Below, in pieces: positions 1-64,000 of a stretch of 64,000 nt of DNA. Below the pieces are notes generated by a model that saw only the letters and a program-made list of their open reading frames with translations, did no database searches and was not told where the DNA came from. Where the stretch lies: contig JASBRS010000023.1 of the NCBI GenBank assembly GCA_030149325.1, positions 1-64,000 of the forward strand. The letters are read 5' to 3'. Numbering within the stretch: the stretch's first letter is position 1; every line of letters starts with the position of its first letter. Made by a program: the position numbers and the translations under genes. The DNA comes from Deinococci bacterium. Lineage in GTDB: Bacteria > Deinococcota > Deinococci > Deinococcales > Trueperaceae.

Positions 1-484
1 TCAGCTCGTCGAGGTCCGCCAGGGTCTGGACCCTACCCTCGGCGGCCGCCACCTCCCAGGCGAGGTCCTGGTGCAGTCCGCGATACAGCTCCTCGAACGC
101 CTGCAGCGGCAGCGCGTAGCGTTGCAGCACCCACTGCAACGCCACCTCGAGGGGTTCGGACGGGTCCCCCTCGCCGGCGTAGGCGCGCTCCACGCCGGCC
201 CACCAACGCTCGAGCCGGGCGCGCGCCTCGGCGGGCGACGAGGCCGTGTCGACGGCGTCATCCCCCGTGCGGCACACGGCGTACACCGTCACGACCGCGT
301 CCCGCGATCGACGGCCGAACAGGCGCGAGGCCAGGAAGAACGTGCTCGAGTGCCGTCGGGTGACGCGACGGCAGTGCACCAGTGCCGCCCGCAGGTGGCG
401 ATCGGCGTGCCGGCGCCGGAGCCCCTGCGCGACCGGGCGAGCGCCGGCCGGCGGAGCTGCTCGATCTACGCCTCGGAGGACCAT
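1..484 (-). CDS. crtB: Phytoene synthase, 3' end outside the window
   Basis: Squalene/phytoene synthase family enzyme that condenses two geranylgeranyl-PP to phytoene, the first step of carotenoid synthesis. Only the first 161 codons are in the window; the usual length is about 290. The segment HSSTFFLASRLF (about residues 45-56) and the first Asp-rich motif DDAVD (75-79) after VYAVCRTG are typical. The second Asp motif lies off the window. The ATG at 484 is fixed by an in-frame TAG 12 nt upstream. A TAGCGT box ends 6 nt before it, so translation is probably leaderless. It lies downstream of ispG on the same strand; ispG supplies isoprenoid precursors, which fits a pigmented organism. The family call is secure; squalene synthase is a less likely alternative. 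Confidence 0.9.
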   Translation of the reverse strand, partial: MVLRGVDRAAPPAGARPVAQGLRRRHADRHLRAALVHCRRVTRRHSSTFFLASRLFGRRSRDAVVTVYAVCRTGDDAVDTASSPAEARARLERWWAGVERAYAGEGDPSEPLEVALQWVLQRYALPLQAFEELYRGLHQDLAWEVAAAEGRVQTLADLDEL

Positions 485-490
485 GACGCC

Positions 491-496
491 ACGCTA
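491..496 (-). promoter_or_regulatory. -10 box of crtB (leaderless type)
   Basis: TAGCGT on the minus strand ends 6 nt before the crtB ATG. No Shine-Dalgarno sequence is seen. Confidence 0.45.
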
Positions 497-521
497 GCGA
501 GCCCGCGCGATCGTCACTGCG

Positions 522-541
522 CGCGAGACCCAAATCTCGCG
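522..541 (-). terminator. Small hairpin between ispG and crtB
   Basis: CGCGAGA and TCTCGCG form a 7-bp stem around a 6-nt loop, 31 nt past the ispG stop. There is no U-tract, so it may be a weak terminator or a transcript-end stabiliser. Confidence 0.35.
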
Positions 542-571
542 ACCACGTCCGGGCACGCCCGCGGCGCCGAC

Positions 572-1789
572 TCAGGGTCTGCCGAAGCGCTCCTCGATGT
601 AGCTGTCCAGCATGCGGTTGAAGTCCTCGACGATGGTGTCGCCCTGCAGGGTACCGACCAGCTCGCCGTCGCGGTACACCGGCGCCCGTGGGGCCTCGCC
701 GGTCCCGGGCAGGCTGATGCCGATGTCGGCGTGCTTCGACTCGCCGGGCCCGTTCACCACGCACCCCATCACCGCCACCTTGAGCCGCTCCACCCCCGGG
801 TAGCGCTCCTGCCACTGCGGCATCTGCGCGCGCAAATAGGCCTGGATGTCGCGCGCCATCTCCTGGAACAGGCTGGAGGTGGTGCGGCCGCAGCCCGGGC
901 AGGCGGTGACGGTCGGGGCGAAGCTGCGCAGATCGAGGGCCTGCAGGATCTCCTGGGCGATCTCCACCTCGCGCTCGCGCGGCGCCCCCGGGTCGGGCGT
1001 GAGCGACACCCGGATGGTGTCGCCGATGCCGTCCGCCAGCAGCGGCACCAGCCCGGCGCTGCTCGACACCGCCCCCTTGACGCCCATCCCGGCCTCGGTC
1101 AACCCCAGGTGCAGGGGGTAGTCGCAGCGCTCGGCGAGCTTGCGGTAGACGTTCCAGAGGGCGCGCACGCCCGACACCTTGGCGCTGAGGACGATGGCGT
1201 CGTGGGGCAGGCCGCGCGCCTCGGCCAGCTCGGCCGACAGCAGCGCCGACTGGAGCATGGCCTCCACGAGCACCTCGCTGGCCTCCAGCGGGGGATCCTT
1301 GCGGGCGTTCTCGTCCATCAGCCGCGTGAGCAGGTCCTGATCGAGGGACCCCCAGTTGACGCCGATGCGCACCGGTTTGCCGTGGTCACGCGCGATGTCG
1401 ATGATGGTCGTGAAGTTGTCGTCGCGACGCTTGCCCACACCCACGTTGCCGGGGTTGATGCGGTACTTGTCGAGCAGCCGCGCGGCCGGCGGGTGCGCCG
1501 CCAGCAGCTTGTGGCCGTTGTAGTGGAAGTCGCCCACCAGGGGCACCGGCACCCCCATGTCGTCGAGCCGTTGGCGGATCTCCGGCAACGCGGCCGCCGC
1601 GGCGTCGTGGTTGACGGTGATGCGCACGATCTCGCTGCCGGCCCGCGCCAGGTCGGCGATCTGGGCGGCGGTGGCGGCGGCGTCGGCGGTATCGGTGTTC
1701 GTCATCGACTGGACCGCCACCGGGTGGTCGCCGCCGACCGGGACGGAACCGATCCAGACGGTGGGGGTGCGTCGGCGTGGGCTGCTCAC
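572..1789 (-). CDS. ispG: 4-hydroxy-3-methylbut-2-enyl diphosphate synthase
   Basis: IspG (GcpE) reductively converts methylerythritol cyclodiphosphate to HMBPP, the penultimate step of the MEP isoprenoid pathway in the cytosol. The 405-aa product has the family opening (VQSMTNTDT, about residues 27-35), the TIM-barrel domain, and the C-terminal iron-sulfur domain with cysteines near residues 297, 300 and 343 (ACPGCGRTT and GCVVNGPGE) that hold the 4Fe-4S cluster. The GTG start at 1789 follows a TACACT box by 7 nt without a Shine-Dalgarno sequence. The next gene on the strand is crtB, which uses the downstream products of this pathway. Confidence 0.97.
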
Positions 1790-1796
1790 GGTGCTC

Positions 1797-1802
1797 AGTG
1801 TA
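1797..1802 (-). promoter_or_regulatory. -10 box of ispG (leaderless type)
   Basis: TACACT on the minus strand lies 7 nt before the ispG GTG. Confidence 0.55.
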
Positions 1803-1856
1803 CCGGCCGTGGTGCCGCCCCGGAGGGTACGCCCGGCACCCCTGCGGGGTGCTGGC

Positions 1857-2630
1857 TCACGCCGCGTCGCCGCGGATCAGCCCGAGCACCTCCGGCAGCA
1901 GCGCGCGGGTGGTGCTGATGGCCTCGCCGCCGTGGATGGTCTCGTTCCCCGACCAGTCGCCGAAGTAGCCGCCCGCCTCGGGCAGGATCACCCCGAACGG
2001 TCCGCAGTCCCAGGCGTTCATGGCCGGGTCGAGCATCACTTCGATCCGCCCGCTCGCCACCAAGGCATGCCCGTAGGCGTCGCCCCAACCCACCCGGACG
2101 TAGCTCGCAGCCTGCAGGCGCTGCCACGCCTCGGCGCGGCCGTACTTGGCGAAGCTGCCGGGGTCGGTGCACGACACGAAGGCCCGGTCGAGCGCGGCGG
2201 TGGCGGCGACGCGGACCTGCCGCCCGTTGAGGAACGCCCCCCGGCCGCGTGCCGCGTAGAGCATCTCGTCGAGGGCCGGGAAGTACGCGGCTCCGACGTC
2301 GATCCTGCCCTCCACCTCGAGGGCGATCAAGACCGCGTAGAGCGGCACGCCGCGCACGAAGCTCTTGGTGCCGTCGATGGGATCGATCCACCAGGTGCGG
2401 CCGCTGGCCGACGGCGCGTCGCCGAACTCCTCGCCGCGCACGCCGTCCTCCGGGAAGGCGCGCTCGAGGTGATGGCGGATCGACAGCTCCGCGGCCCGGT
2501 CCGCCTCGGTCACGGGCGTGCCGTCGTCCTTGAGCTCGGCCCGCACGCCCGTCCGGAAGCTGGCCAGGGTGCGGCGGCCGGCTTCGTAGGCGGCTTCGAG
2601 GGCGACGTCGAGCGGATCGCGTTCTCCCAT
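1857..2630 (-). CDS. Inositol-monophosphatase family phosphatase, possibly HisN-type
   Basis: Mg-dependent phosphatase of the inositol monophosphatase superfamily, 257 aa. Metal-binding motifs are visible: GEE near residues 66-68, DPIDGTKSF (83-91), and the C-terminal [15 protein letters not shown]. The [15 protein letters not shown] form and length resemble the HisN-type histidinol-phosphate phosphatases. Substrate cannot be settled from sequence, and inositol-1-phosphate or a sugar phosphate is possible. I chose the ATG at 2630 because a GGAGGAG Shine-Dalgarno sequence lies just upstream; an in-frame ATG at 2648 lacks one. It is divergent from the dNTPase gene. Confidence 0.85.
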
Positions 2631-2693
2631 GCTGCTCCTCCGGGGCACTCCTCGGCTGCCGGGGGGCCGCGGAGCGCGCTGTCAGGCGAATGC

Positions 2694-2699
2694 TACGAT
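2694..2699 (+). promoter_or_regulatory. -10 box of the dNTPase gene
   Basis: TACGAT lies 9 nt before the ATG. On the opposite strand the same 78-bp gap carries TAGCAT (2691-2696), a candidate -10 for the divergent phosphatase gene, so the two promoters would overlap. Confidence 0.5.
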
Positions 2700-2708
2700 A
2701 CCGACACC

Positions 2709-3857
2709 ATGCTGTACGAGCGAACCGAGCTCGAGGACCGCGAACGGCGGACCCTCGCCCCCTACGCCAGCCTGGCCGCCGATTCGCGAGGCCGCCTCCA
2801 CCCCGAGTCCGAGAGCCGGTTCAGGACGGCGTTCCAGAAGGACCGCGACCGCGTCATCCACACCAGCGCCTTCCGTCGCCTCGAGTACAAGACGCAGGTG
2901 TTCGTCAACACCCGCGGCGACTACTACCGCACCCGCCTGACGCACACCCTGGAGGTCGTCCAGGTCGGCAAGAGCATCGCTCGTGCGCTCGGCCTCAACG
3001 AGGATCTCACCGAGACGATCGCGCTCGCGCACGACCTCGGGCACCCCCCGTTCGGGCATGCCGGCGAGCGCACCCTCGATCGCATGGCCGAGGGCATCGG
3101 CGGTTTCGACCACAACAAGCAGAGCCTGCGCATCGTGACCGAGCTCGAGCGCCGCTACCCCGACTACCCGGGCCTCAACCTGACTTGGGAGACGCTCGAG
3201 GGCATCATGAAGCACGAGACCGAGTACGACCTCCCGGATCCCGAGTGGGAGCCCGACCGCCAGCCCTCGCTGGAGGCCCAGGTCGTCAACGTCGCCGACG
3301 AGCTGGCCTACAACGCCCACGACCTCGACGACGGTCTCCGCTCGGGGCACCTCTCGCCGCGCGAGATCGTCGAGGTCGAGATCATCGCCGAGCTCGTCGA
3401 TCGCCTGGGCATCGACGTCCAGGACTTCGCCAACACCCAGCGCTACTACCTGGTGCGCGAGCTCCTGGGCGAGGTCATCACCGACGCCGCCCTGCACACC
3501 GATGAAGTCCTCCGCGAGGCCGGCGTCAAGGGCGTCGCCGACGTCCGCAACGCTCCCACCAAGCTGGTCGCGAACTCGCCCGCCATGCGGGCCAAACTGG
3601 CGGAGCTCAAGCAGTTCCTCTACCAGCGCTTCTACTACCACTTCCGCCAGATCCGCATGACCCACAAGGCCGACGCCATCCTCGAGCGCATGTACCGCGC
3701 CTACGTCGACACCCCGACCATGCTGCCGTTCGAGGTGCAGGGGCACGCCGAGGAACTGGGACTCGAGCGTGCCGTCACCGACTACATCTCCGGGATGACC
3801 GACCGCTTCGCCGGCGAGGAGTACCGCCGGCTGTTCGACCCCGATGTCCTGACCTGA
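2709..3857 (+). CDS. dGTPase-like dNTP triphosphohydrolase
   Basis: HD-superfamily deoxyguanosinetriphosphate triphosphohydrolase-like enzyme that splits dNTPs to deoxynucleosides and triphosphate and so controls dNTP pools. The 382-aa length matches the shorter class-2 family rather than the about 505-aa E. coli Dgt. The HD metal site is clear: His79 in RLTHTLEV, then HDLGHPPFGH at 108-117, and a later D in NVADELAYNAHDLDD. The family-typical R-rich start SRFRTAFQKDRDRVIHT (36-52) is present. The ATG at 2709 sits 9 nt after a TACGAT box. Which dNTP is preferred cannot be said. Confidence 0.93.
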   Translation: MLYERTELEDRERRTLAPYASLAADSRGRLHPESESRFRTAFQKDRDRVIHTSAFRRLEYKTQVFVNTRGDYYRTRLTHTLEVVQVGKSIARALGLNEDLTETIALAHDLGHPPFGHAGERTLDRMAEGIGGFDHNKQSLRIVTELERRYPDYPGLNLTWETLEGIMKHETEYDLPDPEWEPDRQPSLEAQVVNVADELAYNAHDLDDGLRSGHLSPREIVEVEIIAELVDRLGIDVQDFANTQRYYLVRELLGEVITDAALHTDEVLREAGVKGVADVRNAPTKLVANSPAMRAKLAELKQFLYQRFYYHFRQIRMTHKADAILERMYRAYVDTPTMLPFEVQGHAEELGLERAVTDYISGMTDRFAGEEYRRLFDPDVLT

Positions 3858-3885
3858 GCCGCTGCCGGGGCGCCGCCGCGCGCGA

Positions 3886-4944
3886 TCACTGCGTGGCGCG
3901 CGCCACACCGACCAGGCTGCCGTCGTCGGGGTTGCGGAACCAGGCGACGTCGAAGCCGCCCCGCAGCACGTGGATCAGCACCCACGGGCTGGTCAGCCCC
4001 TGGGTGGTGATGGCCCCCGCCTGCGGGCCGGTGCTGGCCACATCGACGTAGAGCTCGCCGTTCTCGACACTCACGCCCCGCACCTGCAGGCCGTAGCCGC
4101 CGGTGGGCTTCTGGCCGGCGAAGGCGGCGACCACCGTCTCGCGGGAGAAGTCGACCTTCGGGACCTGCGGCACCTGCAGTTGGGACCCGTAGGCCTTGTA
4201 CCAGAGGTTGGTGAGCTGGTCCTGGCTCGTCACCAGCACGTAGCTGGGCTTGTCGAAGCCCACCGCCTGCTGTCCCTGGGCCAGCACCTCCCACGGGACC
4301 TGCTGCGCCGTCGCGGCCTGCGTCTGGGTGGTGGCGAGCTGCGTCTGGACGTAGAGGCCGGAGTGCAGGTACTCGCTGGTGCCGTTGACGCTGTGCTTGG
4401 GCAGGGCGTCGGCCGGCAGCACCGCCACCGCGAAGGGCTTGCCCGAGCTCTCCAGGGCGTTGGCGATGGCGTCGGCCTCGCGATCGGTCAGCTCCCCGAG
4501 GCCCCGCAGCCGGTTCAGCCGGGGCCGCGGCACGACGCGCTGGCGGGTGCCCGCGCGGGCGCCATCGACCAGCGTGAAGTAGTCGCCGCCGTCGTAGTAC
4601 ACCACCTGCTCGACGTCGCGCTGAGCGAACAGCTCGAGATCGGTGGTGTAGGCGATGCGCGCCACCGTCACCGCCACCGGGTCGAGCGCTCCGAGCGCGG
4701 CCTTGGCGTAGGGGGCGCCGTCGACGAGCAGACTGCCGTCCACCGCGTAGGGGAGCTTGGAGCTGCCCTCGCTCAGGGTCACCTGCTTCCCGTCGAGATC
4801 GAACGTCCTGGGCGAACCGTACAGGTAGCTCAAGCGTGCATCCTGCACGCCATAGATGTAGACGTCGTGCAGCTTCGGCTCGGTCTGGGGGGCGCAGCCT
4901 GCGAGCAGGACCAGCACCGCCAGGGCCGGCAGGGCGAAACGCAT
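3886..4944 (-). CDS. Lipoprotein with PrcB-type C-terminal domain
   Basis: Predicted 352-aa lipoprotein. The N-terminus MRFALPALAVLVLLAGC is a short signal peptide ending in a lipobox (LAGC, Cys17), so the protein should be membrane-anchored outside the cytoplasm. The last about 90 residues (around VVAAFAGQKPTGGYGLQV to FDVAWFRN) resemble the PrcB C-terminal domain, first described in a spirochaete protease complex and common in Deinococcota. The middle is not recognised and is rich in Gln/Thr near residues 205-225. The ATG at 4944 has a perfect AGGAGGT 5 nt upstream. Its role in a protease complex is only by analogy. Confidence 0.8.
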   Translation of the reverse strand: MRFALPALAVLVLLAGCAPQTEPKLHDVYIYGVQDARLSYLYGSPRTFDLDGKQVTLSEGSSKLPYAVDGSLLVDGAPYAKAALGALDPVAVTVARIAYTTDLELFAQRDVEQVVYYDGGDYFTLVDGARAGTRQRVVPRPRLNRLRGLGELTDREADAIANALESSGKPFAVAVLPADALPKHSVNGTSEYLHSGLYVQTQLATTQTQAATAQQVPWEVLAQGQQAVGFDKPSYVLVTSQDQLTNLWYKAYGSQLQVPQVPKVDFSRETVVAAFAGQKPTGGYGLQVRGVSVENGELYVDVASTGPQAGAITTQGLTSPWVLIHVLRGGFDVAWFRNPDDGSLVGVARATQ

Positions 4945-5036
4945 GCGGACCTCCTGTCGGCATGCTATCACTGTGCCGCTGAGAAGCCGCTGAGGGACGG
5001 GGGTTCGCAGCTCACGGGCGGGCGGGCGCCCCCTGC

Positions 5037-5042
5037 TATATT
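5037..5042 (+). promoter_or_regulatory. -10 box of the glycosyltransferase-oxidoreductase gene
   Basis: TATATT lies 6 nt before the GTG start at 5049; there is no Shine-Dalgarno sequence. Confidence 0.55.
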
Positions 5043-5048
5043 GCGCAT

Positions 5049-8036
5049 GTGTCGCCCGGGGCCCACCGCATCCTCCTCGTGTCGGCCTCCATCGGCGGGG
5101 GCCACGTGGCCGCGGCCCGAGCGCTGCAGGCGGCGTTCGACGAGGGTGGCGCCATCACCGATCACGTCGACCTGCTCGAGTACACCGCGGCGCCGCTCCG
5201 GCGCCTGTACCGCCAGGCCTACTTCGACCTGGTGCGCAACGCCCCCGACCTCGTCGACTGGCTCGGCCGGCGCCTCGACAAGACGCCGCGGGAGGAGAAG
5301 TCCCGTCAACAGAAGCTCCGGGCGCGGCTGTCGCGGCTGCTGAGCTACGAGCTCCCCGTCCGCATCGCCGAAGCGCGCCCCGACGTGGTGGTCTACACCC
5401 ACTTCCTGGGGCCCGAGATCCTCAGCGGCAGGGTCCGGCGCAGGGTGCCCGCCCCGCCGCAGGTCGAGGTCATCACCGACTTCTTCGCGCACAGCCTGTG
5501 GCTGCAGCCGGGGCTCCAGCGCTACTACGTGGCGACGGAGGAGGTGGCCGTGCACCTCCGGTCGAGCGGCGTGGCGGCGGAACGCATCCGCGTCACCGGC
5601 ATCCCCATCGACCCTCGCTTCGCGTCGCTCCCCGGCAAGGAGGAGGCCCGCAGGCGGCTCGAGCTCCCCGTCGACCGCGACCTGCTGGTCTTCATGGCCT
5701 CGGGCCTCGGCGCGCGTGACCTGGTCGCGCTCCTCGAGCAGCTCCGTGAGCTGCGCTGGCCCCTGCACGTCCGGGTGGTGTGCGGGCGCAGTCCCGAGCT
5801 GGTGACGGTGGCGCGCGAGGCCCTCGAGGGCTACGAGGGCCCCATCGCCTTCGACGTCGTCGGGCGGATCGACGACATGCCCCTGCTGATGGCCGCGGCC
5901 GACCTGCTCGTGGGCAAGCCGGGCGGACTCACCAGCAGCGAGGCGCTCGCCGCCGGCCTGCCGCTGGCCGTGGTTCAGCCCTACCCCCTGCAGGAGGAGG
6001 CCAACGCCAACGTCCTGCTGGAGCAGGGAGCCGCCATGCGCATCGCGCCGCTCACGACCTTCGGGCACAAGCTGCGCGGTTTCTTCGACGATCCCGAACG
6101 GCGGAGCGCCATGAGCAGGGCCGCCCGCGCCCGACGCCCCGACCCCGTGATGGTGGGACCGACCGACCGCGGCCCACGGCCGCGCCGCACCCCGTCCGGC
6201 CGGCGCCGGTGGTGGGCCCTGGCGCTGGTCCTGGCCGCCGGCCTCCTCACGCCGGCGTCGGCGCAGGGCCGTCCGCCTGCCGCGCCGCCGGTGCGCTCGG
6301 CCGTCGAGGACGCCGCCAACGGGCCCAGCCAGGGCGCCGACCTGGCCGACGTCCTCGTCATCGGATCGCAACCCGAGGCCATCGCCGCGGCCGTAGCAGC
6401 GGCCCAGCAGGGGGCGCGCACGGTGCTGCTGACGTCGGCCAGCCGCCTCGGCGGGCTGTTCGTCCTGGGCGAGCTCAACGTCCTCGACCTGCGGACCACG
6501 CCACAGCTCTACCAGCGCGGCCTGTTCCTGCGTTGGTGGCGCCGCGTCGGCGAGCGCCCCGCCTTCGACGTCGACGCCGCCGAGAAGGCGTTCGAGGCGA
6601 TGCTGTCCGAGGCGGGCGTGACGGTCGTGCGCGGCGTTCCCACGCCGGTACCGCTGCTGGACGCCGACGGCAGGCTCCTGGGAGCCCGTGCCGGGGACGT
6701 CACGGTGCTGGCGAGACAGGTGATCGACGGGGAGGGCGACGGCGACTTCGCCGCCGCGGCCGGCGCCCCCTTCAGCTTCGGCTGGTCGTCGCTCGGCGTC
6801 GACCAGCGCATGGCCGACACCCTGGTGTTCGCCGTCGACGGCGTCGACTGGCGCGCCCTCACCGCAGCCGTGCGCGGCCGTGGGCCGGCCTACGCCCACG
6901 TCCGCGACAACGTGGTGTGGGGTCCCTTCGGCGGCTACCCGGCCGCCTACCGGCCGGCCCACCCCGACCTGCGGATGCGCGGCCTCAACCTCGGCCTGGA
7001 GTCGGACGGCACGGTGCTGGTCAACGCCCTGCTCATCTACGGTGCGGATCCGCGCGACCCCGCCAGCCTGGCGGCCGCACGCCAGCGCGCCGCCGCCGAG
7101 GTGCCGGCGCTGGTGCGCTACCTCGCGCGCGGCATCCCCGGCTTCGAGCACGCCCGCCCCGGGGGCGTGGCCCCCGAGCCGTACGTGCGGGAATCCCGCC
7201 ACCTCGAAGCACAGTGCGTGCTCCACGCCCTCGACGTGCTCGACAACGTCGTCACCGACCTCGACGTGGCCGCCGGCGGCTACCCGCTGGACGTCCAGAG
7301 CTTCTCCCCTCACGACAGCGGCTTCGTCTACGGCACGCCCGACATCTACGGAGCGCGCCTGTGCATGGCAGTGGCACCGACGCCGGCACCGCTGTGGGTG
7401 GTCGGCAAGACCGCGGGCTTCGATCCCATCGCCTTCGCCAGCGCCCGCGTGGTGCCCTTCGGCATGGCGCTCGCCGAGGCGGTCGGGGTGGCCGCGGCGC
7501 GAGCGGCGGCGCAGGGACTGGACCCGGCGCAGCTCGCTGCCGACCCCGCCCAGGTCCAGGCCGTCCGCACCGTGCTCGCGGCACGCGGCGCCTTCCTGCC
7601 CCCGGTCGAGACGCGAGCCCCGGTGGGGCCGGTGGACAGCCCGTACTACGGGGCCTACCGCGTGCTCCTCAGTCGCGGCCTGGCGGTAGGCGGCTACACC
7701 AACGACCCCCACCTCGAGCAACGGGTGTCGAGCGTCAGCTTCCTCTACCTGCTGAGCAACGTCGGTCAGCGCTTCTTCGGCGACGCCGAGGTCGGGCCCG
7801 CGCTGGTCGCCCGCTACGGGACCGCCGCCGGGCCGCTGCTGCCCTTGACGGCGTTGTCCGCCGCCTACGACGCCGCCTGCATGCTGGGGGTGTGCCCTGC
7901 CGAGCCCACCTGGTCGGCCCTGCAGCGCGCCGGCCTCGCTCCCGCCGGATTCGTGCCGAGCGGTCCGCTGGATCGCGGCGAGGCGTACGCCCTGGCCGCC
8001 GGCATCGCCCGCCAGGCCGAGGCGTCGTCCCGCTAG
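5049..8036 (+). CDS. MGDG-synthase-like glycosyltransferase fused to exported FAD oxidoreductase
   Basis: One uninterrupted 995-codon frame with two unrelated parts. Residues 1-365 are a GT-B glycosyltransferase of the MGDG synthase/MurG-like family, with SASIGGGHVAAARAL (12-26) and the donor-site segment GKPGGLTSSEALAAGLP near residue 290. It probably glycosylates a membrane lipid, and its last short helix is missing. Residues about 387-408 are a basic then hydrophobic stretch ending in PASAQG that looks like a Sec or Tat signal peptide. Residues 430-995 are an FAD-dependent oxidoreductase (DVLVIGSQPEAIAAA, then GGLFVLGELNVLD), with a degenerate dinucleotide motif and an SLH-like C-terminal stretch. 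The second part may be translated separately from GTG 6147 or ATG 6150, since a signal peptide in mid-protein is unusual. The GTG start at 5049 is leaderless. Confidence 0.8.
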   Translation: MSPGAHRILLVSASIGGGHVAAARALQAAFDEGGAITDHVDLLEYTAAPLRRLYRQAYFDLVRNAPDLVDWLGRRLDKTPREEKSRQQKLRARLSRLLSYELPVRIAEARPDVVVYTHFLGPEILSGRVRRRVPAPPQVEVITDFFAHSLWLQPGLQRYYVATEEVAVHLRSSGVAAERIRVTGIPIDPRFASLPGKEEARRRLELPVDRDLLVFMASGLGARDLVALLEQLRELRWPLHVRVVCGRSPELVTVAREALEGYEGPIAFDVVGRIDDMPLLMAAADLLVGKPGGLTSSEALAAGLPLAVVQPYPLQEEANANVLLEQGAAMRIAPLTTFGHKLRGFFDDPERRSAMSRAARARRPDPVMVGPTDRGPRPRRTPSGRRRWWALALVLAAGLLTPASAQGRPPAAPPVRSAVEDAANGPSQGADLADVLVIGSQPEAIAAAVAAAQQGARTVLLTSASRLGGLFVLGELNVLDLRTTPQLYQRGLFLRWWRRVGERPAFDVDAAEKAFEAMLSEAGVTVVRGVPTPVPLLDADGRLLGARAGDVTVLARQVIDGEGDGDFAAAAGAPFSFGWSSLGVDQRMADTLVFAVDGVDWRALTAAVRGRGPAYAHVRDNVVWGPFGGYPAAYRPAHPDLRMRGLNLGLESDGTVLVNALLIYGADPRDPASLAAARQRAAAEVPALVRYLARGIPGFEHARPGGVAPEPYVRESRHLEAQCVLHALDVLDNVVTDLDVAAGGYPLDVQSFSPHDSGFVYGTPDIYGARLCMAVAPTPAPLWVVGKTAGFDPIAFASARVVPFGMALAEAVGVAAARAAAQGLDPAQLAADPAQVQAVRTVLAARGAFLPPVETRAPVGPVDSPYYGAYRVLLSRGLAVGGYTNDPHLEQRVSSVSFLYLLSNVGQRFFGDAEVGPALVARYGTAAGPLLPLTALSAAYDAACMLGVCPAEPTWSALQRAGLAPAGFVPSGPLDRGEAYALAAGIARQAEASSR

Positions 8037-8049
8037 CCTGCCTTCCGGC

Positions 8050-9294
8050 TCAGTCCGGGAGGGGCGCCCTCTCCTGCAACAGCGCGTCGATGAACTGCCG
8101 GGCGGTGCGCCCGGAGTAGCCGTTGCCCCAGTCGGCGAAGCGCACGGCACGTTCGTGCAGGTCGGGTCCGTGCACGCCGGCATCGCGTGCGAGGGCGTCG
8201 ACGATGGCCAGGTAGTCACGCTGGCCGGCGCTGGGGAAGGTGAGCGTCAGCCCGAAGCGATCGGCCAGGGCCAGGCGCTCGTTGTGGGTGTCCCAGGCGT
8301 GAACGTCGTCGTCCTCGTCGGGCTCGGGGCGATCGGAGAGACGCTCGCGGAGCAGGTGCCGGCGGTTGCTGGTGGCGTAGAGCACGACGTTCCCCGGCCG
8401 CGCCGTGAGGCTCCCCTCCAGCAGCGTCTTCAGCGGATGGTAGCGACGGTCGCCCTGCTCGAAGCTGAGGTCGTCGACGTAGAGCACGAACCGCTGCGGC
8501 CGCAGCCGCAACCGCTCGACCACCTCGGGGAGCCGCTCCAGGTCGTCGCCGGCGAGCTCGACCAGGCGCAGGCCGCGCTCCCCGTAGCGCGGCAGCAGTC
8601 CGCGGACCGCCGTCGACTTGCCGCTGCCCCGGGGACCGTAGAGAAGGACGTTGTGCGAAGGCGCCCCCGCCAGCAGCGCCTCGGTGTTGAGGTGCAGGCG
8701 GCGGAGCTGATCTTCGACCCCGACCAGCGCCTCGGCGTCGGCGACCGCGGGGTGCGCGATGCCGCGCAGCTCGCCGGACTCCCAGCGCAGCGCCGGGTAG
8801 CGCGCCGGCGCTCCGCAGCCGTCGCGCCGGTAGCGCTCGAGCAGCTCGTCGAGCACCGCCTCGGCACGTCCGCATCGGAGCACCGTGGCCAGGCTGGAGA
8901 CCGAGGCGTGCCAGGGGTCCGCGCCGGCCGGCGTCGCCAGCTCCGCGAGGGGCGGCAGGGCGCCAGCGACGGCACGCTCCGCGTCGGCGTGCCAGTCGCG
9001 CCGCAACGCCTCGGTCACCACCTCGAGATCGGCGAGGGCGCTGGCGCGGAGGCCCGCCGGGGGTCGGGGCGTCCCGGCGACGGCGTTCTCCGACTCCAGC
9101 AGGACGGACGCCACCGCCACCCCGGGGTCGGGCCAGCCCTCCTCGATCAGCGCGCGGACCACGCCGGTGTAGGCGGCCTCCACGGCCGCCGAGCCGCCGG
9201 CTGCGCCGGACCGGTGGAGGACGTCGTCGAGGCCGGCCAGGGCACGCCAACTGGCGCGCCGCTCGAGCTCGGTGAAGACCATCAGCGGCCGCAT
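8050..9294 (-). CDS. DUF815-like AAA ATPase
   Basis: A 414-aa ATP-binding protein of the DUF815-like AAA family, function unknown. The N-terminal 180 residues are helical and not recognised. The P-loop GPRGSGKST is at residues 220-228, Walker B is FVLYVDDLSF near 265, and an Asn/Arg-rich sensor (ATSNRRHLL) follows. The end, YSGRTARQFIDALL, is typical of the family. The ATG at 9294 has GAGGAGGT upstream and overlaps the end of the patatin gene by 13 bp, so the two are translationally coupled. Confidence 0.85.
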   Translation of the reverse strand: MRPLMVFTELERRASWRALAGLDDVLHRSGAAGGSAAVEAAYTGVVRALIEEGWPDPGVAVASVLLESENAVAGTPRPPAGLRASALADLEVVTEALRRDWHADAERAVAGALPPLAELATPAGADPWHASVSSLATVLRCGRAEAVLDELLERYRRDGCGAPARYPALRWESGELRGIAHPAVADAEALVGVEDQLRRLHLNTEALLAGAPSHNVLLYGPRGSGKSTAVRGLLPRYGERGLRLVELAGDDLERLPEVVERLRLRPQRFVLYVDDLSFEQGDRRYHPLKTLLEGSLTARPGNVVLYATSNRRHLLRERLSDRPEPDEDDDVHAWDTHNERLALADRFGLTLTFPSAGQRDYLAIVDALARDAGVHGPDLHERAVRFADWGNGYSGRTARQFIDALLQERAPLPD

Positions 9295-10193
9295 GCCACC
9301 TCCTCGCCGCGGAGTCGGGCCCGGAACTCGGGCGCCGCCGCCAGCGCCGCGCGCATGGCGGTCTCGCCGGCGGCGATCGACTGCGGCGACTTGTGGAAGT
9401 CCCACCACGCGGCGGGCGGCGCCTCGCGTACCAGCAGCCCCCCGCGGGGGACCCGCAGGCCCCGGCTGTACGAGCGCAGCGAGATCGCCAGCCCCCGGAC
9501 CATCTGGCCGAAGGGGCCGCTCGCGCGGGTGCGACCGGCCGCGCGCTGGAATCGCCGGCCCGTGGGCGACGCGTTGAAGCGTCGGATCCAGCGGATGATC
9601 CGGGCGTTCTCGACGTCGACGCCGGCGTGGAGCCCGATGGTCAGGTCCGGTCCGAGCGTCCGCAGGGCCTCGAACGGAACGGTCTGGACGAAGCCGCCGT
9701 CGATCAGCACCTGGCCGTCGATGTGCACCGGAGCGAACACGCCGGGGAGGGCGCAGCTCGCCTGCACCGCGCGGGCGATGCTGCCCTCCCGGATCACGTG
9801 CAGGCGCCCCGTCGCGAGGTCGGTGCAGGCCACCGCGAAGGGGATCTGCACGTCGTCGAACCCGGCCCCGAAGAAGAACTTGCGATCGAGCCAGCGTGCC
9901 AGCCGCCGACCGTGGATGATGCTGCCGCGATGGAGGCCGAAGTCGAGCCCCTGCAGCCAGATCTCGCCGGTGTTCTGCTCCCGCACCAGCCGCTCCAACT
10001 CCAGCGCGGGCATCCCCAGCGCGTAGAGCGCGGCGATGATGGCCCCGTAGCTGGTGCCCGCCAACGCGCCGGGCGCGGCGCCCTCGGCCTCGAGCACCTT
10101 GAGGGCTCCGATGTGGGCCAGGCCGCGTGCCGTGCCCCCACCGAAGGCCACCCCCAGGAGCGGCCTGCCTCCGTGCGAAGCGGCCCCGTTCAT
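9282..10193 (-). CDS. Patatin-like phospholipase (RssA/YlbK type)
   Basis: Patatin-family serine esterase, 303 aa, predicted to hydrolyse acyl ester bonds of membrane lipids. The oxyanion loop GGGTARG (18-24), the nucleophile elbow GTSYG (46-50, Ser48) and the catalytic Asp165 in DGG are all present. There is no signal peptide, so it is cytosolic or peripheral. The ATG at 10193 is 6 nt after a TAGCAT box, so it is probably leaderless. The C-terminus overlaps the DUF815 ATPase gene, forming a two-gene operon divergent from dnaX. Confidence 0.92.
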   Translation of the reverse strand: MNGAASHGGRPLLGVAFGGGTARGLAHIGALKVLEAEGAAPGALAGTSYGAIIAALYALGMPALELERLVREQNTGEIWLQGLDFGLHRGSIIHGRRLARWLDRKFFFGAGFDDVQIPFAVACTDLATGRLHVIREGSIARAVQASCALPGVFAPVHIDGQVLIDGGFVQTVPFEALRTLGPDLTIGLHAGVDVENARIIRWIRRFNASPTGRRFQRAAGRTRASGPFGQMVRGLAISLRSYSRGLRVPRGGLLVREAPPAAWWDFHKSPQSIAAGETAMRAALAAAPEFRARLRGEEVACGR

Positions 10194-10199
10194 GGGCCC

Positions 10200-10205
10200 A
10201 TGCTA
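10200..10205 (-). promoter_or_regulatory. -10 box of the patatin operon (leaderless type)
   Basis: TAGCAT on the minus strand lies 6 nt before the ATG at 10193. Confidence 0.5.
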
Positions 10206-10287
10206 CACCGGCCCTCCCCCGTCGCCGTCGGCCGGGACGCGCCAGCGACGCGCATCGACGGCCTCCGGCGGCGGCGGGCAGCGGTGG

Positions 10288-10293
10288 TACAGT
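10288..10293 (+). promoter_or_regulatory. -10 box of dnaX (leaderless type)
   Basis: TACAGT lies 8 nt before the dnaX ATG, with no Shine-Dalgarno sequence between. Confidence 0.55.
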
Positions 10294-10301
10294 GACCCCT
10301 G

Positions 10302-11984
10302 ATGTCGGCGCTCTACCAACGGGCACGCCCCGTCCGGTTCGACGAGGTGGTGGGCCAGGACCACGTCATCGAGGTCCTCGGCTCGGCCGTCCGTCGGGGC
10401 CGCATCGGGCACGCCTACCTGTTCTCGGGCCCCCGCGGCGTCGGCAAGACCACGACCGCCCGCCTGCTGGCGATGGCGGCCAACTGCGAGAACGAGGACG
10501 CGTCGCTGCGGCCGTGCGGGACCTGCGAATCGTGCCGCCTGGTGCAGGCGGGCGCGCACCCCGACGTGACCGAGCTCGATGCCGCCTCGAACAACTCCGT
10601 CGACGACGTCCGTGAGCTGCGCGAACGGGTGGGGCTGGCAGGCCTCCGCGGGGGCACCCGGGTGTGGATCCTCGACGAGGCGCACATGCTGAGCCGCGCG
10701 GCCGCCAACGCCCTTCTCAAGACCCTCGAGGAGCCGCCCCCCGGGCTGCTCTTCATCCTCGCCACCACCGAGCCCGAGAAGCTGCCACCGACGGTGCTGT
10801 CGCGCTGTCAGCACTTCCGCTTCCGGCGGCTGGCGGAGGACGAGATCGTCGGGAAACTGACCGGTCTATGCGCGTCGGCGCAGGTCGACGCCGAGCCCGA
10901 GGCGCTGCGGCTGGTGGCGCGCGTCGCCGACGGCGGCATGCGCGACGCCGAATCGATGCTGGAGCGCCTGCTGCTGATCGAGGGCGGCATCACGGCGGCA
11001 GCGGCCGAGGAGGCGCTGGGGCTCCCACCCCACGAGCGGCTCGAGACGATGGCGGAAGCGCTCGCCGCCGCCGACCTGGCGACGCTGCTGGCGGAGGCCG
11101 ACGGCCTCTACCGAGCGGGCTTCTCGCCGCGCACCCTGGCCGAGCAGCTCGGCCGCACCCTGCGCGATGCCCTGGTGGGCTCGGTCCGCGGCGACGGCTT
11201 CCGGCTCGACCTCCCCGACGACGCCCTCATGCGGAGCCTCCACCTGCTCGACGACGACATGGAGCGCTTCGTGCGCCACAACGATCTCTACGCCCTCGAG
11301 GTGGCGCTGATCAAGATCCTCAACGCCGCCCGTGACGACCTCCCCGTGGTCGTCACGGCCGACGCCCCGCTGCCGTCCGCGGCGGGGACGGCCCGGGGCG
11401 CGCCGCCCGAGCGACCGGCCCCGGCCGGTCCCCGCACCGGGGCCCCGACCGCCGACGCGACCGACGACGCGACCGACGTCACGGCGGAGGCGGAACGCGA
11501 GGCGGCCCCCCGGGCCGGGTCCGCTCCGGCCGCGGGGACCGCTCCGCAGGCCCGTCGGCACGGCGCCGAGGAGGAGGCTCCCGCCCCCTTCGACCCCCAT
11601 GGCCGCGCTCGGCCCAAGCGCGAGAGCGCGCGTCGGCAACCCGACGCGGACACGTCCGCGGCCGAGGAGGCTGCAGACGCCGGCGCACCGGCCGCGCACG
11701 AGGAGCCGGGTGCGGCGAAGGAGCCGGCCGCCGAGCGCCCGATCTCCTGGCGCGCCGTCAAGGCGGCCGCCGGCGCACAGCTCAAGGCCTTCCTCATGCC
11801 GGCCCAGGAGAGCGTGGAGGGCTCGGTCGTCCGGCTCCGCTACGACGCCGTGCATCGCTTCCACCACGGGCAACTGCTGCAGCGCAGCGAAGAGCTGGCC
11901 GCGCTGGTCACGAAGGTGGCCGGGCCGGGCGCCACCGTGCTGATCGAAGGACCCGAAGGCGGTACCCCGAAAAAAATAGTCTGA
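10302..11984 (+). CDS. dnaX: DNA polymerase III gamma/tau subunit, 0-frame product
   Basis: Clamp-loader ATPase of the replicase. Residues 1-230 carry the AAA+ module: GPRGVGKTT at 43-51, zinc cysteines at 62, 72, 75 and 78, DEAHML at 125-130, and an Arg-finger region TVLSRCQ. A clamp-loader collar follows to about 340, then a Pro/Ala-rich linker, then a tau-like domain (about 480-550, beginning ISWRAVKAAAG). The 0 frame stops at TGA 11982-11984 just after AAA AAA ATA GTC. The -1 frame from the A7 run (11970-11976) is open to 12751 and is listed separately, giving an 816-aa long form. The ATG at 10302 is probably leaderless. ybaB and recR follow, as in many bacteria. Confidence 0.95.
   Translation: MSALYQRARPVRFDEVVGQDHVIEVLGSAVRRGRIGHAYLFSGPRGVGKTTTARLLAMAANCENEDASLRPCGTCESCRLVQAGAHPDVTELDAASNNSVDDVRELRERVGLAGLRGGTRVWILDEAHMLSRAAANALLKTLEEPPPGLLFILATTEPEKLPPTVLSRCQHFRFRRLAEDEIVGKLTGLCASAQVDAEPEALRLVARVADGGMRDAESMLERLLLIEGGITAAAAEEALGLPPHERLETMAEALAAADLATLLAEADGLYRAGFSPRTLAEQLGRTLRDALVGSVRGDGFRLDLPDDALMRSLHLLDDDMERFVRHNDLYALEVALIKILNAARDDLPVVVTADAPLPSAAGTARGAPPERPAPAGPRTGAPTADATDDATDVTAEAEREAAPRAGSAPAAGTAPQARRHGAEEEAPAPFDPHGRARPKRESARRQPDADTSAAEEAADAGAPAAHEEPGAAKEPAAERPISWRAVKAAAGAQLKAFLMPAQESVEGSVVRLRYDAVHRFHHGQLLQRSEELAALVTKVAGPGATVLIEGPEGGTPKKIV
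11970..11976 (+). promoter_or_regulatory. Slippery A7 run in dnaX, candidate recoding site
   Basis: Seven A's in a region of very high GC, read as AAA AAA A in the dnaX frame, with the stop two codons later. A purine-rich GAAGG (11955-11959) lies about 10 nt upstream, where a stimulatory Shine-Dalgarno-like element would sit. A -1 ribosomal slip or an 8-A transcript would enter the long open frame. Confidence 0.7.
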
Positions 11985-12751
11985 CGGGGCCCCGCGTTGC
12001 GGGCGCCCCGGCATCCTCCCCGCCGACGTCGTCGGGACCGGCCGCAGCGCAGCACGCGCCCGAGGCCGGCGAGACCGCACCGAGCGCGACCGCCCGGAGC
12101 GAAGCCGCCCCGAGCGAAGTCACTCCGAGCAACGACGTCCCGAGCAACGACGTCCCGAGCAACGACCTCCCGAGCAACGACCTCCCGAGCGCGGACGCGA
12201 GCGCACCGCCGAGCGGACCCGCGGCCGACCCGGACCGCGCCGGCGACGGCGGTGGCAACGGCGGTGGCGACGGCGGTGGCAACGGCGGTGGCAACGACAG
12301 TGGCGAGGGCGGCGGAGACGACGCCGACACCTTCCCCGACGCCATCCCGGACGACGCCGTGCTCGGCCGCGAGGAGCTGCCCGCCGACCTCTTCGATCGG
12401 CCCCCCATCCGCGTCGCCGACCGGCCCCGGTCGGACGCGTCCATGCGGCAGGGACCCCGGCGCCCAGCGCCGGCCCCGGGGCGGGCGGACGGCTTGCCCA
12501 CCCCCGACGGAGGCGACCTGGGCAAGGCGCTGCTCGGAGCCGACGCCGACGACGCAACGCGTACCGCCGTCCAGGACACCGTGCAGGCCATCCTCGAGCT
12601 CTTCCCCGGGGAGGTCGTGGCGGTGACCCCACGCGGCGAGCCCGACGACGACGAGTCCACCGGGACGGGAGCGGGCGGCACCGAGCCGCCGACGGCCGGT
12701 CCCGACGACGGCGCGCCCGGGGTGGACGACGACGAGGCACCCCTGGGGTGA
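11975..12751 (+). CDS. dnaX: dnaX -1-frame extension (long tau form)
   Basis: If reading slips -1 in the A7 run, translation continues 258 codons from 11975 without a stop, giving an 816-aa DnaX. The extension is Pro/Ser/Asp-rich, with four PSND[V/L] repeats and Gly-rich GGGN/GGGD repeats, whose unit lengths are multiples of three. Near its end it has TRTAVQDTVQAILELFPGEV (residues 210-229 of the extension), which resembles the usual extreme C-terminus of bacterial tau (helix followed by LF-G-x-V-V). Third codon positions are almost all G or C, as in neighbouring genes. This supports real coding. The alternatives are a true frameshift mutation or a base-call error in the homopolymer. Confidence 0.7.
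   Translation, partial: NSLTGPRVAGAPASSPPTSSGPAAAQHAPEAGETAPSATARSEAAPSEVTPSNDVPSNDVPSNDLPSNDLPSADASAPPSGPAADPDRAGDGGGNGGGDGGGNGGGNDSGEGGGDDADTFPDAIPDDAVLGREELPADLFDRPPIRVADRPRSDASMRQGPRRPAPAPGRADGLPTPDGGDLGKALLGADADDATRTAVQDTVQAILELFPGEVVAVTPRGEPDDDESTGTGAGGTEPPTAGPDDGAPGVDDDEAPLG
11985..12010 (+). promoter_or_regulatory. Hairpin downstream of the dnaX slippery site
   Basis: CGGGGC+CCCGC (11985-11995), loop GTT, then GCGGG (11999-12003), one bulged C, and GCCCCG (12005-12010) make an 11-bp GC stem starting 8 nt after the A7 run. The spacing fits a frameshift-stimulating stem-loop. Confidence 0.7.
12125..12184 (+). repeat. Four tandem 15-bp repeats in the dnaX extension
   Basis: CCGAGCAACGACGTC occurs twice and CCGAGCAACGACCTC twice, back to back, coding (PSND[V/L])4 in the -1 dnaX frame. 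A further Gly-rich 12-bp-type repeat follows at about 12244-12297. Confidence 0.9.
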
Positions 12752-12804
12752 GCGCGGAACGCTGCGCCGACCGGCGCATGACGCCCCGGGCGCGCGCAGC
12801 AGGC

Positions 12805-12810
12805 TAGACT
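12805..12810 (+). promoter_or_regulatory. -10 box upstream of ybaB
   Basis: TAGACT, followed by a GGGAG Shine-Dalgarno sequence and the ATG at 12826. This would allow ybaB-recR transcription independent of dnaX with a leader of about 10 nt. Confidence 0.4.
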
Positions 12811-12825
12811 CGGCTGGGAGAACGC

Positions 12826-13146
12826 ATGAACATCCAGAAACTGATGAAGGAAGCGCAGAAGGCGCAGCGGCAGATGGCCGAGGCGCAGGAGCGGATCGCG
12901 GCCATGTCGGTCGAGGGCAGCGCCGGTGGAGGGATGGTCACCGCCAGCGCTACCGGCGAGGGCACCGTCACGCGCGTTCGCATCGATCCCAAGGCGGTCG
13001 ATCCCGACGACCTGGAGATGCTCGAGGACCTGGTGACGGCCGCCGTCAACGACGCCCAACGCAAGGCCAAGGAGCTGCAGGAGAAGGAGCTCGGTGGCGC
13101 CATGGGCGGGCTGTCGGGGCTGGGCGGCATGGGCGGCCTGTTCTGA
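12826..13146 (+). CDS. ybaB: YbaB/EbfC nucleoid-associated protein
   Basis: Small DNA-binding nucleoid-associated protein, 106 aa. The N-terminal half is the typical amphipathic helix (LMKEAQKAQRQMAEAQ), followed by the conserved GGGMVTASATGEGTVTRVRID sheet region and a helical dimerisation part. The tail is Gly/Leu/Met-rich (GGLSGLGGMGGLF). It lies between dnaX and recR, the order seen in many phyla. GGGAG precedes the ATG. Confidence 0.95.
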   Translation: MNIQKLMKEAQKAQRQMAEAQERIAAMSVEGSAGGGMVTASATGEGTVTRVRIDPKAVDPDDLEMLEDLVTAAVNDAQRKAKELQEKELGGAMGGLSGLGGMGGLF

Positions 13147-13156
13147 GCGCCGCTGC

Positions 13157-13759
13157 ATGAGGTACCCCTCCGCCCTCGTCGCACTCATCCGTGAGCTCGG
13201 CCGGCTCCCCGGCATCGGACCGAAGAGCGCGCAACGCCTGGCGTTCTACCTCTTCAACCAACCGGAGGACGACGTTCGCCGTCTGGCGGACGCCATCCGC
13301 GACGCCAAGGCCTCGCTCGATCGCTGCCCGGTGTGCTTCAACGTGATGACGCGCGGGGAGTCCGCCTGCGCGGTGTGCACCGACGCCCAACGCGAGCGGG
13401 GCGTGCTGTGCGTGGTGGAGCAGCCGGCCGACGTGCTGGCCATCGAGCGTAGCGGCGAGTACCAGGGGCTCTACCACGTGCTGCACGGCGCGCTGAGCCC
13501 GATGAACGGCATCGGCCCCGATCAGCTCACCATCCCGGCGCTGCTGGAACGCCTCGCCACGGAGGGCACACAGGAGGTGATCCTCGCGACCTCGACGACC
13601 GTCGAGGGGGAGGCCACCGCCATGTACCTCGCCCGCCAGCTCGGTGAGGGCGAGATCGCCGTGTCGCGCATCGCCTACGGCCTGCCCATGGGGGGCGACC
13701 TCGAGTACGCCGACGAGGTGACCCTCGGTCGCGCCATCAGCCACCGCAGGCCGCTCTGA
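13157..13759 (+). CDS. recR: Recombination protein RecR
   Basis: RecR, 200 aa, works with RecO and RecF in loading RecA at gaps. It has an N-terminal helix-hairpin-helix (LGRLPGIGPKSAQRLAF), a four-Cys zinc finger (CPVC...CAVC, about 56-76), a Toprim domain beginning VVEQPADVLAIE, and the Walker-B-like C-terminal part ending ISHRRPL. The ATG at 13157 is 11 nt past the ybaB stop. recO lies 3.4 kb downstream on the same strand. Confidence 0.96.
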   Translation: MRYPSALVALIRELGRLPGIGPKSAQRLAFYLFNQPEDDVRRLADAIRDAKASLDRCPVCFNVMTRGESACAVCTDAQRERGVLCVVEQPADVLAIERSGEYQGLYHVLHGALSPMNGIGPDQLTIPALLERLATEGTQEVILATSTTVEGEATAMYLARQLGEGEIAVSRIAYGLPMGGDLEYADEVTLGRAISHRRPL

Positions 13760-13799
13760 CAGGCCCCGGGGCGCATCGAGAACCGCGTCCGACGCCGCA

Positions 13800-13827
13800 T
13801 TGACAGCTCGGAGACGGTCCGTATAAT
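13800..13827 (+). promoter_or_regulatory. Consensus sigma-70 promoter of topA
   Basis: TTGACA (13800-13805), a 16-bp spacer and TATAAT (13822-13827). Both hexamers are perfect, so this is the strongest promoter in the window. Initiation near 13834 would give a short leader with an AAGGTGGG Shine-Dalgarno-like sequence before GTG 13855. Confidence 0.85.
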
Positions 13828-13854
13828 GGCGGCGCATTCGAAGGTGGGACGAAC

Positions 13855-16788
13855 GTGACTGCTACCAGAGCCAATCGACGCCTCGTCATCGTGGAATCGC
13901 CGACCAAGGCGCGGACCATCCGGCGCTTCCTGCCGCCGGAGTACCGCGTCGAGGCCTCGATGGGCCACGTCCGCGACCTCCCGGCCTCCGCCGCCGAGAT
14001 CCCCAAGGAGCTCAAGAGCGAGGCCTGGGCGCGCCTCGGCGTCGACGTCGACAAGGGCTTCAAGCCCCTGTACGTCATCGCGCCGCGCAAGAAGAGCGTG
14101 GTCAGCAACCTGCGCTCCGCGCTCGCCGACGCCGACGAGCTCTACATCGCGACGGACGAGGATCGCGAGGGGGAGTCGATCGGCTGGCACCTGCTGGAGG
14201 TGCTCCAGCCACGCGTGCCGGTCAAGCGCATGGTCTTCCACGAGATCACCGAGGGCGCCATCCGTGACGCCCTCGACGCCACTCGGGACATCGACCTGCA
14301 CCTGGTCGACGCCCAGGAGACGCGGCGCGTGCTCGACCGGCTGGTCGGCTACAAGATCAGCCCGCTGCTGTGGAAGAAGATCGCCCCGAAGCTGTCGGCA
14401 GGTCGCGTCCAGAGCGTAGCCGTACGGCTCCTGGTGATGCGCGAACGCGACCGCATGCGCTTCCTGCCGGCGTCGTACTGGGACCTGCAGGCGCGGCTGG
14501 CCAAGCAGTCCGACGCCTTCGACGCGGTGTTGACGCACCTCGACGGGATCCGCCTGGCCGGAGGCCGCGACTTCGACCCCGAGACGGGGCGGCTGCGCGA
14601 GGGGCTCGAGCCCGGCCGCGACGTCCTGCTGCTGGCCCGCGACCGCGCCGACGCCCTGGCGGACGCCGCGCGTCGGGCGAGCTGGCGGGTGGCGAGCGTC
14701 GAGGAGCGCGAGGCCACACGCACGCCGGCGGCGCCGTTCACCACCTCGACGTTGCAGCAGGAGGCCAGCCGCAAGCTCGGCCTGGCCGCCAAGGAGACCA
14801 TGCGCGTCGCGCAGGAGCTCTACGAGAACGGCCTCATCACCTACATGCGGACCGACTCCACCCACCTGTCGCAGGAGGCCGTCGACGCCAGTCGCCAGGC
14901 CATCCGCAGTCGCTACGGCGAGGACTACCTCAGCCCGGAGCCGCGCCAGTACCGCGGGACGGCGCGCAACGCCCAGGAAGCGCACGAGGCCATCCGCCCC
15001 GCCGGCACCGCCATGCGCACCGCCGACGAGCACGGCCTGCGCGGCGTCCAGGCCTCGCTCTACGACCTGGTCTGGAAGCGCACCGTGGCCACGCAGATGG
15101 CGGAGGCGCGCCTGAAGTTCGTGACCGCCCGCATCGCCGCAGGCACCGACATGGGCGAGGCGACGTTCCGCGCCAGCGGCCGCACCGTCCTCTTCCCCGG
15201 CTTCTTCCGCGCCTACGTCGAGGGGTCCGACGACCCCGAGGCGGCGCTCGACGACCGCGAGCAACCGCTGCCCGAGCTCGAGCGCGGCGACGTTCTCACG
15301 GCCCGTGCGGTGACGGCCGAAGGGCACGAGACGAAGCCGCCGGCGCGCTACACCGAGGCCTCGCTGGTGAAGCTGCTGGAGAGCGAGGGCATCGGGCGCC
15401 CCAGCACCTACGCCAGCATCATCGACACCATCACGCGCCGCGGCTACGCCCGCAAGAACGGCTCGCAGCTGGTCCCCACCTTCATGGCGTTCGCGACCAA
15501 CAACCTGCTCGAGCACCAGTTCGCGCAACTGGTCGACACCGAGTTCACGGCCAACATGGAGGCCGCGCTCGACGACATCGCCGCCGGCGAGCTGGCCGCG
15601 ACCCCCTACCTGCAGCGCTTCTTCCTGGGCGAAGGGGGCATCGAGGACCGGGTCAGCGAAGGGCTCGAGGCGATCGACGCGCGCGAGATCTCGACGGTGG
15701 TCAACCCGCGCTGGGACCCGTACGTGGTGCGGGTCGGGCGCTACGGCCCCTACGTCGAGGGGCCGGTCGAGGGCGGCGAGCTGAAGACGGCGTCACTGCC
15801 GGACGACCTCGCCCCCGGCGACGTCACCCGCGAGATGCTCGAGACGCAGCTGCGCGAGGGCAACCTGGGCGACACCGTGGTGGGCGAGGATCCCGCCACC
15901 GGTCTGCCGATGCTGCTCAAGCGCGGGCCCTACGGCCCCTACCTGCAGCTCGGCGAGGCCAACGGCGACAAGAAGAAGCGCCCCAAGCGCGTGTCGCTCC
16001 CGCCCGGCGTGGGTGCGCACGAGGTCCAGGCCGAGCTGGCGGTGCGTCTGCTGGCGATGCCCTCGTCGCTCGGCGACCATCCCGAGACGGGCAAGCCGGT
16101 CGAGGTCGGGATCGGACGTTTCGGGCCGTACGTCCGCCACGACGGCGTCTACGCCTCGGTCCCCAAGGACGTCTTCGTGCTCGACGTGACCCTCGAGCAG
16201 GCGGTCGAGCTGCTGGCCAAGAAGCTGGCGCGCAACCGGCCGCTCAGGTCGCTCGGCGAACACCCCGAGCTCGGGGTGGCGGTGGAGGTCCGCGACGGCC
16301 GCTACGGCCCGTACGTGAAGGCTGGCAAGCTCAACGCCTCGTTGCCCGCCGACGTCACCCCCGAGGCGGTGACGCTCGAGCAGGCCGTCGAGCTGCTGGC
16401 AGCGCGGGCGGCCAAGACCGGGAAGTCGGCCAAGGGCGGGGCCAAGAAGTCGACCCAGAGGACGGCTGGCAAGGCATCGGCCAAGAAGGCCACGAAGAGG
16501 GCGACGAAGAAGTCGACCCGCAAGGCTACGGCCACGAAGGCCAGGCCGAAGGCCCAGCCGGCCGACCTGGCGCCCTTCCTCGAGGAGCTCGAGCCGCAGG
16601 TGGCCGAGGTGGTCCGGCGCGTCGAGGGCATGAACGGCCATACGCCGCAGCCGCCGGAGGAGGTCGGGCGCGGGCTGGCGTTGAGCGCCGAGGAGGTCAC
16701 TCGTCTTCACAAGCGCGGCATGTTCAAGCTGCGCATGGCCTACGGCAAGCACCGCAGTCAAGAGCAGCGCCAGGCCGAATCGAGCTGA
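13855..16788 (+). CDS. topA: DNA topoisomerase I with extended C-terminus
   Basis: Type IA topoisomerase that relaxes negative supercoils, 977 aa. The Toprim domain starts [10 protein letters not shown] and has DEDREGE near 102-108. The active-site Tyr is about residue 330 in ITYMRTDST. Instead of zinc fingers, the C-terminus has at least three TopoI C-terminal repeats ([37 protein letters not shown]). Residues about 853-903 form a Lys/Ala/Thr-rich histone-H1-like tail, and the last about 70 residues form an additional helical domain. The GTG start at 13855 follows a consensus promoter. Confidence 0.96.
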
Positions 16789-16795
16789 GGGCGGC

Positions 16796-17098
16796 GTGTC
16801 CACCGTGGCGGAGCCGCTCAGTCTGCTGGGGCTGGCGCGTGCGGCCGGCGAAGACGCCGTCGGCGTACCGGGCACGGACCTGGAAGTGCGCAGCCTGCGG
16901 CGTCCGCGGCGGGCGACGACGGCCGAGCCGGCCTGGCTGCTGGTGCTCGACGGCCGCCTGATCGTCGATCTCCCCCACGGCGACTTCCGCATCCTGGAAC
17001 GCGGCGATACCCTCCACCTCCCGGCCGGGCTGGAGGTCGCGCTGCAGAGCGTGGACGACGACGCCGTGGTGCTGTGGCGAGGCGCGCTCGCCACCTAG
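16796..17098 (+). CDS. Small cupin-like protein
   Basis: A 100-aa protein that folds by pattern as a single cupin barrel. LLVLDGRLIVDLPHGDFRIL followed by GDTLHLPAGLEVALQS matches the two cupin motifs, but the usual metal-binding His cluster is weak, with only two His. Function unknown. The GTG start lies 7 nt after the topA stop, so it is probably cotranscribed with topA. Confidence 0.7.
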   Translation: MSTVAEPLSLLGLARAAGEDAVGVPGTDLEVRSLRRPRRATTAEPAWLLVLDGRLIVDLPHGDFRILERGDTLHLPAGLEVALQSVDDDAVVLWRGALAT

Positions 17099-17116
17099 GC
17101 CGAAGTCTGGGTTCGC

Positions 17117-17122
17117 TACACT
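17117..17122 (+). promoter_or_regulatory. -10 box of recO (leaderless type)
   Basis: TACACT lies 6 nt before the recO GTG. Confidence 0.55.
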
Positions 17123-17128
17123 GGTGCC

Positions 17129-17863
17129 GTGCGGCACACGTCCGTGACCGAGGGCATCGTCATCCGGCGCACGACGCTGCCGAGCGGCGACGTGGTGGCG
17201 ACCCTGCTCAGCGAGCACGGCAAGTGGCGGGCGGTGGCCCGCAAGGGTCGCCTGCCCGGCGGCAACCTCGGGCGGCTGAGCCTGTTCCACGACGTGACCG
17301 TGCAGTACTACCGCAAGCACGACGACGACCTGGCGCTGCTCACGCAGGTCAAGCTCAACGGCGCGCTGCCCAACCTCACGGCCCCGGAGATCTACCCCTA
17401 CGCCCACCTGCTGGCCGAGTTGACCGACGCCCTCACCGTCGACGTCCACCTCGGCGAGAAGGTCTACGCCTACCTGGCGAGCGGCCTGCGCGGCCTCAAC
17501 CGCCACCCCGATCCCGACCTCGTGGCCCTGGCCTACGCCTGGAAGCTCCTGGGCCTGGCGGGGCTCGCCCCCCGTACCGACGCCTGCACGCATTGCGGCG
17601 CCCGCGAGCCCCTGGTGGCGCTCGACGTGGCGGCGGGCGGCCTGACCTGCCGCGACTGCGGTCGCGGACTCCCCGTGGGACAGGACGGCGCCGCGGAGTT
17701 GCGGCGCCTGGTGGACGGAGAGCTGCGCACGGCGCTCGCCCGGCCGCCGCTCGACCGCGAGCTGCACTGGCGGTTGCTCACCCACTACGTCGGCTACCAC
17801 GTTCGGGAGTTGCGCAGCCTGGCCGGACGCGGGCGGCCCGCCGCCCCTGCGGCGGGAGGCTAG
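17129..17863 (+). CDS. recO: DNA repair protein RecO
   Basis: RecO, 244 aa, anneals single strands and helps RecR load RecA. It has an N-terminal OB fold (TEGIVIRRTTLPSGDVVATLLSEHGK region), a helical middle, and a CxxC...CxxC zinc motif (CTHCG at about 153, CRDCG at about 175). Deinococcota depend on RecFOR because they lack RecBCD. The GTG start at 17129 is leaderless. plsY follows 6 nt after the stop. Confidence 0.93.
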   Translation: MRHTSVTEGIVIRRTTLPSGDVVATLLSEHGKWRAVARKGRLPGGNLGRLSLFHDVTVQYYRKHDDDLALLTQVKLNGALPNLTAPEIYPYAHLLAELTDALTVDVHLGEKVYAYLASGLRGLNRHPDPDLVALAYAWKLLGLAGLAPRTDACTHCGAREPLVALDVAAGGLTCRDCGRGLPVGQDGAAELRRLVDGELRTALARPPLDRELHWRLLTHYVGYHVRELRSLAGRGRPAAPAAGG

Positions 17864-17869
17864 CCCGCG

Positions 17870-18520
17870 GTGACGTCGATCCTCCTGGCCACCCTGCTGG
17901 CGCTCCTCGTCGGCTACCTGCTCGGCTCGATCCCGACGGCGGCCTGGCTGGCGCGCCTGCGCGGCGCCAGCATCTTCGAGGTGGGCTCGGGGAACATGGG
18001 GGCGATGAACACCGCCCGCAACCTGGGTCTGGCGCTGGGGATCGCCGTCCTCGTGATCGATGCCGGCAAGGGAGCGCTCGCCACCGTGCTGGGCTCCCTA
18101 CTGGGCTCGGCGCTGGCCCCGGCGTCCGCCGCCTCGGGCCCCGGCCACGTCCTCCTGCTGCCGCCGCTGGCGGCCGGTCTCGGGGCGGTGCTCGGGCACG
18201 GCTTCTCGCTCTACGCCGGCTTCCGGGGCGGCAAGGGGCTGGCGGCGGCTGCGGGCGCAGCGCTCCCGCTCTACCCGGTGGGCGCCCTCGTGACGGCCGC
18301 GCTGTTGATCGTGCTGACCCTGCTGTTGCGGCCGCGCACCGGCCTGGCCGCGGTGATCACGGTGAGCCTCTATCCGTTCCTGGTCGTGGGCATCCTGGTG
18401 TGGAGCGGCGCGTCGACGGCGCGCGCGCTCACCATCGGCGCGGGCGTAGCGGCGCTGGCGGTGGTGGTGCTCGGCAAGCACGCGCTGGCGTTCCGGCGCG
18501 AACGCCGGCCCGGCCCCTGA
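17870..18520 (+). CDS. plsY: Glycerol-3-phosphate acyltransferase PlsY
   Basis: Integral membrane acyltransferase that moves acyl from acyl phosphate to glycerol-3-phosphate, the first step of phospholipid synthesis. The 216-aa product has five to seven hydrophobic segments and the three PlsY motifs: GSIP (19-22), GSGNMGAMNTARN (40-52) and GHGFSLYAGFRGGKG (about 107-121). The GTG start at 17870 lies 6 nt past recO, so the genes probably share a transcript. Confidence 0.95.
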   Translation: MTSILLATLLALLVGYLLGSIPTAAWLARLRGASIFEVGSGNMGAMNTARNLGLALGIAVLVIDAGKGALATVLGSLLGSALAPASAASGPGHVLLLPPLAAGLGAVLGHGFSLYAGFRGGKGLAAAAGAALPLYPVGALVTAALLIVLTLLLRPRTGLAAVITVSLYPFLVVGILVWSGASTARALTIGAGVAALAVVVLGKHALAFRRERRPGP

Positions 18521-18551
18521 TCGACGCTCCTCGCGCGCGACGGGGGCGCGC

Positions 18552-19859
18552 TCACTGCCAGCGTTCACCCGGCTCGAGCGCCCGACCCAGCGCCAACGCC
18601 CGCATCTCCCCCACCAGGAACAGGCTGCCGGCGGCCACCACGGTGCCGGCTGCGCCCGCCAGCCCGCGCGCGAGCGCCAACGCCGCGGCCGGGTCGGCAG
18701 CGACCTCCACGCGCGGCGTCGGCCCTCCGCCGGCGGCGGCCGCTACGGCAGCCGCCAACGCCTCGGGCGCGAGGGCACGAGGGCTGTGGACCGCACGCGT
18801 CGTCACCACCGTCCCGGCCACCCGCATCAGGGGCGCGACCACGCCGCCGACGTCCTTGTCGGACGAGACCCCCAGCACCAGCACCGGCACGCGCCCCTCC
18901 AGACGCTCCAGCGCCCGCGCCAGCACCGCCGCGGCATCGGGGTTGTGGGCTCCGTCCAGGACCAGCCAGCCGTCCCCGAGCGGCAACCGCTCGAGCCGCC
19001 CCGGCCAGCGCGCCGTCGCCGAGCCCAGCCGCAACGCACGGTCGTCGACGCCCAGCTCGGCCGCGGCAGCCAGGGCCAGGGCCACGTTGCGTGCCTGATG
19101 GAGGCCGACCAGCGGCGAGCTCACCTCGAGCGTCCCCCGGGGCCGCTGCAGGGTGAGGTCCAGACCGTCCCAGCCGCGGTCCACCACCTCGAACGGCTGG
19201 TCGTTGCGCAGGCTGCGCAAGGTGGCGCCGAGCTCCCGGGCCTCCTCGCTCAGGTAGCCCAGCACCTCCCCCTCGGCCGCCGTCCACGCCACCCGATCGC
19301 GCCGCAGGATGCCCGCCTTCTCGTGCGCGATGGCGCGCAGGTCGTCCCCGAGCTGGGCGGTGTGGTCGAGCGCCACGCCGGTCACCACCGACAACGCCGG
19401 CTCGACTGCGTTGGTGGCGTCGAAGCGCCCTCCCAGCCCGACCTCCAGCACCGCGGTGCCCACGCCGGCCTCCGCGAAGGCCCAGAGGGCGGCCGCCGTC
19501 ACCACCTCGAAGTACGTCGCGTCGTAGCGCTCGGCAGGCACCTGGACACGCTCCAGCGCGTGCACCAGGAGCTCGTCCGAGACGGCCGTCCCGTCGACCA
19601 CCAGGCGCTCGTTGAGGCGCTCCAGGTGCGGGCTGACGGTGAGGCCCACGCGCTCCCCCTGGGCCCGCAGTGCCGCGGCCAGCACCGACGCCGTGCTGCC
19701 CTTGCCGTTGGTGCCGCCCACCAGCACCGATCGGAAGCTCCCCTGCGGGGTCCCCACGGCCTCCAGCAGGGCGCGCATGCGCTCGAGGCCCAGCCGCACC
19801 CCGAAGCGCTGACGCGCGGCCAGCCAAGAGAACGACGGCGGGCGCTCAGGTCTCGTCAT
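18552..19859 (-). CDS. folC: Folylpolyglutamate/dihydrofolate synthase
   Basis: FolC adds glutamates to folates, and in many bacteria also makes dihydrofolate from dihydropteroate. The 435-aa product has the P-loop GGTNGKGST (48-56), the Mur-ligase motifs (SPHLERLNERL; LEVGLGGRFDATN; DHTAQLG) and the C-terminal domain with LDGAHNPDA. The ATG at 19859 overlaps the end of the HD-domain gene by 14 bp, so the two are coupled. Confidence 0.95.
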   Translation of the reverse strand: MTRPERPPSFSWLAARQRFGVRLGLERMRALLEAVGTPQGSFRSVLVGGTNGKGSTASVLAAALRAQGERVGLTVSPHLERLNERLVVDGTAVSDELLVHALERVQVPAERYDATYFEVVTAAALWAFAEAGVGTAVLEVGLGGRFDATNAVEPALSVVTGVALDHTAQLGDDLRAIAHEKAGILRRDRVAWTAAEGEVLGYLSEEARELGATLRSLRNDQPFEVVDRGWDGLDLTLQRPRGTLEVSSPLVGLHQARNVALALAAAAELGVDDRALRLGSATARWPGRLERLPLGDGWLVLDGAHNPDAAAVLARALERLEGRVPVLVLGVSSDKDVGGVVAPLMRVAGTVVTTRAVHSPRALAPEALAAAVAAAAGGGPTPRVEVAADPAAALALARGLAGAAGTVVAAGSLFLVGEMRALALGRALEPGERWQ

Positions 19860-20346
19860 CGATACGGTCCAGCAGTGCCGCTTCCTCGGCCTCGTCGGGG
19901 TGGTGGGCGACCAGCCGCGCCACCCGCTCGCTGCCGCCGGCGGCGCGGATCATGGCGGCACCGTAGGCCGGGTGGTGACGCTTCATCTGGAGGGCGCCGG
20001 CGAGCCCGCTGCGGCGCGGCTCGGCGGCGGTGTCGGGAGCCGGCACCAGGTGCACCAGGATGCGCTCGAGCAGCCGGTACGGGCGCCCGGCCTTGCCGAC
20101 GTCGTGCAGCAAGGCGGCCCGGACGAGCTCGTCGGAGGCCCCGGGGTGGCGCTCGCGCAGGGTCCGGGCGACCTCGCAGGCGTGCTGTCGGTCGCGGGGG
20201 TCCATGTTCAGGTAGAGGCGGAACTCGTTCGGCGGCAGCACCCGCTCGGCGTAGGCGTCGTCGGGCGGGGCGAGCGCCGGCAGCAGCGCCCGCAGCGTAC
20301 GCCGAGGCGCCTTGAGGTACCACACGAGCGGCTTGGCCATCACCAT
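19846..20346 (-). CDS. HD-domain phosphohydrolase-like protein
   Basis: A 166-aa single HD domain. The metal ligands are visible: His55 in DRQHACEVA, His81-Asp82 in ALLHDVGKA, and a later KRHHPAYGA. Such proteins hydrolyse phosphate mono- or diesters, but the substrate is unknown. The ATG at 20346 is 5 nt after a TAGACT box and is preferred over the in-frame ATG at 20340. It heads a two-gene unit with folC. Confidence 0.85.
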   Translation of the reverse strand: MVMAKPLVWYLKAPRRTLRALLPALAPPDDAYAERVLPPNEFRLYLNMDPRDRQHACEVARTLRERHPGASDELVRAALLHDVGKAGRPYRLLERILVHLVPAPDTAAEPRRSGLAGALQMKRHHPAYGAAMIRAAGGSERVARLVAHHPDEAEEAALLDRIDDET

Positions 20347-20351
20347 CCCGG

Positions 20352-20357
20352 AGTCTA
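20352..20357 (-). promoter_or_regulatory. -10 box of the HD-folC unit (leaderless type)
   Basis: TAGACT on the minus strand lies 5 nt before the ATG at 20346. Confidence 0.55.
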
Positions 20358-20424
20358 CCGCGACCCCCGTGGGAGCCGGGAGCGAAGCGCGAGCCGTGGC
20401 CGAGTCGCTCGCCGACGGCTGCGG

Positions 20425-20430
20425 TATGCT
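20425..20430 (+). promoter_or_regulatory. -10 box of the SpoIIM-like gene
   Basis: TATGCT, about 50 nt before the preferred ATG at 20480 and 13 nt before an in-frame ATG at 20444. Confidence 0.4.
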
Positions 20431-20479
20431 GGCTCGGTCCGGGATGCGCCCGCCAGGCGCCCCGACGGAGTCCCCCTGC

Positions 20480-21661
20480 ATGAGTCCCGCCCGCCGAACC
20501 CTACCGCGCCGACTCGCGCTGCTGCTGGCCGCGATGCTGTTGCTCTCGACGGCCTCGGCCCAGGGGACGGCTCCGACGTCCCCGGCGCCGAGCGCATCGG
20601 CGACCGCGACCCCCACGGGGGGGCCCACCGCCATCGGCCTGACGGGCTCCGACCCGGGGAAGCTCGCCGACCAGGCCGTCGGGACCTGGCTGAAGCGCAC
20701 GCCGGTCACGCTCGAGCAGCTCTCGACGCTCGATACGCCGCAGTTGTGCGAGGCGCTCCCCGACATGATCACCCACCCGGCTCCGCCCCCGGGAACGCAG
20801 GTCCACCTCAACGACCGTCAGGAGCAGTCGACCGGCAACCCCGACCAGCGCAGCTTCACCTACAGCGCCGTCCGCCCCGGCGACCAGCTCGACGTGGTCG
20901 AGGTCAAGCTGTCGCGGCAGGGCGAGCTCTGGCGCGTCGACGACGTCGGCTTCCGCACGAGCGTCGAGCCCCAGGGCGTGCGCTCCTGGCTCCAGGGGCG
21001 GACGGCATCGTGGCTGTTCATCGCCTTCACGGCCCTGATCCTGTTCGGCCTGGCGCGCCCCTCCCCGCTGCGCCGCTGGCTAGGCGAGGGCTGGGGCTAC
21101 CTGCGCGAGCACCGGCGCCTGGTGATCGGTACCTTCGTGTTCCTCTACGGCATGTTCGCGCTCGGTGCGCTGGTCGGGTCCGGCCTGCCCAAGGCCTGTG
21201 AGACGGCCATCGTCACCGTGGTGAAGACGGCGGTGACCAGCGTCGGCGCCACGCAGGCCTACGGTAGCGGCGACATCGTGCGTGCGGCCGTCACCACCTA
21301 CTACCAGAACTTCGTGGTGGTGACGCTGTCGGTCACCTTCACGCTGGCGCTGCTCTTCGGCGTGCCCGCCTACCTGCTCAGCGCCGGCTCGTACTTCGTG
21401 CAGGGCATCCCCTTCGGGCTCATCGGCACCGCCACGCCGCTGCAGTTGGTGCTGGTGCTGATCCTCCTGCTCATCGAACTGAGCTCCTACTTCGTCGTGG
21501 TGGCCGGCGGCGGCATGTTCCTGGTGACGCTGGTGCGGCGCGGTCTCGGCGCGCTGCCGCTGGCGTTCCGCAAGGTCGTCACCATGCTGCCGTTCGCCAT
21601 GGTGGCGCTGCTGATCGGCGCCTGGTACGAGGCCTTCATCGTGCTGCGGCTGGGGGGTTAG
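20480..21661 (+). CDS. SpoIIM-like integral membrane protein
   Basis: A 393-aa protein with a signal peptide (MSPARRTLPRRLALLLAAML onward, ending ASAQG), an exported domain of about 145 residues, and five to six membrane segments in the C-terminal 220 residues. The membrane part resembles the stage II sporulation protein M (DUF95) family (GTFVFLYGMFALGALVG and GVPAYLLSAGSYFVQG). There is no other sign of sporulation, so the family name is only structural. I chose ATG 20480 because it gives a standard signal peptide and has CGGAG upstream. Function unknown. Confidence 0.65.
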   Translation: MSPARRTLPRRLALLLAAMLLLSTASAQGTAPTSPAPSASATATPTGGPTAIGLTGSDPGKLADQAVGTWLKRTPVTLEQLSTLDTPQLCEALPDMITHPAPPPGTQVHLNDRQEQSTGNPDQRSFTYSAVRPGDQLDVVEVKLSRQGELWRVDDVGFRTSVEPQGVRSWLQGRTASWLFIAFTALILFGLARPSPLRRWLGEGWGYLREHRRLVIGTFVFLYGMFALGALVGSGLPKACETAIVTVVKTAVTSVGATQAYGSGDIVRAAVTTYYQNFVVVTLSVTFTLALLFGVPAYLLSAGSYFVQGIPFGLIGTATPLQLVLVLILLLIELSSYFVVVAGGGMFLVTLVRRGLGALPLAFRKVVTMLPFAMVALLIGAWYEAFIVLRLGG

Positions 21662-21676
21662 CCCCGGCGCCCCGGC

Positions 21677-22588
21677 TCAGGCCCGCACCGCCAGCAACGC
21701 CCGTCCCGCCCTCCCCACCGACGTCAGGTCGTCGGCGTCCTCGAAGACCTCCGCCCCCGGGCCCACCGCCAACAGCGGCACGCGGTTGTGGGTGTGCTGC
21801 GAGGTGCGCAGGTCCTCGACGTTGCCGTGGTCCGAGGTGAGCACCATCGTGACGTCGCCGAGCCCGGGCAGGAGCCCTTCCAGCATGGCGTCGAGCGCCT
21901 CGAGCAGCGCCACGGCGTCGGCGTGCCGGCCCTGGTGACCGAAGCGGTCGGTGGGCCACACGTCCACGAAGGTGAAGGCGTGGCCGCGCGCCAGGGCCGC
22001 CAGCCTGCGCCCGGCCTCGACCGGGGTCACGGCGGCGAGCGAGGGGTCGAGGTCGGCGAAGGCGGCGCCCGTGATATCGGCGGCGAACCCCTCGCCGCGG
22101 CGGTAGGCGTCGAGATCGCGGAGCGGGACGCCGGCGGCCCTGGCGGCCACCACCGGCGCGTGCGGGCGCACCCGGCGGCGCTGCAGCGACCGGAAGTAGC
22201 GCTCGGGGTAGGCGTTGGCCAGCGCCGCGGAGCCGGCGGCCTCGTGGAAGAGCGTCCCCTCCTCGAGCATCGCCGTCAGGGTGGGCCCGGGCCAGGGGCC
22301 GTAGTGCCGCCCCATGCGCTCGGCCCCGTTGCGTCCGGTGAGCAGGCTGGTCTGGCCGGTCGCGGACTGAGGCAGGCCGTCCACCCCGAGGCCGGCGTCC
22401 AGGCGCCGGTACACCAGATCGGCGGCGTCGCGCGGCGGCGTGGCCGCCACCGGCGGACCGCCGATCAGCTCGGAGAGGCGCGGTAGGGTCGCCGCGGCCA
22501 GCGGGTTGGTGGCGGGATCGGCGTCGCCGAGCCCCACGCCGTCGAGGAACACCATCAACAGAGGGCGTCCCGCGGCGGCGTCAGCCAA
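21677..22588 (-). CDS. Alkaline-phosphatase-superfamily metalloenzyme
   Basis: A 303-aa metalloenzyme of the alkaline phosphatase/phosphoglycerate mutase superfamily. It has the metal motif FLDGVGLGD (14-22), the nucleophile loop SATGQTSLLTG near 76-86 (Thr likely), DRFGHQGR, and TSDHGNVED followed by THNRVPLL. It is shorter than phosphopentomutase or iPGM, and the substrate is unknown. The proposed start is TTG 22588, which overlaps the trpS stop; an ATG 11 codons in is the alternative. Confidence 0.8.
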   Translation of the reverse strand: MADAAAGRPLLMVFLDGVGLGDADPATNPLAAATLPRLSELIGGPPVAATPPRDAADLVYRRLDAGLGVDGLPQSATGQTSLLTGRNGAERMGRHYGPWPGPTLTAMLEEGTLFHEAAGSAALANAYPERYFRSLQRRRVRPHAPVVAARAAGVPLRDLDAYRRGEGFAADITGAAFADLDPSLAAVTPVEAGRRLAALARGHAFTFVDVWPTDRFGHQGRHADAVALLEALDAMLEGLLPGLGDVTMVLTSDHGNVEDLRTSQHTHNRVPLLAVGPGAEVFEDADDLTSVGRAGRALLAVRA

Positions 22589-23630
22589 CCCCCATCGCCT
22601 CCTTGACGCGGCTCAGCGTGGGAGCGGCGATGGCCCGCGCGCGCTCGGCGCCCGCCGCCAGCAGCTCGTCGACACCACCGGGCTCGGCCATGATGGCGTC
22701 GAAGCGCTCACGGATCGGTCGCAGTGCATCGAGCACGACCCCGGCGACCGCCTTCTTGAGGTCGCCGTAGCCCTTGCCCTCGAACTCCGCGACGATCGCA
22801 TCCATCGGCCTGCCGTCGAGCGTCTGCAGGATGGTCAGGAGGTTGCGCACGCCGGGAGAGGCGTGCTCGAAGCGCACCTCGCGGCCGGAGTCGGTGACCG
22901 CCGACATGATGGCCTTGCGCACGGTGCGCTCGTCGTCGAGCAGGTTGACGGCGTGGCCGGCACGCTGCCGCGCGACGCTCTTCGACATCTTGACGGTCGG
23001 TTCGTCGAGCCCCATGATGCGCGCGCCCACCTCGGGGACGGCGGCCTCCGGCAGCACGAAGACCTCGCCGAAGAGGTGGTTGAAGCGCACCGCGATGTCG
23101 CGCGTGAGCTCGATGTGCTGGCGCTGGTCGTCGCCGACGGGTACCACGTTGGTGTCGTAGAGCAGGATGTCGGCCGCCTGCAGCACCGGGTAGTCGAGCA
23201 GGCCGGTACCGACCGACTCGCGCCCCTCCGACTTGGCCTTGAACTGGGTCATGCGGTAGAGCCAGCCCAGCGGCGTCACGCAGTTCAGCAGCCACGTCAG
23301 CTCGGCGTGCTCGTGCAGGTGCGACTGGGCGAAGATGACGTTGCGCTCGGGATCGAGGCCGACCGCGAGGTAGAGCGCCATGACCCGGCGGACGTCCTCG
23401 CGCAGGCGCTGCGGGTCGATCTCCTCCGGGATCGTCAGGGCGTGGAGATCGACGACGCAGAAGACGCTGTCACGGTCCTGCTGGTGCTCGACCCACTGGC
23501 GCAGCGCGCCGAGGTAGGTGCCGAGGTGGAGATCGCCTGTGGGCTGGACGCCCGAGAAGACCCGGGGACGGGCCTCGGCGGTCGTGGGGGACGTGGTTCC
23601 GGTCGCTGCCGCCGGCTCGGAGGGACTCAT
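22581..23630 (-). CDS. trpS: Tryptophanyl-tRNA synthetase
   Basis: Class I synthetase that charges tRNA-Trp, 349 aa. It has the HIGH-like motif GDLHLGTYLGA (32-42), the Trp pocket segment YPVLQAADILLY, and VKMSKS near 213-218. The ATG at 23630 lies 6 nt after TATACT, so it is leaderless. It has an N-terminal extension of about 20 Ser/Thr/Pro-rich residues before RPRVFSGVQPTG. Confidence 0.97.
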   Translation of the reverse strand: MSPSEPAAATGTTSPTTAEARPRVFSGVQPTGDLHLGTYLGALRQWVEHQQDRDSVFCVVDLHALTIPEEIDPQRLREDVRRVMALYLAVGLDPERNVIFAQSHLHEHAELTWLLNCVTPLGWLYRMTQFKAKSEGRESVGTGLLDYPVLQAADILLYDTNVVPVGDDQRQHIELTRDIAVRFNHLFGEVFVLPEAAVPEVGARIMGLDEPTVKMSKSVARQRAGHAVNLLDDERTVRKAIMSAVTDSGREVRFEHASPGVRNLLTILQTLDGRPMDAIVAEFEGKGYGDLKKAVAGVVLDALRPIRERFDAIMAEPGGVDELLAAGAERARAIAAPTLSRVKEAMGVG

Positions 23631-23636
23631 TCGGCC

Positions 23637-23642
23637 AGTATA
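23637..23642 (-). promoter_or_regulatory. -10 box of trpS (leaderless type)
   Basis: TATACT on the minus strand lies 6 nt before the trpS ATG. Confidence 0.6.
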
Positions 23643-23669
23643 TCGAGCGACCCCGGCCGGGGAGCGCCG

Positions 23670-26096
23670 TCAATCCCGGCCGGGCCGGGCCCCGCGCGCG
23701 GGCTCGGCGCTCCGGTGGACCTGACACAGGTAGGCACGATGGGGCACCGAGCCGCTGATCGGGTCGACGGCGGTGCGCCCGATGATGCGGTTGAGGTTGG
23801 CGCCCTCCGGGCCGAACGGGTCGTAGCCGGGCGCCCCGAGGGCCTCGCAGCCCTGCCACCAGCCGTGCTGGGCGCAGACCACGTCGGGATCGAGCGAGGC
23901 GTCGAGTCGGGCCCGCGCCCGCACGCTGCCCTCCGGCGTCTCGATGCTCACCCAGTCGCCCGCCTCGATCCCGCGCGCTGCGGCGGCCTGGGGGTGCAGC
24001 TCCACCTCGGGCTCGAGGGCCAGTCGGCGCAGGCTCGGCAGCGCGCGGTGCTGGCTCTCGCAGAACAGACCGTGCTTGCCGGAGGTCAGGACCAACGGGA
24101 ACCGCTCCACGAGGTCGGGGCGAGCGCCGTGGCCCATCCCCGGCTCGGCGTACTCGGGCAGGGCGGGTGCCCCGTGCTCGTGCATCTCCTCCGAGTAGAG
24201 CTCGACCCGGCCCGTCCGCGTTCGGAACCCCCGGGGCCGTCCTTCCACGGGCTCGGCGTACTTCCGGTAGGTCGTCTCGAGCGGCACGGCAACCCCGCCA
24301 GGCTGCGACCGCAACGACGCCAACGTGAGGCCCGACGGTGCCAGGACGTGACGGTAGGCGGCCTCCACGTCACCGTTCCAGAAGTGCTCCCCGAGCCCCA
24401 GCCGGTGGGCGAGGTCGAACGCGATCTCGGTGTCGCCACGGGCTTCCCCGCGCGGCTCCACGACCCGCTGCCGGAGCTGGACCCAGGCCTGAGCCTCGGC
24501 GCTCACCCCGAACCCCACCTTGAGCGCCTCGCGCTCGAAGGGGGAGGCCACCGGCAGGACCACGTCGGCCAGCTCGGCCGTCGGGTTCATGAAGAGATCG
24601 CAGTGGACGTAGAAGTCCAACGCCGCCAGGGCGGCCCGCCCGCGGGCCGCATCGGCGTGCGACAGGAGCAGGTTGGCGCCGAAGCCGACCAGCCCACGGA
24701 CGGCGTACGGCCGCCGCTCGAGGATGGCCTCGTAGAGGTCGCCCGACGTGACCTGCCCCCATCGAGCAGGACCCAGGGGCCGCTGCTGCAGACCGAGGGT
24801 CTTGGCCCGCTGACCGGCGCTCAGCAGCTCCGACCCGGAGACGTCGTGGGTCGGCACGCTGGCGAACCGGACGTTGCCACCCTGGCGGTCCAAGCTCCCC
24901 GTCAGGACGTAGAGCTGGGCGATCGCCCGCGCGATCTGGGTGGCGTTGGTCTGCATCTCCACGCCGCTCCAGGCGTAGTAGGCGACGGGACGAGATTCCC
25001 ACAGCATGCGCGCCGCCTCCACGACCTTCGCCTCGTCGACCCCGCAGATCTCGGCGACGCGCGCCGGCGTGTAGCGCCGACAGCCCTCGGTCACCAGCTC
25101 GAACACCGGGCGACAGGCGACCGTGCCCGTGGTGGTGACGACATCGAAGGTGCCCGTCAGGGCGAGGCGGCGGGACCCGTCCCCGGGGGCGACCGCGACG
25201 AGGCCGCCCTTCTCCTCGTCCCACGCCAGGTACCGCTGGGGGCTGCCGTCCACACGCACGTCGCGTTCGTTCAGCAGCCGACCGTCGTCGTCCCGGACCA
25301 GGAGCGGTCCGTTGGTCCAGTCGAGGACGAACTCGCCGTCGTACCATCCGCGCGAGATCATCACGTGGGCGAGTCCGAGCGCCAACGCCGCGTCGGTACC
25401 GGGGCGGACCTGCAGCCACACGTCGGCCCGACGCGCAGGCACGGTACGACGCGGATCGACCACGATGAGGCGCGCACCGCGGCGTTGCGCCTCCACCGTG
25501 GCGGTCGCGTGCACGAGGCGGGCCAGGTTGGGGTTGTAGCCCCAGAACAGGATGCAGCCCGCGTGCTCGAGGTCCGGCATGGCGTCGCCCGGGACCCCTT
25601 CGCCGAAGGTGTAGCGGGTAGCCAGGTAGCGCCCCCATCCGCACAGCTCCATCGAGGTGACGGCGTTGGGCGTGCCGAAGGCGTTCATGAGCCGTTGGAT
25701 CCACACCAGGCTGTCGTCCGAGGCCGAGGTCGAGGGTGAAGCGATGCTGAACACCACGCTCTCGGGGCCGCTCCGCTCGGCGATGCTCCTCAGGCGGCCG
25801 GCGACCAGCTCCAGCGCTTCGTCCCAGCCGATGCGCTCCCAACCGGCCTCGCCGCCGTCCTTGGGCCGGGTCCGCCGCAGCGGATGGAGGAGCCGCTCGG
25901 GATGCTCCACCAGCTCGGGGGCCGCGCGGCCCTTGGCGCACAGGGCCTTGCCCGTGGGGTGGGCGGGGTCCGGCTCGAGCGCTACGAAACGTCCGTCCTC
26001 GACGACGGCCGTCGCCCCGCAACGCGACACGCACAGCGCGCAGTATCCCTGGAGCCTCTCGACGGAGCGACGTTCAGCCGGCACGCCACCACCCAC
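23670..26096 (-). CDS. Molybdopterin oxidoreductase, BisC/PhsA-like
   Basis: DMSO-reductase-family catalytic subunit, 808 aa. The N-terminal 4Fe-4S ligands are Cys19, Cys22, Cys26 and Cys53 (YCALCVSRCG; ALCAKG). Cys152 in SMELCGWGR is at the position of the Mo ligand, as in polysulfide/thiosulfate reductase and nitrate reductase types. The C-terminal molydopterin-binding domain includes VLTSGKHGLFCESQHR and GANLNRIIG. There is no signal peptide and no neighbouring Fe-S or membrane subunit, so it probably acts alone in the cytosol. Substrate unknown. The GTG start at 26096 is about 18 nt after a TATGAT box. Confidence 0.9.
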   Translation of the reverse strand: MGGGVPAERRSVERLQGYCALCVSRCGATAVVEDGRFVALEPDPAHPTGKALCAKGRAAPELVEHPERLLHPLRRTRPKDGGEAGWERIGWDEALELVAGRLRSIAERSGPESVVFSIASPSTSASDDSLVWIQRLMNAFGTPNAVTSMELCGWGRYLATRYTFGEGVPGDAMPDLEHAGCILFWGYNPNLARLVHATATVEAQRRGARLIVVDPRRTVPARRADVWLQVRPGTDAALALGLAHVMISRGWYDGEFVLDWTNGPLLVRDDDGRLLNERDVRVDGSPQRYLAWDEEKGGLVAVAPGDGSRRLALTGTFDVVTTTGTVACRPVFELVTEGCRRYTPARVAEICGVDEAKVVEAARMLWESRPVAYYAWSGVEMQTNATQIARAIAQLYVLTGSLDRQGGNVRFASVPTHDVSGSELLSAGQRAKTLGLQQRPLGPARWGQVTSGDLYEAILERRPYAVRGLVGFGANLLLSHADAARGRAALAALDFYVHCDLFMNPTAELADVVLPVASPFEREALKVGFGVSAEAQAWVQLRQRVVEPRGEARGDTEIAFDLAHRLGLGEHFWNGDVEAAYRHVLAPSGLTLASLRSQPGGVAVPLETTYRKYAEPVEGRPRGFRTRTGRVELYSEEMHEHGAPALPEYAEPGMGHGARPDLVERFPLVLTSGKHGLFCESQHRALPSLRRLALEPEVELHPQAAAARGIEAGDWVSIETPEGSVRARARLDASLDPDVVCAQHGWWQGCEALGAPGYDPFGPEGANLNRIIGRTAVDPISGSVPHRAYLCQVHRSAEPARGARPGRD

Positions 26097-26114
26097 TTCC
26101 TCGCGGATCGGACC

Positions 26115-26120
26115 ATCATA
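26115..26120 (-). promoter_or_regulatory. Candidate -10 box of the molybdopterin oxidoreductase
   Basis: TATGAT on the minus strand, 18 nt before GTG 26096. GAGGA lies immediately before that GTG. Confidence 0.4.
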
Positions 26121-26183
26121 GATCTACTGCTTTCGGAGGCGTCAGTGACGGGACGGGATCGCCGGTCGCGCGACCCGCGATCC

Positions 26184-27326
26184 TCAGGGGAAGACGTGAC
26201 CCACCCACGCCAGCGGGTTGGTGGGCACGCCGTCGACGCGCATCTCCCAGTGGAGGTGGGGACCGGTGGACAGGCCGGTGGTGCCGGCCAGACCGATGAC
26301 CTCGCCGCGGGTCACCTTCTGCCCTGCCTGGACGAGGATCTTCGACTGGTGGAAGTAGAGGCTGACGACATGGTCGCCGTGGTCGATGGCCACCACGTTG
26401 CCCGAGATCGGCAGCTCCCGCGCCAGCAGCACCGTGCCGTCGTTGGCGGCGTGGATCGGCGTGCCCTCGGGGACGGCCAGGTCGAGGCCGGTGTGGTACG
26501 ACACCGGGCCGCCGGGCTGGTAGCGACGCGCCGAACCGAAGCCCGCCGACGTCACGCCCGCGATGGGGATCTCGAAGGGCTGCTGCCACTGCGGCGTCGC
26601 CACCGATTCGGCGAAGGCGGCGCCGAGGGCCTTCTGCTCGATCGCCCACGCCTCGGGGGTGTCGGTGGCCGCGACCTGTGGGTCGAGGTGGATGGTCTCG
26701 ACCGACCCCACCAGCGGGGTGACCTGGATGTCCGTGGTGGTGCCGTGGGTGAACCCGAACTCGTCGGTCACCGTGACGGTCAAGGGGTAGGTCCCGGGCG
26801 CCGTCGACAGCGCCACCGGCACGATGGCCTCGGCGCCGCCACCGGTGTCGAGGACGTGCGCGGGCTTGCCGTCGAAGGCCACGCTCACGCCCGTCACGCC
26901 GGCGCCGTCCGGTCGCCACGCCACGTGCACGCCCAGGGGGTCGCCCGCGCGCAGCTCCCGGCGGGCCGTCACCTGCACGTCGGGGGCCGGCACGCCCTGG
27001 AGGACGGCCTGCTCCTCGGTGCGGTTGCCGGAGCCGTCGGTGGCCTCGATCGTCACCGGGTTCGACCCGGCGACGGTGGTGAGGGTCAGCGTCCAGTCCT
27101 GCGTCACCTTGGTCCGTTCCGTGCCGTCGTAGCCGATCCGGTACGTCACCGGTTCGTCGGCGGTCACGGTGAGCTGGGCGGGGGTGCCCGCCTCGGCCCG
27201 TTGCGGGGCCTCGATGTAGAGCTTCGGTGGAGTGGTGTCGCGGCGGGCCTCGGAGGCCGCAAGGCCGGCCAAGGCGGCCGTCAAAACACCGAGCAGGATG
27301 AAACCGGCGCGCCGGTACCGCCTCAT
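26184..27326 (-). CDS. M23 family metallopeptidase
   Basis: Predicted cell-wall endopeptidase of the LytM/M23 type, 380 aa. An N-terminal signal anchor (RAGFILLGVLTAALAGLAAS) leads into two to three Ig-like beta domains (about 30-210), then the M23 domain. Zn ligands are in YHTGLDLAVP and GPHLHWEM; the usual YxHL segment is YFHQSKILVQAGQKV. It therefore acts outside the membrane on peptidoglycan cross-links. ATG 27326 overlaps the hpt stop as ATGA, so it is coupled to hpt. Confidence 0.93.
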   Translation of the reverse strand: MRRYRRAGFILLGVLTAALAGLAASEARRDTTPPKLYIEAPQRAEAGTPAQLTVTADEPVTYRIGYDGTERTKVTQDWTLTLTTVAGSNPVTIEATDGSGNRTEEQAVLQGVPAPDVQVTARRELRAGDPLGVHVAWRPDGAGVTGVSVAFDGKPAHVLDTGGGAEAIVPVALSTAPGTYPLTVTVTDEFGFTHGTTTDIQVTPLVGSVETIHLDPQVAATDTPEAWAIEQKALGAAFAESVATPQWQQPFEIPIAGVTSAGFGSARRYQPGGPVSYHTGLDLAVPEGTPIHAANDGTVLLARELPISGNVVAIDHGDHVVSLYFHQSKILVQAGQKVTRGEVIGLAGTTGLSTGPHLHWEMRVDGVPTNPLAWVGHVFP

Positions 27327-27868
27327 GCCTCGCTCTGGCTCGTCACGAACGGCAGGTTGCGGTAGCGGTGAGCGACGTCGAGGCCGTAGCCGTAGACGAA
27401 GGCGTCCTCGATCTCGAAGCCGACGTAATCGAGCGGGACGTCGACGACACGCCGCGAGGGCTTGGACAGCAGCGTGACGACCTTGACCGACAGCGGACCG
27501 CGCCCGCGCAGGTAGCCGAGCAGGTACTGCATGGTGAGCCCGGTGTCGACGATGTCCTCGACCAGCACGACATGGCGACCCTTGAGGCTCTGATCGAGGT
27601 CCTTGACCAGCTTGACCTCGCCGGAGGACTCGGTGCGCGAGCCGTAGCTCGACACCGACAGGAAGTCGATGGTGAGCGGCAGGTCGATGGCGCGGACCAG
27701 GTCGGCCATGAAGACGAACGCCCCGTTGAGCACGCAGATGAGGTGGAGGTCCCCATCGGGATGGTCGGCCCGGATCCGCGCGCCGAGCTCGGCCACCCGG
27801 GCCGCGATGCGCTCCTTGTCGATCTGGACGGGGCCGTCACCGACCCGGAAGATGCTGGATTCCGCCAT
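27323..27868 (-). CDS. hpt: Hypoxanthine phosphoribosyltransferase
   Basis: Purine salvage enzyme making IMP/GMP from hypoxanthine or guanine and PRPP, 181 aa. The PRPP loop VLVEDIVDTGLT (101-112) and the conserved SSYGSRTESSGEVK (73-86) are present, with LDYVGFEIEDAFVYGYGLD near the C-terminus. The ATG at 27868 has AAGGA upstream, and a TATACT box lies at 27932-27937, leaving a leader of about 55 nt. The gene overlaps the M23 peptidase gene by 4 bp. Confidence 0.97.
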   Translation of the reverse strand: MAESSIFRVGDGPVQIDKERIAARVAELGARIRADHPDGDLHLICVLNGAFVFMADLVRAIDLPLTIDFLSVSSYGSRTESSGEVKLVKDLDQSLKGRHVVLVEDIVDTGLTMQYLLGYLRGRGPLSVKVVTLLSKPSRRVVDVPLDYVGFEIEDAFVYGYGLDVAHRYRNLPFVTSQSEA

Positions 27869-27982
27869 GGCGCGTCCTTCGTGGATGGGAGTGCCGCGAG
27901 GGCGGAGCGCGCTGCGCCCCGCGAGGGCTTCGGCGAGTATACCCGAGCGTCGGAAGCCGGTCGGTAGGCGGCCGAGCCGAGC

Positions 27983-28798
27983 TCAGCGGCCCCGCAGGCG
28001 CTCCACCTCGTCGGCGGTCAGCCGTCGGTAGCTGCCGGGCGGCAGGTCGCCCAGGCGGAGCCCGTCGACCCGGGTGCGGAGCAAGCGCGTGACGCGGTAG
28101 CCGACGGCCGCGAGCATCCGCCTGGCCTGTCGCTTGCGCCCCTCGCCCAGCACCAGCACGCAGCCGCCGTCGACCGGACGTGCCGATCGGGCCCGGGCGC
28201 TGCCGTCGTCCAGCGCGACCCCGTTCACCAACTGCCGGAGCGCTCCCCCGTCGACCGTCCCCTCCCGGCACCACAGCCGATACTCCTTCTCGTGGCCGTA
28301 GCGCGGGTGGGTCAGGCGCAGCGTCAGATCGCCGTCGGTGGTGACGAGCAGCAGCCCCTCCGAGTCGAGGTCGAGGCGCCCGACCGGGTGCAGCCCCGGC
28401 TCCGGGGGCAGCAGGTCGATCACCGTGCGCCGGCCACGGTCGTCGCGCACGGCGCTGACCACGCCGGTGGGCTTGTGCAGCAGGTAGGTCACGTGCTCGC
28501 GCTCGGAGACCACCTGGTGCCCGTCGAGGCGCACGTCGTCGCCCGGGCGCGCGCGGTCGCCGATGCTCGCCACGACGCCGTTGACGGTCACGCGTCCCGC
28601 TGCGATCCACGTCTCGGCGGTGCGGCGGCTGGCCAGGCCGGCACGCGACAGGAGCTTCTGCAGGCGCTCGCCGTCCGGCCCCGAACCGCCGTTGCGGGCG
28701 CCGCCGTTGCGGGCGCCCTCCTTGCGGGTACCCTCCGCAGGGTTCCGCGCCGGCCCCGCACGACCCTTCCGACCGCCGCCCGACCGCCGAGCGCTCAT
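27983..28798 (-). CDS. RsuA/RluB-family rRNA pseudouridine synthase
   Basis: Pseudouridine synthase acting on rRNA, 271 aa. A basic low-complexity N-terminus (about 1-43, Gly/Arg/Lys-rich with a repeated ARNGG) precedes an S4 RNA-binding domain (ERLQKLLSRAGLASRRTAET, 44-63 onward). The catalytic Asp143 lies in GRLDLDSEGLLL, and a KEYRLWC segment and the C-terminal RQARRMLAAVGY follow. I place the start at ATG 28798, which overlaps the stop of a 35-codon leaderless ORF; an upstream in-frame ATG at 28912 overlaps the -10 box and is unlikely. Confidence 0.9.
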   Translation of the reverse strand: MSARRSGGGRKGRAGPARNPAEGTRKEGARNGGARNGGSGPDGERLQKLLSRAGLASRRTAETWIAAGRVTVNGVVASIGDRARPGDDVRLDGHQVVSEREHVTYLLHKPTGVVSAVRDDRGRRTVIDLLPPEPGLHPVGRLDLDSEGLLLVTTDGDLTLRLTHPRYGHEKEYRLWCREGTVDGGALRQLVNGVALDDGSARARSARPVDGGCVLVLGEGRKRQARRMLAAVGYRVTRLLRTRVDGLRLGDLPPGSYRRLTADEVERLRGR

Positions 28799-28902
28799 CG
28801 CTCGACGGGTCCGCGCCCGTCGAGCGCCCCGGGCGATCGGCCGGCGGGGAGGGGATCGAGGGGGACGTCCGGGCGGGCGTGGGCGAGGATACGGCGGGGC
28901 AT
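28795..28902 (-). CDS. Leaderless 35-codon ORF coupled to the pseudouridine synthase
   Basis: ATG 28902 lies 8 nt after a TACAAT box (28911-28916). The frame is open for 35 codons (begins MPRRILAHARPDV) and ends at a TGA sharing ATGA with the downstream start. It would be the first ORF met by the ribosome on this transcript. No homology is recognised. It may be a leader peptide for coupling. Confidence 0.45.
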   Translation of the reverse strand: MPRRILAHARPDVPLDPLPAGRSPGALDGRGPVER

Positions 28903-28910
28903 GCTGCGCC

Positions 28911-28916
28911 ATTGTA
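28911..28916 (-). promoter_or_regulatory. -10 box of the pseudouridine synthase transcript
   Basis: TACAAT on the minus strand, 8 nt before ATG 28902. Confidence 0.5.
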
Positions 28917-28975
28917 CTGACGCTCGACGCCCTCGGTGTCGCCCGCGACGGCGGGTGGGAGACCAGCGCGGCCGG

Positions 28976-28981
28976 TAGACT
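28976..28981 (+). promoter_or_regulatory. -10 box of the thioesterase gene (leaderless type)
   Basis: TAGACT lies 5 nt before GTG 28987. Confidence 0.55.
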
Positions 28982-28986
28982 GAGCC

Positions 28987-29421
28987 GTGCCCGACCCCGT
29001 CAGCCCCGACGCCATCCGCACCATGGTGGAGCAGCTCGTTCCCTTCAACCGCTTCCTCGGGCTCGAGCTCGAGAGCGTCGATGTCGAGGCCGGCCGGCTG
29101 GTCACGCGCTTGGCGCTCCGCCCGGAGTTCGTCGGCAACGCCCTGCGCGACATGCCCCACGGCGGGGTGGTGTCGGCGCTCATCGACGCCACGGCGGGGG
29201 CCGCTGCGGCGCTGTCGCTGGACGACCTGGCCCTGGCCGACCGCGTCGCCACCATCGACATGCGCGTCGATTACCTGCGGGCCGCCCGCGGCGGCGAGCT
29301 CCGCGCCTCGGCCCAGGTCATGCGCAGCGGCCGGACGGTGATCGTGGTCCGAACCGACGTGACCGACGCCTCCGGCGCCCTGGTGGCGCTGGGATCCAAC
29401 GCCTTCCACGTGGGCCGCTGA
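28987..29421 (+). CDS. PaaI-type hotdog thioesterase
   Basis: A 144-aa hotdog-fold acyl-CoA thioesterase of the PaaI/YdiI type. The family core HGGVVSALIDATAGAAAAL (residues 58-76) includes the HGG motif and catalytic Asp, followed by TIDMRVDYLRAARGGEL. It probably hydrolyses acyl- or aryl-CoA; substrate unknown. The GTG start is leaderless. Transcribed in the same direction as the M29 gene, which has its own -10 box. Confidence 0.9.
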   Translation: MPDPVSPDAIRTMVEQLVPFNRFLGLELESVDVEAGRLVTRLALRPEFVGNALRDMPHGGVVSALIDATAGAAAALSLDDLALADRVATIDMRVDYLRAARGGELRASAQVMRSGRTVIVVRTDVTDASGALVALGSNAFHVGR

Positions 29422-29471
29422 CCGACCCCTCCCACGACCTCCGAACGGCCGATCGGAGCCCACGCACGTGG

Positions 29472-29477
29472 TAGCCT
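29472..29477 (+). promoter_or_regulatory. -10 box of the M29 aminopeptidase gene (leaderless type)
   Basis: TAGCCT lies 7 nt before GTG 29485. Confidence 0.5.
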
Positions 29478-29484
29478 CGCGGCC

Positions 29485-30573
29485 GTGATCCAGCCCACCC
29501 TTCAACGCTACGCCGACCTGCTGGTGCGCTACTGCCTCGACGTCCGCCCGGGCGACCAGGTGATGCTGGCGATCGACACGCCGGCGTTGGAGCTGGCCCG
29601 AACCGCCACCCGCGCGGTGCTGGCGGCCGGCGGCGAGCCCCACCTCCGCCTGAACTACCCCGAGTACACCGCCGACCTCGCCGAGCTCGCCTCCGACGCC
29701 GTCCTCGACGGACCGATCGACCTGGCCCTCGACGAGATGCGACGCATGGACGCCTACCTCCGGGTGGCCGCGCCCGCCTCCGGTCGGGTGCTGCAGGGCG
29801 CCGATTCCGACCGTCTGGCGCGGCTGAGGCGCCGCACCCGGCCGGTCCAGGAGCAGCGCGTCCGTCACACCCGCTGGGTCGGCACGCGCTTCCCCACGGA
29901 AGGCGGTGCGCAGGACGCCGGCATGAGCCTGGACGCCTACGAACGCTTCGTCTACGACGCCATGTTCCTCTACGACGACGATCCCGCCGCGCGCTGGCGC
30001 GAGCTGGCCGAGCACCAGGCCCGGCTCATCGAGCAGCTGTCGCGTGCCCGCGAGATCCACATCCGGAACGAAGGCACCGACCTGCGGCTGTCGGTGGAGG
30101 GCCGCACCTGGGTCAACTCCGACGGTCGGCGAAACATGCCCTCCGGCGAGGTCTTCACCGGACCCCTCGAGGACAGCGCCGAGGGGACCATCACCTTCGA
30201 CGTGCCCAGCACCGTGGAGGGCGTCGACGTCGAGAACGTGACGCTGCGCTTCGAACGGGGCCGGGTGGTCGAGGCCCGTGCCGAGCGCGGGCAGGAAGCC
30301 CTGGAGGCCCAGCTCGCCACCGACGAGGGCGCGCGCTTCCTCGGCGAGATCGGCATCGGCACCAACTACCGCATCCAGCAGCCCACGCGCTCCACCCTGT
30401 TCGATGAGAAGATCGGCGGCACCGTGCACCTGGCGCTGGGCAGCTCGTACCCCGAGACGGGCGGTCGCAACGACAGCGCCCTGCACTGGGACCTGGTGTG
30501 CGATCTGCGCCGGAGCGGCACCCTGCTGCTCGACGGCGAGCCCTTCCAGGAGAGCGGTCGCTTCCTGCTGTAG
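29485..30573 (+). CDS. M29 family aminopeptidase (AmpS/AP-T type)
   Basis: Thermophilic-type metalloaminopeptidase, 362 aa, releasing N-terminal residues from peptides in the cytosol. Family features are the N-terminal domain (YADLLVRYCLDVRPGDQVML), NMPSGEVFTGPLEDSAEGTI (about 212-231), the E-containing LGEIGIGTN, and the final metal motif GGRNDSALHWDLVCDLR. The length is slightly short (usual about 370-410). The GTG start at 29485 is leaderless. The gene ends 65 bp before tRNA-Leu. Confidence 0.93.
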   Translation: MIQPTLQRYADLLVRYCLDVRPGDQVMLAIDTPALELARTATRAVLAAGGEPHLRLNYPEYTADLAELASDAVLDGPIDLALDEMRRMDAYLRVAAPASGRVLQGADSDRLARLRRRTRPVQEQRVRHTRWVGTRFPTEGGAQDAGMSLDAYERFVYDAMFLYDDDPAARWRELAEHQARLIEQLSRAREIHIRNEGTDLRLSVEGRTWVNSDGRRNMPSGEVFTGPLEDSAEGTITFDVPSTVEGVDVENVTLRFERGRVVEARAERGQEALEAQLATDEGARFLGEIGIGTNYRIQQPTRSTLFDEKIGGTVHLALGSSYPETGGRNDSALHWDLVCDLRRSGTLLLDGEPFQESGRFLL

Positions 30574-30588
30574 CGACGCCGCAGCCCC

Positions 30589-30616
30589 TTGCAGACGGCG
30601 GCCGACGTGGTAATAT
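30589..30616 (+). promoter_or_regulatory. Promoter of tRNA-Leu
   Basis: TTGCAG (30589-30594), a 16-bp spacer, TAATAT (30611-30616), then the tRNA begins 23 nt later. Confidence 0.55.
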
Positions 30617-30638
30617 GCGAACTCGCGGTCGGGCGCGT

Positions 30639-30725
30639 GCCGAAGTGGCGGAATTGGTAGACGCGCATGATTCAGGGTCATGTGCCCGCAAGGGCGTGGG
30701 GGTTCAAGTCCCCCCTTCGGCACCA
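30639..30725 (+). tRNA. tRNA-Leu(CAG)
   Basis: A class II tRNA, 87 nt. Acceptor stem GCCGAAG pairs with CTTCGGC. The anticodon arm is CATGA-TTCAGGG-TCATG, giving anticodon CAG. There is a long variable arm (TGCCCGCAAGGGCGT region), a T arm with GTTCAAGTC, and the CCA end is encoded. Confidence 0.96.
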
Positions 30726-30728
30726 CAC

Positions 30729-30770
30729 GGCAAGGCAACGGCCCCGCAGATGCGGGGCCGTTCGCTTGCC
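30729..30770. terminator. Long hairpin between tRNA-Leu and glyS
   Basis: AACGGCCCCGC (30737-30747), loop AGAT, GCGGGGCCGTT (30752-30762), extended by GGCAAG/CTTGCC outside. It lies between convergent genes and could end transcripts from both sides; no clear U-tract. Confidence 0.75.
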
Positions 30771-30787
30771 TGGGATCGAGCGCTCGC

Positions 30788-32916
30788 CTACACCCCTTCG
30801 AGCTGATCCAGCGCCCCGAGGCCCCGCAGCACCTCGGTGACCTCGCGTAGCAGCGCCAGCCGGTTGGCCCGCACGTCGGCCTCGTCGACCATCACCAGCA
30901 CGTGGTCGAGGAAGGCATCGAGCGGCGCCTTGAGGGCCAGCACCTCGGCCACGCCGGCCCCCAGCTCCCCCAGCGGCCGCTCGGGCGGGAAGCCCAGGTC
31001 CCAGCCGGGCAGCGCTTCGCGCACCTGCGCCAGCAGCGTCTCCACGCCGCGGCGGGCGCCGGGCAGCGCCTCGAACAGCGGTGCCTCGTAGTCGTTGCGG
31101 AACAGGCCAGGCTTGACGTTCCTCCCGCCCTTGGCTTCCTGCCTCGCCAGGTTGGCGGCGCGCTTGTACAGCGCCATCAGCGCCGGGAACTCCTCGTGCT
31201 CCATCAGGCTGCGCAGCAGGTGCGCGCGCCGAGCCGCGTCGATCACGCTGCGACTGCCCTGGACGGCGGCCCGCACCACCGGCACGGCCATGCCCTGCTC
31301 GGCCAGCAGCGACGCCACGCGGTCCCACAGGAAGCGCGCGACCTCGGCTTCGACGTCGGCCGGGATCTCGAGCCCCGCCGCCCGATGCGGGGCGGCGCCC
31401 TCGAGCACCAGGTCGGCCATGGGCATGCGCCACGCCTGGGCGTTCATCACGCGGGCGATGCCCAGGCCGTCGCGCCGCAGCGCGAAGGGATCGGCGGACC
31501 CCGAGGGACGTTTGCCGAGCGCGAAGAACCCGACGATCTTGTCGAGGCGATCGGCGACGGCGAGGACCGCGCCGATGCGGCTGGCCGGCAGCCGGTCGCC
31601 GGGACCGCGCGGCAGCACGCCGTCCTCCAGCGCCACCGCCACCTCCGGAGCCAACCCTTCGGCCAGGGCGTAGGCGTGCGCCATCACCCCTTCCAGCTCC
31701 GGGAACTCGAACACCATGTCGGTGGAGAGATCGGCGCGGAAGATCGGCAGCGCTTGGTCGAGCGCGTCGCGTTCGCCCTTGGGGAGCTCCAACGCCTGCG
31801 CGAGCCCTGCCGCGACGTCGCTGACGCGGGCGATCTTGTCGGCCATGGTGCCGAGGTCCTTCTGGAAGCCGATGCCCGAGAGGCCCCAGGCGTGCTGCGA
31901 CAGGCTCTTCCGCCGATCGGCGTCCCAGAAGAAGCGCGCGTCGTAGAGGCGTCCGCCCAGCACCTGCTCGTAGCCGGCGCGCACCACGGCCTCGTCACGC
32001 ACGCGGTTGTTGGAGATGCCCACGAATCCGCGCGCCAGCTTGCCGTCGGCGGTCTGCGTCGGGAAGAAGCGCTGGTGGTGGATCATCACCGTGCTCAGCA
32101 CCTCGTCCGGGAGCTCCAGGTAGCCCTCGTCGAAGTGGCCCAGGACCGCGATCGGGTACTCCACCAGGTTGCGCACCTCGGCCCGCAGGGCGGGGTCGTC
32201 GTGGGCGCGCAGGCCCTCGGCGGCGGCCGCCTCGCTGGCGGCGCGCCAGGTGGCTTCGTCGCGCTCCTCGGCGTCGACCAGCACGGAGGCCGCACGCAGC
32301 GCCTCGACGTAGTCGGCGGCGCGCTTCAGCCGCACCGGTCCGGGGGCCAGGAAGCGGTGCCCGTACGACACCCGGCCCGCCTTCACGCCGGCCGCCTCGA
32401 ACTCCAGCGCGTCGCTGTCGAGCATCGCCAGCAGCCACTGCACCGGCCGCATGAAGGGCGTCGCGACGTCGGACCAGCGCATCTTGCTGGGTGCAGGGAG
32501 GTCGGCCACCATGGCCGTCAGCAGCGGGGGCAGCACCGCGGCGGCGTGCTCGCCGCCGCGCTTCAGGCGGGCGAAGACGTAGCGGCCGCGCTCGGTGTCG
32601 AGGATCTCGAGCTGCTTGGGATCGATGCCGCTCGACGCCGCGAACCCCTGGGCCGCACGCGTCGGCGTCCCGTTGTCGTCGAAGGCGACGTCGGCCGATG
32701 GTCCACGCCGCAGCTCCTCGCGCTGCTCGCTGCCTTCGGGAACGCCCTCGGCGAGGACCGCCAGGCGCCGCGGCGTGCTGAAGCCCTGCACCGACGTGGG
32801 CGCCAGCCCGGCCTCGCTCAGCCGCTCCTCCACGAGCTGCGCCAGCGCCGCACGCCCCTCGTCGACGTACCAGCTCGGGAGCTCCTCGGTGCCGATCTCG
32901 AACAGCAGGTCGGGCA

Positions 32917-32917
<1 letters not shown>
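30788..32917 (-). CDS. glyS: Glycyl-tRNA synthetase beta subunit
   Basis: Beta subunit of the alpha2beta2 glycyl-tRNA synthetase, 709 aa. It starts with the family signature MPDLLFEIGTEELPSWYV, has the central domain (SNNRV, FFWDADRRKSL), an HD-like region, and the C-terminal DALR-type anticodon-binding part (about 600-709). ATG 32917 overlaps the glyQ stop in TGATG, ensuring balanced synthesis. It ends 18 nt from the shared hairpin terminator. Confidence 0.96.
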
Positions 32918-33786
<869 letters not shown>

Positions 33787-33878
33787 AGCAGCTCCTCGTG
33801 GCGTGCGCAGCGTTCTAGCGGCGAGTCCGGTGGCGGGAAAACGTAACGAACGCCCTTTCTGGACTCATATCAGGCGGG

Positions 33879-33884
33879 TACTAT
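33879..33884 (+). promoter_or_regulatory. -10 box of the clpC transcript
   Basis: TACTAT lies 6 nt before ATG 33891 of the 25-codon leader ORF. Confidence 0.55.
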
Positions 33885-33890
33885 ACCATC

Positions 33891-33964
33891 ATGATTCGGC
33901 TGGAAAAGGCGAGCAGCATGGGGCCGAATCGATCGACGCCCCCATCTCCCCCCCGGAGGGCACC

Positions 33965-33968
<4 letters not shown>
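33891..33968 (+). CDS. Leaderless 25-codon ORF coupled to clpC
   Basis: ATG 33891 follows TACTAT by 6 nt. The frame encodes MIRLEKASSMGPNRS plus ten Pro/Arg/Ser-rich residues, and its TGA (33966-33968) overlaps the clpC TTG start as TTGA. The clpC Shine-Dalgarno sequence (GGAGG) lies inside it. A leader peptide is a reasonable reading; there is no homology. Confidence 0.45.
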
Positions 33969-36172
<2,204 letters not shown>

Positions 36173-36262
36173 CCGCTCCGTGAGGCGAGCCGAGCCGGCC
36201 CCGGCCCGGCCGGGATCCACGTCACCGACCCAGGTCCGCAGCGCCCGACGGCGGGCGCACGG

Positions 36263-36268
36263 TATCGT
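36263..36268 (+). promoter_or_regulatory. -10 box of the radA transcript
   Basis: TATCGT lies 7 nt before ATG 36276 of the 13-codon leader ORF. Confidence 0.45.
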
Positions 36269-36275
36269 AGGGCCC

Positions 36276-36317
36276 ATGGGCGCACCTGAGGGGGGCTCGC
36301 TACCGTGCCACGGGTGA
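36276..36317 (+). CDS. Leaderless 13-codon ORF coupled to radA
   Basis: ATG 36276, peptide MGAPEGGSLPCHG, stop TGA 36315-36317. It overlaps the GTG at 36314 as GTGA, where RadA can begin MTVRYVCREC. Confidence 0.4.
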   Translation: MGAPEGGSLPCHG

Positions 36318-37645
36318 CGGTCCGCTACGTGTGCCGTGAGTGCGGCACGCACTCGGCCACACCGCTGGGGCGCTGCCCCGGCTGCGGTGCCTGGGACAGC
36401 CTCGACGAGGAGGTCCTGGGCGCACCCCCGACGACGTCGCCGCGCCGCGCCGGAGCGAGCGGCCGCGGGATCGAACCCATCGCCCTGGAGGCCGTGCGCG
36501 ACGCCGAGCTGGTGCGCGCTCCCTCCGGCGATGCCGAGGTCGATCGCGTTCTCGGCGGCGGCTGGGTGGTCGGTTCGGCCGTGCTGCTGGCCGGTGAGCC
36601 CGGCATCGGCAAGTCGACGCTCCTGTTGCAGCTCGCGCACCACGCCGTCCAGGCCGGACGCTCCACGCTCTACGTAGCGGGCGAGGAGTCGCTGGCCCAG
36701 GTGCGGCTGCGGGCCGAACGGCTCGGGCTCACCCACGGCGTGCAGCTCACGCGCAACACCGACGCCCGCGAGCTCGCCGCGCACCTGCGCGCCACCGCCC
36801 CCGACCTGGTCATCGTCGACTCCATCCAGACACTGTTGGCCGATCCCGACGGCACCCCCGGCACGCTGACCCAGGTCCGCGACGGCACCGCCCTGCTGGT
36901 GGCGGCCGCCAAGGAGACGGGCAGCACCCTGGTGCTGATCGGTCACGTCACCAAGCAGGGGTCGATCGCCGGGCCCAAGGTCATCGAGCACGTCGTCGAC
37001 GCCACCTTCGCCCTGGAGTCGGCGGCCGGGCTGCGCGTGCTCCGGGCCATGAAGAACCGTTACGGACCGGCCGGCGAGGTGGGTGTCTTCGACATGGCCC
37101 ACGACGGCATGATCGCGGTGCCCAACCCCTCCGAGGCGTTCCTGGCCGAGCGCCCGCACGGGGTGCCGGGCTCGGTGGTGGTGGCGGCCCTGGAGGGGCA
37201 GCGGCCGCTGCTGCTCGAGGTGCAGGCGCTCGCCTCCAAGACGCCGTACGCCTCGCCGCGGCGCGTGGTGCAGGGCCTCGAGCAACGCCGCGTCGACGTG
37301 GTGCTGGCGGTGCTCGAGCGCCGCCTCGACCTCCCGCTCGCCGACCTCGACATCTTCGTCAACGTCGCCGGCGGCCTGCGCCTCACCGACCCGGGCGCCG
37401 ACCTGGCGGTGGCGCTCGCCGTCTACTCGGCCGTGACCAACCGGCCGCTCCCGGAACGCACCGCGCTGGTCGGCGAGGTGGGGCTCGCCGGCGAGATCCG
37501 TTCGGTCGGGCACCTCGGGCGTCGGCTCGAAGAGGCGCGGCGCGCCGACCATCCGTACCTCATCGGCCCGCGCTCCCGCGAGCTCGAGGCCGGCGTGAGC
37601 GACCTGCGAAGCGCCATCGATCGCGTCTGGGGGAATGCCTCGTGA
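36314..37645 (+). CDS. radA: DNA repair protein RadA
   Basis: RadA (Sms) branch-migration ATPase, 443 aa. It has an N-terminal four-Cys zinc finger (C7, C10, C21, C24), the P-loop GEPGIGKST near 94-102, the family motif KNRYG near 247 (usually KNRFG), and a Lon-like C-terminal domain. I prefer GTG 36314 because it is coupled to the leader ORF; GTG 36305 is an in-frame alternative. The TGA overlaps the start of the PIN/TRAM gene (GTGA). Confidence 0.96.
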   Translation: MTVRYVCRECGTHSATPLGRCPGCGAWDSLDEEVLGAPPTTSPRRAGASGRGIEPIALEAVRDAELVRAPSGDAEVDRVLGGGWVVGSAVLLAGEPGIGKSTLLLQLAHHAVQAGRSTLYVAGEESLAQVRLRAERLGLTHGVQLTRNTDARELAAHLRATAPDLVIVDSIQTLLADPDGTPGTLTQVRDGTALLVAAAKETGSTLVLIGHVTKQGSIAGPKVIEHVVDATFALESAAGLRVLRAMKNRYGPAGEVGVFDMAHDGMIAVPNPSEAFLAERPHGVPGSVVVAALEGQRPLLLEVQALASKTPYASPRRVVQGLEQRRVDVVLAVLERRLDLPLADLDIFVNVAGGLRLTDPGADLAVALAVYSAVTNRPLPERTALVGEVGLAGEIRSVGHLGRRLEEARRADHPYLIGPRSRELEAGVSDLRSAIDRVWGNAS

Positions 37646-38712
37646 GCGACTCCGCCAACACCGCCGCCTTCCTGGCGCGCGCCGTCTTCAGCCTGCTGGG
37701 GGGGCTGGCAGGCTACGCCCTGGCCATGCTGCTGCTCGACCGTGGGCTGCTCACCGGACCCAACAACCTGCTCTACCTGACGGCGCTGGGCCTGCTCTCG
37801 GCCTACCTGGCGGGGGGTGCGCTGGCCCAGCGCGTCGCCCGGAGTTGGGACGGCCTGGTGCACCGCGCCACACGCACCCCTCCCGAGGCCGTGCTCGCCG
37901 GCGGTACCGGCGCCACCGTCGCCCTCCTGATCACGGTGCTGCTCAACAACCTGCTGGCGAACGTGCCGGGCTTCACCTGGTACTGGTCGCTGCTCATCGC
38001 CGTGGTGCTGGTGGTGGCCTCGTCGTCGTTCTTCGTGGCCAACCGGCAGCTCTTCCCCTTCCAACGGACCGCCCCCGCCACCGCGCCCCAGGGGCGCGAG
38101 ACCGGCGACAAGGTGATCGACACCTCCGCCATCATCGACGGGCGCATCGCCGACGTCGCCGAGGCGAACTTCGTCGACGGCTCGTTGCTCATCCCCAACT
38201 TCGTCCTCACCGAGCTCCAGCGCATCGCCGACTCCGACGATCCGCTCAGGCGTCAACGCGGACGGCGCGGGCTCGAGGTCCTCGACCGCATCGCCAAGGA
38301 GCATTCGGTCCCCACCGTGGTCATCCACGACGACCCCGAGAACGCCAGCCAGGTCGACGAGAAGCTGGTCCGCGTGTGCCAGGCGCGGGGCGCCGCCCTC
38401 ATCACCACCGACTACAACCTCAGTCGCGTGGCGGGCCTGCAGGGCGTGCGCGTGCTCAACCTGCACCAGCTCGCCAACGCCGTCAAGGCCACCTACCTCC
38501 CCGGCGAGAAGCTCACCCTCAACATCGTGCGGCCCGGCCGCGAGCACGGCCAGGGGCTGGCCTACCTGGAGGACGGCACCATGGTGGTCGTCGAGGAGGC
38601 CAGCGAGCTGGTGGGGCGTACCATCGAGGTGGTCGTCACCAGCAGCCTCCAGACCCACATGGGACGCATGATCTTCGCGCGCCCCGACGGCGCCGCCGAC
38701 GCCCCGGCCTAG
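37642..38712 (+). CDS. PIN/TRAM membrane protein, YacL family
   Basis: A 356-aa protein with four N-terminal membrane segments (within about 8-136), a PIN nuclease-like domain (145-270) with KVIDTSAIIDGRIAD and an acidic LITTDYNLS segment, and a C-terminal TRAM RNA-binding domain (LTLNIVRPGREHGQGLAYLEDGTM). A membrane-bound RNase is suggested by the domains but is not proven. GTG 37642 overlaps the radA stop. The same neighbour pair (radA-yacL) occurs in Bacillus. Confidence 0.92.
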   Translation: MSDSANTAAFLARAVFSLLGGLAGYALAMLLLDRGLLTGPNNLLYLTALGLLSAYLAGGALAQRVARSWDGLVHRATRTPPEAVLAGGTGATVALLITVLLNNLLANVPGFTWYWSLLIAVVLVVASSSFFVANRQLFPFQRTAPATAPQGRETGDKVIDTSAIIDGRIADVAEANFVDGSLLIPNFVLTELQRIADSDDPLRRQRGRRGLEVLDRIAKEHSVPTVVIHDDPENASQVDEKLVRVCQARGAALITTDYNLSRVAGLQGVRVLNLHQLANAVKATYLPGEKLTLNIVRPGREHGQGLAYLEDGTMVVVEEASELVGRTIEVVVTSSLQTHMGRMIFARPDGAADAPA

Positions 38713-38769
38713 CCTGCCCGGCCTCTGTCGCGGGCCGGGGAAGTACGTCCTGCACGTCGTTGCGTGCGC

Positions 38770-38798
38770 TTGACAGCCCTCCGCGGCCCGCGTATCCT
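38770..38798 (+). promoter_or_regulatory. Promoter of tRNA-Ala
   Basis: TTGACA (38770-38775), a 17-bp spacer and TATCCT (38793-38798), 40 nt before the tRNA. Confidence 0.75.
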
Positions 38799-38838
38799 CA
38801 GGAGCGCGCGTGGCCGAGGTCGACGCCGCGCCGAACGA

Positions 38839-38914
38839 GGGGCCTTAGCTCAGCTGGGAGAGCATTCGCTTTGCAAGCGAAGGGTCGCCGGTTCGAATCC
38901 GGCAGGCTCCACCA
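38839..38914 (+). tRNA. tRNA-Ala(TGC)
   Basis: A 76-nt tRNA. Acceptor stem GGGGCCT with AGGCTCC, D loop AGCTCAGCTGGGAGAGC, anticodon arm with loop around TTTGCAA giving anticodon TGC, T loop GTTCGAATC, and an encoded CCA. Confidence 0.97.
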
Positions 38915-38989
38915 CACCACGACGGGACCGGCGTCCTCGGGGACGCCGCGCGGCGGGCGCAGGCAGGCCCGCCGCGGCGTCATGCTGGG

Positions 38990-38995
38990 TATCCT
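38990..38995 (+). promoter_or_regulatory. -10 box of the methyltransferase transcript
   Basis: TATCCT lies 5 nt before ATG 39001 of the 18-codon leader ORF. Confidence 0.5.
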
Positions 38996-39000
38996 CGGGC

Positions 39001-39057
39001 ATGCCCGAGACCGTCGCCGTCCCCACCCCAGCGCACCGCCCGCACCGCCGCTCGTGA
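39001..39057 (+). CDS. Leaderless 18-codon ORF coupled to the methyltransferase
   Basis: Peptide MPETVAVPTPAHRPHRRS. Its TGA (39055-39057) overlaps the methyltransferase GTG 39054 as GTGA. Confidence 0.45.
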   Translation: MPETVAVPTPAHRPHRRS

Positions 39058-39899
39058 CGGCCCCGCGGTTCCCCGAGCGCGACCCCCGCACGCTCGCCGA
39101 GGGGCAGTACCGCACCGAGGCCAACCTGCGCGCCCGCGCGGTGCTGCACGAGCGCTTCGGCACGGGCGCGCCCTGGCACGACTGGCTGTTCGGCTGGCTG
39201 CCCGAGGCGACCCCGCTGCGGGTCCTCGAGATCGGTTGCGGCGGCGGGCGCTTCTGGCAGGACAACGCCGGCCGCGTGCCGGACGGCTGGCAGCTCACCC
39301 TGACCGACCTGTCGCCGGGCATGCTGGAGGCGGCGCGGACCGGCTTGGGAGCCCGCGGCCTGACCGCCCGCTTCGAACGGCTCGACGCCACCGCACTCGA
39401 GACCGACGATCGCTTCGAGGACGGTGCGTTCGACCTGGTGCTCGCCAACCACATGCTCTACCACGTCCCCGACATCGACGCCGCGCTGCAGGGGGTGCGG
39501 CGCGTTCTCGCGCCGGGTGGGCGGCTGCTGGCGGCGACCAACGGCGCCGGCCATATGCAGGAGCTGTGGGACCTGGCGCGCGCGCACCTGCCGCGCGAGC
39601 GCTGGCTAGAACGCGGCCGGCTGGCGTTCGACCTCGAGAACGGCCTGGACTGGCTGAAGCCCCACTTCGACACCGTCGAGCTCCATCGCCGCGACGACGC
39701 CCCGCTGGAGATCACCGAGGTCGGTGCCGTGGTGGACTACGTGGCCTCGCTCGTCGGCGTCGCCGGTGCACCCGCCGAGGAGCTGGATCCCGAGACGGCC
39801 GAGCTCCTGGCGGCGGTGCGCGCTCGGGTCGCGAGCACGCTCGGTGAGCACCCGGCGTTCCACGTCCGGCGCGTCACCGGGGTGTTCGAAGCGAGCTGA
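39054..39899 (+). CDS. SAM-dependent class I methyltransferase
   Basis: A 281-aa methyltransferase of the UbiE/COQ5-like fold. SAM motif I is LRVLEIGCGGGRF (55-67), followed by LTDLSPGMLEAA, DATAL, and FDLVLANHMLYHVPD. The C-terminal third is not recognised. The substrate is unknown. The GTG start at 39054 has no Shine-Dalgarno sequence and is coupled to a leader ORF. Confidence 0.9.
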   Translation: MTAPRFPERDPRTLAEGQYRTEANLRARAVLHERFGTGAPWHDWLFGWLPEATPLRVLEIGCGGGRFWQDNAGRVPDGWQLTLTDLSPGMLEAARTGLGARGLTARFERLDATALETDDRFEDGAFDLVLANHMLYHVPDIDAALQGVRRVLAPGGRLLAATNGAGHMQELWDLARAHLPRERWLERGRLAFDLENGLDWLKPHFDTVELHRRDDAPLEITEVGAVVDYVASLVGVAGAPAEELDPETAELLAAVRARVASTLGEHPAFHVRRVTGVFEAS

Positions 39900-39925
39900 C
39901 CTCCGGCCTGCGGGCCCCTCGACAG

Positions 39926-40252
39926 CTAGGCGACGGGGGGACCGAGCGTCCGCCGCGCCCGCCGGGCCAACCTCCGCGCCGCGCCCTGCCGGTACCCCTG
40001 CGCGACGACCTCGCGCAGCTCGTTCAGCCCGACGTCCCGGAGCTCGGCGAGGCGGTCGGCGCCAGAGCCCTCCAGGCGGACGTAGGCGAAGCTAGCGGTG
40101 CCCGAGATCAGACGCACCATGCGATCGCGGTAGCGCTCCCGCGCCCGCTCGACCAGCCGTTGCCGGCAGCGAGCGTCGGGCGGAGCCCCGAGCACGCCTT
40201 CGATGTCGATGGCAACACCTCGGACCGGGATGACGAGCCACACGCGTTGCAT
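39926..40252 (-). CDS. Small basic protein of unknown function
   Basis: A 108-aa protein I do not recognise. It begins MQRVWLVIPVRGVAIDIEGV, has about 20% Arg and ends in an Arg-rich helix (ARRLARRARRTLG). A GGGGAGGG Shine-Dalgarno sequence lies 5 nt before ATG 40252. It stands alone between a convergent methyltransferase gene and a divergent dehydrogenase. A nucleic-acid-binding role is only a guess from charge. Confidence 0.65.
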   Translation of the reverse strand: MQRVWLVIPVRGVAIDIEGVLGAPPDARCRQRLVERARERYRDRMVRLISGTASFAYVRLEGSGADRLAELRDVGLNELREVVAQGYRQGAARRLARRARRTLGPPVA

Positions 40253-40414
40253 GCGAACCCTCCCCTACGAACGACCCCCAGAACGGCCCCAACGAAGCTT
40301 GCGGGTCCTCCCACCATGGGCGCCGGAGGGCCTCGCGTCAAGGGACAATCGTCGACGCGTCCGGGGGAGCGCGGTGGCCCCACGACACGGGCGGACCGGC
40401 GCCGGCGGGGTGCG

Positions 40415-40420
40415 TACACT
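40415..40420 (+). promoter_or_regulatory. -10 box of the hydroxyacid dehydrogenase gene (leaderless type)
   Basis: TACACT lies 5 nt before ATG 40426. Confidence 0.6.
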
Positions 40421-40425
40421 GGCGC

Positions 40426-41415
40426 ATGCCCGAACCCCGCGTCTTCGTCACCCGCCGCCTGTTCGAGGCCGGCCTGGCGCCCCTGCGGCGCGCCGGTCTC
40501 GAGATCGACGTCCGTCCGGCCGACGACCCCATCGGCCGCGACGAGCTGCTTGCCCGTGCCCGCGGCGCCCACGCCCTCGTCACGCTGCTGACCGATCGCG
40601 TCGACGACGCCCTGCTGGAGGCCGCGGGGCCCCAGCTCCGCATCGTCGCCAACTACGCCGTGGGCTACGACAACATCGACGTCGCCGCCTGCACCCGGCG
40701 CGGCGTCGCGGTCGCCAACACCCCCGACGTCCTGACCGAGGCCACCGCGGACCAGGCGTTCGCCCTGCTGCTGGCGGTGGCCCGGCGCGTGCGTGAGGGT
40801 CATGCCCTGGTGGCCTCGGGGGGTTGGAGCGGCTGGCAGCCGATGCAGTTGGTGGGTCGTGAGGTCGGCGGCGCCACCTTGGGCCTCGTCGGCATGGGGC
40901 GCATCGGGCGCGCCGTCGCCCGCAGGGGTCTCGGGTTCGGGATGACGGTGCTCTACCACAACTGTCGGCGCGACGAGCAAGCCGAAGCCGAGCTGGGCGT
41001 GCGCTACGCCCCGCTGGACAACCTGCTGGCCACGAGCGACGTGCTCAGCCTCCACACCCCACTCACCGATGCCACCCGCCACCTGGTCGACGCCGCCGCC
41101 CTGGCGCGCATGAAGCCGACCGCCATCCTGATCAACACCGCCCGCGGGCCCGTCGTCGATGAGGCCGCGCTGGTCGAAGCGCTCGCGACGGGTCGCCTGT
41201 GGGGCGCCGGTCTCGACGTGTTCGAACACGAGCCCGAGGTCCACCCCGGACTGCTCGAGCTCCCCAACGTGGTGCTCGCTCCCCACCTGGGCTCGGCCAC
41301 CACCAGCGCCCGCGTCGCCATGGCCAGGCTCGTCAGCGAGGCCGTCGTCGCCGCCCTGGAGGGCGTGTGTGCCGCGAACGTGCTCAACCCGGAGGTCTTC
41401 GGAACGCCCACGTGA
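40426..41415 (+). CDS. D-glycerate/glyoxylate reductase family dehydrogenase
   Basis: D-isomer-specific 2-hydroxyacid dehydrogenase, 329 aa, closest in pattern to glyoxylate/hydroxypyruvate reductase. It has NYAVGYDNIDV (82-92), the nucleotide-binding GLVGMGRIGRAVARR (149-163), NTARGPVVDE with catalytic Arg, the Glu in LDVFEHEPE, and the catalytic His in LAPHLGSAT. It acts in the cytosol with NAD(P)H. ATG 40426 is leaderless. Confidence 0.93.
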   Translation: MPEPRVFVTRRLFEAGLAPLRRAGLEIDVRPADDPIGRDELLARARGAHALVTLLTDRVDDALLEAAGPQLRIVANYAVGYDNIDVAACTRRGVAVANTPDVLTEATADQAFALLLAVARRVREGHALVASGGWSGWQPMQLVGREVGGATLGLVGMGRIGRAVARRGLGFGMTVLYHNCRRDEQAEAELGVRYAPLDNLLATSDVLSLHTPLTDATRHLVDAAALARMKPTAILINTARGPVVDEAALVEALATGRLWGAGLDVFEHEPEVHPGLLELPNVVLAPHLGSATTSARVAMARLVSEAVVAALEGVCAANVLNPEVFGTPT

Positions 41416-41721
41416 TGCACGGGCCCCCGAACTACAAGAGACAAACGTCCCGAACCGGCCACCCTCACCAGACCCTAGTGATAGACTCATCCCGGCACAC
41501 GTAGCGGTCCCGGGGAGACGGTCCATCGGGTCGCGGTGCGTGCCGAGGGTCCGCACCTTCCTACCAATGCGCTCGATGCGATCACGTGCGACGGGCGTGT
41601 CTCCAGGTGGGGTTGTCGGGACCCCGACCGGGGAACGTACCCCCGAATCGGGAGGAAGCCGACCCAGACCAAGAACCGGGTGGAGGCCCTGGGCCCGTCC
41701 GCCCCCGTGGAGTGAGCGTGC
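41416..41721 (+). promoter_or_regulatory. Long leader region of the respiratory operon
   Basis: 306 bp without a convincing gene. A -10-like TAGACT is at 41482-41487 with no clear -35. If used, it gives a 5' leader of about 230 nt. The leader contains short inverted repeats such as GGTGCG...CGCACC and GTCGGG...CCGAC. An out-of-frame ORF of 63 codons (from about 41570) overlaps the coxB start but is Arg/Pro-rich and unlikely to be real. Confidence 0.4.
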
Positions 41722-42681
41722 GTGGATAGACTGTACTCAACCGTCGCCTCGGTGCTGAGCCCAGCCTCGCCGTATGCGCGGGACATCGGGCATCTGTTCT
41801 GGATCACCTTCTGGATCTCCATGGTGATCCTGCTGTTCGTCAGCGCCTTCGTGATCTTCAACCTGGTCCGCTTCCGCGACCGCGGGGAGGGGGGGCTGCC
41901 GCCCCAGACCCACGGCAACACCGTGGTCGAGGTCACGTGGACGGTCGTCCCGTTGGTGATCCTCATCGTGCTGTTCGTGCTCACCGTGCAGACCATGGCT
42001 GCGGTGTCGCCGTCGACGAAGACCACGGCGAACGCCCTCAACGTCGACGTGGTGGCGCACCAGTGGTGGTGGGAGTTCCGCTATCCCGACGGCGACGTGG
42101 TGACCGCCAACGAGCTCCACATCCCGGTCGGCCGCACCATCCATCTCACCCTGACCTCGGCCGACGTCATCCACGACTTCTGGGTCCCCGAGCTCGGCCG
42201 CAAGATGGACGCCGTGCCGGGGCACCCCAACACCATGATCATCCAGGCCGACCGGCCCGGCACCTACCTCGGCACCTGCGCCGAGTACTGCGGCACCGAT
42301 CACGCTTGGATGCGCATCCGCGTGGTCGCGCAGACGCCCGATGCGTACCAGGCCTGGCTGACGGCTCAGGCCCAGCCGCACGCCCAGCCGGCCAACGCCA
42401 AGCAGGCGATCGGGCGCGGGCTCTTCGTGGGGCTCACGTGCTCGAGCTGCCACACCATCAAGGGCTCGGGGGCTACGGCGAGCAAGGACGTGGGCCCGGA
42501 CCTGACGCACCTGGCCGACCGTGACACCCTGGCCGCGGGCGTGATCGCCAACACCCCGGAGAACCTGCGACAGTGGCTGGCCGACCCCAACAGCATCAAG
42601 CCGGGTTCGTACATGCCGGACCTTCACCTGTCGTCACAGCAGCTCGACGCCCTGGTGGCCTATCTGGAGGAACAACCGTGA
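41722..42681 (+). CDS. coxB: Cytochrome c oxidase subunit II with fused cytochrome c
   Basis: CuA-bearing subunit of a haem-copper oxidase, 319 aa. It has two N-terminal membrane helices (about 24-46 and 68-91), an outer cupredoxin domain with CuA ligands C186, C190, H194 and M197 (CAEYCGTDHAWM), and a C-terminal class I cytochrome c with CSSCH (240-244) and a distal Met in GSYMPDLHL. The fusion is typical of caa3-type oxidases, so no separate soluble cytochrome is needed for this step. GTG 41722 has GGAG about 9 nt upstream. First gene of a seven-gene operon. Confidence 0.96.
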   Translation: MDRLYSTVASVLSPASPYARDIGHLFWITFWISMVILLFVSAFVIFNLVRFRDRGEGGLPPQTHGNTVVEVTWTVVPLVILIVLFVLTVQTMAAVSPSTKTTANALNVDVVAHQWWWEFRYPDGDVVTANELHIPVGRTIHLTLTSADVIHDFWVPELGRKMDAVPGHPNTMIIQADRPGTYLGTCAEYCGTDHAWMRIRVVAQTPDAYQAWLTAQAQPHAQPANAKQAIGRGLFVGLTCSSCHTIKGSGATASKDVGPDLTHLADRDTLAAGVIANTPENLRQWLADPNSIKPGSYMPDLHLSSQQLDALVAYLEEQP

Positions 42682-44351
42682 GTCAGGAGTCGGTCTCCCC
42701 CCACGCTCTCCCCTTCCCGCCCCTCACGCGCGGATGGGGTTGGCTGGCGTGGCTCTCCACGACGGATCACAAGAAGATCGGCATCCTCTACATGGTCACC
42801 TCGCTGTTCTTCTTCGGCGTCGGCGGCATCGAGGCGCTGCTGATCCGCATCCAGCTGGCGACGCCCGAGGCCAAGGTCCTGACGCCGCAGGAATACAACG
42901 CCATCTTCACCATGCACGGCACGACCATGATCTTCCTGGTCGTCATGCCGCTGTTCATCGGGATCGCGAACTACCTGGTGCCGCTGATGATCGGCGCTCG
43001 CGACGTCGCCTTCCCCCGGCTCAACGCCTTGGGCTTCTGGGTGTTCCTGCTCGGCGGCATCGTCATCTACCTGGCGCTGTTCACCGGCAGCCTGGCCGAC
43101 GCCGGCTGGTTCAGCTACGCACCCCTCAGCGAGGCCGCGTACTCGTCGCGGCCCGGGGTGGACTACTGGATCGTGGGCCTCATCGAGATGGGGGTCGGGA
43201 CCATCGGCGCGGCCGTCAACCTGCTGGCGACGATCGTGCGCTACCGGGCCCCGGGGATGACCTACCGGCGCATGCCGTTGTTCGTGTGGATGATGATGAT
43301 CACCAGCCTGATCATCCTCTACGCCCTGACGCCACTGAACGCCGGGCTCATCATGCTCCTCGGCGACCGCCTGCTCCACCTCCACTTCTTCCGCGCCAAC
43401 GTCAGCGGAGGCTCGGCCATCCTGTGGCAGCACATCTTCTGGTTCTTCGGCCACCCCGAGGTCTACATCATGGCGCTGCCCGCCTTCGGGATGATGTCCG
43501 AGGTGGTGCCGGTGTTCTCGCGCAAGCCGATCTTCGGCTACACCTTCGTGGCCGGTTCGGGCGTGGCCATCGGCCTGCTGAGCTTCGCGGTATGGGTGCA
43601 CCACATGTTCGCCGTCGGCCTGAGCACGCCCATGAACGCGGCCTTCAGCGCCGCCAGCATGCTGATCGCGGTGCCCACCGGGGTGAAGATCTTCAACTGG
43701 AGCACCACCATGTTCCGCGGCAAGCTGCGGCTCGACACGCCGCTGCTGTTCGCCGCGGCGTTCATCATCCAGTTTGTCATCGGCGGCATCACCGGCACCA
43801 TGTTCGCGGCCGTGCCGCTCGATTGGCAGCTCACCGACAGCTACTTCGTGGTGGCGCACTTCCACTACGTGCTCTTCGGCGGTTCGATGTTCGCGCTGTG
43901 GGCGGGCGTCTACTACTGGTACCCGAAGATCACGGGCCGCATGCTGAACGAGCGCTTGGGCAAGTGGCACTTCTGGCTGGCGGTGATCGGCTTCAACGCC
44001 ACCTTCTTCGTGCAGCACATCCTCGGCCTCGTGGGTATGCCGCGGCGCGTGTACACCTACCCCAACCTCCCCGGCTACGAGGCCATGAACATGATCTCGA
44101 CCGTGGGGGCCTTCATCCTGGCGGCGGCCGTGGTGCTGTTCCTGTGGAACCTGGTGGTCAGCTTCCGCCGCGGCAAGCCCGCCGGCGACAACCCCTGGGA
44201 CGCCTGGACGCTCGAGTGGGCGACCAACTCGCCGCCGCCGGAGCACAACTTCGAGAAGCTCCCGCCCGTCCGTAGCGCCCGGCCGCTGTTCGACCTGGCT
44301 CACCCGGAGATCGCCGACTACCTCGACACGCACTCGGAGGCGAAGGCATGA
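42678..44351 (+). CDS. coxA: Cytochrome c oxidase subunit I
   Basis: Catalytic haem-copper subunit, 557 aa with twelve or more membrane helices. It has the low-spin haem His (IFTMHGTTMIF), the CuB/Tyr cross-link motif GHPEVYI, HHMF, and the haem a/a3 ligands in VAHFHYVLFGG. It reduces O2 to water and pumps protons. GTG 42678 overlaps the coxB stop (GTGA), and its end overlaps coxC (ATGA). Confidence 0.97.
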   Translation: MSQESVSPHALPFPPLTRGWGWLAWLSTTDHKKIGILYMVTSLFFFGVGGIEALLIRIQLATPEAKVLTPQEYNAIFTMHGTTMIFLVVMPLFIGIANYLVPLMIGARDVAFPRLNALGFWVFLLGGIVIYLALFTGSLADAGWFSYAPLSEAAYSSRPGVDYWIVGLIEMGVGTIGAAVNLLATIVRYRAPGMTYRRMPLFVWMMMITSLIILYALTPLNAGLIMLLGDRLLHLHFFRANVSGGSAILWQHIFWFFGHPEVYIMALPAFGMMSEVVPVFSRKPIFGYTFVAGSGVAIGLLSFAVWVHHMFAVGLSTPMNAAFSAASMLIAVPTGVKIFNWSTTMFRGKLRLDTPLLFAAAFIIQFVIGGITGTMFAAVPLDWQLTDSYFVVAHFHYVLFGGSMFALWAGVYYWYPKITGRMLNERLGKWHFWLAVIGFNATFFVQHILGLVGMPRRVYTYPNLPGYEAMNMISTVGAFILAAAVVLFLWNLVVSFRRGKPAGDNPWDAWTLEWATNSPPPEHNFEKLPPVRSARPLFDLAHPEIADYLDTHSEAKA

Positions 44352-44926
44352 CGACCGCCAAGACGACCGCCGCCGGACCCAACTGGAACCGCCACAAGGT
44401 CGGCATGCTGTTCTTCATCAGCTCGGAGATCTTCTTCTTCCTGACGCTGCTGTCGAGCTACGCCTACCTCAGCGGCGCCTTCGGCAACCTCCCGCGCGAG
44501 GTCCTGGCGGTGCCGCGCACGCTCATCTTCAGCTTCTTCCTGTTCTCGAGCAGCCTCACGATCTGGTTCGCGGAGCGGGCGTTCCACCGCAAGCGCTACG
44601 GCCAGTTCCGGGCCTGGATGCTGCTCACCATGCTGCTGGGCCTGGTGTTCCTCACCGGCCAGGTGATCGAGTACACCGAGCTCATCCGCACCGGCGTCAC
44701 CCTCAACTTCGACGTCTTCAGCTCGGCGTTCTTCACGCTCACGGGCTTCCACGGTCTGCACGTCGTGACCGGCCTCATCATGCTCGGCTCGGTCACCGGC
44801 CTGAGCTTCGCCGGCAAGCTCGGGCCGGAGAACGAGTCCGCGTTGGCCACGGTCTCGTACTACTGGCACTTCGTCGATGCCGTGTGGGTAGCGGTGTTCA
44901 CCGTCGCCTACCTGATCTTCGTCTGA
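44348..44926 (+). CDS. coxC: Cytochrome c oxidase subunit III
   Basis: A 192-aa subunit with five membrane helices. Typical segments are MLFFISSEIFFFLTLLSSY, FHGLHVVTG (near 138) and SYYWHFVDAVWVAVF. It stabilises the proton-uptake side of subunit I. ATG 44348 overlaps the coxA stop. The length fits the short five-helix form. Confidence 0.95.
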   Translation: MTTAKTTAAGPNWNRHKVGMLFFISSEIFFFLTLLSSYAYLSGAFGNLPREVLAVPRTLIFSFFLFSSSLTIWFAERAFHRKRYGQFRAWMLLTMLLGLVFLTGQVIEYTELIRTGVTLNFDVFSSAFFTLTGFHGLHVVTGLIMLGSVTGLSFAGKLGPENESALATVSYYWHFVDAVWVAVFTVAYLIFV

Positions 44927-44929
44927 GTC

Positions 44930-45886
44930 ATGACCACCGCCCACCTGCTCGCCATCGCCTGGAGTCCGGACCCCTCGGTGTTCGGTGGTAGCGCCGCCCT
45001 GGCGGTCGGCTACCTGGCGTGGACGCGACGCTTCGGGCCACGCGCCTGGATCTTCCTTGCCGGCGTGGTGGCGCTGTTGCTGGCCCTGGTCGGTCCGCTC
45101 GACCGGATCGGCGAGCTCTACCTGTTCAGCGTGCACATGCTCCAGCACCTGGTGCTGATCCTGATCGTCCCGCCGCTGTTGTTGTGGGGGCTCCCTCCGG
45201 CGGCCACCGAGCGCCTGCTCGCCGTGCCCTGGCTGGGCCGCCTCGAGCGCGTCCTCGGCCGTCCGGCCGTGGCGCTGCCGGTCGCCATCGTGGCGCTGTG
45301 GGCGTGGCACGTGCCCACGCTCTACGACATGGCGCTCCGCAGCGAGAGCGTGCACGCGCTCGAGCACGTGATCTTCCTGGTGACGGCCACCATGTTCTGG
45401 TGGCCGGTGCTGACGCCGGTGCGCGCTCGGCGCCTCAGCCCGCCGGCCGCGATGGCCTACCTGTTCGCGGTCATGGCGTCCGACTCGGCCCTCGGAGCGA
45501 TCCTGACCTTCGCGCCGGCCCCGCTGTACTCCTTCTACCTGGTGCCGCCCGATCCCTACGGCGCGCTGGCGCTGATCCGCGACGGCTGGCACGTCTCCGC
45601 CCTCGCCGATCAGCAGATGGGCGGCCTGGCGATGTGGATCCCCGGCGGCCTGTTCACCATCGTCGCGATCCTCATCGAATTCGGCCTGTGGTTCCAGGAG
45701 CCCGAGGTCGACGAACGCACGGAGTCGCCGTCCACGCCGGCGGGGGGCCGGACGCTGGATCGCCCGCTCCGGACCGTCGCGACGGACGTCGCGGCCGGAC
45801 CCATCGTCCCCGCGGATGCGACTCCGCGGTTCGTCTCCTGGCTCGCACCCGCCGCCCCTCGCGGCGTCCTGGAAGGAGCACGATGA
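44930..45886 (+). CDS. ctaG: CtaG-family oxidase assembly membrane protein
   Basis: A caa3-type CtaG protein, 318 aa with seven or so membrane helices, thought to help assemble the oxidase copper centres. Conserved features are SVHMLQHLVLILIVPPLLLWG, WAWHVPTLYD and the His-rich LEHVIF. The C-terminal about 60 residues are a Pro/Thr-rich soluble tail. It lies 3 nt after coxC and overlaps the next ORF as ATGA. Confidence 0.93.
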   Translation: MTTAHLLAIAWSPDPSVFGGSAALAVGYLAWTRRFGPRAWIFLAGVVALLLALVGPLDRIGELYLFSVHMLQHLVLILIVPPLLLWGLPPAATERLLAVPWLGRLERVLGRPAVALPVAIVALWAWHVPTLYDMALRSESVHALEHVIFLVTATMFWWPVLTPVRARRLSPPAAMAYLFAVMASDSALGAILTFAPAPLYSFYLVPPDPYGALALIRDGWHVSALADQQMGGLAMWIPGGLFTIVAILIEFGLWFQEPEVDERTESPSTPAGGRTLDRPLRTVATDVAAGPIVPADATPRFVSWLAPAAPRGVLEGAR

Positions 45887-46107
45887 ACGACAACGAGCAC
45901 GTGGAGTGGCAGCAGCCGCGCGAGATGCTCATCCCGCGGCCAACCACGTGGCCCCTCTGGGTGGCCTTCGGCATCACCTTCATCATGTTGGGGTTGATCA
46001 CGCACTGGATCGTCGCCCTGGCGGGTGTCGTCCTCTTCGGCATTTCGATCGTGGGTTGGATGGGAGAGATGATTCGTGACGGACAAGCCGACGAGTCCCA
46101 CCACTGA
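45883..46107 (+). CDS. Small membrane protein, probable oxidase subunit IV-like
   Basis: A 74-aa protein with two adjacent hydrophobic stretches (WPLWVAFGITFIMLGLITH and VALAGVVLFGISIVGWMGEM). Its pattern resembles the small subunit IV of actinobacterial/caa3-type oxidases. ATG 45883 overlaps the ctaG stop, and its 3' end overlaps the Rieske gene by 32 bp in another frame. Confidence 0.8.
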   Translation: MNDNEHVEWQQPREMLIPRPTTWPLWVAFGITFIMLGLITHWIVALAGVVLFGISIVGWMGEMIRDGQADESHH

Positions 46108-46612
46108 GGGCAGCGATCCCGGCCGTCGCAGGGTGCTGGCCGGCATCAGCGTCGCGCTCGGTGGCTTCGCCGCGCTGCTGGTGGGCGTGCCGGTGCTCGG
46201 CGCCGTGCTCAAGCCGATGGTGCAGAAGGAGCCGCGGGTGTGGCGCAAGGTGGGCGCCGTGAACGACTTCAAGATCGGCCAGACGGTGGCCGTGAGCTAC
46301 GAGAACGGCGGCACCAAGCCGTGGGCGGGCGTCACCGGCCGGACCTCGGCGTACCTCCGCCGCGACACCAGCACCGCCTTCACCGCCTTCTCCGTGAACT
46401 GCTCACACCTCGGGTGCCCGGTGCGCTGGGAGCAGTCGGCCGACCTGTTCATGTGCCCCTGCCACGGCGGCGTCTACTACTCCAACGGTGACGTGGCCGC
46501 TGGCCCGCCACCGCGCCCGCTGGCCGAGTACCCGGTGCGCGTCAACAACGGCGACGTCGAGATCCTGACCACGCCCCTGCCGATCGACGGCCGGGTGCCG
46601 AAGGCGAGCTGA
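46076..46612 (+). CDS. qcrA: Rieske iron-sulfur protein
   Basis: 2Fe-2S subunit of a cytochrome bc-type complex, 178 aa. The N-terminus has a Tat-like RRR before one anchor helix (VLAGISVALGGFAALLVGV). The cluster ligands are C109/H111 (CSHLGC) and C127/H130 (CPCHGG), with the flanking Cys pair C114/C129. It oxidises quinol together with cytochrome b. The GTG start at 46076 lies inside the preceding small gene. Confidence 0.96.
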   Translation: MTDKPTSPTTEGSDPGRRRVLAGISVALGGFAALLVGVPVLGAVLKPMVQKEPRVWRKVGAVNDFKIGQTVAVSYENGGTKPWAGVTGRTSAYLRRDTSTAFTAFSVNCSHLGCPVRWEQSADLFMCPCHGGVYYSNGDVAAGPPPRPLAEYPVRVNNGDVEILTTPLPIDGRVPKAS

Positions 46613-46613
46613 G

Positions 46614-48020
46614 ATGTTCCGTCGCATCGGGAATTGGATCGAAGACCGCACCGGCATCGGCGAGCTCATCGGGCCCGTCATGTCGCACCTGGTGCCGCGC
46701 GGCTCCGCCTGGCTGTACGTGTTCGGCAGCGCCACGCTGTTCGCGTTCCTGCTCCAGGTGGTCACCGGCATCGCCCTCAGCTTCGTCTACGTGCCCTCCT
46801 CCAGCCAGGCCTACGAGAGCCTGAAGTTCATCACCGAGAACTCGCCCCTCGACCACTTCCTGCGCTCGGTGCACTACTTCGGGGCCACGGCCATGATCGT
46901 CATGGTGGGCCTGCACATGCTGCGCACCTTCCTGTTCGCCTCGTACAAGTACCCGCGCGAGGCGAGCTGGATGAGCGGCACGGTGCTGTTGTTCCTGACG
47001 CTGGCCATGGGCTTCACCGGCCAGATCCTGCGTTGGGACCAGACGGCCATCTGGTCGGTGGTGGTGGGCGCCCAGCAGGCGGGCTACGTCCCCTTCATCG
47101 GACCGGCGCTGGCGCGCTTCATGCTGGCGGGTGAGAGCCTAGGCGGACAGACGCTCAGTCAGTTCTTCGCGCTCCACGTGTTCGTCTTCCCCGTCTTGAT
47201 CACCGCGCTGCTGGCGCCGCACCTGTGGATGGTCATCCGCAACGGCATCTCGGAGCCGCCCAAGCGCGGCAAGCCGGTCGACCCCACGACCTACAAGGAG
47301 GAGTACCACCAGCTCCTGGAGAAGGACGGGGTGCCGTTCTGGCCCGACGCCGCCTGGCGCGACGTGGTCTTCGCGGTGCTGATGATCGTCACCATCGTGG
47401 GTCTGGCGATCACGCTGGGGCCGCCCCACCTGGTCGACGCCCCCAACCCGACGAACCTCGTCACCGAGCCCAAGCCCGACTTCTACCTGCTGTGGTACTT
47501 CAGCGTGCTGGCGCTCATCCCGCACGCCTGGACGCCCTACGTCATCATCGGCGGGCCCGGCATCGTGTTCCTGGTGCTGTTCCTGCTGCCGCTGTTCGCG
47601 CGGTCGGGGGAACGCCACCCGCTGCGGCGCCCCTGGGCGCTCGGCGCCGTCACGGTGGTGATCGTGGGTATCGGAGCGTTCTGGTCGCTGGCCACCTGGG
47701 AGCCGTGGTCGCCTCGCTACGACGCGCCGCCGCTGTCGGCGCAGACCATCGGCAACGTCAGCCCCGAGGCGCAGGCCGGTGCGGTGCTGTTCCACGACAA
47801 GGGCTGCATCGAGTGCCACCGCATCGGCAACGACGGCGGCTTCCGCGGCCCCAACCTCACGTACGTCGGCAACCGGCTCGACGCCCGGGAGTTGACCTGG
47901 CGCATCGCCAACGGCGGCTACAACATGCCGGCCTTCGCCAAGATCCTCTCGGCCAAGGAGATGAACGACCTCGTCGCCTTCCTGGAGACGCGCAAGCCGG
48001 CGCTCAGCGCCACGCACTAG
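46614..48020 (+). CDS. qcrB: Cytochrome b with fused cytochrome c domain
   Basis: Quinol-oxidising cytochrome b, 468 aa. The four haem His are in SVHYFGATAMIVMVGLHML and ALHVFVFPVLITALLAPHL. The Qo-site motif is PDFYLLWY (PEWY in mitochondria, PDWY in Firmicutes). After eight membrane helices the last about 85 residues are a class I cytochrome c (CIECH at 398-402, with NMPAFAK). The domain replaces a separate cytochrome c1. It is 1 bp after the Rieske stop. Two strong hairpins follow. Confidence 0.96.
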   Translation: MFRRIGNWIEDRTGIGELIGPVMSHLVPRGSAWLYVFGSATLFAFLLQVVTGIALSFVYVPSSSQAYESLKFITENSPLDHFLRSVHYFGATAMIVMVGLHMLRTFLFASYKYPREASWMSGTVLLFLTLAMGFTGQILRWDQTAIWSVVVGAQQAGYVPFIGPALARFMLAGESLGGQTLSQFFALHVFVFPVLITALLAPHLWMVIRNGISEPPKRGKPVDPTTYKEEYHQLLEKDGVPFWPDAAWRDVVFAVLMIVTIVGLAITLGPPHLVDAPNPTNLVTEPKPDFYLLWYFSVLALIPHAWTPYVIIGGPGIVFLVLFLLPLFARSGERHPLRRPWALGAVTVVIVGIGAFWSLATWEPWSPRYDAPPLSAQTIGNVSPEAQAGAVLFHDKGCIECHRIGNDGGFRGPNLTYVGNRLDARELTWRIANGGYNMPAFAKILSAKEMNDLVAFLETRKPALSATH

Positions 48021-48024
48021 AACG

Positions 48025-48050
48025 GCGGGTCGGGGCTCGCCCCGACCCGC
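48025..48050. terminator. First hairpin after the cytochrome b gene
   Basis: GCGGGTCGGGG (48025-48035), loop CTCG, CCCCGACCCGC (48040-48050): a perfect 11-bp stem. Confidence 0.75.
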
Positions 48051-48053
48051 GCC

Positions 48054-48099
48054 ACGGAGGAGGAGGGGCGGGTCCGGTTCGGACCCGCCCCTCCTCCGT
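48054..48099. terminator. Second hairpin, between cytochrome b and gyrB
   Basis: A 16-bp inner stem (ending CGGGTCC / GGACCCG) with loop GGTTC (48076-48080) and three further outer pairs across a 3-nt bulge. It sits between convergent genes and probably acts in both directions. Confidence 0.75.
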
Positions 48100-48137
48100 C
48101 GTTCGTCGTGGGTCGCGGCGGTGCCTGCGGGGTGCGC

Positions 48138-50180
<2,043 letters not shown>

Positions 50181-50339
50181 AACACTTTTGCCGTCAGGGA
50201 CGCAACTCGAAGCCAGCAACAGGGGGCTCCAGGGGTGCCCTCACCTGCGCCACACCGGGGGCGGTTAGGGTCTGCCCGGGTGGTCCTCGTGCCCGGCCGC
50301 CGGCGACGCCGGGACGCGACCGACGCCAGGAGGAGTTGC

Positions 50340-50933
50340 ATGAACCGACGGACGTTGCTCTGGGGTCTCATCGCGGTCGTGGCCTTCACGGTCGCGATCC
50401 AGTTCGTACCGGTGCCCGGTCTGGGGAAGGACCCGCCGGTCGTCAGCCGACCGAACTGGGACAGCGCCAGCACCAAGGCCCTGGCCGTCCGCGCCTGCTA
50501 CGACTGCCACAGCAACCAGACCCGTTGGCCCTGGTACAGCCGCATCGCTCCCTTCTCCTGGGTCGTCGCCCATCACGTGGCGGAGGGCCGCGCGGTGCTC
50601 GACTTCTCCGATCCGGCGCGTGCCCGCGTGACCGCGACCCGGGCGGCGCACGCGGTCTCCAGCCAGGCCATGCCGCCCCTGTACTACACCCTGGTCCACC
50701 CGGAAGCGCGGCTCAGCGCCGACCAGCGCCTCACCTTGGCCCAGGGACTGCTCGCCAGCCTGGGCGGGCACACCGGCAGCAAGCTGCTGCCCCCCTCCGT
50801 GCCCAGCCGCACGGCCGCGCCCGACGACCTGGCTCCGCTGCCGGGCGTCGCCTCGACCCTCCCCAGCGACGCGGGGGCGCGCCCCGGCGGTCCGGCGCCG
50901 GCCGGCACCAGCAGCAGCTCCGGCTCCCCCTAG
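50340..50933 (+). CDS. Exported haem-binding domain protein
   Basis: A 197-aa protein with an N-terminal membrane anchor or signal (TLLWGLIAVVAFTVAIQFVP) and a Haem_bd (PF14376-like) domain: CYDCHSNQTRWPWYSRIAP with the CxxCH haem site (about 54-58), WVVAHHVAEGR and MPPLYY. The tail is Pro/Ser/Gly-rich. It is probably an extracytoplasmic monohaem protein. ATG 50340 has AGGAGG 5 nt upstream. It lies just before a two-component system on the same strand; cotranscription is possible. Confidence 0.88.
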   Translation: MNRRTLLWGLIAVVAFTVAIQFVPVPGLGKDPPVVSRPNWDSASTKALAVRACYDCHSNQTRWPWYSRIAPFSWVVAHHVAEGRAVLDFSDPARARVTATRAAHAVSSQAMPPLYYTLVHPEARLSADQRLTLAQGLLASLGGHTGSKLLPPSVPSRTAAPDDLAPLPGVASTLPSDAGARPGGPAPAGTSSSSGSP

Positions 50934-50972
50934 ACCGGGACCCCTGTCCTAGCCCGAAGCCGCGACCCCGGC

Positions 50973-50978
50973 TAGGCT
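50973..50978 (+). promoter_or_regulatory. -10 box of the response-regulator transcript
   Basis: TAGGCT lies 5 nt before ATG 50984 of the 4-codon leader ORF. Confidence 0.45.
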
Positions 50979-50983
50979 AGACC

Positions 50984-50998
50984 ATGGGGCCAACATGA
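50984..50998 (+). CDS. Minimal leaderless ORF (MGPT) coupled to the response regulator
   Basis: ATG GGG CCA ACA TGA; the TGA shares ATGA with the response-regulator start at 50995. There is no Shine-Dalgarno sequence for that start. Confidence 0.35.
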   Translation: MGPT

Positions 50999-51660
50999 AC
51001 GACCGCATCCTCATCGTCGAGGACGAGCCCAAGATCGCCGACGTGCTCGAGCGCTACCTGCGGGCCGCCGGCTTCCAGACCGAGCGGGCGAGCAGCGGCC
51101 GGCGAGCGCTCGAGCTGTGGCGTGCAGCGGACCCCGACGCCATCCTGCTCGACCTGATGATCCCCGACATGGACGGCCTCGAGGTGGCCCGCAAGGTGCG
51201 CGCGAGCTCCGACGTCCCCATCCTGATGGTGACCGCCCGGGCCGAGGAGGTCGACCGCCTGGTCGGGCTCGAGCTGGGCGCCGACGACTACATCGCCAAG
51301 CCCTTCAGCCCCCGCGAGGTGGTGGCGCGGGTGCGCGCCGTGCTGCGCCGCGCCCAGGGCGGGCTGCGCCGCAGCCAGCACTTCACCGTCGGGGGCCTCG
51401 AGGTCGATCTGGACGCCTTCGAGGCGCGCTGCGGTGACGACGTCCTGGTGCTCAGTCCCACCCAGTTGCGGCTCTTGGGGACACTCGCCGAGCAGCCCAA
51501 CCGCGCCTTCCATCGCGCCGAGCTGCTCGACGTGCTCGACGACCCCGCGGCCGACACCCGCACCGTCGACGCCCACGTGAAGAACCTGCGGCAGCGCCTC
51601 GGCGCCTGCGCCACGCAGCTGGAGACGGTGCGCGGCGTGGGCTACCGGCTGAGGGGCTGA
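50995..51660 (+). CDS. OmpR/PhoB-family response regulator
   Basis: DNA-binding response regulator, 221 aa. The receiver domain (1-118) has the acidic pocket EDE (9-11), phosphoacceptor Asp53, Thr in VTARAEE and Lys102. A winged-helix DNA-binding domain follows (about 130-220, with RTVDAHVKNLRQRL and VRGVGYRL). The sensor kinase gene begins 3 nt after its stop. Target genes are unknown; the haem-binding protein gene upstream is a candidate. Confidence 0.94.
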   Translation: MNDRILIVEDEPKIADVLERYLRAAGFQTERASSGRRALELWRAADPDAILLDLMIPDMDGLEVARKVRASSDVPILMVTARAEEVDRLVGLELGADDYIAKPFSPREVVARVRAVLRRAQGGLRRSQHFTVGGLEVDLDAFEARCGDDVLVLSPTQLRLLGTLAEQPNRAFHRAELLDVLDDPAADTRTVDAHVKNLRQRLGACATQLETVRGVGYRLRG

Positions 51661-51663
51661 GGC

Positions 51664-52809
51664 GTGCGCCTGCGCACGCAGCTCCTGCTTGCGGTGACGC
51701 TGGTCGCCCTGGCCGCGGTGTCGGTGACCGCGCTCCTGAGCGTCCAGGTGTCGTCCCAGCGGGTCGGGCGGCTGCTCGACATGCCCGCCGCCGGCGCCCC
51801 CGCCGGAACGACGCGCCCACCGGCGGCCGGCAACGGCGCGATGTCCGGGATGCCGTCGTCGCTGCCGCCGAACGTCGCCGCCCGTCACGCCGCCCTGACC
51901 GAGGACCTGTGGCGCGCCAACCTGCAAGCGGCCGGCATCGCCCTGCTGCTGGCGCTGGTGGTCGGCACCGCGCTGTCGCTGCGGCTCGCCGGGCCGCTGG
52001 ATCGCCTGACCGAGGTGGCCAACCGCTACGCCGCGGGCGAGCGTCGGGCGCGCGCCGACGAGCGCGGACGCGACGAGGTCGCCGACGTGGCACGGGCGTT
52101 CAACCACGTGGCCGACAGCCTGCAGCGCGAGGAGGACGAGCAGCAGCGGCTTCTCGCCGACATCGCCCACGAGTTCAGGACCCCGCTCACGGTCCTCAAG
52201 GGCGAGCTCGAGGCCCTCGAGGACGGGCTGGTGGAGCCCGCGCCCCCGACCTACCGCCGGCTCGGCGAGGAGGTCACGCTCCTCGAACGCCTGGTCCAGG
52301 ACCTGCGACTGCTGACGCAGGCCGAGAGCGGCGACCTCACCCTCCACCTGCGCTCGGTCGAGCTGGCTAGGTTGGTCGAGGACGTGGTGGCGTCGTTCCT
52401 CCCCCACGCCGCGCAGCGGGGGGTGCGCGTGGGGGCGACGGTCGAGCCGGCGCGCGTCCGGGCCGATCCCGATCGCATCCGCCAGGTGCTGGTGAACCTG
52501 CTCGACAACGCCGTGCGCTACGCACCGCCCGACAGCGACGTCGACGTGACCCTGCGCCACGAGGCCGGGCGGGCCCTGCTCGGCGTCCGCGACCGCGGCC
52601 CGGGCATCCCGCAGGACGAACGCGAGCAGGTGTTCCGGCGCTTCTACCGCGTCGATCGGGCGCGCAGCCGGGCCACGGGCGGCTCGGGCCTGGGGCTGGC
52701 CATCGTGCGGAGCCTGGTGGAGCTGCACGGCGGAACCGTCGACGCCGCAGACCATCCCGACGGCGGCGCCGTCCTCACGGTGACGTTGCCGCTCGAGGCC
52801 GCGGCCTAG
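51664..52809 (+). CDS. Sensor histidine kinase, BaeS/EnvZ-like
   Basis: A 381-aa membrane kinase. TM1 is at about 7-29, followed by a short periplasmic loop rich in Pro/Ala/Met (about 35-85), TM2 (about 88-108), HAMP (about 108-155), HisKA with phospho-accepting His169 (IAHEFRTPL), and the HATPase domain with NLLDNAVRYAP, GVRDRGPGIP and GGSGLGLAI. It partners the preceding regulator. Its TAG stop shares the palindrome CTAG with the convergent proA stop. Confidence 0.94.
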   Translation: MRLRTQLLLAVTLVALAAVSVTALLSVQVSSQRVGRLLDMPAAGAPAGTTRPPAAGNGAMSGMPSSLPPNVAARHAALTEDLWRANLQAAGIALLLALVVGTALSLRLAGPLDRLTEVANRYAAGERRARADERGRDEVADVARAFNHVADSLQREEDEQQRLLADIAHEFRTPLTVLKGELEALEDGLVEPAPPTYRRLGEEVTLLERLVQDLRLLTQAESGDLTLHLRSVELARLVEDVVASFLPHAAQRGVRVGATVEPARVRADPDRIRQVLVNLLDNAVRYAPPDSDVDVTLRHEAGRALLGVRDRGPGIPQDEREQVFRRFYRVDRARSRATGGSGLGLAIVRSLVELHGGTVDAADHPDGGAVLTVTLPLEAAA

Positions 52810-54059
52810 CTGCGGATCTGCCCTTCGCCGTCGATCAGGTACTTGTGGGTGACGATCTGCGCCAGGCCCATGGGGCCGCGGGCGTGCATCTTCTGGGTGC
52901 TGATGCCGATCTCGGCGCCGAAGCCGAACTCGAAGCCGTCGGTGAAGCGCGTCGAGGCGTTGACGTAGACGGCGGCGGCGTCGACCTCGCGACGGAAGCG
53001 CTCGGCGGCGCCCAGGTCGCGGGTGACGATCGCCTCGCTGTGCTGCGTGCCGTAGCGGCCGATGTGCTCGAGGGCCTGGTCGAGGCCGTCCACCACCCGG
53101 ACGGCCAGCTTGAGGTCGAGGAACTCGGTAGCCCAGTCCTGCTCGGTGGCCGGCCGCACGCCGTCGACCAGCGCGCGGGTGCGCTCGCACCCCACCAGCT
53201 CCACGCCGGCCGCGGCCAGCCGCGCCAGCGCCTTCGGCAGGAAGGCCTCGGCCACGGAGGCATCGACGAGCAGCGTTTCGGCGGCGTTGCACACGCCCGG
53301 GCGCTGCACCTTGGCGTTGAAGGCGATGGCCTCGGCGGCGCCGAGGTCGGCCTGGGCGTGCACGTAGACGTGGCAGTTCCCGACGCCCGTCTCGATGACC
53401 GGCACGCGGGCGTGCTCCACCACGTGGCGGATGAGCCCGGCACCGCCGCGCGGGATCACCAGGTCGACCGCCCCGTGCGCTGTCAGCAGCTCCGTCACCA
53501 GCGCCCGGTCCGGGGAGTCGATGAGCTGCACCGCGTCCTGCGGCAGGCCTGCCCCGCCCAGCGCACGCCGCATCGTCGCCACCAGGGCACGGTTGCTGTT
53601 CAGGGCGTTCGACGAGCCGCGCAGCACCACCGCGCTGCCCGCCTTGAGCGCCAGCGCGCCGGCATCGACGGTGACGTTGGGCCGCGACTCGTAGATCATG
53701 CCGAGGACCCCGAAGGGCACGCTGACCTTGCGCACCCGCAGGCCGTTGGGAAGGCGCCAGCCGTCGAGCACGCGATCCAGGGGGTCGGGCAGCGCCGCCA
53801 CCTGCCGACAGGCGGCCGCCATGGCGGCGATCCGCCCGGCATCGAGCGTCAACCGGTCGACCCGCGAGTCCGGCGTCCCTCGCGCGCGCTCGGCCGCGAC
53901 GTCGCGGGCGTTGGCTGCCAGCAGGGCCTCGCCGTCCGCCTCCAGGGCTTCGGCGATGGCCCGCAGGGCCGCGTCCCGGTCGGCGTCGGGCAGCGCTCGG
54001 CTCGCCTGGCGCGCGCGTGCCAGGAGGTCGGCGAGGGAGGACGTGGGGGTCGCGGGCAT
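52806..54059 (-). CDS. proA: Glutamate-5-semialdehyde dehydrogenase
   Basis: Gamma-glutamyl phosphate reductase, 417 aa, second step of proline synthesis. It has an aldehyde-dehydrogenase-type fold with FGVLGMIYESRPNVTVDAGALALK, the NAD-binding RGSSNALNSN, catalytic Cys in KVQRPGVCNAAETLL and FGAEIGISTQKMHARGPMGL. The ATG at 54059 is 5 nt after TATACT, so it is leaderless. proB is not in the window. Confidence 0.97.
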   Translation of the reverse strand: MPATPTSSLADLLARARQASRALPDADRDAALRAIAEALEADGEALLAANARDVAAERARGTPDSRVDRLTLDAGRIAAMAAACRQVAALPDPLDRVLDGWRLPNGLRVRKVSVPFGVLGMIYESRPNVTVDAGALALKAGSAVVLRGSSNALNSNRALVATMRRALGGAGLPQDAVQLIDSPDRALVTELLTAHGAVDLVIPRGGAGLIRHVVEHARVPVIETGVGNCHVYVHAQADLGAAEAIAFNAKVQRPGVCNAAETLLVDASVAEAFLPKALARLAAAGVELVGCERTRALVDGVRPATEQDWATEFLDLKLAVRVVDGLDQALEHIGRYGTQHSEAIVTRDLGAAERFRREVDAAAVYVNASTRFTDGFEFGFGAEIGISTQKMHARGPMGLAQIVTHKYLIDGEGQIRS

Positions 54060-54064
54060 AGGGG

Positions 54065-54070
54065 AGTATA
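54065..54070 (-). promoter_or_regulatory. -10 box of proA (leaderless type)
   Basis: TATACT on the minus strand lies 5 nt before ATG 54059. Confidence 0.6.
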
Positions 54071-54208
54071 GCTCGGCCCCTTCGGGGCGCCGCGCGTGGG
54101 TCGACGGTCGCGGCGCCGGCGTTCCGACCACGCTCGCCCTTCGCGTGCGACCACCGAACGACGCGGCGTGCCGCCGCCGCCCGCTACACTGCGTCCTGGA
54201 GGAGACCG

Positions 54209-54919
54209 ATGACGGAACCCGCCCCACACGCAGCCTCACGCGTCGCGCTGATCACCGGTGCCGCCGGCGGGCTCGGTGGCGCCGTCGCCGCTCGCTTCGC
54301 CGACGCGGGCTGGCGGACGGCCCTGCAGGGCCGCACCGGCCACCTCCCCCGCCTCGCCTCGGACTTCCCGAACGCGCTCGTCGTGGCCGCCGACCTGCTC
54401 GACCCGGAGGCCACGGCGGACGCCGTCGCCCAGGTGCTGGAGCGCTGGGGCCGACTCGACGCGCTGGTCCACCTGGTCGGCGGGTTCGCCATGGGATCGG
54501 CCCTCGACCTCACGGCCGAAGGCCTCGAGGACCAGCTCGACGTCAACCTGCGTACCGCCGTGAACGCCGTCCAGGCGGTGCTGCCAGCCATGCTGGAGCG
54601 CGGCTCGGGGAGCGTCATCACCGTGGCCTCGCGGGCGGCGGTGCACGGCGGCGCTCGGATGCCGGCCTACGCCGCCTCCAAGGCGGCGCTGGTGGCCTAC
54701 GCCCGCAGCCTCCGGGCCGAGGTCGAACCGAGCGGTGTCGCCGTGAGCGTGCTGGTACCGATGGGCACCATCGACACCGCCGCCAACCGCTCGGCCATGC
54801 CCGACGCCGATCCGGCGCGCTGGCTCGACGCCGCCGAGCTCGCCGACGCCGCTGTATTCCTCGCCGGACGCGGGCCCCGCGGACGGGTGCCGTACCTCGA
54901 GGTCCATCCCTCGCTGTAG
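54209..54919 (+). CDS. Short-chain dehydrogenase/reductase
   Basis: Classical SDR, 236 aa. The Rossmann motif is TGAAGGLGGAVA (16-27), the Asp/acidic region AADLLDPEA, and the active site Ser with YAASK (Tyr and Lys near 153-157). The cofactor preference is not clear. A TACACT box and a GGAGGAG Shine-Dalgarno sequence precede ATG 54209. The substrate is unknown. It ends 4 nt from the convergent amidohydrolase gene. Confidence 0.92.
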   Translation: MTEPAPHAASRVALITGAAGGLGGAVAARFADAGWRTALQGRTGHLPRLASDFPNALVVAADLLDPEATADAVAQVLERWGRLDALVHLVGGFAMGSALDLTAEGLEDQLDVNLRTAVNAVQAVLPAMLERGSGSVITVASRAAVHGGARMPAYAASKAALVAYARSLRAEVEPSGVAVSVLVPMGTIDTAANRSAMPDADPARWLDAAELADAAVFLAGRGPRGRVPYLEVHPSL

Positions 54920-54923
54920 GGCC

Positions 54924-56507
54924 CTAGGCCGGTGCCAGCGCCTCCGCCCCGAAGGTAGGACGGCCCGCCAGCACGGTCGCGACCACCGCGAGCTCGTCGC
55001 CGACGCGCTCCGGATCGCCCGACAGCACCGTGAGGTCGGCGTCGTAGCCAGGGGCGAGCATGCCGGAGCGGTGCTCGCGGCCGATGGCGTGGGCCGCCCC
55101 CAGCGTCTGCGCCTCGAGCGCCTCGTCCCAGCTCAGGGCCTGGTCCTCACCGACCGTGCGCCCCTCCGCGTCGCGGCGCGTGGTCGCCGCGCGCAGGGCC
55201 GCCAGCACATCCGGCTCCGCCACCGGCGTGTCGGACCCCAGCGCCAACGTGGCGCCGCCGGCCAGCAGCGAACGGAAGGGGTAGGCGCGCTCGACGCGGT
55301 CACCGAGCAGGCGCCGGATGCTCGGCCCGTCGAAGGTCATGTGCAGCGGCTGGACCGAGGCCACCACGCCGATCCGACCGAAGCGAGCCACGTCGTCGGG
55401 GTGGAGGTGCTGCGCGTGCTCGATGCGCGGCCGCAGGCCCGCCCCTCGCCACGCCGGCGCCGTCGCCTCGAGAGCGTCGAGGACGGCACGGTTGGCGGCG
55501 TCGCCGATGGCGTGCACGACGGGGGTGAGGCCCGCCTCGATGGCCAGCGGCAGCCGCGCCGCCAGCACCTCGGGACCGTCGACCGCCACACCGGTGCCGC
55601 CCTCCTCCAGGTAGGGCTCGAGCATCCAGGCGGTACGGCTGCCGAGCGCCCCGTCGGCGAAGAACTTGGCTCCGCCGATGGCGAAGCGGGCGCCGCCCTG
55701 GCCCGTCGCCAGCCCCAGCGCGGCGGCGTGCTCGACGTCCTGATGGCGGATGCAGGCCCACACGCGCAGGGGGTAGGCGGGGTCGGACGCAGCGTCGGCC
55801 ATGGCGCGCCAGTGCGGCGCGGGGTCGAGCGCCATGTGATGGACGGTGGTGATGCCCCGCGCCGCGAGGTCGGCGCCGGCCCGCGCCAGGGCGTCCCGGA
55901 GCTCGCCTGGCCCCAACGCGGGCAGCCGCCCCAGCAGCAGCTCGGTGGCGCGCTCGAACAGCAACCCGGTGGGCTCGCCGTCGGCGTCGCGAGCAACGAT
56001 GCCCTCGGGTGGATCGGGCGTGTCGCGCGTCACCCCGGCCGCCCGCAGGGCACTCGGGCTCCCCCACACGCTGTGGTGGTCCTGGCTGCGCAGCACCGTC
56101 GGGTGGCCGCCGGACGCGCGTTCGAGCGCGGCGGCCTCGTCGGGACCGATGCCGCGCAGCCCCCAGCGCTCCAGGGCGAAGCCGCTGGCCTGCAACCAGG
56201 CGCCGCGCGGCAGCTGGGCGGCGCGCTCGGCCACACGCTCGAGCGCCTCGCGCAGGCTGGGCGTGCGCCGTAGGTCGAGCTGCCCCAGCTCCAGGCCGTG
56301 TGCGGGCAGGTGCACGTGGGCGTCGTGGAACCCGGGGAGGAGCACGCGGTCGCCCAGCTCGACGACCTCGGTGCGGCCGTCGGCCAGGACGCGCGCCTCG
56401 TCGCCCAGGGCCACCACACGGCCACCGGACACCGCCAGCGCATGGGATCGAGGATGGCGGGCGTCCATGGTCCGGATCTCGCCCAGGAACAGCAGCTCGG
56501 CCGTCAC
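54924..56507 (-). CDS. YtcJ-type amidohydrolase
   Basis: Metal-dependent amidohydrolase of the YtcJ/NfdA (amidohydrolase_3) family, 527 aa, probably cytosolic. Metal ligands appear in LLPGFHDAHVHLP (57-69), a His in RIEHAQH, and Asp in ALGSDTPVAEPD; GGAKFFADGALGSRTA is a family signature. The substrate is unknown. GTG 56507 lies 7 nt after the enoyl-CoA hydratase stop, so they are cotranscribed. Confidence 0.92.
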   Translation of the reverse strand: MTAELLFLGEIRTMDARHPRSHALAVSGGRVVALGDEARVLADGRTEVVELGDRVLLPGFHDAHVHLPAHGLELGQLDLRRTPSLREALERVAERAAQLPRGAWLQASGFALERWGLRGIGPDEAAALERASGGHPTVLRSQDHHSVWGSPSALRAAGVTRDTPDPPEGIVARDADGEPTGLLFERATELLLGRLPALGPGELRDALARAGADLAARGITTVHHMALDPAPHWRAMADAASDPAYPLRVWACIRHQDVEHAAALGLATGQGGARFAIGGAKFFADGALGSRTAWMLEPYLEEGGTGVAVDGPEVLAARLPLAIEAGLTPVVHAIGDAANRAVLDALEATAPAWRGAGLRPRIEHAQHLHPDDVARFGRIGVVASVQPLHMTFDGPSIRRLLGDRVERAYPFRSLLAGGATLALGSDTPVAEPDVLAALRAATTRRDAEGRTVGEDQALSWDEALEAQTLGAAHAIGREHRSGMLAPGYDADLTVLSGDPERVGDELAVVATVLAGRPTFGAEALAPA

Positions 56508-56514
56508 GCCGCCC

Positions 56515-57291
56515 TCACCGTCCCCGGAAGCGCGGGGGGCGCTTCTCGCGGAAGGCGGCGATGCCCTCGCGCACGTCGGCGCTCGAGGCCGCGCGGCCCT
56601 GCATCTCGGCCTCGAGTGCCAGTTGCGCCTCGAGATCGTTGGCGAGCGACGCCCGCAGCTCGCGCTTGGCGAGCGCGTAGGCGTAGGTGGGCCCGTCGGC
56701 CAGCGAGCGCACGTAGGCCCAGGCGGCGTCGGCGAAGCCCTCGGCGTCGAGCAGCCGCTCGGCCAGACCCAGGTCCAGCGCCTCCTCGGCCGGCACGCGC
56801 CGGCCGCCGTAGACCAGCTCGAAGGCCCGCCCGAGGCCCACCAGGCGCGGCAGGGTGTGGCTGCAGGAGGCGTCCATCACCAGGCCGATGCCGGTGAAGC
56901 CGACGGCGAAGCTGGCGGCGCTCGACACCAGCCGCAGGTCGCAGGCCAGCGCCAGGCTCATGCCTGCCCCTGCCGCCACCCCGTTGACGCCGGCCACCAC
57001 CGGTTTCGGCAGCCCGGAGAGCTGCCGCACGATGGGGTGGTAGCGCTCCTCCAACAGCCCCTGGATGTCGGCGTCGACGGGCGTGCGGGCGAGATCGGCG
57101 CCGGCACAGAAGCCGCGCCCGGCGCCCGTCAGCAGCACCGCGCGCACCTCGGGCTCGGCGGCCGGCCCCTCCAGCGCCTGCCGCAGCTCGTCGAGCAGCT
57201 CCGGCGAGAGCGCGTTGAGCACCTCGGGTCGATCGAGGGTGATGCGCAGCGCGCCCCCCTCGCGGTCGAGTCGCACGTGTTCGAAGCTCAC
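56515..57291 (-). CDS. Enoyl-CoA hydratase/isomerase, PaaG-like
   Basis: Crotonase-fold enzyme, 258 aa. Oxyanion-hole segments are GRGFCAGADL and GVNGVAAGAGMSLAL. TGIGLVMDASCSHTLPRLVG resembles PaaG-type isomerases, where an Asp acts in this region, rather than classical hydratases with two Glu. The substrate is not known. I prefer GTG 57291 because AGGAGG lies about 6 nt before it; ORF start at GTG 57318 is the alternative. Downstream of the RNHCP gene and upstream of the amidohydrolase gene. Confidence 0.9.
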   Translation of the reverse strand: MSFEHVRLDREGGALRITLDRPEVLNALSPELLDELRQALEGPAAEPEVRAVLLTGAGRGFCAGADLARTPVDADIQGLLEERYHPIVRQLSGLPKPVVAGVNGVAAGAGMSLALACDLRLVSSAASFAVGFTGIGLVMDASCSHTLPRLVGLGRAFELVYGGRRVPAEEALDLGLAERLLDAEGFADAAWAYVRSLADGPTYAYALAKRELRASLANDLEAQLALEAEMQGRAASSADVREGIAAFREKRPPRFRGR

Positions 57292-57318
57292 CAGGTTCCT
57301 CCTCGCCCCTGCCGGCAC

Positions 57319-57660
57319 TCACTGCGGCGGCGCGCCACCGCTCGCCAGCGCCACCAACCGGTCGTAGTCGTCGGGCCATTCGGGATCGTCGAGCGCGGCT
57401 CGGTTGCGCCGCACCTCGCCGCAGCGCCGGCAGCGGTGCAAGATCACCCAGCCCTTCTTGCCGCTGTGCTCCACCGCCACCGGCTCGAGCACACCCCCGC
57501 AGTCGCTGGCGCGATCGCCGGGGTGGACGTCGACGTGCAGCGAGTGCAGGCACACCGGGCAGTGGTTGCGGTAGCTGCCGTTCGCGAGAGCCGGCACCTC
57601 CGTACCGCACACCGCGCAGGTGAAGCCCTGGTTGGCCCCCTGGCCGATGAAGCGTCGCAC
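57319..57660 (-). CDS. RNHCP-domain zinc protein
   Basis: A 113-aa protein with the RNHCP domain. It has two CxxC pairs (CAVCG and CPVCLHS after the name-giving YRNHCPVC), then GDRASDCGG, and a final CRRCG. These likely bind two zinc ions. Function unknown; many bacteria have it as a stand-alone protein. GTG 57660 lies 7 nt after TACACT (leaderless). It heads a three-gene run with the enoyl-CoA hydratase and amidohydrolase. Confidence 0.85.
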   Translation of the reverse strand: MRRFIGQGANQGFTCAVCGTEVPALANGSYRNHCPVCLHSLHVDVHPGDRASDCGGVLEPVAVEHSGKKGWVILHRCRRCGEVRRNRAALDDPEWPDDYDRLVALASGGAPPQ

Positions 57661-57667
57661 CTCAGGC

Positions 57668-57673
57668 AGTGTA
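57668..57673 (-). promoter_or_regulatory. -10 box of the RNHCP gene (leaderless type)
   Basis: TACACT on the minus strand lies 7 nt before GTG 57660. Confidence 0.55.
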
Positions 57674-57776
57674 CCCGCGCGCCGCGCCGCTGGGACCTGG
57701 CTCGGGGACTCGGGGACCCTCGGGCGCGGCCTTCGAGGCGTCTGGTTGCGGCGCCGAGCCGGCGCGGTGCCCTGGC

Positions 57777-59171
57777 TCAGCTCGGGGCGACGGGCGCTCC
57801 CACCCGCCGCCGCACCTCGGCGACGTAGCGCGCCGGGTCGTACTTGCGGCGCAGGCCCGCGGCCGTCATGCTGCGCACCGTTCCGAACACGGCGCGCTCC
57901 GGGAACGGCCGGTCGTGCAGGCCGTAGCACCAGGCCACGCCGGCGAAGCTGTTGGCATCGCCGCCGTCGAGGAAGTAGCGGTTGTTCAGCTCCAGGGTGC
58001 GCTCGAAGCCCTGCTCGGGATCGGCCGTCCAGGCCAGCAGGCGCTTGCCCCAGTACATGCGCAGGGTCGGGTGCATGGCGCCGGTCTCCAGCATCTCGAG
58101 CATGGCGGCGTCGAAGGCCTCGTCGCCGGTGGCGGCCTCGAGCAGCGCCTCGTCGGAGACCAGCCTCTCGCGCGCGTCGGCACGATGCGCCGCCAGCGTG
58201 GCGCGCGCCCAGGCGGGGACCCCGCGGTAGCGGTCGTAGTCGGGCTGCCGCACCACGTAGTTCACCGCCAGCTCGCGCCGCACCACCAGCTGCTCCACGA
58301 ACGCGCCCGCCGTCTCCGGCGGCACGTCGGTCCGACGTAGACGCTCGATCACACGCAGCGGCGAGATCTGGCCGTAGCGCAGGTACATGCTGAGCTCCGA
58401 GCCCGAGCGGCCCTCGATGCGGCGGCGCTCCTCGGGGTAGCGCGCCAGGCGCTCGTCGGCGAAGCGCTCCAGGCGTTCCATGGCGTGGCGGCTGCCGCCC
58501 GGGTGGTGCCGCGACACCGGAGCGGGGCCCCGGCCGCCCGCCAGCTCGCGCGCCCGCAGGTCCGGCCGAGCGAGGTCGAGCCCTTCGCCGAGCCCCGGAT
58601 CGACGGCCGCGACGCGCGGGGGCCGCAGCTCCGGCAGCCCCAGGAAGCGCCCCAAGTGCTCCTGCACCCGCGGCCGGAAGGTCCGGGCGGCCACCTCGAG
58701 ACGCGACGATGCCACCTCGGCCGGCACCACCACGTCGCCCTCGATCTCCACCACCGGGACGCCCGCCGACTCGGCCACACGGAGGCGCAGGGCACGCGGC
58801 CGGCGCAGGTAGGCGCCGTCGCAGACCAGCAGGCAGGCGTCGGCGGCGAGTTCCAGCACCCGCTCCGCGGGATCGCCCGCCCGCGCCAGGAAGGCGATGC
58901 CACGTTCCGCCAGCTCCCGCGCCGTCTCCTGGAGCCCCTCGAGCTGGAAGGCCAGGGCGCGCTCGCTGACCTCGGGCGCCTCGGTGTCGAGCGTCGCCAG
59001 CACCACCACCGGCCGGCCGAGGCGGTCGGCCTCGGCGACCGCCCACGCCAGCGCCGGGTTGTCGTGGGCGCGCTGGCTGCGGCCCATCCAGTACAGCAGG
59101 TAGCGGCCGGGCGCGGGCTCGCCCTCGACCCGCACGTGCACGCGCTCGGCGTCGATGCCGTGGAGCAGCAT
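57777..59171 (-). CDS. Deoxyribodipyrimidine photolyase (phr-type)
   Basis: Cryptochrome/photolyase-family flavoprotein, 464 aa, likely repairs UV pyrimidine dimers with blue light. It has the N-terminal antenna-binding domain (LLYWMGRSQRAHDNPAL) and the FAD-binding helical domain (SELSMYLRYGQISPLRV; FVEQLVVRRELAVNYV; MHPTLRMYWGKRLLAW; NNRYFLDGGDANSFAGVAWCYG). These segments are those of class II photolyases. The ATG 59171 follows TAGGCT by 6 nt (leaderless). Confidence 0.93.
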   Translation of the reverse strand: MLLHGIDAERVHVRVEGEPAPGRYLLYWMGRSQRAHDNPALAWAVAEADRLGRPVVVLATLDTEAPEVSERALAFQLEGLQETARELAERGIAFLARAGDPAERVLELAADACLLVCDGAYLRRPRALRLRVAESAGVPVVEIEGDVVVPAEVASSRLEVAARTFRPRVQEHLGRFLGLPELRPPRVAAVDPGLGEGLDLARPDLRARELAGGRGPAPVSRHHPGGSRHAMERLERFADERLARYPEERRRIEGRSGSELSMYLRYGQISPLRVIERLRRTDVPPETAGAFVEQLVVRRELAVNYVVRQPDYDRYRGVPAWARATLAAHRADARERLVSDEALLEAATGDEAFDAAMLEMLETGAMHPTLRMYWGKRLLAWTADPEQGFERTLELNNRYFLDGGDANSFAGVAWCYGLHDRPFPERAVFGTVRSMTAAGLRRKYDPARYVAEVRRRVGAPVAPS

Positions 59172-59177
59172 GCGGCC

Positions 59178-59183
59178 AGCCTA
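59178..59183 (-). promoter_or_regulatory. -10 box of the photolyase gene (leaderless type)
   Basis: TAGGCT on the minus strand lies 6 nt before ATG 59171. Confidence 0.5.
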
Positions 59184-59257
59184 CGCTGCGCTCTGCACCG
59201 CGACTGCGTGCCAGCCCCGAAACCGCTGCCGGCACCGGGCCGCCGGCTGGGCCGCTC

Positions 59258-59263
59258 TACAAT
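59258..59263 (+). promoter_or_regulatory. -10 box of the ABC-F gene
   Basis: TACAAT, 37 nt before ATG 59301. The leader would be about 30 nt. Confidence 0.45.
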
Positions 59264-59300
59264 GGGCGGGCACCCGCTGCCCCAGCGGCGGTGCGCGACC

Positions 59301-61709
59301 ATGGAGCTCCTTCACCTGCGGCACCTCACCCTCCTGCGCAACGGCGAACCGCTGCTCGCGGACCTCGACCTGCGGCTGCGCACGGGCAGCCGCATCGGCG
59401 TGGTCGGCTCCAACGGGGCCGGCAAGTCGACGTTGCTCTCCGCCGTCGCCGGTCGGCTCGCCCCCGACGACGGGGCCGTCCTCCGACCCCCCGGCGTCCG
59501 CCTCGGCTACCTGCCCCAGCAACTCGACGAGCTCCCTGCGAGCCGCGTCTGGGAGGCCGCCGCCGCCGGCCTGCTGGCGGCCCGCGAGGCCGAGGCGCGG
59601 CTGCGTGAGGAGGAGCGCCGCTGGGCCCAGGACGCCACCTCCGCCGACGCCCTCGCCGAGGCCCTGGAGACCTTCGAACGCCTGGGCGGCTACCGCGCCG
59701 AGGCCGACCTGCGCGAGACGCTGGCGGCCGTCGGGTTCCCCGAGTCGAGCTACGACCGGCCGACGGCACAGCTCTCGGGAGGCGAGCGCCGCCGCCTGGC
59801 GCTGGCGGCCGCCCTGGCCGGAGAGCCGGAGCTGCTGGTGCTCGACGAACCGACCAACCACCTCGACCTGGCCATGCGCGCCTGGCTGGGACGTCGCCTG
59901 GCACGCTGGCGAGGCGCGGTGCTGCTGGTCTCGCACGACCGTGCCCTGCTCGACAGCGCCACCGACGCCACCCTCTTCCTCGAACGCGGTACCTGGGAGC
60001 TACGGCGCAGCAGCTACGGTCGCGCGCGGGCCGCCCGCGACCGCGACCTGCGGGCGCTGCGGCGGCGCGACGCCGAGCGCCGCAAGGAGGCCGAGCGCCT
60101 TCGGGCCATGGCCGAGGAGCTCGGCCGGCGCGGCGACCGATCGGCGGTACGCCGCCGCCGCCAGGCCGAACGCCGCCACCAGCAGGCGGCGGCCACGGCC
60201 CCGGAGGCGGGCGAGGCGTCGCCGACCGTGCTCGAGCCGGTGACGGGCACCCGCCAGGGCGTCTTGCTGGAGGCGCGTCACCTGCGGCGCGAGGGCGTGC
60301 TCGAGGTGCCCTACCTGCGCCTGGAGGCCGGGCGCCGCGTCGCCCTGGTCGGGCCCAACGGCTCGGGCAAGAGCACGCTGCTGGCTCTGTTGGCGGGGGA
60401 GTTGGCGTCGGACGATCCGGCCGCGGAGCTGCGCTACGCCAGCGGCCTGCGCCTGGCCCACCTGCGGCAGCTCGACCGCGGGCTCGGGGCGGGACAGCCG
60501 GTGGTGGCGCAGCTCGAGGAGGCCGTGGGCCGAGGGCAGGCGCGCCGCCTGCTGGCCGAGGTGGGCGTCGGCGCCGACGCCTGGACGCGCCCGCCCGAGG
60601 CGCTGTCGGGCGGCGAACGCGCCCGTGCCGGGCTGGCGCTGCTGCTGGCGCGGCGAGCCGACCTGGTGCTGCTCGACGAACCCGGGAACGATCTGGACCT
60701 GGCCGCCCTCGAGGCCCTCGAAGAGGCCCTGCGGGGAGGCAGCGCCGGCGTGGTGCTGGCCACCCACGACCGGCGGCTGGCCGAGGCCATCGCCGACGAG
60801 GTGTGGGCGATCCGCGACGGCGTCCTGCTGCGCTACGCCGACGTCGCCGGCTACGTGGCCGGTGCGGAGCCGCTCGGCGGTATCACGGAGCACGCGGACG
60901 ACCTGCCGGATGGTGGATCCGACGAAGCGACGGCGACGGCCGCGCAAGCCCCGCCGCCGCGCAGCGACGCGCTTCCGGCCGAGGTCGAGCGCGAGGCGCC
61001 GTCCGCGACCGCCTTGGGCCCCGTTGACGACGCGACCGCGGCGCTGCGGGTCCGATTGGAGCGGCTCGAGGACGAACGCAACGCCATCGAGCGGGCGCTG
61101 GAGGACCCCCTGCGGCTGGCCGACCGGGAGCGGGAACGGCTGGCGGCGCGGCGCGCCGCGCTGGAGGACGAGCTGGCCTCGGCCTACGATGCCCTGCTCG
61201 AGCCCCCGGCCCCTCGCTTCCGCGTGCGCGAGCGTGGCGTCGAGGTCCATGCCGACCGCTACGGGGACGGACTGCTGGTGATGGTGGTGCCGGGCGACCA
61301 GGCGGCGGCCGCGATGGACGCCGCCCTGCGGGCGTTGGCCGGGGATCCCGGGGCGGCGGCGCGTGTGGCGGCGCTGCCGTGGCCGCGGGCCCAGGTGCAC
61401 CGTGCCGATCGGGTCGGGCACATCGCCGTCCTGGAGCCCGGCCGGAGTTGCCTGCTGCCCTGGGCGCGGAGCTGCCTGGTCGACGCCGCCGCCCACTTCG
61501 CCTTCACCCTGCTCGACGTACGAGCCGTACAGCACTTCACCCCCGGCGACCTCCCCGGCAGCCGCCTGACGCCGGCCGGCGACGGCTGGTGGAGCTGGGG
61601 CCGGGCCGACTTCCTGCGCGCCGAGGGCCTGGAGGACGTCCGCCCGGCCCGGCGAGGCGCCCGTCGCCGTCGCGGACGTCGGCGGGCACTCCGCCGGGAG
61701 ACGCCGTGA
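59301..61709 (+). CDS. ABC-F ATPase with a novel C-terminal domain
   Basis: Tandem ABC ATPase of the ABC-F family, 802 aa, soluble, with no membrane segments. Domain 1: GSNGAGKST (37-45), LSGGERRR (near 157), LDEPTNHLD. The basic linker (about 235-300, many Arg) follows. Domain 2: GPNGSGKST (near 351), LSGGERAR, LDEPGNDLD. ABC-F proteins act on ribosomes, but this one differs in the second Walker B (PGND instead of PTNH). After a coiled coil (about 585-635, LERLEDERNAIERALED) comes a further domain of about 150 residues that I do not recognise (640-790), ending in an Arg-rich tail. Usual length is 500-650. Confidence 0.9.
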   Translation: MELLHLRHLTLLRNGEPLLADLDLRLRTGSRIGVVGSNGAGKSTLLSAVAGRLAPDDGAVLRPPGVRLGYLPQQLDELPASRVWEAAAAGLLAAREAEARLREEERRWAQDATSADALAEALETFERLGGYRAEADLRETLAAVGFPESSYDRPTAQLSGGERRRLALAAALAGEPELLVLDEPTNHLDLAMRAWLGRRLARWRGAVLLVSHDRALLDSATDATLFLERGTWELRRSSYGRARAARDRDLRALRRRDAERRKEAERLRAMAEELGRRGDRSAVRRRRQAERRHQQAAATAPEAGEASPTVLEPVTGTRQGVLLEARHLRREGVLEVPYLRLEAGRRVALVGPNGSGKSTLLALLAGELASDDPAAELRYASGLRLAHLRQLDRGLGAGQPVVAQLEEAVGRGQARRLLAEVGVGADAWTRPPEALSGGERARAGLALLLARRADLVLLDEPGNDLDLAALEALEEALRGGSAGVVLATHDRRLAEAIADEVWAIRDGVLLRYADVAGYVAGAEPLGGITEHADDLPDGGSDEATATAAQAPPPRSDALPAEVEREAPSATALGPVDDATAALRVRLERLEDERNAIERALEDPLRLADRERERLAARRAALEDELASAYDALLEPPAPRFRVRERGVEVHADRYGDGLLVMVVPGDQAAAAMDAALRALAGDPGAAARVAALPWPRAQVHRADRVGHIAVLEPGRSCLLPWARSCLVDAAAHFAFTLLDVRAVQHFTPGDLPGSRLTPAGDGWWSWGRADFLRAEGLEDVRPARRGARRRRGRRRALRRETP

Positions 61710-62782
61710 ACCCCGGTCCCCCACGACCCGGTGCGGGCCGCCGCGGGCGATCGCCGCGGGCCCCGAGGCGGCGGAGCGCCGGGCGGGCGCCGCTCGCCCT
61801 GCTCGCCCTGGGCGTGGCCGCCCTCCTGGTGCCATGGCCGCAACCGTGGGTCGAACGGTTCTCCGCCCGCGGAGCGTACCCGCTGGCCACGCACCTCCTC
61901 GCGCCCGCGGTCGGCGCGGTGCCGTGGAGCGTCACCCTGACCCTGGTGGCGACGTGGCTGGCGGTCGTGATCGCCTCCCTGCCCCGCCCAAGCGGCCGAC
62001 GCTGGCTGCTCCGCGGCCTGCTGCCCTGGAGCGCCGCGGTGGTGGTGCTGGGGTTCTCGTTGGGCTGGGGGCTCGAGTACCGTCGCGACACGCTGGCCGC
62101 GCTGCTGGCGCTCCCGTCGGGCCCGCCCGACGCCGCGCAGGTGGCGTCGGCGGAGACGCTGCTGCTCCAGACCCTGCGCGCCACCGATGGCTCGCCCCCG
62201 GCCGGCCCTTCCGCCGTGCGGGCCGCCTCGGCCTGCGTGGTCGACGAGGTGCGGCGCCTCACGGGCGTGACGGTGGCGCTGTCCCCCCGCGTGAAGCTGC
62301 TGCCGGCCGGCTCGCTGCTGCGCCTCGGCTTCGCGGGCGTCACCTCCCCGTGGCTGCTCGAGCCCCACGTCGACGCCGGCCTGCCGCCGGCCGCCTTCCT
62401 GGCCACCGCCACCCACGAGCTCACGCACGCCGCCGGCTTCGCGCGCGAGGCCGACACCGACGCCCTGTCGGTGCTGGCCGGGCTGCGCTGTGCCGACCCG
62501 GCGGTGCGCTACGCCGTCGCGCTGCACGCCCTCGATCTGCTCCTCGCCGCGCTGCCGTCCCCGCAACGCCAGGCGTTGGCCGAGCAGCTACCGCCGCGGG
62601 CGGTCGCCGACCTGCGCGCCGCCTCGGACGCCGCTGCGCACTTCCGCGTGGCCTGGCTCGAGCACGCGGCCACCGGCGCCTACGCCGGCTACCTGCGCAG
62701 CCGCGGCGTGAGCGCCGGCATGGCCGACTACGGTCGGGCGCTGACGCTCGTCGTCCAGGCGCTGGCGCACGGCGTCACCTGA
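61706..62782 (+). CDS. DUF3810-like membrane metallopeptidase
   Basis: A 358-aa membrane protein with two to three N-terminal hydrophobic segments (within about 30-130) and a gluzincin site HELTHAAGFAREADTDAL (from about residue 237): HExxH with a downstream Glu. This resembles the DUF3810 family; the substrate is unknown. The GTG 61706 overlaps the ABC-F stop (GTGA), so it is cotranslated with that gene. Confidence 0.78.
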   Translation: MNPGPPRPGAGRRGRSPRAPRRRSAGRAPLALLALGVAALLVPWPQPWVERFSARGAYPLATHLLAPAVGAVPWSVTLTLVATWLAVVIASLPRPSGRRWLLRGLLPWSAAVVVLGFSLGWGLEYRRDTLAALLALPSGPPDAAQVASAETLLLQTLRATDGSPPAGPSAVRAASACVVDEVRRLTGVTVALSPRVKLLPAGSLLRLGFAGVTSPWLLEPHVDAGLPPAAFLATATHELTHAAGFAREADTDALSVLAGLRCADPAVRYAVALHALDLLLAALPSPQRQALAEQLPPRAVADLRAASDAAAHFRVAWLEHAATGAYAGYLRSRGVSAGMADYGRALTLVVQALAHGVT

Positions 62783-62808
62783 CGCGGCCCGTCGCGGCCG
62801 CGGGCGCC

Positions 62809-64000
62809 TCAGGCGGGTCCCGCGACGGGTTCGGGCTCGGGCCCCAGGTTGCGGCGGATCAGCGCGTCGCTGTCGGGGTCGCGGCCCATGAAGGCGCGGA
62901 AGAGCACCGCCGGGTCCTCGCTGTCGCCGCGCGACAGCACGGTCTCGACCAGCGCGCGCCCGGTCTCGGGGTTGAAGATGCCCTCGCGCTGGAAGCGGCT
63001 GAAGACGTCGGCGTCGAGCACCTCGCTCCACTTGTAGCTGTAGTAGCCGGCCGCGTAGCCTCCCGCGAAGACGTGACTGAACGACGTCAGGAACTGGTTG
63101 TGGGCGAACTCGGGGCGCACCACGAAGGGCTCCATCACGTGCTGCCCGAAGGCGACGGGGTCGCCGCCGAGCCACGGGTCGTAGTCGACGTGGAGCGCCA
63201 GGTCCACGGTGCCCAGGCTGAGCTGCCGCATCTGCATCATGGCGCCCAGGAAGGTGCGGCTGTCGGACAGCCGCCGGAACAGCTCGTCGGGGATGGCGGC
63301 GCCCGTCTCGACGTGGTGGGCGAAGAGGTCGAGCCCCTCGCGCTCCCACGCCCAGTTCTCGAGGAGCTGCGACGGCAGCTCCACGAAGTCCCAGGCCACG
63401 CTGCCCAGGCTGCCGCGGGCCGGCACCTCGACGCGCCCCAGCAGGTGGTGCAGCAGGTGGCCGAACTCGTGGAACAGGGTGGTGACCTCGTCGTGCGTCA
63501 GCAGCGCCGGCTCGTCGCCCGTCGAGGGCGTGACGTTGGCCACGATGACGCCCACGTGCGGACCGAAGCCGCCGCTCGAGGCGGTGGCCGACCCCGGTCC
63601 CCCGGTGATCATCGGGTTCATCCAGGCGCCGTCCCGCTTCGACTCGCGCGGGTACCAGTCGGCGTAGAACGACCCCAGGCGCGCACCGTCGGCGTCGAGC
63701 AGGTCGAAGACCTGCACCTCCTCGTGCCAGGTGGCGGCGTCGTCGACGGCGCGGACCTGCACCCCGAAGAGGCGCTCGGAGATCGCGAAGATGCCGCCCA
63801 AGACGGTATCGAGTCGGAAGTACGGGCGCAGCTCCTCCTCGTCGAAGTCGAAGCGCGAGCGCCTCAGCTTCTCGGCCACGTAGTCGACGTCCCAGGGCTC
63901 GAGCCGGTCGATCCCCAGCTCGTCGCGCGCGAACTCCGTGAGCGTGCGGGTCTCAGCGCGGAAGTAGGGCAGCGTGCGGCGTGCCAGTCGACGCTCGAAC
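62809..64000 (-). CDS. M3 family oligopeptidase, 5' end outside the window
   Basis: Thimet-oligopeptidase-like M3A metallopeptidase (PrlC/oligopeptidase A type). The 397 visible codons continue to the window edge without a stop; the visible start of the fragment is FERRLARRTLPYFRAETRTL, followed by LGIDRLEPWDVDYVAEKLR. The zinc site is FHEFGHLLHHLL, with a downstream Glu in ELPSQLLENW. The C-terminus (FAGGYAAGYYSYKWSE; FMGRDP) is intact. Cleaves short peptides in the cytosol. The full protein is expected to be about 680 aa. Confidence 0.94.
   Translation of the reverse strand, partial: FERRLARRTLPYFRAETRTLTEFARDELGIDRLEPWDVDYVAEKLRRSRFDFDEEELRPYFRLDTVLGGIFAISERLFGVQVRAVDDAATWHEEVQVFDLLDADGARLGSFYADWYPRESKRDGAWMNPMITGGPGSATASSGGFGPHVGVIVANVTPSTGDEPALLTHDEVTTLFHEFGHLLHHLLGRVEVPARGSLGSVAWDFVELPSQLLENWAWEREGLDLFAHHVETGAAIPDELFRRLSDSRTFLGAMMQMRQLSLGTVDLALHVDYDPWLGGDPVAFGQHVMEPFVVRPEFAHNQFLTSFSHVFAGGYAAGYYSYKWSEVLDADVFSRFQREGIFNPETGRALVETVLSRGDSEDPAVLFRAFMGRDPDSDALIRRNLGPEPEPVAGPA

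Follow-up and report, generated by a model that had tools for sequence, protein, structure and literature searches.

The dnaX gene of this Trueperaceae bacterium is split at a run of seven A residues: the 0 frame ends just after the run, and the -1 frame stays open far beyond it. How would such a gene give rise to a short and a long DnaX, and does the arrangement belong to one assembly or to the family? A sequence-only reading of the window (the whole 64,000-nucleotide stretch of DNA analysed) had proposed a programmed -1 frameshift that lengthens the protein, and the frames, A7 run, stop and hairpin it described were all found again here.

Two reading frames of dnaX

The gene consists of two overlapping parts:

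10302..11984, + strand: dnaX, 0 frame, short (gamma-like) form of 560 aa, with clamp-loader domains of the AAA+ type and a domain of the tau C-terminal type, from domain searches
11984..12751, + strand: -1 frame extension that completes the long (tau-like) form of 816 aa; a low-complexity linker leads to a conserved LELFPGEVVAV at the C-terminus, from profile match and dN/dS

The 0-frame product was identified as DnaX by the NCBIfam model PRK14963 (DNA polymerase III subunits gamma and tau), with 643 bits against a cut-off of 601, and it also matches Pfam DNA_pol3_delta2. A weak match to Pfam DnaX_C, below the cut-off, covers aa 482-546 of the 560-aa product. Because this region of the short form still bears a weak likeness to the tau C-terminal domain, the names 'gamma' and 'tau' are meant by analogy. 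The 0 frame ends with CCG AAA AAA ATA GTC TGA, and from the junction onward the -1 frame has no stop until the one ending at 12751, giving a joined product of 816 aa. Lengths recomputed from the window agree with the earlier assignment of 560 aa to the 0 frame and 816 aa to slippage, and the -1 frame indeed stays open past the 0-frame stop.

The putative slip site

The junction contains the following elements:

11970..11976, + strand: putative A7 slip run, AAA AAA A, from the window sequence and genome run counts
11972-11978, + strand: putative slip site in the Trueperaceae register, A_AAA_ATA, from register comparison with relatives
11976..11978, + strand: ATA codon, in the slot that AAA or AAG fills in relatives as second codon of the heptamer, from codon counts and site comparison
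11979-11981, + strand: GTC codon between ATA and the stop, from the window sequence
11982..11984, + strand: 0-frame TGA stop, exactly one codon past the slip site, likewise in all 30 sites compared

With a GC content of 72.7%, the window contains no other run of at least six A on either strand, in keeping with the claim of an A7 run in a very GC-rich gene. The whole genome (3.04 Mb) has three A7 runs, and the other two apparently lie outside the sense strand of any long gene. In a rough set of 39 window genes (17,385 codons), AAA occurs 9 times and ATA twice, AAG 295 and ATC 522 times. The stop had been placed two codons later, which is true if counted from the run, as ATA and GTC separate AAA AAA from TGA. 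The site A_AAA_ATA allows perfect re-pairing at the P-site codon only, and it contains the tetramer A_AAA and the near-cognate G_AAA_AAA. Genes for tRNA-Lys with UUU and CUU anticodons are both present in the window's genome; the census of this one genome gives no explanation for the choice of AAA or AAG across Trueperaceae.

Conservation of the junction in Trueperaceae

Among 39 Trueperaceae genomes examined, 34 were readable at the junction and 5 were unreadable. The sequence-only reading had suggested looking for a conserved A-run plus hairpin in relatives, and the same layout was found in 31 of the 34 readable dnaX genes: a heptamer, one codon, the 0-frame stop and a long open -1 frame, with a hairpin right after the stop as part of the common layout. 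In addition, a scan of contigs with a narrow alignment matched 12 named Trueperaceae/Deinococcales MAG loci. The site comparisons cover 30 sites and leave out the thirty-first member, L061, which has an extra stop near its gene start. The heptamers in register are A_AAA_AAA (16 sites), A_AAA_AAG (12, including T. radiovictrix), G_GGA_AAA (1) and the A_AAA_ATA of the window (1), so that a canonical X_XXZ_ZZN heptamer lies in register at 29 of the 30 sites.

Close relatives with an uninterrupted dnaX and no A-run, which would speak against a programmed shift, are not the rule. The gene is uninterrupted in 3 of 34 genomes (L011, L033 and L063). L011 has no A-run. L063 keeps the hairpin, and its run is broken (AAGAAAAGC). 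L033 (G008) carries A9 and reads the long form in frame 0, both other frames being closed by stops; it is nested among inverted members in the DnaX tree and is an apparent reversion to the Thermus layout.

Hairpin and upstream element

Two further elements flank the putative slip site:

11955..11959, + strand: GAAGG, Shine-Dalgarno-like, possible 5' stimulator, ending 10 nt upstream of the A-run
11985..12010, + strand: stimulatory-type hairpin, 11 bp with one bulge, beginning directly after the stop, from folding, stem-length and pair comparisons

The window segment 11979-12020 folds with -24.1 kcal/mol (z = -2.4). The hairpin had been described as 11 bp, 8 nt downstream; the stem has 11 bp once one bulge is allowed, and the distance is 8 nt from the end of the A-run and 6 nt from the ATA codon, placing a structure a few nucleotides past the slip site, as expected of a -1 frameshift site. 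Over the 30 sites, the folding energy just past the stop has a mean z of -1.9. Because stems differ in length and the MAFFT alignment of the hairpin region is non-structural, distance from the stop served as the basis for comparing them. The contiguous stem just past the stop measures 6.3 bp versus 3.5 bp elsewhere in the same genes (combined p ~1e-14, uncorrected for kinship), and the window alone gives a modest p of 0.07 in this test. The paired bases vary on both sides among members, the fourth pair, for example, being G-C, A-U or C-G, with pairs taken from each sequence's own fold.

GAAGG ends 10 nt before the A-run, as the spacing of about 10 nt noted earlier implied. Across the family, the upstream stretch pairs to the anti-Shine-Dalgarno sequence with -8.5 kcal/mol versus -3.5 in same-phase control stretches, and it overlaps a conserved GP(G/E)G peptide motif.

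Coding potential of the -1 tail

A profile built from the relatives' -1 tails with the window left out matches the -1 frame of the window (E = 3.7e-7), and the other frames are unmatched. Further matches of the profile are the in-frame tails of L011, L033 and L043 (a sequence of sister family f2) and, more weakly, one sequence of sister family f4. In all 10 tail pairs compared, dN is lower than dS, with ratios of ~0.3-0.6 indicating loose constraint. A motif of the LFPG(R/K)V type closes nearly all Trueperaceae -1 tails, and the LFPGEV ending reported for the window is present as LELFPGEVVAV. On these comparisons, the -1 tail is real coding sequence. It is mostly low-complexity, and a Pfam search of the -1 tails found no domain. 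The comparison shows that the family has conserved the heptamer in its register, the stop, the place of the hairpin and a -1 tail that is coding.

In the window, the linker between the hairpin and the C-terminal motif (12100-12300) carries PSND[V/L] about four times, then GGGN/GGGD repeats. The -1 tail of L029 (G035) ends without LFPG; VFPGRV occurs in its third frame, probably by an assembly indel or in a decayed tail.

Proposed mechanism and alternatives

Heptamers that keep the register while changing to A6G or even GGGAAAA, together with a constant 6 nt between slip site and hairpin, argue for -1 ribosomal frameshifting in the family. We propose, with a probability of about 0.82, that Trueperaceae express dnaX with a programmed -1 ribosomal frameshift, which makes the product longer. 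That slippage occurs, how efficient it is and that it is translational are inferred. Some ribosomes would stay in frame 0 and stop one codon past the slip site, giving the short gamma-like DnaX, and others would slip back one base at A_AAA_AAA/G and go on to complete the long tau-like DnaX. Slipping would be aided by the hairpin 6 nt downstream and probably also by the Shine-Dalgarno-like stretch upstream. In the window, the P-site peptidyl-tRNA-Lys would re-pair perfectly one base back at A_AAA_AUA while the rare A-site AUA is decoded slowly, and AAU (Asn) would then be read in the -1 frame. G_AAA_AAA, one codon earlier, is an alternative slip site; we favour A_AAA_AUA because the hairpin spacing fits. 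The protein sequence alone cannot separate A_AAA_AUA, G_AAA_AAA or an A8 message, as all yield ...PKKNSLTG....

Several points count against this proposal. The window heptamer is non-canonical: re-pairing on AAU is not expected of the tRNA that reads AUA and only the P-site tRNA re-pairs well, so the frameshift efficiency may differ at this site. Shifting by -1 is said to depend less than +1 shifting on a slow A site (PMC5009743). Three family members manage without the arrangement, and the Shine-Dalgarno-like signal overlaps a peptide motif.

The long form could also arise from transcription, if RNA polymerase added a base on A7 and the resulting A8 messages were read through, as on the Thermus A9 with the roles reversed. 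T. thermophilus dnaX works by such slippage (PMC1088944), an A8 or A9 run is kept at this place in the sister families, where stops close the two remaining frames, and the A7 of the window is joined by an A9 run in the relative L013, in the same phase. We nevertheless consider this explanation unlikely, as the run in 12 relatives is no longer than A6, with a G behind it, and the site in one is GGGAAAA, whereas known slippage runs are often at least 8 nt (PMC3711429). The register of the heptamers and the 6-nt distance to the hairpin also suit the ribosome, and the sister A8/A9 sites have no consistent hairpin.

Another cause would be an assembly or sequencing error, in which case the true run would be A8 and one unbroken frame would encode all 816 aa. 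In favour of this, the assembly is a draft of 102 contigs, errors are common in homopolymers, and dnaX is uninterrupted in three relatives. However, the stop lies at the exact conserved distance, and the hairpin and open -1 frame are as in 30 other genomes, among them the complete T. radiovictrix genome (PMC3072082). Because the stop position and the hairpin are conserved, a true A8 run is very unlikely. Even less credible is that the tail is a separate protein made by termination-reinitiation, or that the -1 frame is an unexpressed, decaying remnant. The former would draw on the Shine-Dalgarno-like stretch upstream and on GTG or TTG codons of the -1 frame that, at 10 of the 30 sites, overlap the stop or lie close to it, but around the junction the -1 frame of the other 20, the window included, lacks any ATG, GTG or TTG. 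The latter conflicts with the coding constraint and end motif of the tail, which are kept across Trueperaceae.

Comparison with known dnaX systems

Recoding that lengthens DnaX has precedents. In Antonov et al. 2013 (PMC3711429), 17 dnaX genes from 12 genera need recoding for tau; nine of them have A10 and three have A9, A8 or A7 (Chlorobi), and transcriptional slippage is suggested for these. Atkins et al. 2016 state that a single base can reverse the roles of the dnaX frames (PMC5009743). Similar to the genes described in the former study, Trueperaceae dnaX has two ORFs, a 0-frame stop just past the slip site and a -1 shift giving the longer subunit, with the -1 frame encoding a conserved tau-like tail. 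Unlike the A-run genes described there, it mostly has ribosome-type heptamers (A6G, A7, GGGAAAA) plus a hairpin; the 17 genes may include Truepera.

The dnaX gene of E. coli shares with the family the A_AAA_AAG of 12 relatives, an upstream Shine-Dalgarno-like element and a downstream stem-loop of ~11 bp, but its shift shortens the product (gamma), whereas that of Trueperaceae lengthens it. The gene of Thermus thermophilus is homologous and from the same order, with its slip run at the corresponding place late in the gene, and the tails of the two types appear homologous, judged by the profile matches to one f2 and, more weakly, one f4 sequence. In T. thermophilus, the long form lies in frame 0 and slippage on A9 shortens it, and the sister runs have 8-9 A without a consistent hairpin. 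The window does not fall into this class, defined by ~9 A in a row and a long product read in the 0 frame, as it has A7 with the long product in the -1 frame. Thermus-type slippage was likewise rejected as the family mechanism, given the A6G and GGGAAAA sites and the hairpin at fixed spacing.

The earlier claim of a logic reverse to that of E. coli and Thermus is thus supported as to the reversal, but the reversal is not unprecedented, having been described for other bacteria in PMC5009743 and PMC3711429. Within the library searched, no paper was found that links Truepera with a dnaX frameshift like this. The kind is already known from a few other bacteria; what this case adds is that the arrangement is the rule in a whole family, at ribosome-type sites, that it apparently replaced the Thermus form there, and that the site of the window is atypical.

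Evolution of the inverted form

Most sequences read from the four sister families of the order have A8 or A9 at the corresponding place. Their long form lies in frame 0, and each of the other two frames soon runs into a stop. No consistent hairpin was found at these sister sites. Three f4 sequences (L038, L042 and L046) have a short palindrome directly after A9, e.g. GCCTAG-ACC-CTAGGC, imperfect in L042, which is no better than chance in the stem test.

A fully supported branch of the DnaX tree parts the sister families from Trueperaceae, and the inverted state requires four changes on this tree. One gain and three losses would fit these changes, the order of events being inferred. Trueperaceae apparently switched dnaX from a Thermus-type form, with the long form in frame 0, to the inverted form. 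A fuller scenario, which we regard as tentative and slightly more doubtful than probable, is that the whole family switched from Thermus-type transcriptional slippage (0 frame = tau) to a ribosomal -1 shift (0 frame = gamma), and that the window lineage now shifts at the non-canonical A_AAA_AUA, where the near-absent A-site AUA would promote -1 slippage of peptidyl-tRNA-Lys.

One gene in one order appears to use slippage of both RNA polymerase and the ribosome, with opposite default products and with single-frame reversions. Two recoding modes in one order would make it possible to ask why two DnaX forms persist and how easily the modes interconvert, and the question is open to experiment in T. 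radiovictrix, which is cultured and has the E. coli-type heptamer. For annotators, the long DnaX of Trueperaceae is easily missed or labelled a pseudogene.

Elsewhere in the window, a 758-aa ORF with a DUF815 ATPase domain (8050-10326, - strand) overlaps a long same-strand ORF, patatin-like by eye (9282-10193, - strand), and the start of the DUF815 gene is putative.
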